Shown here piece by piece: positions 1 through 24,243 of a stretch of DNA of 24,243 bases. Each line of letters opens with the position of its first letter. The first letter of the stretch is position 1. The stretch spans positions 1-24,243 of IMG/VR virus record IMGVR_UViG_3300020053_000051. The stretch is one strand, 5' to 3'. Origin of the DNA: a virus. Position numbers and translations under genes: made by a program. A model generated the notes under the pieces. The model worked only from the letters and a program-made list of their open reading frames with translations, did not search any database and had not been told where the DNA came from.

Positions 1-1722
1 TTTTCGTGACAGTGTAGGCGCTGCCGGAATTTCCGGCAGTTTGGGGCTGAGGTTGTCATCACCTTTACCTCTGCCCTTGATAGCCAGAACTTTGTTCATT
101 TGTCTTGCGCCTGCCCGCCAAGTCCGCCCGTGCATCTGCTGGATGAACTGGTAGGCCTTCTGCGTCGCAAACCCGGTATCGATCACTGTCAATGCGATCG
201 GCATTCCCCAGCCCGGTCGATCCTGCATAGGCAGGATACGATCAATTTCAGTGATCAGAACCTGCCAATCGAGAATGTTCTCAGGCGGGTTGATCTCTCG
301 TAACTGCAAATCAGGCCAAACCCTTTGCATGATCGTCTTGCGATCAACCATCCAAGATCGACCTTCCGAATCCCACGCCCAAAGCCCGAGATCGAATTTA
401 TCGCCGCCAACGTCGATTGATTGAGTGACGAACAGCGCACCAGTCGGAAACTGGCCTTTCTGAAAATCGCCGCCATACTCAACCAGTTCGTTTCGCCGCT
501 GGATAAGCTTTGCCGAGTCCAACTTGGCACTATTCCCCGACCCCTCATAGGGCTCGCCCAGCACCTTCGCGGTGACCTCGCGCAGCTTCTGCGGCTTCTT
601 CGTCGCGTCGAACTCGGCGAGCGCGCCCTCATATTCCTCGGCCAGCTCGGCGTTCGAGATCATCTTCGACATCGTGCCGTGAATCCAGAAGCCGCGAGCG
701 CGGTTCGGTTCGGCCTCGCCGCAGACGCCGATCTCGACATCGAGCGATTGGCCGCGGTGCATCCAGACACCGGCATCGATCATGCGGTGACGCTGCTTGT
801 CGTCCAGGCCGCCGCCGCAGTGCGGGCAGGTCAGTTCCGCTGTTGCCTTCGCCATCTCGACCCGCTCGTCCTTGGTGGCGCCGTCGCCGGGCCGCTCATA
901 GGTCAGTTCGGCGCGCGGCACCTCGGGCCAGTATTTCGTCGGGAAGGGTGACGACCACATCCCGCAATTCTCGCAGGGCCAGACGTAGATCCCGCGCGAT
1001 GACCCGACCCAGCCCTCGGCGATTCCCTCGGCCCAGCCGCCATCGGGGTGACTGGTCATCCCGACCTTGCGCTGGCTGCCCAAGGCACGACCGCGAACAC
1101 GGGCCTGCTCCTTGAACGAACGGCGGATAGTCGGCGAATAGCTGTCGATCTCGTCCCCGACCATCAGGCCATACTGGACGTTGGTGAAGTTCGCAGGGAT
1201 CGCGGCCTGCACCTCGAAGATGCGGCCCGCGACGCGCTTGCGCGACTTGTTGTTGTCGCTGCGGCCCGCCCCGATCTTGGCCTGAATCTCGGGATGGAGC
1301 TCGAACAGGTAGCGCCATTCGCGGTCGCAATATTTGTCGACCTGGTTGTCGGCTTTCAGATACCAGCCGATGTCGGTCATGGGGCCGAACCGCATCAGCT
1401 TGAAGGCGTAATTCTCGAACGCGACCGTGCCACCGCAGCGGCCCGGCTTCGGCACGATGACCTCCTCGACGGTCGGATCGTCTAGCGCGTCCATGATGCC
1501 GACCGCATAGGGGGTCAGGTCACGCGACCATGGGATCGTGCCGGTCCCGCGCGGGGTTTTCAGCTTCCGGTATTGCTCGGCGCAATGCACCGTGGATATC
1601 GCCTCGGGTGGCCGGGCGAAATCGAGAAGGCCCGCAAGAACGGAATAGCCACTGGCCAGATGCTGCCCGCTGCTGAGATCGGTGACCTCAGCCATCAGTT
1701 CATCCGGGGACAGGACCTTCAT
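1..1722 (-). CDS. Phage terminase large subunit, GpA family (partial, C-terminus off the window)
   Basis: This is the ATP-driven DNA packaging motor and headful/cos nuclease that works with the small subunit at the procapsid portal. The frame is open for 574 codons from an ATG at 1722 (in-frame TAA three codons upstream) to the window edge. A Walker A-like segment VPKPGRCGGT lies at residues 90-99 and a Walker B-like LMVGDEID at 186-193. Paired CxxC motifs at C250/C253 and C299/C302 suggest a zinc site. LGEPYEG near 390 and SIDVGGDKFD (Asp437) mark the entry to the nuclease domain, as in GpA terminases. Members usually run to about 600-700 residues, so only a tail is missing. It overlaps the small-subunit gene by 23 bp, so the two are probably translationally coupled. 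The family call is from motif reading, without alignment. Confidence 0.9.
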   Translation of the reverse strand, partial: MKVLSPDELMAEVTDLSSGQHLASGYSVLAGLLDFARPPEAISTVHCAEQYRKLKTPRGTGTIPWSRDLTPYAVGIMDALDDPTVEEVIVPKPGRCGGTVAFENYAFKLMRFGPMTDIGWYLKADNQVDKYCDREWRYLFELHPEIQAKIGAGRSDNNKSRKRVAGRIFEVQAAIPANFTNVQYGLMVGDEIDSYSPTIRRSFKEQARVRGRALGSQRKVGMTSHPDGGWAEGIAEGWVGSSRGIYVWPCENCGMWSSPFPTKYWPEVPRAELTYERPGDGATKDERVEMAKATAELTCPHCGGGLDDKQRHRMIDAGVWMHRGQSLDVEIGVCGEAEPNRARGFWIHGTMSKMISNAELAEEYEGALAEFDATKKPQKLREVTAKVLGEPYEGSGNSAKLDSAKLIQRRNELVEYGGDFQKGQFPTGALFVTQSIDVGGDKFDLGLWAWDSEGRSWMVDRKTIMQRVWPDLQLREINPPENILDWQVLITEIDRILPMQDRPGWGMPIALTVIDTGFATQKAYQFIQQMHGRTWRAGARQMNKVLAIKGRGKGDDNLSPKLPEIPAAPTLSRK

Positions 1723-2338
1723 GGGATCGGCTTATTTCCTCGCATCGTTGCGCGAATGCTGCCGCCTGGGCGAATGTCGCGCGCTCGACCTTCTCTCGAA
1801 TCTCCGGGGGGAACACCCCGTTGGGATCGGCGACGCCGATGACGCCGAGACAATGATCGCGGGCAGCTACCAGAACCTCGCGCAGGATGTTTTCGACATG
1901 CTCGCGCGGCACCCACAGACCTGCCTCGCGCTTCTGCTCGGCGATCTTCTGATAGATCGCCATCGACTTATCGACATCGCCCAGCGTGAAGCCGTCGGGC
2001 ATCATGCCATCGGGCAGGCCAAGGACTTTCTCCGTGCGCCGCGACTTGTCCTTGAGCGCCTGCTCCTCGCGCTCGAAATGCCGGACCAGCCAGTCGGTCG
2101 TTCGGCGGACCTTGAACGTCCACTCGATACCCTGGCCGCCGCGGACGAAGCAGCCGGACTGCTCGAAACCTGGCAGCTCGTTGCACCATCTCCGCAGCGC
2201 GCCCTGCCAGGACACGCCAAGCAGTTTCGCCATCGGCTCGGCGGTGAGTGTCGCCTTGACCGGGTGCGCGTCGGCGCGCTTCTTCGCGATGCGAAGCTGC
2301 GTCAACCGGGCTTGGGGGTTGAGGACCGTGCGGGGCAT
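1700..2338 (-). CDS. Phage terminase small subunit
   Basis: A 212-aa protein lies directly upstream of, and overlaps, the large terminase gene, the usual place for the DNA-recognition subunit. Residues about 28-60 (KATLTAEPMAKLLGVSWQ and following) read as a winged helix-turn-helix of the Nu1/gpNu1 type used to bind the packaging site. The middle is charged and helical (residues 85-140), which fits oligomerisation. The C-terminal part would contact the large subunit. The start is the ATG at 2338, with about 30 nt of leader after the upstream terminator. Its expression should depend on readthrough of that terminator or on the late promoter before it. The functional call rests on position and the N-terminal HTH rather than on a diagnostic motif. 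Confidence 0.75.
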   Translation of the reverse strand: MPRTVLNPQARLTQLRIAKKRADAHPVKATLTAEPMAKLLGVSWQGALRRWCNELPGFEQSGCFVRGGQGIEWTFKVRRTTDWLVRHFEREEQALKDKSRRTEKVLGLPDGMMPDGFTLGDVDKSMAIYQKIAEQKREAGLWVPREHVENILREVLVAARDHCLGVIGVADPNGVFPPEIREKVERATFAQAAAFAQRCEEISRSHEGPVPG

Positions 2339-2365
2339 CGATCAGGTTTTCCGGGCTTCGCGCAC

Positions 2366-2395
2366 AAAAAAAGCCCGCCCCGAAGGACAGGCTTT
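2366..2395 (-). terminator. Rho-independent terminator before the terminase genes
   Basis: Read on the minus strand, AGCCTGTCC pairs with GGGCGGGCT (nine pairs, two of them G-U) around a TTCG tetraloop. A run of seven T follows, overlapping the last stem base. It sits between the early operon and the terminase genes, about 30 bp downstream of a promoter-like sequence. This is the arrangement of tR' in lambda, where antitermination opens the late operon. Confidence 0.85.
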
Positions 2396-2424
2396 CGTCT
2401 CAAGACGCGATTTCAACGGTGTGA

Positions 2425-2454
2425 GATATGCCCCGAAACGGGTCGCATCGTCAA
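2425..2454 (-). promoter_or_regulatory. Candidate late promoter (pR'-like)
   Basis: On the minus strand TTGACG (2454-2449) is followed after 18 bp by CATATC (2430-2425). The -35 matches five of six consensus bases and is identical to the -35 of the leftward early promoter. The -10 is weak (three of six). It lies in the 124-bp gap between the 244-aa gene and the small terminase gene, just before the terminator at 2366-2395. Sequence and position support it; no activity can be shown here. Confidence 0.45.
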
Positions 2455-2462
2455 TAACTGAA

Positions 2463-3197
2463 TTATTCACCCAGCGCCTCGTTCAGTTTCCGCTGCATTT
2501 CTTCCAGCGTTTCGAGATAGTTAGAGACTGATGTTGCGCAATCACGCAAACATTGAACCTCATGTCGGAAGCGACATTTATGCGCTCTGGCAGCGCGCTT
2601 GACCGGGATGTCGTAGAGGATCACCGCCTCGAAGAACTTGACGAAGGCGCTCGGCATCGCGGCGCGCGCATGGCGCAACTGCTCCTGCGCGGCGACCTGC
2701 TCCTCGGTGAAGTTCATGCCCCTCGACTGCGGCGCGGTCCAGACCTCTTTCAGAAAATCGGTGCCGGGCATCGCGCCCTCGAGCCCCGCCTCGTCATAGG
2801 TCCGGCGATACCAGGTGCAGGCGCTCAGCTGTTCGTCGTTGAGCTTTCCGGCGCGGTGGAGCCGGGTGGCGATCGGGGTGAGCACGCGGCGCATCGTGGT
2901 GATTCCTTCGCTGAGCGATGCCCACTGGCCGTCATGGCGCGGGCGATAGGGGATGGCGTCGGACTTGCCGCCCCACTCGGTATGGTCGCCATCCTCGTCC
3001 GTTTCTGGATCAGCCCTGCACTGGGCGATCCATTCGGGCGTGGGCGGGATGATGAGGTCGGACTCGTTCGCGGGCAGGCCGAGCCGGACGTTGCGCTCGG
3101 CATCGGCGCGGGACTGCTCGGCGATGCGGTCGGCTTCATCGCGGGCGAGGATCGCGGCGACGCGGCGGGCTTCGCTGCTGGGGCTTACGCGCGCCAC
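2463..3197 (-). CDS. Phage protein of unknown function in the position of a late-gene regulator (Q-like place)
   Basis: A 244-aa protein with a GTG start at 3197; an in-frame TGA two codons upstream excludes a longer form. It is the last gene of the early operon and is followed by a promoter-like sequence, a terminator and the terminase genes. The N-terminal 60 residues are charged and helical. The segment around residues 190-235 (FFEAVILYDIPVKRAARAHK and following) could form an HTH-like helical domain ending in an amphipathic helix. No catalytic motif is visible. Lambda Q and the ArpU-type late activators occupy the same position, so a late antiterminator or activator is plausible. That is inference from place, not from recognised sequence. 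The start overlaps the preceding 44-aa gene by 13 bp. Confidence 0.7.
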   Translation of the reverse strand: MARVSPSSEARRVAAILARDEADRIAEQSRADAERNVRLGLPANESDLIIPPTPEWIAQCRADPETDEDGDHTEWGGKSDAIPYRPRHDGQWASLSEGITTMRRVLTPIATRLHRAGKLNDEQLSACTWYRRTYDEAGLEGAMPGTDFLKEVWTAPQSRGMNFTEEQVAAQEQLRHARAAMPSAFVKFFEAVILYDIPVKRAARAHKCRFRHEVQCLRDCATSVSNYLETLEEMQRKLNEALGE

Positions 3198-3319
3198 AGG
3201 TCACCTGTATTGCCAAGGGGGGCATCGCTTTCCTTCGACCGCCCCGGTTCATTGAGCCCATGCTTGTCACACTTCCCGCGCGCACCGCACTTCGGGCATT
3301 CGAGCATACGTTTGGCCAT
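3185..3319 (-). CDS. Small Cys-rich (zinc-ribbon-like) protein, 44 aa
   Basis: An ATG at 3319 preceded by AAGGA opens a 44-codon frame ending in TAA. It fills the otherwise empty gap between its neighbours: 15 bp after the stop of the 195-aa gene and overlapping the start of the 244-aa gene by 13 bp. The N-terminus MAKRMLECPKCGARGKCDKH has Cys8, Cys11, Cys17 and His20, enough for one zinc knuckle. The rest is short and polar. Such mini zinc-ribbons are common in phage early operons and usually uncharacterised. Spacing, ribosome binding site and motif support it as a real gene; function is unknown. Confidence 0.65.
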   Translation of the reverse strand: MAKRMLECPKCGARGKCDKHGLNEPGRSKESDAPLGNTGDLWRA

Positions 3320-3334
3320 GTCGCATATTCCTTG

Positions 3335-3922
3335 TCAGGCGTGGGGCGGCGAGAGCGGCAAGCCGCTAAGTCGAGAGCGTATTTTGGCTATTTCCTCGGT
3401 TATCAAAGCATTCTGCTCGCGTTGTAGGTCCTCGATTGATTTGAGGTCGTTCTTGAGCTTTGTGATAAATTCAGGCTCTTTTATCTCCCCAAATGCAGCT
3501 ATTCGAAATTCACGAACAAATGTATTCTTCAAACCTGTTTCGCTTGCGATCCTTGTATCGCTGTAGCCGTTATTATAACGCCCGGCATCTATATCGAAGT
3601 TGTCGGAAAGCAGCTGGAACATCTGAGCCTGAGCTTTCATTGCGGCTACACTAGGAGTTGCTGTCACTTTGTTGGCCTCTTTTTGGAGTGAGTTGATACG
3701 CTGGCAATCGGTGCAGATGTGGGGGTCAAGCTTCCAGCCGGACTGCCGGAACTTGAGGTCGATTTGGTCGGGTGGTAGTAGATTTCTGATCTTTAGTTCG
3801 CCGGTTTTCGCACACTGGCTGCACTCTAGCTGCGCCCATCTCGTCATGCCGCCGACGCCCGGCAAAGACCGAAGCGCCCTGCCGCGCTCGGCTGTTTTGT
3901 AAGGGTGGCCATCTCTCGCCAT
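3335..3922 (-). CDS. Zinc-site plus helix-turn-helix phage protein, unknown function
   Basis: A 195-aa protein whose ATG (3922) overlaps the previous stop in a TGATG junction. CSQC (Cys34/Cys37) and CTDC (Cys70/Cys73) form a plausible four-cysteine zinc site. Residues about 118-143 (NGYSDTRIASETGLKNTFVR) look like an HTH. Residues 150-186 are a charged helix that could be a coiled coil for dimerisation. This gives a metal-site, DNA-binding, dimer layout, so a regulatory role is likely but the target is unknown. The gene is visibly richer in A+T than its neighbours, with many ATT, AAA and TTT codons, which suggests separate acquisition. A further in-frame GTG at 3925 is possible as start, but the coupled ATG is preferred. 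Confidence 0.75.
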   Translation of the reverse strand: MARDGHPYKTAERGRALRSLPGVGGMTRWAQLECSQCAKTGELKIRNLLPPDQIDLKFRQSGWKLDPHICTDCQRINSLQKEANKVTATPSVAAMKAQAQMFQLLSDNFDIDAGRYNNGYSDTRIASETGLKNTFVREFRIAAFGEIKEPEFITKLKNDLKSIEDLQREQNALITEEIAKIRSRLSGLPLSPPHA

Positions 3923-4131
3923 CACTTCGCCCCCCGCTTGCCGTGCAGCTTCTCGCCGAGGAGGATCGCCTGCTGGCGGTCACCCCAGCCGGTCAGCCAG
4001 TCGGTGTTGATGAGGATGATCTTGCCCTCGCTGTCGTGGAACGCGCGCTTGGCTTCCCGGCGAGCGGCTTCCGGGCTGGGATCGCGCATCGAGGCGGCGT
4101 GTCCGGTGAGGGAGGTTCGGGAGAGGGTCAC
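3922..4131 (-). CDS. Hypothetical phage protein, 69 aa
   Basis: The GTG at 4131 overlaps the TGA of the preceding gene (GTGA), and the stop overlaps the next ATG (TGATG), so it fits tightly into the operon. The frame remains open further upstream, but that extension lies inside the preceding gene and reads as low-quality His/Asp-rich sequence, so the GTG is preferred. The C-terminal half (KIILINTDWLTGWGDRQQ) is compact and hydrophobic. It ends in a basic tail, GEKLHGKRGAK. No family is recognised. Confidence 0.65.
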   Translation of the reverse strand: MTLSRTSLTGHAASMRDPSPEAARREAKRAFHDSEGKIILINTDWLTGWGDRQQAILLGEKLHGKRGAK

Positions 4132-4517
4132 TGTGCGGTCCTTCCGGCCTTCATCAGCATCATGCGGGCAGTGTTGCGCATGATCGTGCGTTCGGTGATC
4201 TCGGGTTTGACCAGCGCGATGAGCTCGGCGGGTGCCGGAAAGAACGTGCATCGCTCCATCGCCCGCTGCCGTGTCGTCTCGATCAAATCCTGCGGGATGC
4301 TGCGGCACAGCGCCTCTGCCATGTCGGCAAGCATCATGGCTTTGCCCTGGCGATCCAGCACCGCCATGCTGCGGCTCGGCAAGCAGGCGAGGCGGCCAAG
4401 CACTGCTGCCCAGGCTTTCGGGTCTGACGGGGCGAGGCCGCGCTCGAGCGTTGCCAGATCGGCCGCGATGACATCGGCCTGCTCGTCAGAAACCCTCGGC
4501 ATTTCCGAGAAGGCCAT
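4128..4517 (-). CDS. Hypothetical protein downstream of the replication initiator, possible helicase-loader position
   Basis: About 129 aa from the ATG at 4517, or 124 aa from the ATG at 4502. A longer reading to 4658 would overlap the upstream gene by 173 bp and is not favoured. It is mostly helical, with an RCTFFPAPAELIALVKPEI segment near residues 90-110, a pattern seen in small phage replication-associated proteins. It lies directly after the O-like protein, where lambda has the helicase loader P. Here the helicase precedes the initiator instead. A loader or replication-accessory role is a guess from position only. The stop overlaps the next start (GTGA). Confidence 0.65.
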   Translation of the reverse strand: MAFSEMPRVSDEQADVIAADLATLERGLAPSDPKAWAAVLGRLACLPSRSMAVLDRQGKAMMLADMAEALCRSIPQDLIETTRQRAMERCTFFPAPAELIALVKPEITERTIMRNTARMMLMKAGRTAQ

Positions 4518-5289
4518 AGTCGAGCAGGTCTTGATCGTGTCGTGGGCGACCAGCACCCGCTGCAAGACGGGCAAGTTCTTGGAACTCGCCTGCGCCTGAA
4601 TTTGCTGATTGCTGCCCGTTGCCATTGCCGTTCCTTCCATATTCGACCGTGTTTCCAACCCAGGTTTGCCAAGCGCGCTGCCAGTTTTTCATCGTGTTGC
4701 CCCTGGCGCGGTGATGGCTGGTGAACTTCTCGACCTCTCGTCGGAATCGGCCGTCATCCCAGCCTGCGACGATCTGCCCCGCCTCGGTTTTTGGCCCGAA
4801 CGGTTTTGGTTCCCAGTCTCTGGGAAGCTTCCGAGCGACCTTCGTTTCGCCATCCTCCCGATCATCCTCGTCGCCAGCGTCGATATCGAGCTGGGCAGCA
4901 GGCGCGTCATCGCGCTCGCCCGGTTTGGGGGTGGGGGGATTAAGGGGGGAGTTATTTTCTTTAAGGGGGGTGTGGGGGGATTTTTCTTTATCAGAGGGGG
5001 GAGAAAGGGGGGAGGGGTCGAGATCGTCACCGGAAGCGTAACAAGTGACGCTTTGTGACGCATTGTGACGCTCGGTTACGCCTTGTTCGCCCTCGAAAGC
5101 GTCACCCGTTACGCTTTGTGACGCCTTGTTCGCACGGTAACGTCGCATCCTCAGAGCGGCCTTCGAGGGTCCTTTTGGCTCGGCTTGGTCAAGGATCGCC
5201 GCCTCAATATCCGCAATAGCCGCGACCAAGGCATCGCCTTCGACGCCAGCTGCCATCAGGTGCTTTACGGCGGTAGCGATGATGCTCAC
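4486..5289 (-). CDS. Phage replication initiation protein (lambda O / DnaT-like C-terminus)
   Basis: A 267-aa protein with a GTG start overlapping the helicase stop (GTGA). Residues 1-40 are helical. MRRYRANKAS (48-57) is a basic segment common in alphaproteobacterial phage replication proteins. Residues 85-150 form a Pro/Ser/Asp-rich linker encoded by the C-runs of the coding strand. LPRDWEPKP (155-163) and the WDDGRFRREVEKF to NWQRAWQTWV stretch (177-211) resemble the DnaT/O-type C-terminal domain that contacts helicase and single-stranded DNA. It lies next to a DnaB helicase and carries iteron-like repeats within its own gene, as lambda O does. Family assignment is by motif; the N-terminal DNA-binding fold is not recognisable by eye. 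Confidence 0.7.
   Translation of the reverse strand: MSIIATAVKHLMAAGVEGDALVAAIADIEAAILDQAEPKGPSKAALRMRRYRANKASQSVTGDAFEGEQGVTERHNASQSVTCYASGDDLDPSPLSPPSDKEKSPHTPLKENNSPLNPPTPKPGERDDAPAAQLDIDAGDEDDREDGETKVARKLPRDWEPKPFGPKTEAGQIVAGWDDGRFRREVEKFTSHHRARGNTMKNWQRAWQTWVGNTVEYGRNGNGNGQQSANSGAGEFQELARLAAGAGRPRHDQDLLDYGLLGNAEGF
4927..5017. other. G-tract with A+T-rich interludes, candidate origin-unwinding element
   Basis: The plus strand has G-runs at 4927-4931, 4933-4938, 4944-4949, 4965-4970, 4974-4979, 4996-5001, 5007-5012 and 5014-5017. They are separated by short A/T-rich pieces such as 4950-4964 and 4980-4993. The 10-mer TTAAGGGGGG occurs twice, at 4940-4949 and 4961-4970. On the coding strand this encodes the Pro-rich linker of the replication protein. 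Adjacent G-runs with short loops could form a G-quadruplex. It lies beside the repeat cluster at 5033-5133, much as the A+T-rich element borders the iterons in lambda ori. Confidence 0.5.
5033..5133. repeat. Iteron-like 10-bp repeats, candidate replication origin
   Basis: On the plus strand GTGACGCTTT-like units start at 5045, 5055, 5065, 5075 (GTTACGCCTT) and 5085 (decayed GTTCGC), exactly 10 bp apart. A second group starts at 5108 (GTTACGCTTT), 5118 (GTGACGCCTT) and 5128 (GTTCGC). Inverted copies lie at 5033-5042 (GAAGCGTAAC) and 5096-5105 (AAAGCGTCAC). The repeats fall in all three codon phases of the gene they lie in, so the selection appears to act on DNA rather than protein. Initiator-binding iterons inside the initiator gene are known from lambda. 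Confidence 0.6.
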
Positions 5290-6743
5290 AGCTCGAACTC
5301 CACATTCATGTCAGCCGGACGCCAGCCCTCGTTCCTGATCGCCATCAGGTGCCCGAAGAACTGGCAGCGGTGAGTGCCGACCTTGCCCTGCCGGCGTTTG
5401 GCGCAGATCAGGTCGAGCTTGTTGCGGCAGGCGGCGATCTGGGCCTGCCAGTTGACCCAGGCCTCGTCATCGCGGCGATGCTCGACGGGCTTGGCGGCCT
5501 CGACGTAATATTCCTCGCGGAAGGGGAAGACGACGTTATCGGCGTCCTGCTCGATCGATCCTGAATCGCGCAGGTCGGAGAGCATGGGGCGCTTGTCCTC
5601 TCGGCTCTCGACGCCGCGGCTGAGCTGGGACAGCAAGATGATGTGCAGCCCTGTCTCGCGCGCCAGTGTCGCGATACCGGACGTGATCTCGCTGATTTGC
5701 TCGACCCGGTTTTGGCGAGGGTTGGAGCCGCCCATCAGCTGGAGATAGTCAATCACCAGCACCCGGAATTCCTTACCCATGCGCTCGAACTGCTTGGTCG
5801 TGGCGCGGACGTGCCGTTTCAAGGCCGTCAGGGTCATGCCAGGCTCTTGAACGAGGATGATGGGCATCCGCTCCGCCTTGGCGCGCGCTGACCTGATCAC
5901 CGCGCGTTCGGCGGCCGTGAAATTGCCTTTCATCATGGTGTCGAACCGGATGGCAGGGTCGGCATCGGCGCAGATATCGGCAATGGCACGGCGCATGATG
6001 TCGTCATTGTCCATCTCGAGCGAGAAGAACGCGCCGCCGAAGCCCTGCTCAGCCGCCGCCATCAGCACTTTCATCGCGGTCGCGCTCTTGCCCATGCCAG
6101 GGCGTCCGGCGATGACCGTCTTTTTGCCGCGAGCAAGAGGGCCAATCGCACACTCGAACGCCTCGAATGTCGGCAGCGATATCCGGCCGCCCTGCTCGCC
6201 GTCCTCATTGTCCGCCATGATCTGCAGGGTGTCGTCGAAGGCCTCGGCGAACGTCTTGGGCTTGCGGCGGGCTGTTGCGGTCGCCAGCGCGCTCAGGCGC
6301 TCTTGTAAGGCGTCGATATGCTCGGCAGGCGCGATACCGTCTGACGTGTCCGCTGCGGCGGCGCGAACCTCGTCAGCGGCAGTGATCAGGGCGCGCAGCT
6401 GGGCGAGGTCGCGGATCTGCTGGGCAAAGTCCTGGTGACCCAGGGTCGCGCCAATATCGCCGGTGAGCCGGGCGAGATACGCCATGCCCCCGATCGCCTC
6501 GAGCGCCGGATCGTTGGCGAAATACGGTTTGAGGCTGACGGGCGTGACCGTTGCGCCGCCGTCGATCATGTCGACGATGCGCCGGTAGAGCCGCTGGTGC
6601 AGGGGTTCGTGGAAATGCTCGGGCTCGACGATGCCACGAACCTTGTCCGCGATCTCGTTGCGAATGAGGATAGCGCCGATCAGCGCAGCCTCGGCTTCGA
6701 CGTTGCTCGGCAGCTTTTCAGGGGCGACGGCAGGCTCGCTCAT
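5286..6743 (-). CDS. dnaB: Replicative DNA helicase, DnaB family
   Basis: A 485-aa hexameric 5'-3' helicase that unwinds the phage replication fork. The N-terminal DnaB domain starts at LPSNVEAEAALIGAIL (11-26). The RecA-like core has Walker A GRPGMGKSA (213-221), the FFSLEM helix (239-244), Walker B VLVIDYLQLM (328-337), the SQLSRGVESR arm (372-381) and DLRDSGSIEQDAD (390-402). Length is normal and no intein is seen. The ATG at 6743 overlaps a TGA in the preceding small gene's alternative frame (ATGA), and the stop overlaps the next GTG (GTGA). As a self-encoded helicase next to an O/DnaT-like protein it forms the replication module. The family is very secure; that it is phage-borne follows from the surrounding operon. 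Confidence 0.96.
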   Translation of the reverse strand: MSEPAVAPEKLPSNVEAEAALIGAILIRNEIADKVRGIVEPEHFHEPLHQRLYRRIVDMIDGGATVTPVSLKPYFANDPALEAIGGMAYLARLTGDIGATLGHQDFAQQIRDLAQLRALITAADEVRAAAADTSDGIAPAEHIDALQERLSALATATARRKPKTFAEAFDDTLQIMADNEDGEQGGRISLPTFEAFECAIGPLARGKKTVIAGRPGMGKSATAMKVLMAAAEQGFGGAFFSLEMDNDDIMRRAIADICADADPAIRFDTMMKGNFTAAERAVIRSARAKAERMPIILVQEPGMTLTALKRHVRATTKQFERMGKEFRVLVIDYLQLMGGSNPRQNRVEQISEITSGIATLARETGLHIILLSQLSRGVESREDKRPMLSDLRDSGSIEQDADNVVFPFREEYYVEAAKPVEHRRDDEAWVNWQAQIAACRNKLDLICAKRRQGKVGTHRCQFFGHLMAIRNEGWRPADMNVEFEL

Positions 6744-6753
6744 TTCTCGCCCT

Positions 6754-6936
6754 TCATCCAGCGCAGCACCTGGGCATCGCTAACCCCGACATAGCCGGCA
6801 CCGATATTGGCGAGATGACTGTCAGGGGCACCGGACGCCCGGCCTTGATGTAGCCCTGCCGGGCCTCGTCGACCTTGCGCAGCGCGGTCTGGCGCTGCCA
6901 TTCGGGATCGGGCTGGTTGCTGTAGCGGTTCCTCAT
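6754..6936 (-). CDS. Small phage protein, probably frameshifted at its 3' end
   Basis: The ATG at 6936 overlaps the preceding stop (ATGA). Residues 1-37, starting MRNRYSNQPDPEWQRQTALR, are hydrophilic and protein-like, but the remaining 23 residues in this frame read poorly (SVPAMSGLAMPRCCAG). In the -1 frame the same DNA gives HLANIGAGYVGVSDAQVLRW and ends in a TGA at 6742-6740 that forms an ATGA overlap with the helicase start, as at the other junctions of this operon. One extra base in the four-base homopolymer run at 6825-6828 would join the two parts into about 65 aa with an HTH-like C-terminus. It is either a natural mutation, a sequencing slip, or programmed frameshifting. Confidence 0.55.
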   Translation of the reverse strand: MRNRYSNQPDPEWQRQTALRKVDEARQGYIKAGRPVPLTVISPISVPAMSGLAMPRCCAG

Positions 6937-7532
6937 GCTGCCAGATCCTCCTGATCGTCGAGCACTGCCCGCACTAGGTCGCCATCTGTGGCGATGACCT
7001 CGATAAGGCGCTGGCAGAGTTCCTTGGGCGTCAAGCCGCGCCTTACGGCTGCGGGCCTCAGAGCGTTGAGCGTATTCAGGCCGATGACGACGTGATCGGG
7101 AAGATTGCGCCGGGTCCGCGCTGCCTCTGACAACACACCCGCGACATAAGACTGCGACTTGCCGAGCATCAGGGCGATGTCGGCGGTGCGCTTACCCTGA
7201 TCGTGCAGAGCAAGGATAGCGTCCTTGCGCGACGGATAGCCGAGCGTCGGTTTGCGGCTGTGAGTGTTCTGCGGCACCGCGCCTGGCGTCTCGATGCGGA
7301 TGACGCGCAGGGCATAGCTATAGTCGCACTTGAGCTGGCGAGATATATCGATCGGCTTCATCCCGGTCTTATGCAGGGCCAGGATAGCCGAGCGGACGCT
7401 GCCATAGCGCTCCATGGCCTTGGGCTTGGCCTCGACAGAGGCGATTGACGCGCTGGCGTTGCACGATCGGACGCCGTGCGATTCCATCTGGGCGCGGATG
7501 ATTTCACGGCGGGGCAGGGGGTGGCTGTCCAT
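6933..7532 (-). CDS. Tandem helix-turn-helix DNA-binding protein
   Basis: A 199-aa protein from the ATG at 7532, which overlaps the preceding stop (TGATG). Two related HTH units are visible: residues 46-78 (SVRSAILALHKTGMKPIDIS) and 102-134 (RKDAILALHDQGKRTADIAL). Both have the homeodomain/ParB-like pattern of an Ala-Ile-Leu-Ala-Leu-His helix, a turn, then a recognition helix. The tail RRGLTPKELCQRLIEVIATD (165-184) is a motif seen in other alphaproteobacterial prophage regulators. The double HTH suggests binding to a repeated or bipartite DNA site, as a transcription factor or replication accessory. It lies between the resolvase and the helicase genes. The target is unknown. Confidence 0.75.
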   Translation of the reverse strand: MDSHPLPRREIIRAQMESHGVRSCNASASIASVEAKPKAMERYGSVRSAILALHKTGMKPIDISRQLKCDYSYALRVIRIETPGAVPQNTHSRKPTLGYPSRKDAILALHDQGKRTADIALMLGKSQSYVAGVLSEAARTRRNLPDHVVIGLNTLNALRPAAVRRGLTPKELCQRLIEVIATDGDLVRAVLDDQEDLAA

Positions 7533-8080
7533 CACACCCTCCCCAGCGGCGGGCGCAGAACCTCGTTCGCGCGCCAGGGGGGCAGCACGCCGCGCAGTTC
7601 GCAGCCGTAATCGAGAATGCCGAGAGCGTCGGCCTCGTCATCGCGCCGAGGCTTGAACCCCAGCTGGTTGCATCGTTCCATGGTCAGGCTCTTGAGGGTG
7701 GCGCGCTTCGATCCACGCTTCTGCGATCCGATGAAATGCTTGCGCCAGGTTGAGACGTTGACGGCCTGAACGGACCTCAAGCCCATACCATCGGCCCAGC
7801 TTTCGGCATGGGCAGCGAGGCCGGCGAGCACGCGCAGGCTGTCGATATTGGTGCCGCCCTGCATGGTGGCGGCGTGCATCGGCTCCTCGAAATAGAGGTG
7901 TTCGATGCGGTGCAGCTGGTAGAGTTCGTCGAGACTGTCCCAGAGCTTGCAATAGGTCTTGCCGCGGGACGTGAATTCACTCCCGAGCACCCAATGCCCG
8001 AAATATGCGGTGCTCAGGCCTTCGCCGAACACCGCATACCCGGTCGAACGCTTGGACAGGTCAAGCGCCAGAATGGTCAT
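7532..8080 (-). CDS. RuvC-like Holliday junction resolvase
   Basis: A 182-aa RNase H-fold endonuclease. The first strand ILALDLSKRSTGYAVF (3-18) supplies the catalytic Asp7. YFEEP (63-67) supplies the central Glu, and DDEADALGI (147-155) the C-terminal acidic pair, the classic RuvC order. Length is close to cellular RuvC (about 170-180 aa). It would resolve junctions made during recombination-dependent replication, matching the RecE/RecT pair on the other arm, and clear branches before packaging. The start ATG overlaps the previous stop (ATGA). The sequence is diverged from host RuvC, so no symbol is given. Confidence 0.85.
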   Translation of the reverse strand: MTILALDLSKRSTGYAVFGEGLSTAYFGHWVLGSEFTSRGKTYCKLWDSLDELYQLHRIEHLYFEEPMHAATMQGGTNIDSLRVLAGLAAHAESWADGMGLRSVQAVNVSTWRKHFIGSQKRGSKRATLKSLTMERCNQLGFKPRRDDEADALGILDYGCELRGVLPPWRANEVLRPPLGRV

Positions 8081-8487
8081 TCTTCGCCGTCCGCCAGATC
8101 TTCGTCCTTGCCGTCGCTCAGCGGAACCGCAGCGAGGTTGGGGCGGGTGCGGCGCGGGATCACCGGCTCGCGTTCCTTGCCCTCGGCCTGGTCGACCAGA
8201 TCGGAAGGCATGTGGATGTTGAGTTCCTTGAGCAGGCCGTTGAGGCTGCGCAGGAAGTCGTCGCGCTTCGATTCCTCCATGTCGTCCAGCTTGAATGCCA
8301 GTTTCGCGGCCGAGGGCTGAATGTTGGCGTTCTTCTTGATCGTCTTGAACGCCGTGCTGAGTTCCTGCGCGAACTCGCCGACCTTCGACGCCGCCCGCTT
8401 GATGTCCTGCCGGTAGATGCGGACAGCGAGGGCGAAATCGTGCTTCGGAACCTCGCCGTCGACGGCTGCGGCTGCTGCTCTTGCCAT
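8077..8487 (-). CDS. Conserved-type phage protein, helical, possibly GapR/DUF2312-like
   Basis: A 136-aa protein. The ATG at 8487 has AAAGG about 9 nt upstream and is preferred over an in-frame TTG at 8493. Residues 18-92 form a long charged helical region with SKRDDFLRSLNGLLKELNI at about 74-92. The order of a long helix, a short linker and a second amphipathic helix recalls the GapR (DUF2312) chromatin proteins of Alphaproteobacteria, but I cannot confirm homology by eye. The C-terminal 40 residues are acidic and probably disordered. It precedes the RuvC-like gene with an ATGA overlap, so a role in DNA architecture or recombination is possible. Confidence 0.7.
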   Translation of the reverse strand: MARAAAAAVDGEVPKHDFALAVRIYRQDIKRAASKVGEFAQELSTAFKTIKKNANIQPSAAKLAFKLDDMEESKRDDFLRSLNGLLKELNIHMPSDLVDQAEGKEREPVIPRRTRPNLAAVPLSDGKDEDLADGEE

Positions 8488-8493
8488 GATCAA

Positions 8494-8622
8494 TTACCTT
8501 TCATCGTGTGGAGGGGTGGGCAGGAATGGCTTGAAACCGCGCACTTGCGAGTTGTCGTTCGCTGGGGAGAAGACGGCCCCGTGCGTCCCATCGGTCTGCT
8601 CGGGATGAAGCGCCCGAGCCAT
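8494..8622 (-). CDS. Possible 42-aa protein (alternative to the overlapping 53-aa frame)
   Basis: The frame from the ATG at 8622 ends in a TAA 6 nt before the next gene's ATG. Its product ends GFKPFLPTPPHDER, which reads more protein-like than the overlapping frame, and its third codon positions are G/C-rich. It lacks a clear ribosome binding site. Only one of the two overlapping frames is likely to be real, or the region contains a frameshift. Confidence 0.35.
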   Translation of the reverse strand: MARALHPEQTDGTHGAVFSPANDNSQVRGFKPFLPTPPHDER

Positions 8623-8662
8623 TCTTTATCGCCGCTGCCCCGGCGTGGGATTTCTTGGTCAT
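8501..8662 (-). CDS. Possible 53-aa protein (alternative to the overlapping 42-aa frame)
   Basis: The ATG at 8662 follows the previous stop by 7 nt, with a GGGGGTGA stretch about 10 nt upstream. The product starts MTKKSHAGAAAIKNGSGASS and is reasonable at its N-terminus. Its C-terminal half looks like the off-frame shadow of the 42-aa frame. It is possibly the 5' part of a gene whose 3' part is the other frame. Confidence 0.3.
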   Translation of the reverse strand: MTKKSHAGAAAIKNGSGASSRADRWDARGRLLPSERQLASARFQAIPAHPSTR

Positions 8663-8669
8663 GCTGGGG

Positions 8670-8906
8670 TCACCCCCGGAACCTGCGAACCAGATCCTTG
8701 CGCTTCTGCTTGCGCTCGACCGCCTCAGCGATCTCGATGGCTTTGTTGCGCCTGGCGATGCGGAAAGCGCGCTGCGACGGCTCAAGGTCGGGATAGGGGC
8801 GGGGGGTGCGCTCGCGGGGCTTGCGCTCAGCCTTGGCGGGCAGCGGGAACAACAGGCCCTGGCGGATGCTGTGCAGCGCCTCGTTGAAGTGCGAGGAAAG
8901 GCTCAT
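8670..8906 (-). CDS. Hypothetical basic phage protein, 78 aa
   Basis: The ATG at 8906 overlaps the previous stop (ATGA). A longer in-frame reading to 8960 lies within the upstream gene and is not needed. The N-terminus MSLSSHFNEALHSIRQGL is amphipathic. The rest is strongly basic (RRNKAIEIAEAVERKQKRKD), suggesting a nucleic-acid-binding helix. No family is recognised. Confidence 0.65.
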   Translation of the reverse strand: MSLSSHFNEALHSIRQGLLFPLPAKAERKPRERTPRPYPDLEPSQRAFRIARRNKAIEIAEAVERKQKRKDLVRRFRG

Positions 8907-9328
8907 GCCGCCGCACTCCCCACCGCCGTCAGCTTGGTGCGCAGCGCGGCATCCTCGCACGGGGCGATATCGCGGCCGCCGGGGCTGTCGGGGTGATGCG
9001 CTGCCGTCTTGGCCGCCAGATAGTCGTGCATGGCCTGAGCGGCTTCGTCATGGTCGACATCCTCGGGAACGCGCACGATCTGGAAGCCCGCAGGCAGCAT
9101 CAGGGAGAGTAGATCGTCGGGCAGGGCTTTCGTCTCGAGCAGCGTGAACAGCACGCCGGTCGGCATCTGTGCGGGCTCAACGCTTGCGTCGGCAGGGAAG
9201 TAGCTGGCCATCGACGAGGGCGAGATGCCGCTGTCGGCGGCGACAATTTTGAGGTGAATACCGCGCCGGTCCATTTCCCGGCGGATAGCGCGCTGGCGGT
9301 CGCGCACGATTCTGGAACCGTCACACAT
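8903..9328 (-). CDS. Putative phage regulatory protein with HTH
   Basis: A 141-aa protein from the ATG at 9328, preceded by AGGATTGAACAGG. A longer in-frame reading reaches 9454 but overlaps the upstream gene and gives a poor N-terminus. Residues about 6-45 (RQRAIRREMDRRG, then LKIVAADSGISPSSMASYFP) form a Cro/C1-like HTH. The C-terminal part, residues 55-141, is acidic and not recognised. The layout resembles phage regulators that act on lysis-lysogeny or copy control, such as CII-type activators. It is a few genes below the Cro-like protein. The specific function is unknown. Confidence 0.65.
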   Translation of the reverse strand: MCDGSRIVRDRQRAIRREMDRRGIHLKIVAADSGISPSSMASYFPADASVEPAQMPTGVLFTLLETKALPDDLLSLMLPAGFQIVRVPEDVDHDEAAQAMHDYLAAKTAAHHPDSPGGRDIAPCEDAALRTKLTAVGSAAA

Positions 9329-9377
9329 GATCCTGTTCAATCCTCTCGATATTGTCGGCAGCATGAGAACTGCGACC

Positions 9378-9650
9378 TCATCCAATGAAATGATGCTCGG
9401 ACAGGACAGGGAGCGACCCCCGCCTGTCCGAGCTGCGTGGAGCGCTAACAGCACGCATCTGTTCGCCGGGGGCGGCGTTACGGCCCGCCGCCCCCGACTG
9501 CGCGCCGTGGTTCAAGTCCGGCGCGCGACCCTCAAGGCGACCCGAGGGCTGTCCAATTTCAGAAAGGGGGATGAACCGCAGCGGCTCGACCATCACCGCA
9601 CCGCGGCGCAGGCGTGTCACCAGGCACGGGGCGGGGTGGCCGTAGATCAT
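9378..9650 (-). CDS. Hypothetical phage protein, 90 aa
   Basis: The ATG at 9650 overlaps the previous stop (ATGA). The N-terminal half (MVEPLRFIPLSEIGQPSGR at about residues 20-38) is protein-like. The C-terminal half is rich in Ala, Gly, Arg and Ser and less convincing. No motif is recognised. Its stop is 47 bp before the next preferred start, one of the few real gaps in this operon. Confidence 0.5.
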   Translation of the reverse strand: MIYGHPAPCLVTRLRRGAVMVEPLRFIPLSEIGQPSGRLEGRAPDLNHGAQSGAAGRNAAPGEQMRAVSAPRSSDRRGSLPVLSEHHFIG

Positions 9651-10081
9651 GCGGCCCCCTGCGACCGAGTGTTCAAATACTCTCGGATTTCACGAGCATG
9701 AGCGCGGCATCCATTCGCCATATCGTCATACTCGCGAGCTCTGGCCGCGAGTTCGATGTCGGTGCACTGGTCCAGAGGCACCAGCATGGTCTTGCCGCCT
9801 CGCTCAAATGTGTAAGCGACCTGCAAATACTCGAAGCCATCCAGAACAAGCTGTTGCTCAACCGGCTGTTTTTTGGGGTTGAACCGGCTGATAGTCGCGG
9901 TGACGACTTCCTTGATCCGCTGCCGAGTGCAGATCACGTAGAAATCTGTGTCGGCCCCCTCAATGGCGGTATGCCGCGCCATGATCGTGTTCACGTAAAA
10001 CTGCACGTCCTGAACTTCGCCGCGATCAACATAATCTGTGATCAGCTTGCGAACTTCCGAATGAATGTTGATCGGCTGCAT
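9647..10081 (-). CDS. Hypothetical phage early protein, 144 aa
   Basis: The ATG at 10081 lies 3 nt after the preceding stop, with the ribosome binding site inside the previous gene. The predicted fold mixes strands and helices: DVQFYVNTIMARHT (24-37), ADTDFYVICTRQRIKEVVTA and EYLQVAYTFERGGKTMLVPL, ending in a charged helix AREIREYLNTR. It is somewhat less G+C-rich than its neighbours. No family, catalytic motif or membrane segment is recognised. Confidence 0.7.
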   Translation of the reverse strand: MQPINIHSEVRKLITDYVDRGEVQDVQFYVNTIMARHTAIEGADTDFYVICTRQRIKEVVTATISRFNPKKQPVEQQLVLDGFEYLQVAYTFERGGKTMLVPLDQCTDIELAARAREYDDMANGCRAHAREIREYLNTRSQGAA

Positions 10082-10084
10082 GAC

Positions 10085-10741
10085 TCAAATCCTTGTCATG
10101 ATGGCGTCGTGAACGGCATCCAGTTGCGTGATCAGTTGGCGAATGGCCTCGCGCTCGGAATCGATCAGGCGCGGCAAGATGTCGGGGAGGCTCCACTTGG
10201 CCAATTCCCGCGAGTAATCTTGGAACATGCCCTTAAAGTGCAGGGCCTTGTTGAAGTCGTCGGGATTACGGCCCTTAAGGTCGACGGCCTGACGCTTGGT
10301 GCCTTGCTTGGCGAGGGCGGTGACGGTCGGCGGACTTTCACTTTCGACCTGGCGCTCGAAGTCATCGCGGGGGACATTGGCGACGCGGACAGCGGTTCTC
10401 TGCTGATGGACAGAAATGCCTGCACGCTTGGCAGCGTCCCGTTGGGATGCAGGGAAACTGGTAAGGTCGGCCTTACTAGTTTCGGATGGCCTCCCACCCT
10501 TCGATTCGAATTGCCGCAGCAACTCCCCGCAACGCCGAATGGCGCGAGCCTGGATGCGGTCAGCCTGCTTGCGCAGCGTGTCGTCGTCGGCCTGCTTGGC
10601 GTAAGAGGCCAGTGCTTCGGCCTTGTCCGCCCAATCCTTGCACTCGTCGATGCTGGCGCAGTTGGCCAATGCCGTGACTGCGGCCTCGTATGCGGCGGGG
10701 AGCCGGGCAGCAGATGTGTCGATGGCGGCGAGCGCGCTCAT
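10085..10741 (-). CDS. Putative DNA-binding phage early protein, 218 aa
   Basis: The ATG at 10741 overlaps the Cro-like stop (ATGA). Residues 25-80 (CASIDECKDWADKAEALASY, then a helix ending IQARAIRRCGELLRQFES) form a helical N-terminal unit often seen in prophage proteins beside early regulators. Residues about 100-135 (SQRDAAKRAGISVHQQRTAV) read as an HTH, giving a ParB/KorB-like impression. The C-terminal half is helical with a final amphipathic segment. It sits where lambda has cII, so it may act in the lysogeny decision or in replication control. Evidence for that is positional only. Confidence 0.7.
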   Translation of the reverse strand: MSALAAIDTSAARLPAAYEAAVTALANCASIDECKDWADKAEALASYAKQADDDTLRKQADRIQARAIRRCGELLRQFESKGGRPSETSKADLTSFPASQRDAAKRAGISVHQQRTAVRVANVPRDDFERQVESESPPTVTALAKQGTKRQAVDLKGRNPDDFNKALHFKGMFQDYSRELAKWSLPDILPRLIDSEREAIRQLITQLDAVHDAIMTRI

Positions 10742-10935
10742 GCGGCGGCGTCCTGCTCGGGCTGGTACGTCGCCATGAACTGGCGGATCTTGTCCTCAGT
10801 TTCAGGCCAGAGCCTGCGACCAGCCCGCATCTGGCGGACCAAATGCCGGTCCTTCATAGCCAGATCGCCAAATGTCGCGGCACCCAGGTTGTGCTCTGCC
10901 AAGAAGGCGTCGATGTCTGAAAGGAGTGTGCTCAT
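10738..10935 (-). CDS. Cro-like small DNA-binding protein
   Basis: A 65-aa protein from the ATG at 10935, with AAAGGGTGG just upstream. A GTG at 10941 is the alternative. It is the first gene of the leftward early operon, transcribed divergently from the CI-like repressor. The helical segment ATFGDLAMKDRHLVRQMRAG followed by LWPETEDKIRQFMA matches small phage HTH proteins of this position in alphaproteobacterial prophages. By analogy with lambda Cro it should bind the shared operators and turn down repressor synthesis early in lytic growth. The family is inferred from size, HTH pattern and place. Confidence 0.75.
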   Translation of the reverse strand: MSTLLSDIDAFLAEHNLGAATFGDLAMKDRHLVRQMRAGRRLWPETEDKIRQFMATYQPEQDAAA

Positions 10936-10942
10936 GCCCACC

Positions 10943-10971
10943 CTTTTATGTGTGATACGTCACACCGTCAA
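10943..10971 (-). promoter_or_regulatory. Leftward early promoter (PR analogue) with operator O1 in its spacer
   Basis: On the minus strand TTGACG (10971-10966) and TAAAAG (10948-10943) are separated by 17 bp. The spacer contains the perfect palindrome GTGTGA-TACG-TCACAC at 10950-10965. The start codon of the Cro-like gene is 7 bp beyond the -10. The same design is repeated at 12195-12223, so repression by occupation of the spacer is likely. Confidence 0.7.
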
Positions 10972-10987
10972 GTGTGATGCAGCGCAT
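10972..10987. promoter_or_regulatory. Degenerate operator half-site O2
   Basis: GTGTGA at 10972-10977 is an exact half-site. The partner half GCGCAT keeps three of six positions. It begins 22 bp from the start of O1, about two helical turns, which would allow cooperative binding on the same DNA face. It is weaker evidence than O1. Confidence 0.4.
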
Positions 10988-11008
10988 CTAGCGGCGATAG
11001 GCGGTGGC

Positions 11009-11026
11009 ATGTGATATGTCCCACAT
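11009..11026. promoter_or_regulatory. Operator O3 overlapping the repressor start
   Basis: ATGTGA-TATG-TCCCAC at 11009-11024 matches the operator consensus at ten of twelve arm positions. With two flanking bases it reads ATGTGATATGTCCCACAT. It covers the region just before, and the first bases of, the preferred repressor start codon, so binding here would limit repressor synthesis (autoregulation). Confidence 0.5.
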
Positions 11027-11762
11027 GGCAACCGAAGAATTTCCGCTGGAAAATGTGCAATTGGCCGTCCGGAGGCTGATGAAGGAGGCTGGCGTTGCTG
11101 CTCGCCCTTTGAGCAAGCAGCTGGGCGGACAAACATTCATCCGAGACATCCTGACGCGAAAGAAAGGCACTGTCCGAGGCGACAAGCTGATGCGTCTGGC
11201 CGAGCATTTTGGTGTGTCTGTTGAATCGATACTCGCGGGGACTGCGACAACCCAGCGTGAAGGCTTTGACCCAGCCGAGCAGCCGAAAGTGATCCAATTC
11301 GATGGCCGATCCAACGCTCGGCTTCGCACCGACTGCCCAGTCTATGGCACCGCATTGGGAGCAGAGAAAATCGTGGATGGGCTTGCGATTGAACAGACCA
11401 CCCTCAACCGGGCTGAAATTATCGAGTATCGGAAGCGCCCGCCGATCGCGAATGGAATTGAGCGGGTTTACGGGCTGTATGTCCAGGGCGCTTCAATGTA
11501 TCCGGCATTGCGAGACGGCGCTTTTCTGTTCGCGCAATGGGATGCGCCATTGCGAGTGGGCGATGACGTGGTGGTCTACATCCGCCCGAAAAATTGCGAT
11601 GATGACGGGCTCACCGCGGATTGTGTATTAGTGAAGCGGCTGGTCAGGCGAAGCGCTCAGTATGTCGAGCTTGAGCAGTTCAACCCAGCTCGCGTTTTCA
11701 AGGTGGCGATGAAAGATGTCCTACGGATCGACAGGGTGCTCACACCGGATGACTATGCTTAG
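11025..11762 (+). CDS. CI-like phage repressor, HTH plus S24 (LexA-type) peptidase domain
   Basis: A 245-aa lysogeny repressor. Residues 10-70 hold a Cro/C1-type HTH (KQLGGQTFIRDILTRKKGTV). Residues 100-240 form the S24 domain, with catalytic Ser157 in YVQGASMYPALRDGAF and Lys204 in CVLVKRL. The Ala-Gly self-cleavage pair expected near residue 110 reads VYGTALGAE, so cleavage may differ. In-frame starts are GTG 11004, ATG 11016 and ATG 11025. The last gives the most typical N-terminus but has no ribosome binding site, which recalls leaderless cI in lambda. It should bind the GTGTGA-N4-TCACAC sites on both flanks. The operator set and divergent Cro-like gene support its role as master repressor. 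Confidence 0.92.
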   Translation: MATEEFPLENVQLAVRRLMKEAGVAARPLSKQLGGQTFIRDILTRKKGTVRGDKLMRLAEHFGVSVESILAGTATTQREGFDPAEQPKVIQFDGRSNARLRTDCPVYGTALGAEKIVDGLAIEQTTLNRAEIIEYRKRPPIANGIERVYGLYVQGASMYPALRDGAFLFAQWDAPLRVGDDVVVYIRPKNCDDDGLTADCVLVKRLVRRSAQYVELEQFNPARVFKVAMKDVLRIDRVLTPDDYA

Positions 11763-12156
11763 ATTGGCCCTTCCACTCCTAGTCGCGGCCACGGGCTGCG
11801 TGAAGCCGCCCGCTGAGTTCGAGCAGTGCGAGCGATACATCAAGTCCCGGCTAAAGGCCCCCAGCTCCTATAAGCTGATAGGTGAGTCCGGTTCATGGGT
11901 GCCGTATGACAAGCGCGAAAGGTATGTTCTGTCGATCGAATACGATGCGCAGAATTCTTACGGGGTCATGCTTCGCGACACCCAGATTTGCATCTTTCCC
12001 GGCAAGGATGGGAAGCCGGACACTTCGCAATACATCGATTTTGAGCAAGCTTGGCGCACCGATCCCTATTTTGAGGATGCGGCAGATCGCGCAATGGAAG
12101 AAGCAGAGGCGGCTGCAGAGCAGGCTGTCGATTCGCTGTCAGACCCCGGCGGATAG
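11749..12156 (+). CDS. Predicted phage lipoprotein (candidate superinfection-exclusion or lysogenic-conversion gene)
   Basis: About 135 aa from the ATG at 11749 (or 133 aa from 11755), overlapping the end of the repressor gene by 14 bp and so probably cotranscribed with it. MTMLRLALPLLVAATGC is a short hydrophobic signal peptide ending in a lipobox with Cys17, predicting a lipid-anchored envelope protein. The mature part (CERYIKSRLKAPSSYKLIGE, then strands rich in Tyr and Ser) reads like small periplasmic proteins of unknown function. The C-terminus is an acidic, alanine-rich helix. Prophage lipoproteins expressed with the repressor often block superinfection (for example Llp or Cor types). 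That role is inference. Confidence 0.75.
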   Translation: MTMLRLALPLLVAATGCVKPPAEFEQCERYIKSRLKAPSSYKLIGESGSWVPYDKRERYVLSIEYDAQNSYGVMLRDTQICIFPGKDGKPDTSQYIDFEQAWRTDPYFEDAADRAMEEAEAAAEQAVDSLSDPGG

Positions 12157-12170
12157 CGTCACACAGGGCA

Positions 12171-12186
12171 GTGTGATTAAACACAC
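12171..12186. promoter_or_regulatory. Operator O4
   Basis: GTGTGA-TTAA-ACACAC matches the operator consensus at eleven of twelve arm positions. It starts 31 bp (about three helical turns) before the operator in the rightward promoter. A further exact half-site TCACAC lies at 12159-12164. It is upstream of the -35, so it may assist cooperative repression. Confidence 0.55.
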
Positions 12187-12194
12187 ATAATTCG

Positions 12195-12223
12195 TTGACA
12201 GGTGTGATTAGTCACACTAGAAG
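12195..12223 (+). promoter_or_regulatory. Rightward early promoter (PL analogue) with operator O5 in its spacer
   Basis: A perfect -35 TTGACA (12195-12200) and -10-like TAGAAG (12218-12223) are 17 bp apart. The spacer holds the perfect palindrome GTGTGA-TTAG-TCACAC at 12202-12217. Transcription should start near 12230, leaving a short leader with GGAG before the ATG at 12250. It would drive the recombination and integration operon. Confidence 0.7.
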
Positions 12224-12249
12224 TGTTCCATCACTCGATGGAGCGCCCA

Positions 12250-12573
12250 ATGTCCCACACCCCTCTCGAATGGCACCTGCACCCCGGCGCACAGGCCCTG
12301 ATCGGGCTTATCGCCGAGGCCGGTCACCAGCCGCAGACCCGGACTTACAAGAACCCGATCAGCAGCCACCGCTCGCCCGAATGGGTCGAGGAGCGGTATT
12401 ACGACTGCCCGGAGTATGAAGCGCTCGCCGGCATCCAGCAGAAGGCGATCGATGTGGCGTTTCGCGCTGCCCAGTCTGGCGATTTTGCGCAGTGGAACTC
12501 GCTGCGTGGCCAGTGCCTCGCCACCCTGATCGAAACCGAGATTGCCCGGCGCGGGCAGGCGGTGGCGGCGTGA
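12250..12573 (+). CDS. Hypothetical first gene of the rightward operon, 107 aa
   Basis: The start is the ATG at 12250, with GGAG six bases upstream. An in-frame GTG at 12223 lies inside the -10 and an ATG at 12238 has no ribosome binding site. The protein (SHTPLEWHLHPGAQALIGLI at the N-terminus, then a Tyr/Glu-rich centre and a helical C-terminus) has no recognised motif. As the first gene behind the PL-like promoter it occupies the place of lambda N, but nothing in it resembles an arginine-rich antiterminator. Function is unknown. Confidence 0.75.
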   Translation: MSHTPLEWHLHPGAQALIGLIAEAGHQPQTRTYKNPISSHRSPEWVEERYYDCPEYEALAGIQQKAIDVAFRAAQSGDFAQWNSLRGQCLATLIETEIARRGQAVAA

Positions 12574-12833
12574 GCATCTCCCTCCGCCTCCACTATCTCA
12601 CCCAGGCCAAGCGCCTACTGGCCCGCCTGCTCATCGTTGCGCCCGATGGCTGCGGCGTCGCGTGGGTCGAGCGCACGATCAAGCAGATCGAGTCCGGCAA
12701 GCCGCTCCGGAGCGACATGCAGCAGTGGATGGACGGCCTCGAGGATCATACCCGCCGGATGGAGCGCCGCACCTATCGCATGACGACGATGCGCTGGTTT
12801 AATCCGGCCGCGCTGGGGAGGGCGTTTCAGTGA
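12570..12833 (+). CDS. Hypothetical phage protein, 87 aa
   Basis: The GTG at 12570 overlaps the previous stop (GTGA), and its own stop overlaps the next GTG (GTGA). The product is helical and basic (LHYLTQAKRLLARLLIVAPD, then DHTRRMERRTYRMTTMRW), a possible nucleic-acid- or protein-binding adaptor. The frame extends further upstream, but that part lies within the preceding gene. No family is recognised. Confidence 0.65.
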   Translation: MSISLRLHYLTQAKRLLARLLIVAPDGCGVAWVERTIKQIESGKPLRSDMQQWMDGLEDHTRRMERRTYRMTTMRWFNPAALGRAFQ

Positions 12834-13297
12834 GCCGCGACCTGAACAAGTTCAGCACTGCGCTGCAGGAGCATGGGGCGGAAATCCTCGCGCCGACCAA
12901 CCCCTATGAGCTCCTGCGTTTTCGCACCAGTCTTGGCGTCGGGGTCATCTATCGCAGCAAGCGCGGCGAGACGTGGAACCTGCAGGCGATCGCCGCGCGC
13001 GACCACATCGAGGCGCGCAAGGGCTCGCTGGCACCTGTGCAGATCCATGGCCGGCGCAAGGAGCGCGCGACCGTTGCCGCTCTGCTCGAGCGCGATGGCG
13101 ACAACTGCTTTTTCTGCCACCAGCCCTTGGGCGACGACATCACCGTCGAGCATCTGGTCGCGATCGCGCATGGCGGGCCGAACCACATCAGCAACCTCTT
13201 TCTGGCGCATTTGCGCTGCAACCAGGCGGCTGGCCACATGAGCGCGCCTGAGAAGGTCGCGATGGCGATTGCTGCGGCAAAGGCGGTGACGGCATGA
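12830..13297 (+). CDS. HNH endonuclease
   Basis: A 155-aa protein with a GTG start coupled to the previous stop. The HNH fold is clear: CFFCHQPLG (Cys93, Cys96), then VEHLVAIAHGG with Glu107-His108, Asn118/Asn122, His127 and LRCN with Cys130. This gives a zinc-stabilised beta-beta-alpha-metal nuclease. The N-terminal 80 residues are not recognised. It lies immediately before the RecE/RecT genes, so it may process DNA in recombination or act as a stand-alone nicking or homing enzyme. Phage HNH proteins also assist terminase, but here it is far from the packaging genes. Confidence 0.85.
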   Translation: MSRDLNKFSTALQEHGAEILAPTNPYELLRFRTSLGVGVIYRSKRGETWNLQAIAARDHIEARKGSLAPVQIHGRRKERATVAALLERDGDNCFFCHQPLGDDITVEHLVAIAHGGPNHISNLFLAHLRCNQAAGHMSAPEKVAMAIAAAKAVTA

Positions 13298-14253
13298 CCC
13301 CCATCATCTCAGCCCCCGGCGCTTATGCCGACATCCCCATGGCGGATTACCACCGCGCGGCGAACCTGCTGCCCGGCCCGTCACTGTCGAGCAGCGGCGC
13401 GAAGACGATCCTGTCGCAGTCGGCATTTCATTTCTGGGCTGACAGCCCGATGAACCCTGACCGCCCCGAGGAGGACAGCGCGCCGCATTTCGCCGTCGGC
13501 AAGGCCGCGCACGACCTGCTGCTGCTCGGCGGCGACTGGAAGCGCGCCTATCACGTCCTGCCCGAGGGCTTCGCCTGGAACAAGACCAAGGCCATGCCCG
13601 AGGAAATCGCGGCCGCCGAACATGCCCGGGCGAAGGGCAAGACGCTGATCAAGCATGACGACATGCAGCTGGTCGAGCGCATTGCCGACCGGATCGGTGC
13701 CAATCCCGCCGCGCGCAATGCGCTGGTCAATGGCATTCCTGAGATGACGCTGGCTTGGCAGGATGCGGAAACCGGGGTCTGGCTGCGCGCCCGCCCCGAC
13801 TTCCTGCCCTACAGCGTGATCAACGGCGACGAGATCCGCGTCGTGTCCGACCTGAAATTCATGGCGAGCAGCCACTGCAGCCCATCCGGGTTCAGCCGCG
13901 CGCTGGCGAATTTCGGCTATCACCAGAGCTGCGCCTTCTACGCCGACGGCATCAAGGCGATCTACGGCCGCGAGCCGACGCACTGGCTGTTCATCGTGGT
14001 CGAGAAGGACGATCCGCATTCGGTGTCGCTCTACACGCTGCCGCCCGCCGATCTGGCGCGCGGTCGCCACCAGAATCGCAAGGCCATCAACCTGTTCGCC
14101 GAATGCCTGTCGCGCGGCACCGAGGCGCAGCACTGGCCCGCCTATACCGCCGAGCCCGAGATGGTCGGCCTGCCCGCCTGGGCCCGCAAGGCGATCGATA
14201 CCTACGGCAGCCTGCAAGAGGCTGCGCTGATTTCCGCTACCGAAGGAGAATGA
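13294..14253 (+). CDS. RecE-type exodeoxyribonuclease VIII, PD-(D/E)XK fold
   Basis: A 319-aa 5'-3' double-strand exonuclease that makes 3' single-stranded tails for RecT. Recognisable elements are SLSSSGAKTILSQSAFHFW (30-48), the helix VGKAAHDLLL with His73, PEMTLAW with Glu150, RARPDF with Asp169, VVSDLKF with Asp186 and Lys188, and FGYHQSCAFYADG (207-219), in the order of RecE C-terminal nuclease (DUF3799-like) proteins. The size equals the minimal RecE nuclease without the long N-terminal extension of E. coli RecE. ATGA overlap with the HNH gene and immediate linkage to RecT make a complete annealing-recombination pair. Confidence 0.9.
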   Translation: MTPIISAPGAYADIPMADYHRAANLLPGPSLSSSGAKTILSQSAFHFWADSPMNPDRPEEDSAPHFAVGKAAHDLLLLGGDWKRAYHVLPEGFAWNKTKAMPEEIAAAEHARAKGKTLIKHDDMQLVERIADRIGANPAARNALVNGIPEMTLAWQDAETGVWLRARPDFLPYSVINGDEIRVVSDLKFMASSHCSPSGFSRALANFGYHQSCAFYADGIKAIYGREPTHWLFIVVEKDDPHSVSLYTLPPADLARGRHQNRKAINLFAECLSRGTEAQHWPAYTAEPEMVGLPAWARKAIDTYGSLQEAALISATEGE

Positions 14254-14254
14254 C

Positions 14255-15265
14255 GTGAACGAAGTCACCACTGCTGACGCCCAACAGGTCGAGCAGCAGA
14301 AGCCTCAGCCCGATCAGGTGCCTGCGCGCGCCACGCCGAGGCCGGTCGTGCAGGCGGGCGGAACAATCTCCGCGATGATCCCGACCGATATCGACCAGGC
14401 TTTCAGGTTAGCGAATGCCATCGCGATGTCGGGCATGGCCCCGAAGGCATATGGAACCGATCCCAACAAGTGCTTTGTGGGCATCTTGGCCGGCGCTGAG
14501 GTGGGGCTGGCGCCTTTCACGGCACTCCAGTCCATCGCCGTCATTGGGAACAACCCGGCAATCTGGGGTGACGGCGCGTTGGCATTGATCCAGTCATCCG
14601 GTCTGCTGGTTGATATTGAAGAAACCGATGATGGGGACACCGCAACGTGCACCATGTATCGCAAGGGCAAGCCAACGCCGATTACGCGCACGTTCAGCAT
14701 GGATGACGCGAAGAAGGCTGGGTTGGCGGGCAAGTCTGGCCCTTGGTCGCAATACCCGCAGCGGATGCGCCAGATGCGCGCTCGGTCTTGGGCAATGCGC
14801 GATGGCTTTGCCGATGTTCTCAAGGGCCTGCATATTGCCGAGGAGGTGCGCGACCGGCCTGGTATGGCCGACGGCGGCGACATCAGCTCCAAACCTCATC
14901 GCCTCAGCAGCGCGATGCTCGCCCAGCAGGCCGGAACCGTGGTCGATCAGCCGATCGACCTTCATGATGGCGATGGCGTCGTTATCGGGGCCGAAGAACC
15001 CGAGCAGGGCCGCGCCGACGAAGATCATGGCGACCAGTTCGACGGCAACGAGCCCGAGCGTGAAGACGAGGCGGCTATCCCGCGCTGGCACGCTGATGTC
15101 CAGCGCATCACCGACGACCTCTACACCGCACAGACCATGGCCGACATCAAGGCTGCTGGCGCCGAGCTCGACAAGGTTCGCGTGACGCTGCCCGAGGCCG
15201 AGGCCGCGCGTCTCGACCGCCTGATCGGCGACGCGAAGACTGCATTCCAAGCCAAGGGAGCATGA
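14255..15265 (+). CDS. recT: RecT family single-strand annealing protein
   Basis: A 336-aa annealing protein partner of the RecE-like exonuclease. A GTG start at 14255 is preceded by AAGGAG. The RecT core spans about residues 40-195, with GTDPNKCFVGILAGAEVGLA, NNPAIWGDGALALI, TRTFSMDDAKKAGLAGK and WSQYPQRMRQMRARSWAMRD, all typical. Residues 205-336 are an acidic linker and helical tail. Codon use in the core is less G/C-biased at third positions than in the tail, which hints at a mosaic origin. It acts in phage recombination and concatemer formation. Confidence 0.9.
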   Translation: MNEVTTADAQQVEQQKPQPDQVPARATPRPVVQAGGTISAMIPTDIDQAFRLANAIAMSGMAPKAYGTDPNKCFVGILAGAEVGLAPFTALQSIAVIGNNPAIWGDGALALIQSSGLLVDIEETDDGDTATCTMYRKGKPTPITRTFSMDDAKKAGLAGKSGPWSQYPQRMRQMRARSWAMRDGFADVLKGLHIAEEVRDRPGMADGGDISSKPHRLSSAMLAQQAGTVVDQPIDLHDGDGVVIGAEEPEQGRADEDHGDQFDGNEPEREDEAAIPRWHADVQRITDDLYTAQTMADIKAAGAELDKVRVTLPEAEAARLDRLIGDAKTAFQAKGA

Positions 15266-15852
15266 ACATGGAAATCAACCAGGAGAAAATCGAAGCCGCG
15301 ATTGTCGATCAGGCCGTGCACAAGCTGATTGGCGATGATGATCTGTATGATCGGGTGCGGCGTGGTGTCGATGATCGCATCAACAAGCTTTTCGCCGAGC
15401 GCGTCGACACCCTGATTGCCGACGCTGTTGCCAAGATCGTCCGTGAGGGATTTGATCGGACCTATCAAAAAACGGACAGCTTTGGCCGTCCGCGGGGTGA
15501 GCCGACCAGCATCTCGAAGGAACTTGAATCCTTGGTTGCTGGCTATTGGACCCAGCGCGTCGACCGCAACGGCAAGAAAACGGACGACACCTACAGCGGC
15601 AGCACGACGCGCGCCGAATGGATGATGATGCAGATCTGCGCTGATCAATTCAGCGCTGAACTCAAGCAGCACACCGTCAACGTGGCCGGGGCCCTCAAGG
15701 ACCATTTCCGCAGCGTCCTGAATGATCACATCGCAGTCATGCTGTCCGATGTGTTCCACGTCAAATCGCAGGGCGATCAGGCCAGAGCGGCAGCGAACAA
15801 GGCCACCGGCAGCGCGGTCATTAAGCCCGACGCCAAGCCGATTGGAGCATGA
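15262..15852 (+). CDS. Hypothetical phage protein linked to RecT, 196 aa
   Basis: The ATG at 15262 overlaps the RecT stop (ATGA); an in-frame ATG at 15268 is an alternative start. The protein is mostly helical, with KIEAAIVDQAVHKLIGDD at the N-terminus, the central PTSISKELESLVAGYWTQRV, and a basic Ala-rich tail. It has the look of phage proteins of unknown function that accompany RecE/RecT pairs. No catalytic motif or membrane segment is visible. Confidence 0.7.
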   Translation: MNMEINQEKIEAAIVDQAVHKLIGDDDLYDRVRRGVDDRINKLFAERVDTLIADAVAKIVREGFDRTYQKTDSFGRPRGEPTSISKELESLVAGYWTQRVDRNGKKTDDTYSGSTTRAEWMMMQICADQFSAELKQHTVNVAGALKDHFRSVLNDHIAVMLSDVFHVKSQGDQARAAANKATGSAVIKPDAKPIGA

Positions 15853-17012
15853 ACATGGCAACCGCACCCATCAACGAAGAACAGCCCGTCGCCAATGACG
15901 AGGCCGCCAAGCCCGACCTCATCGCCCTGGTCGAGGAGCGCCCAGCGCGCGTCCTGATCGGCGAGGTCGATCCCGACGCCTATGTCGCCGCCCTGCGCGC
16001 CAGCGTCGAGGCGAAGGGACTCACTCCCGACACCAGGACCGGGCTCGATCAGATCAAGTCGGAAGCGCACAGCATCCGCAGCATCAAGGCTGGTATCGAC
16101 CGCACCCGCAAGCAGCTGACCGAGCACTGGCGCCAGCAGACCGCGAAGGTCAACGAGGCTGGCAAGGTCATCACCGAAAAGCTTGACGCCCTGATCGAGG
16201 AAGTCCGCGCCCCGGTCACCAAATGGGAAGAAGCCGAGAAGGCGCGCAGGGCCGAGGCCGACCGCATCATCGCCACGCTGGAAGCCGCCAAGCTGATCCG
16301 GTTCGGCGAAACGTCCGCGACCGTGCAGGCCCGGCTCGACGAGATCCGCGGTATGAACCTCAACGACGAGGTGCTGGGCGCGCGGCTCGAGATGGCCGAA
16401 GACCTCAAGACCGAGGCGGTCGGCATCCTGCAGCAGGCGGTGACCGATCTGGCGGCGCAGGAAGCGCAAGCGGCCGAGCTCGAACGCCTGCGCCGGGAGA
16501 AGGCCGAGGCCGACGCCCGGGCCGAGCAGGCCGAGGCGCAGCGCATCGCCGAGCAGCAGCGCTTGGAGCGGGAAAAGGCCGAGCAGGAACGTATCGCCCA
16601 GGCTGCTGCCGAAGCTGCCGAGCGGGCACGTATCGAGGCGGAGGAAGCTGCTGAGCGCAAGCGTCAGGAAGAAGCCGCGGCTGCCCGTGCCGCCGAGGAA
16701 GAACGCCAGCGCCAAGCTCAGGCCGAAATCGAAGCCGCCAATGCGCGCGCCGCCGAAGCCGAACTTGCTGCCCGGATCGAGCGGGAACGCATCGCCGCCG
16801 AGCAGCAGGCCCGCGAGGAAGCAGAAGCGGCCGAAGCGGAAGCCCAGCGCCAGCGCGAAGCCGATCTCGCCCACCGGCAGCAGGTCATCGACACCGCCGT
16901 CGATGCGCTTGCCGGCGACAACGGCATCCCCGGCCTCACCCGGAAGCTGGCGACCAGCATCATTCACGCGATCGAGGCGGGCAAGGTGCCTGCGGTTTCG
17001 ATCAAGTTCTGA
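15849..17012 (+). CDS. Large coiled-coil phage protein, DUF1351-like N-terminus
   Basis: A 387-aa protein with ATGA coupling to the preceding gene. Residues 50-150 (RSIKAGIDRTRKQLTEHWRQ and following) match the pattern of DUF1351-like proteins often found next to recT in phages. Residues about 200-345 are an unbroken Ala/Glu/Arg/Gln-rich helix, certainly coiled coil. The C-terminal globular piece NGIPGLTRKLATSIIHAIEA to KVPAVSIKF closes the protein. Its place after recT recalls lambda gam, but there is no sequence reason to call it a RecBCD inhibitor. A scaffold or recombination-accessory role is possible. The reverse strand has a long open frame here caused by codon bias; it is not a gene. 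Confidence 0.75.
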   Translation: MNMATAPINEEQPVANDEAAKPDLIALVEERPARVLIGEVDPDAYVAALRASVEAKGLTPDTRTGLDQIKSEAHSIRSIKAGIDRTRKQLTEHWRQQTAKVNEAGKVITEKLDALIEEVRAPVTKWEEAEKARRAEADRIIATLEAAKLIRFGETSATVQARLDEIRGMNLNDEVLGARLEMAEDLKTEAVGILQQAVTDLAAQEAQAAELERLRREKAEADARAEQAEAQRIAEQQRLEREKAEQERIAQAAAEAAERARIEAEEAAERKRQEEAAAARAAEEERQRQAQAEIEAANARAAEAELAARIERERIAAEQQAREEAEAAEAEAQRQREADLAHRQQVIDTAVDALAGDNGIPGLTRKLATSIIHAIEAGKVPAVSIKF

Positions 17013-17022
17013 GGAGCGCCCG

Positions 17023-17238
17023 ATGCCCGAATACATCGTCAAGCACAAACCGAGCGGCAAGATCCGCCTCGTCGACGCCGACAACAACGCCCAAGCCCTG
17101 CGCCATGTCGCGGGCGACGAGTTCGAGGTCCGCGTCGCCACCCGGAAAGAGATGTTCCATCTCGCCGGGCAGGGCGTGCAGCTCGAAACGTTCGGCGTCG
17201 ATCCGCGCCAGGGCGAACTCAAGACCGAGGGGGAATGA
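17023..17238 (+). CDS. Hypothetical phage protein, 71 aa
   Basis: The ATG at 17023 follows GAGGAG, which overlaps the previous stop. The product (MPEYIVKHKPSGKIRLVDAD, then VAGDEFEVRVATRKEMFHLA) reads as a small beta-rich fold of the kind common in phage accessory regions. Its stop overlaps the next ATG (ATGA). Function is unknown. Confidence 0.7.
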   Translation: MPEYIVKHKPSGKIRLVDADNNAQALRHVAGDEFEVRVATRKEMFHLAGQGVQLETFGVDPRQGELKTEGE

Positions 17239-17546
17239 CCATGTGGGGACGCATCAGCAAGTCGGCGCATGACGCCCAGATCAAAGCCTTGGGCGAGGTC
17301 CATGCTGGCGAAATCGCCACGCTGACCACCGCGCGCGATGCCTTGGCCATCCAGGTCGACGAGCAGAACCGCCACATCGTCTCGCTCGAGGCCGAACTGC
17401 GCGCCAAGAACAACCGCATCACCAACATGCAGAAGGACATCGACCAGCTGGAGGCCGAGGCGAAGGCCAACGCCCGGTTCGTCGAGGTCGGGAAGAAGCG
17501 GTTGGCGGCGCTGGAGAAGGCGAAGCAGAACAAGGGGAGGCTGTGA
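17235..17546 (+). CDS. Hypothetical coiled-coil phage protein, 103 aa
   Basis: The ATG at 17235 overlaps the previous stop (ATGA). Residues 10-98 form a continuous heptad-like helix (NRHIVSLEAELRAKNNRITN) ending in a basic tail KKRLAALEKAKQNKGRL. The short N-terminus lacks a clear membrane segment, so a soluble dimer is likely. The stop overlaps the next ATG (TGATG). No family is recognised. Confidence 0.7.
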   Translation: MTMWGRISKSAHDAQIKALGEVHAGEIATLTTARDALAIQVDEQNRHIVSLEAELRAKNNRITNMQKDIDQLEAEAKANARFVEVGKKRLAALEKAKQNKGRL

Positions 17547-17761
17547 TGGACAAGCCGAACAACCCGCAAGCTTTTCCGTTTGCCGCTGATTACGGCCACC
17601 CCGCAGCATGTGGGGGCATGACCCTGCGCGACTGGTTTGCTGGGCAGGCGCTGGCTGGCACCAACCCTTTCGAACTGTCGGGCTGGGGCGATGCTGAAAT
17701 TGCAGAGCGGTTTTACCAGATCGCCGACGCCATGCTCGCCGAACGGGAGCGCCGCCAATGA
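17546..17761 (+). CDS. Conserved-type phage accessory protein, 71 aa
   Basis: The ATG at 17546 overlaps the previous stop; an in-frame GTG at 17543 is a less likely start. The product carries GMTLRDWFAGQALAG in the centre and IADAMLAERERRQ at the end. These are hallmarks of a small protein widespread in proteobacterial phages and prophages, with unknown function. It ends in an ATGA overlap with the next small gene. Confidence 0.75.
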   Translation: MDKPNNPQAFPFAADYGHPAACGGMTLRDWFAGQALAGTNPFELSGWGDAEIAERFYQIADAMLAERERRQ

Positions 17762-17883
17762 CCCCGATCCCCGCGCCGATGGGCAAGCCCTACCGTGTCA
17801 GCTCTAACGCGGTCTGGCCGCTGCGCGCCGCCGATGGCCGCACATTCGCTGAACACCATGCTGAGAAGGAACGCAAGCAATGA
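17758..17883 (+). CDS. Small hypothetical protein, 41 aa
   Basis: This 42-codon frame fills the gap between two coupled genes, with ATGA overlaps at both ends. The product starts MTPIPAPMGKPYRVSSNAVW and continues PLRAADGRTFAEHHAEKE. It is proline- and arginine-containing and soluble. The double coupling is the main evidence that it is expressed. No function is recognised. Confidence 0.6.
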   Translation: MTPIPAPMGKPYRVSSNAVWPLRAADGRTFAEHHAEKERKQ

Positions 17884-18236
17884 CCAAGACAGCACATACG
17901 GAGGGGCCGCTGACCATGGACGGTTTCGGCAACATTCGCGCCGAGGGGCATCCATCGCTGATCGCGTTCGGCGGCGTTGCGCTAGGCAATCGCTCTGACC
18001 CGGAAGTGAAGGCGAACGACGATCGCTTGTTCGCCCTCTGGAACGCCTGCGTAGGCATCCCCAACCCCGAAGTTGTGGGGGAGGCGATTGAGGCGCTGCG
18101 AGCGATGCTTGCACTGGTCAACCGCATGGACGTTGCGTCATGGCTAGCCTGCGAACACCCCGTCGAGTTTTGCAATGCTTCAGATATTGTCGGCGACGCG
18201 CAAGCCATCCTCGCCAAGCTGGAGGGCCGGTCATGA
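17880..18236 (+). CDS. Hypothetical phage protein, 118 aa
   Basis: The ATG at 17880 overlaps the previous stop (ATGA). The N-terminal half, GPLTMDGFGNIRAEGHPSLI and onward to ANDDRLFALWNAC, has the pattern of short phage proteins with a repeated glycine-turn motif. The C-terminal half is helical and ends DIVGDAQAILAKLEGRS. Function is unknown. The stop overlaps the next ATG. Confidence 0.7.
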   Translation: MTKTAHTEGPLTMDGFGNIRAEGHPSLIAFGGVALGNRSDPEVKANDDRLFALWNACVGIPNPEVVGEAIEALRAMLALVNRMDVASWLACEHPVEFCNASDIVGDAQAILAKLEGRS

Positions 18237-18445
18237 CCCCCTCCCACCTAGCCGGAGCCTACATCGCAGGCATATTCATCGCGATGCTGGTTGGCGAGCG
18301 GTATGCGGACAAGCTGCCGCGCCGCCATCGCCCGCTGATTCCGTTCTATGCCCTCATCTGGCCGCTCGCCATGTTCGTCGGTGCGGTGGCTATGTTCGGA
18401 ACGCAGGCCAGGCGGTCGGCAAGAAGGAGGAGGAACGATGTCTGA
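18233..18445 (+). CDS. Small membrane protein, two predicted transmembrane helices
   Basis: A 70-aa protein with an ATGA start. LAGAYIAGIFIAMLVG (6-21) and FYALIWPLAMFVGAVAMF (about 39-56) are two hydrophobic segments separated by a basic loop (RYADKLPRRHRP). The tail is strongly basic (RRSARRRRNDV), consistent with an N-in/C-in inner-membrane hairpin. It lies in the accessory part of the right operon, away from lysis genes. A holin or superinfection function is possible but unsupported. It overlaps the next start. Confidence 0.65.
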   Translation: MTPSHLAGAYIAGIFIAMLVGERYADKLPRRHRPLIPFYALIWPLAMFVGAVAMFGTQARRSARRRRNDV

Positions 18446-19055
18446 CCGCCCGATCCTGTTCAGCGCGCCTATGGTGCGCGCATTGCTTGCTGGCACCAAG
18501 ACGCAGACGCGGCGGGTGATCGAGCCCGTCACTGGCCCGATCCAAGAAGGCGATATCATCGTTTCGTGGCCAGCTGATGCGCCGGTTCGCAAGGGGCTGA
18601 CGTTCCGGCCGCGTTTCGCAGTCGGCGACCGCCTCTGGGTCAAGGAAACGTGGCGGACGCACCGCAGCTGGGACGATCACAAGCCCAGCGATGTCCCGCG
18701 CTCGCGTCTATGGTATGAGGCTGACCGCGACAACTGCGATCAGCACGGCAAGGCGCGCCCGTCGATTTTCATGCCGCGCTGGGCAAGCCGCCTCACCCTG
18801 ACGGTCACCGATGTTCGCGTCGAGCGGCTGCAGGACATCAGCGAGGCGGATGCGATCGCCGAAGGGATCGAGCCCTCTGCGCTTTCCGGCCACTGGAAGG
18901 ATTACGGGCCAGAGCCGCTGCCGTGGGCCAGCCCGGTAGAGAGCTATCGCAGCCTCTGGAAAAGCCTGCACTCAAAGCCTGACCACCTCTGGGCGGATAA
19001 CCCCTGGGTCTGCGTCGTGTCCTTCGATGTGCGGGAGGGTAATATCGATGTCTGA
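18438..19055 (+). CDS. Phage protein of the RPILFSAPMVRALL family (ASCH-like), 205 aa
   Basis: The ATG at 18438 has a strong AGGAGGAGG ribosome binding site. The N-terminus RPILFSAPMVRALLAGTKTQ followed by TRRVI is characteristic of a protein found in many phages and prophages, with an ASCH/PUA-like beta fold thought to bind RNA or nucleotides. Further typical parts are VGDRLWVKETWR, SIFMPRWASRLTL, the ISEADAIAEGIEP helix and WADNPWVCVVSFDV. The length is normal for the family. Biological role and substrate are unknown. Confidence 0.75.
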   Translation: MSDRPILFSAPMVRALLAGTKTQTRRVIEPVTGPIQEGDIIVSWPADAPVRKGLTFRPRFAVGDRLWVKETWRTHRSWDDHKPSDVPRSRLWYEADRDNCDQHGKARPSIFMPRWASRLTLTVTDVRVERLQDISEADAIAEGIEPSALSGHWKDYGPEPLPWASPVESYRSLWKSLHSKPDHLWADNPWVCVVSFDVREGNIDV

Positions 19056-19983
19056 CGCCCTGCCAGCCACCCGCGCGGCAGAAACGCAGATCACGTTCGA
19101 GCGTATCGAGCTTGCCGCAGGCCCCCGCATTCTGCCGCCATGGGCGCGCGATCTGCACGTCGAGTTCATGCACGGATGGGGTAACCGCCCGCGCTACAAG
19201 GTGCGCTGCCGAACCGATCCCTTGGAGTTCACCCGCGATGGCTCGCCGGTCTGGACATGGCAGAAGCACAAAGCCGATTCCCGGTGTTGGAAAGCAGAGC
19301 GCGATGGCGTTGCTGCCGTCCATTATCACGGCGGGCGCATTTCGATGCAGACGTTCGATAAGCACGTTCGCTGGATCGAAAAGCCGTCAAAGGAGAACAG
19401 CTGGAACGGCGCGGAGGAACGCAGCGAGTATCGGATGCTGGCTACGTCTCACAGCGAGGGTTACGGCGGGCGGCACTTCGATATCACGATGGCCGAATGC
19501 GAGCTGCCAGTCTTTGCCGATGGCGTCACCACGATGACCAAGATTGAGGCTGGCACACCGCTGCGGCTACGGGGCCCCTGGCACGGCGGCGCACCGGATG
19601 GCTATCTGGAAATCAGTTACGATATCGACGAGAAAATCGACGAGTCTATGGGCTGGCGCGCGCATCGGCGTCCACCATGGTATCGGCGTGGCGGCTATTT
19701 CGGCCTCTACATCAAGCCCGAGGTCTTTCTGGACATCGCCGCGACCTTCCAGCCTCATCTCGAATGGGTATGGGTCACTGATCGCGTTGGCCGTCACCTT
19801 GAGCCGCTGGTCCCGCAGACCGGCCTGCCCAAAGGGCTTCATGTCGATCCGGCTGACTGCCCCGGCCATGACTATACGCGCAGCGGCAGCTCGACGAATG
19901 ACAATCCCTTTGATCAGTGCAAGTTCTGTGGCGAGCGGCGCGATCCTAACTGGGTTTCGCCCTACGGAAAGGCCGCAGCATGA
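19048..19983 (+). CDS. Hypothetical phage protein with C-terminal Cys-rich motif, 311 aa
   Basis: The ATG at 19048 overlaps the previous stop. The protein is rich in Trp, His, Arg and Tyr (MHGWGNRPRYKVRC, RRPPWYRRGGYFGLYI) and predicted largely beta. The C-terminal 45 residues contain DCPGHDY and QCKFCGERRDPNW, enough Cys and His for one zinc site. The middle holds HSEGYGGRHFDITMAECELP, reminiscent of a sugar- or peptide-binding loop, but no family is recognised. Some stretches are less G+C-rich than the flanking genes. It ends in an ATGA overlap. Confidence 0.65.
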   Translation: MSDALPATRAAETQITFERIELAAGPRILPPWARDLHVEFMHGWGNRPRYKVRCRTDPLEFTRDGSPVWTWQKHKADSRCWKAERDGVAAVHYHGGRISMQTFDKHVRWIEKPSKENSWNGAEERSEYRMLATSHSEGYGGRHFDITMAECELPVFADGVTTMTKIEAGTPLRLRGPWHGGAPDGYLEISYDIDEKIDESMGWRAHRRPPWYRRGGYFGLYIKPEVFLDIAATFQPHLEWVWVTDRVGRHLEPLVPQTGLPKGLHVDPADCPGHDYTRSGSSTNDNPFDQCKFCGERRDPNWVSPYGKAAA

Positions 19984-20138
19984 CCGCCACCCCCACCCGC
20001 GCGCAGATCGAGCGCGAGATAGCCGAGGGGCTGGACCGGCTTGCCAGCAAGGCCACCCAGCGCGGCGTTGCAAGAGGGCTCAGGGTCGCCGCCGATCATG
20101 TCCGGGCGGGGCTTTATTTGGAGGAGCGGAAGGGATGA
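19980..20138 (+). CDS. Small hypothetical protein, 52 aa
   Basis: A 53-codon frame coupled at both ends by ATGA. It is helical and basic (RAQIEREIAEGLDRLASKAT, then HVRAGLYLEERKG). GGAGGAG near its end serves as ribosome binding site for the next gene. Two genes ahead of the integrase, it could be part of an excision module, but no HTH of excisionase type is clear. Confidence 0.6.
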   Translation: MTATPTRAQIEREIAEGLDRLASKATQRGVARGLRVAADHVRAGLYLEERKG

Positions 20139-20320
20139 CGGCAGCGGCGCGCTTTACCCAGGCCGACATGGAGCGAGCCGTAAAGACCGCCAAGAAGGTC
20201 GCGGGCCGCGAGCGCGCGCGTGTGGTGTTCAGGTTGGACAACAGGGAAATCGAGTTCATCATCGGCGAATCGACGCAGGACCAGCCTGCGCCCGAAACCT
20301 GGAGCGATGATGATGTCTGA
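20135..20320 (+). CDS. Small protein directly upstream of integrase, 61 aa
   Basis: The ATG at 20135 overlaps the previous stop and is preceded by GGAGGAGCGGAAGGG. The product, starting MTAAARFTQADMERAVKTAK and including REIEFIIGES, belongs by appearance to a small protein that regularly precedes integrases in alphaproteobacterial prophages. A recombination-directionality role is a reasonable guess from position. It overlaps the integrase start by 8 bp or more. Confidence 0.7.
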   Translation: MTAAARFTQADMERAVKTAKKVAGRERARVVFRLDNREIEFIIGESTQDQPAPETWSDDDV

Positions 20321-21404
20321 CCTACCCGCCCATGTCTGCGAGGTCTTCGACCGGCATGGCAAGATCCGCTACCGCTTTCGCCGCGCCGGCTTCCGGTCGG
20401 GCTACATCAAGGCCGAGCCGGGGACGCCCGAGTTCATGAGGCGCTATGCAGAACTGCTCGAGGGGAAGGTCGAGCGCACGGCCATCCAGTCGCCGAACCG
20501 CGTTGCCCCGCGCAGCCTCGATGACCTTGGCCAGCGCCTGCGCGCCACCGTCAAATGGCAGCGGCAGGCTTCGTCGACCAAGACGGTCTATGGCGGGATC
20601 ATCGATCGGTTCTGCGACACCAAGGACCGCAAGGGCAGGCGCTATGGCGAGAGGCCGGTCGCATCGGTGACTGTGGGCTGGCTCGAGAACATCTTGGGCC
20701 AGATGGCTGATCGGCCGCAGGCGGCGAACATGCTGCGCAAGACGGTTCGCCGGATGCTGAACCACGCGATCAAGCTGGGCTGGCGCACGGACAATCCCGC
20801 CGATCTTACCGATGCCTATCCGAAGGGTGAGGGCTATCACTGCTGGACCGAGGAGGAAATCGCGCAGTTCCGTCAGCACCACAAGCTGGGCAGCACGGCA
20901 CGTCTCGCCATGGAGCTCGCCCTGAACACCGCCGCGCGCCGCTGCAATGTCGCCAAGATCGAGCGCGAGCATATCAAGGACGGCCGCATCTCGGTGCAGC
21001 ATGTGAAGAACGGGAACGCGACCCGCGTTGCGATTGCGCCGGAGACGCGCGCGGCGATCGATGCCATGCCCGCAGCGCCCATTCGCCACCTGATCGTGAC
21101 CAAGTTCGGCAAGCCCTACACCGTCGCCGGATTCGGCAACGCTTTCAGGGAATGGTGCGACCAGGCCGGTCTGCCGAAGCGCTGCTCGATCCATGGACTG
21201 CGCAAGGCTCGCAGCCGCCAGCTGGCAGAGGCTGGCGCGACCGATGCCATGGGCCGGTCATTCACCGGGCAGAAGAAAAACGAGACGTTCGCCTATTACG
21301 CCGCAGCGGCTAACATGGACGCGCTGGCAGACCAAGCCATGTCCAACCTTGAACAAAGTGGCTTTGTCCAACCTCAGAAAAAGGACGATATTTCAGATGT
21401 TTGA
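20313..21404 (+). CDS. int: Tyrosine-type site-specific integrase
   Basis: A 363-aa recombinase that integrates and excises the prophage. The N-terminal arm-binding part (FDRHGKIRYRFRRAGFRSGY) is followed by a core-binding SAM-like domain (about 68-165). The catalytic domain has ALNTAARRCNVAKI with Arg209, a beta-hairpin Lys near 232 (QHVKNGN), SIHGLRKARS with His294 and Arg297, and FTGQKKNETFAYY with the nucleophile at Tyr328 or 329. The usual His of the GH motif is Gln320. In-frame ATGs at 20307, 20310 and 20313 are all possible starts; GGAG at 20301 allows the last two. The gene ends 10 bp from the tRNA-Asn gene, its likely target. Confidence 0.93.
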   Translation: MSDLPAHVCEVFDRHGKIRYRFRRAGFRSGYIKAEPGTPEFMRRYAELLEGKVERTAIQSPNRVAPRSLDDLGQRLRATVKWQRQASSTKTVYGGIIDRFCDTKDRKGRRYGERPVASVTVGWLENILGQMADRPQAANMLRKTVRRMLNHAIKLGWRTDNPADLTDAYPKGEGYHCWTEEEIAQFRQHHKLGSTARLAMELALNTAARRCNVAKIEREHIKDGRISVQHVKNGNATRVAIAPETRAAIDAMPAAPIRHLIVTKFGKPYTVAGFGNAFREWCDQAGLPKRCSIHGLRKARSRQLAEAGATDAMGRSFTGQKKNETFAYYAAAANMDALADQAMSNLEQSGFVQPQKKDDISDV

Positions 21405-21413
21405 TTTAGAGGC

Positions 21414-21462
21414 TGGCTCCCCGAGTAGGATTCGAACCTACGGCCAAGTGATTAACAGTCAC
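21414..21462. other. Probable prophage attachment site (right-hand att) in tRNA-Asn 3' half
   Basis: The integrase ends at 21404 pointing into the 3' end of the tRNA; genes on the other side are chromosomal. Tyrosine integrases of this type cross over within the anticodon-to-T-loop part and restore the tRNA with an identical attP segment. The second copy should lie at the other prophage end, outside this window. Exact core limits cannot be set from one end. Confidence 0.65.
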
Positions 21463-21488
21463 CTACTCTACCGCTGAGCTATCGGGGA
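21414..21488 (-). tRNA. tRNA-Asn (anticodon GTT)
   Basis: A full cloverleaf is readable on the minus strand. The acceptor TCCCCGA pairs with TCGGGGA; the D arm is GCTC...GAGT; the anticodon loop is CTGTTAA with GTT; the T arm GTAGG-TTCGAAT-CCTAC is standard. Discriminator G and an encoded CCA (21416-21414) follow. The 3' end faces the integrase gene, so the 3' half seen here is probably phage-supplied after integration. Confidence 0.96.
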
Positions 21489-21536
21489 ACGCTCTTTTGC
21501 CTTCCCGGCGAGGCGATGCTCCCCGGGAGAAGCGCG

Positions 21537-21566
21537 CCTATAGCACCGGGTTTTTTGGTTTGGCAA
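21537..21566 (-). promoter_or_regulatory. Promoter of tRNA-Asn
   Basis: On the minus strand TTGCCA (21566-21561) and TATAGG (21542-21537) are 18 bp apart, followed by a GC-rich discriminator and a leader of about 40 nt to the tRNA 5' end. It lies in the 94-bp gap between the NAD kinase stop and the tRNA, host side of the junction. Confidence 0.5.
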
Positions 21567-21582
21567 GCACCTGATTTCACGT

Positions 21583-22371
21583 TCAGACGATAAATTGTTC
21601 GGCCGAAATGCGGTCGTCGAGGCTGTGGCCCGGATCGAACATCAGCGACAGGCGGCGGTTGGGGTCGATGGCGATCTGGATATCGCGGATATCGCGCACC
21701 TCGCGCTGGTCGGCCACCGCGCTGACCGGGCGTTTGCCGGGTTCCAGCACGCGGAAGGTGATCTGCGACGAATCGGGCAGCAGCGCGCCCTTCCACCGGC
21801 GCGGGCGGAACGGGCTGATCGGCGTCAGCGCCAGCATGCCGCAGCCCAGCGGCAATATCGGCCCGTTTGCGGACAGGTTATAGGCGGTCGAGCCCGCAGG
21901 CGTCGCCACCAGTACACCGTCACAGACCAGTTCGCCGATTCGCACCGCGTTGTTGACGCTGACCTCGAGCTTGGCGGTCTGGCGCGTCTCGCGCAGCAGC
22001 GACACCTCGTTGATGGCAGGATAGGTGACGCGCTCGCCGCTCATCGTGGTCGCGGTCATCGACAGCGGCAGCACCTCGAAGCTCTGCGCCCGTTCTAGCC
22101 GGTGCACGATGCTGTCTCCGCTGCGCCAGAGGTTCATGAGGAACCCAACGGTGCCGAGGTTCAGGCCATAGACCGGCACGATCCGCCCGCGTTCGAGCAT
22201 CTGGTGCAGCGTCTGCAGCATGAAGCCGTCGCCGCCCATGACGACGACGATATCGGCCTCGTCCAGGCTGGCCCATTCATGCGCCGCCTGCACCTCGCGC
22301 GCCGCCTTGCGCGCCCTTTCGGTAGGGGAGACGGCCAGCGCGATTTTGCGGTCAATAACCGATGGGGGCAT
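21583..22371 (-). CDS. nadK: NAD kinase
   Basis: A 262-aa enzyme that phosphorylates NAD to NADP in the cytosol. The GGDG motif (46-49, in VVVMGGDGFMLQTLHQM), NLGTVGFLMN (71-80), an AINEVSL segment near 118-124 and GVLVATPAGSTAYNLSANGP (about 153-172) are the conserved family blocks. It lacks the longer N-terminus of some NadK proteins, as in many alphaproteobacterial forms of about 255-260 aa. It is a host housekeeping gene upstream of the tRNA on the same strand and divergent from the EAL gene. It gives the anchor for where the prophage ends. Confidence 0.95.
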   Translation of the reverse strand: MPPSVIDRKIALAVSPTERARKAAREVQAAHEWASLDEADIVVVMGGDGFMLQTLHQMLERGRIVPVYGLNLGTVGFLMNLWRSGDSIVHRLERAQSFEVLPLSMTATTMSGERVTYPAINEVSLLRETRQTAKLEVSVNNAVRIGELVCDGVLVATPAGSTAYNLSANGPILPLGCGMLALTPISPFRPRRWKGALLPDSSQITFRVLEPGKRPVSAVADQREVRDIRDIQIAIDPNRRLSLMFDPGHSLDDRISAEQFIV

Positions 22372-22428
22372 GTTCCACGCCTTATCTTATGGGTGACAGG
22401 GTCTTAACGGATCGGTGCTAATGCGCCA

Positions 22429-24099
22429 ATGTTTCTTGGGGTCTTGCGCATCGTGCCCATGCAGGGCATCGCGCGGCAGTGTTCCTGCAAATGGGGGCGG
22501 GGTCTGGACAGCAGCGGATATCGGGACAGGCCGACCTGGCGCGGCAGCGGCGCCGGCGCGGTGGACGCGGCGCTGGCAGCGGCGCTGGCGGCGTGCGGCT
22601 TTGCGCCTGCCGGGGACGGCCCTGCGGATCTGCTGGTTGCGGACATGCGCGGCAAGACCGATGACCTGCCACGCGAGATCGCCGGTCATGCGGGTCCCGG
22701 CCTGCTGATCTGCGACAGTGCTTGGCTGGACCTTGCGCATCCCATCCCGCCTGGAATCACGCACGCGCTGCTCGCGCCATTTGCGGACGATGCGCTGCGA
22801 TTGCAGCTGCGGCTGATCCATGGCCAGCTTGCCGCCCGCCCTGGAATGGCGCCAGATCTGCATGCGCGAATCGCCGATTTTGCAGCGGCGGGCGAGGGGG
22901 CTTTGCACGCGATGCTGATCGGGCTGCGCCGCATGCCCGCGGTCAACGCGACCTATGGCACTCCGGTGGGCGATGCCGCGCTCGAGGCGATGGAGCAGCG
23001 GCTCGAACGCCAGGCGGCACGGCTTTCCGCCGGCAGCGCGCTGACGTTGCGCCTGTCGGGTGGCGATTTCCTGATTGCCTATGCCATGGCCGAGGAGCGG
23101 CTGGGCTGGCAGGTCATGGCCGAGCGGATGCTGCGCGTCGTTTCCGAACCGCTCGACGTCGCCGGGCATCGGCTGCGGCTGACCGCGCGCGCGGCGCTCG
23201 CGGTGGCGCGCGAGGGCGAGGGGCCGGTCTCGCTGCTCGACCGGCTTTCGGCGGGCCTTGCCCAGGCGCGCGAAAGCGCCGCCGATCCGGTGCGCTGGGC
23301 CGATCGCCAGTCCGACCAGGCGCCGCAGAGCGGCTATCGGCTCGAACAGGACATCGTCCAGGCAATCGAGCGCGACGAGATCACCGTGCTCTTCCAGCCA
23401 CAATTCGCAGTCGAGACCGGGCGGATCACCGGGGCGGAGGCGCTCGCGCGCTGGCAGCACCCGCAATATGGCGAGATTGGCGCGGGCACATTGTTCGCGC
23501 TGGCCGACAAGGCCGATTTCACGCGCGCGCTGTCGCGGCATATCCGCCAGCGCGCGATGCAGCACGCGGCGCGCTGGACCGGGCCGCTCGCGCCGCTGCG
23601 GCTGTCGCTCAACGTCACCGCCGAGGATCTGGGCGAGAAGGGCTTTGCCCGGCGCGAGCTGGCAATGCTGGCAGAGGCCGGGTTCAGCCCGCGCCGCCTG
23701 ACGCTGGAAATGACCGAACAGGCGCTGGTGCCCGATCTCAAGCGCGCGGCGGCGCGCTTTGCCGCGTTGCGCGAGGCGGGGGTGCGCATCGCGGTCGACG
23801 ATTTCGGTACCGGCTATTCGAGCCTGCTGTATTTGAAGCGCCTGCCGCTCGATTATCTCAAGCTCGACCATGCGATGACTCGGGATATCGGCGGGGCGGA
23901 AGCGGACCGGATCATCGTGCGCTCGGTGATCGCGATGGCCAAGGCGCTGAACCTCAAGGTCATTGCCGAGGGGGTGGAGAGCGACGCCCAGCTTGCCGCG
24001 CTGCGCGCCGAGGGCTGCGACTATTTCCAGGGCTTCCTGCGCGGCCGGGCGATGGAGGCGGAGGTTTTCGCGGAGTTTGCGCAGGGTGAGCTGGGCTGA
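22429..24099 (+). CDS. EAL-domain c-di-GMP phosphodiesterase with degenerate GGDEF domain
   Basis: A 556-aa host protein from the ATG at 22429 (an ATG at 22459 is possible). Residues 1-130 are an Ala-rich region without membrane segment. Residues about 150-290 are a GGDEF-like domain with SGGDF in place of GGDEF, so cyclase activity is unlikely. Residues 300-550 are the EAL domain: AEALARWQHP with Glu337, SLNVTAEDL, LEMTEQAL, DDFGTGYSSL, YLKLDHAM, VIAEGVES and YFQGFLRG. All catalytic and metal-binding positions appear intact, so it should hydrolyse c-di-GMP. It is divergent from nadK with a 57-bp gap. Confidence 0.92.
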   Translation: MFLGVLRIVPMQGIARQCSCKWGRGLDSSGYRDRPTWRGSGAGAVDAALAAALAACGFAPAGDGPADLLVADMRGKTDDLPREIAGHAGPGLLICDSAWLDLAHPIPPGITHALLAPFADDALRLQLRLIHGQLAARPGMAPDLHARIADFAAAGEGALHAMLIGLRRMPAVNATYGTPVGDAALEAMEQRLERQAARLSAGSALTLRLSGGDFLIAYAMAEERLGWQVMAERMLRVVSEPLDVAGHRLRLTARAALAVAREGEGPVSLLDRLSAGLAQARESAADPVRWADRQSDQAPQSGYRLEQDIVQAIERDEITVLFQPQFAVETGRITGAEALARWQHPQYGEIGAGTLFALADKADFTRALSRHIRQRAMQHAARWTGPLAPLRLSLNVTAEDLGEKGFARRELAMLAEAGFSPRRLTLEMTEQALVPDLKRAAARFAALREAGVRIAVDDFGTGYSSLLYLKRLPLDYLKLDHAMTRDIGGAEADRIIVRSVIAMAKALNLKVIAEGVESDAQLAALRAEGCDYFQGFLRGRAMEAEVFAEFAQGELG

Positions 24100-24118
24100 A
24101 ATTCGAGCCAGCGACATC

Positions 24119-24197
24119 ATTCCCGCGAACGCGGGAATCCCGCTTTCAAGCCGGCGCGAAGAATAAGCGGGGCCCCCCCCCCCCGCGTTCGCGGGGG
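24119..24197. repeat. Two REP-like palindromes, possibly a BIME or bidirectional terminator
   Basis: ATTCCCGCG-AA-CGCGGGAAT (24119-24138) is a perfect palindrome with 9-bp arms. CCCCCGCG-TT-CGCGGGGG (24180-24197) is a second one, related to the first but in inverted orientation (its bottom strand reads CGTCACCCCCGCGAACGCGG). A run of 12 C lies at 24173-24184. This type of sequence is a dispersed repeat in many proteobacterial genomes, placed after genes. Nothing else is seen from 24100 to the window end. Confidence 0.7.
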
Positions 24198-24243
24198 TGA
24201 CGGGCAAGGAAAGGAAACTGTCCGCAGCCTCGGCGCGCCTTCC

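Follow-up and report, generated by a model that had tools for sequence, protein, structure and literature searches.

A GTNAC repeat array and a strand-biased C-tract within a phage initiator-like gene: a candidate intragenic replication origin recurring in many phages

Are the short repeats that lie among the codons of a phage initiator-like gene there for the sake of the protein, or do they mark the site at which the phage starts to replicate? The question is raised by the window, a 24,243-bp virus record, where the GTG start of a gene for a 267-aa protein overlaps the stop of the upstream DnaB-type helicase gene, both on the minus strand (Table 1). A sequence-only reading of this DNA had placed a candidate origin in the gene and had called its product an O/DnaT-like protein encoded next to DnaB. 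The adjacency was confirmed by the open reading frames and by Pfam. As for the protein, weak PHROG matches (phrog_1408, "replication initiation protein", E 3e-5, and also PHROG 1032) agree with a role in initiation, but a Pfam search returned no match and, by this measure, it is not an O homologue. Neither the Phage_rep_org_N (PF09681) nor the DnaB_2 domain of SPP1 gp38-type proteins was found in it by Pfam, and the same search detected one or the other in a few other array carriers. Elsewhere in the window, a tyrosine integrase gene (20220-21404) lies near what by eye looks like an NAD kinase gene of the chromosome (21583-22371), and the record seems to include a prophage/host border.

Table 1. 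Positions of the replication genes, protein modules and DNA elements in the window
Feature	Position	Strand	Basis
Initiator-like gene, 267 aa, GTG start	4489..5289	minus	ORF list; phrog_1408 match
DnaB-type phage replicative helicase gene, directly upstream of the initiator gene, same operon	5286..6743	minus	PF03796 E 6e-62, PF00772 E 2e-22
Codons of N-terminal helical hairpin, residues 1-35	5185..5289	minus	AlphaFold2 helices 3-13, 18-35, pLDDT 84-94
Codons of basic helix, residues 43-58, SKAALRMRRYRANKAS	5116..5163	minus	Modelled helix 43-58; alignment of relatives
Iteron array, 10 GTNAC sites in both orientations, 8 with GC flank	5026..5141 (116 bp)		Site scan; synonymous recoding
C-tract with A/T interludes (G-tract on plus strand), candidate unwinding or loading element	4925..5018	minus	Synonymous recoding
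Codons of C-terminal helical domain, about residues 165-222, candidate helicase/ssDNA domain	4624..4797	minus	AlphaFold2; identities

The GTNAC sites of the array start at 5026, 5038, 5045, 5055, 5065, 5075, 5101, 5108, 5118, and 5137. Those at 5045, 5055, 5065, 5075, 5108, and 5118 are forward copies of GTNACGC, and inverted copies, which had also been reported, are present as GCGTNAC at 5036-5042 and 5099-5105. Instead of the 10-mer unit proposed earlier, the core is GTNAC, a short palindrome to which a GC on one side gives orientation. Five such units had been placed exactly 10 bp apart at 5045-5085; four are good, but the fifth (5085, GTTCGCCCTC) is degenerate and lacks the core, and in the second set, beginning at 5108, the units at 5108 and 5118 hold while the third (5128, GTTCGCACGG) is likewise degenerate and coreless. 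The repeats are real, but the array extends beyond the units first described, to 5026 and 5137.

The density of these sites is peculiar to this segment: the maximum in 120 bp is 10 GTNAC in the array and at most 2 anywhere else in the window, where the site scan found no second cluster. In 200 dinucleotide-preserving shuffles the mean maximum was 2.5 and the largest 4, and among the 16 patterns of the form abNb'a' GTNAC alone is far above background in the window. The coding requirement was assessed by synonymous recoding, which keeps the peptide identical and follows the codon usage of the window. Behind the basic helix there are nine GTNAC sites where recoding gives 3.6, and eight sites of the GTNACGC type where it gives 1.5 (p<0.0005 for both). 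The nine sites are distributed 3/4/2 over the codon phases, which bears out the earlier argument for DNA-level selection from repeats in all three phases. The short repeated sites inside this initiator gene, a feature of the lambda and SPP1 kind, exceed what coding requires.

Adjoining the array is a tract of biased composition, a candidate unwinding element, and the G-tract with A/T interludes noted beside the repeats proved genuine. Seven of the window's 27 runs of five or more G fall in 4925-5020 (plus strand; C on the coding strand). Runs of four or more C take up 45 bases of the tract against 17.3 under synonymous recoding, runs of five or more A/T stand at 28 against 5.6 (p<0.001 for each), and proline is encoded as CCC in 10 of 12 cases. 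Because both array and C-tract go beyond the synonymous expectation, both are held at the DNA level. The same bias was observed across 27 related phage genes, with 581 bases in C-runs against 258 by recoding, 371 in A/T runs against 187, and 134 of 250 prolines as CCC against 66, whereas G-runs, the internal control, were at expectation (55 against 56).

A search for homologues of the whole protein yielded only the contig L001, the closest relative, which covers the gene from the C-tract on and leaves the array side outside, and bacterial genomes searched with the whole protein gave no homologue. Identity in the C-terminal domain is 80% in L001 and 40% in Sphingopyxis phage VSN-002. Both L001 (at base 1) and L132 (at the contig end) break inside the C-tract, which suggests that the tract breaks assemblies.

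AlphaFold2 modelled the three N-terminal helices at good confidence and placed further helices in the C-terminal part (169-175, 179-195, and 200-220, pLDDT 76-86). The linker predicted to be disordered coincides exactly with the codons that hold array and tract. In the basic helix the core RMRRYR spans residues 47-52, and R47 and R52 are invariant across 24 relatives. Foldseek found no fold match in the PDB for the full model or the N-domain, which is therefore without a known DNA-binding fold in that comparison. The basic helix may be bZIP-like, with a resemblance to GCN4, which we keep as a lead only. Matches to TALE proteins in a PDB sequence search were discarded as repeat-inflated stretches of 13-17 residues.

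When viral contigs were scanned for three GCGTNAC at 10-bp steps, at least 120 stretches were found, and at least 120 also came from the scan at 11-bp steps; the reversed-motif control gave 35. Among the matches listed, the open reading frames over the motif were mostly those of initiator-like proteins of many architectures, other early genes being without the array, and the commonest PHROGs of the 142 non-redundant frames were replication initiation, DnaD-like loader, O-like, primosomal, and replisome organizer. Loci selected through DnaB were distant (~35% identity), many apparently not phage DnaB, and clusters of 4-6 GTNAC in 120 bp, whether close to DnaB or at other places, were limited to six loci. 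In the Streptococcus phage Javan454 (L620, ~2299-2553), ten GTNAC, mostly GTNACGC and several at 10-bp steps, occupy non-coding DNA between two replication genes, together with AT-rich DNA and GGGGTAGGGTAGGG. By eye, these genes seem to encode a primase-polymerase and a D5-type helicase, unrelated to the initiator of the window. Intergenic sites of this kind were also present in two other loci (L101 and L105).

Relatives were also chosen blind to the array, by DNA encoding the peptide GAxRQxRYR[DE]R only, a pattern used because alignment-based patterns of the N-domain were too variable to search. In about 20 initiator-like frames selected in this way, the 150 nt that follow contain 3-11 GTNAC; chance matches to the peptide mostly had 0-2. 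The initiator-like exceptions were L417 and L419, which are of one family and whose VT codons start later, and L418 (293-505) and L424 (14477-14674), in which an HNH-endonuclease-like sequence stands directly behind the basic helix, at the place expected for the iterons, and GTNAC is missing there. Loci with at least three sites entered the pool only once their counts had been seen, and so should be judged against the recoding of their own peptides. In the pooled relatives, about 20 other phages, GTNAC occurred 146 times against 67.5 by recoding and GTNACGC 105 times against 19.4, with GTNAC divided 60/60/26 over the codon phases. The distances between GTNAC pairs peak at 7, 10, 5, 12, 17, and 19 bp. 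The 10-bp spacing emphasized by the sequence-only reading is present in the window, but it is one arrangement only, with 7, 5, and 12 bp also common; a spacing of one helical turn is common without being universal, and no single geometry is conserved.

That reading had also made its origin depend on the survival of the repeats in homologues, and there the GTNAC arrays and the C-tract are kept beyond the protein requirement. It had described the candidate origin of one prophage, and the pattern is real but far more widespread than that. Here and in many phages, the DNA that follows the basic-helix codons is under constraint, as DNA, to keep GTNAC(GC) sites and, beside them, alternating C-runs and A/T-runs. 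The window gene has the arrangement by which we propose to recognize a GTNAC / RQxRYR initiator class, namely a basic helix followed by a GTNAC array and a C-tract.

The array follows the N-terminal module. The C-terminal domains of array-bearing relatives belong to different, unrelated families, and proteins sharing only the C-terminal domain are generally without the array: eight named phages that have only this domain in common with array carriers lack it, and initiators with the NGWxGLFP C-domain and other N-domains had a cluster in 0 of 19 non-redundant viral loci. Of the 65 non-redundant initiators collected through another C-domain, 10 had arrays; a profile of the basic helix, trained on phages outside this set, put array carriers in all of the top seven places (AUC 0.84, p 4e-4). 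A motif-free search of these 65 genes detected significant repeats in 20 (p<0.01), of differing sequence, some being simple peptide repeats and several clear iterons.

Phages with other N-domains thus carry other repeats at the equivalent place in the initiator gene. Further iteron types at this place are the CGAAACG/CGTTTCG repeats of L577 (~1235-1330) and the four 11-bp tandem units of L545 (~1245-1295), three of GGGACAGTCAC and one of GGGACAAATGT. In L532 and L539 (~1200-1330) the N-domain is kept, the helix is altered to RRA[WY]DR[DE]RKR, and TTCC/GGAAT repeats replace GTNAC beside a retained C-tract, possibly a natural switch of specificity. Arginine-rich segments without GTNAC occur in Roseburia phage Shimadzu, Faecalibacterium phage Brigit, and Pseudomonas phage Hali, and the arrays of L549 and L603 come with no basic helix; the helix by itself is thus not the code.

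The array recurs, it is associated with the N-terminal module, and it is adjacent to DnaB. Array and tract together are probably the origin from which the phage replicates, carried within its own initiator gene, and the intergenic GTNACGC sites of the Streptococcus phages, located between replication genes and some at 10-bp steps, were counted as support. The element is best read, from its sequence, as an iteron origin inside a gene, built on the same logic as lambda ori and SPP1 oriL, with another recognition module and another iteron. On this reading, the helical hairpin and the basic helix RxxRYR, which form the N-terminal module, would bind GTNAC sites as iterons; the resulting nucleoprotein complex would open the strand-biased C/A-T tract beside them; and phage DnaB helicase would be brought to the opened DNA strand by the C-terminal domain, which is exchanged between phages. 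With the sites encoded in the disordered interdomain linker, recognition module and target would stay together when modules recombine.

The sites could instead form an operator: by binding GTNAC, the initiator or some other regulator of the phage would then govern how the replication operon is transcribed and not the start of replication. Clustered short palindromic sites would suit a regulator too, and the intergenic position in the Streptococcus phages is one where an operator could also lie. However, in the window the array falls within the downstream gene of an overlapping pair, after DnaB and with no gene start adjacent; the strand-specific C-tract/A-T element travels with it; and, among the matches listed, arrays lie in initiator genes of varied architecture and in no other early genes. 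We regard an operator as unlikely.

Still less probable is that the array serves a host factor or another phage factor, for example in recombination, packaging, or partition, and is in this gene by happenstance. A large terminase gene does lie ~2.8 kb downstream on the same strand, and GTNACGC beside the seemingly unrelated replication genes of Streptococcus phages is what a shared external factor predicts, but the iteron is tied to the N-terminal module and becomes a different one when the helix is altered, and where the N-domain is another, other repeats occupy the same gene position. Selection could also act on the protein itself, with a low-complexity, VT/SQ-rich linker repeated by slippage and the DNA repeats as a by-product. 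The peptides ASQSVT and SVTRD, among others, recur, any VT codon pair contains GTNAC, and about half of the sites are expected from recoding alone. In phases 1 and 2, however, it is the choice of codon that decides whether a site is present, GTNACGC is fivefold above recoding, inverted copies exist, the Streptococcus arrays are non-coding, and C-runs exceed expectation where G-runs do not, so that this explanation is very improbable.

The preferred reading, an intragenic origin, has parallels in two known systems. The lambdoid ori in gene O also lies in the middle of an initiator gene, with iterons and then an unwinding tract, and O likewise joins a DNA-binding N-part to a helicase-facing C-part, with a neighbouring replication gene; lambda has four iterons and Stx phages six, each longer and an inverted repeat, with an AT-rich tract (PMC7466680). 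The window differs in its core of 5-7 bp, GTNAC(GC), at 7/10/5/12-bp steps in both orientations, in its strand-biased C-run/A-T tract, in having no O homology, and in the phage-encoded DnaB. In Bacillus phage SPP1, oriL is similar in its direct repeats within the replisome-organizer gene (gene 38), its adjacent AT-rich unwinding element, and the phage DnaB-type helicase; SPP1 differs in having oriR as a further origin and gp39 as a distinct loader (PMC6316719). By comparison, the window protein is without Phage_rep_org_N and the window has no second GTNAC cluster. The BstA/aba system, a DNA element within a prophage gene, was set aside as a parallel, its sequence and biology being different.

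We consider about as likely as not the broader proposal of a widespread, undescribed class of phage origins, from Alphaproteobacteria to Firmicutes, in which a GTNAC(GC) iteron is hidden in initiator codons, a small helical/basic-helix reader module is freely joined to unrelated helicase-recruiting domains, a strand-specific C-tract serves opening or loading, and iteron specificity changes with the basic helix. A literature search, with most subscription journals outside its scope, found no earlier description of the motif or of such a class. To our knowledge, apart from the lambdoid and SPP1 groups, most temperate phages have no mapped origin, and a motif readable from sequence would make origin and initiator specificity predictable in many phages and would explain why replication modules recombine as a unit. 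The GTNAC, GGAAT, and GAAAC types would offer a natural series for how a short basic helix recognizes DNA, and the strand-specific C-tract is a candidate opening element unlike the usual AT-rich one.

Another close parallel is offered by the initiators of Escherichia phage Evi and Aeromonas phage pAEv1818, whose annotation goes no further than primosomal protein I or replication initiation protein. They too have intragenic GTNAC arrays, at 10-11 bp steps, one of which follows an arginine-rich segment, but they differ in an unrelated N-domain and in having two arrays per gene. In Evi (L441) the arrays are at gene positions 128-163 and 388-433, one of them in the codons of the N-domain, and L442 is likewise arranged.
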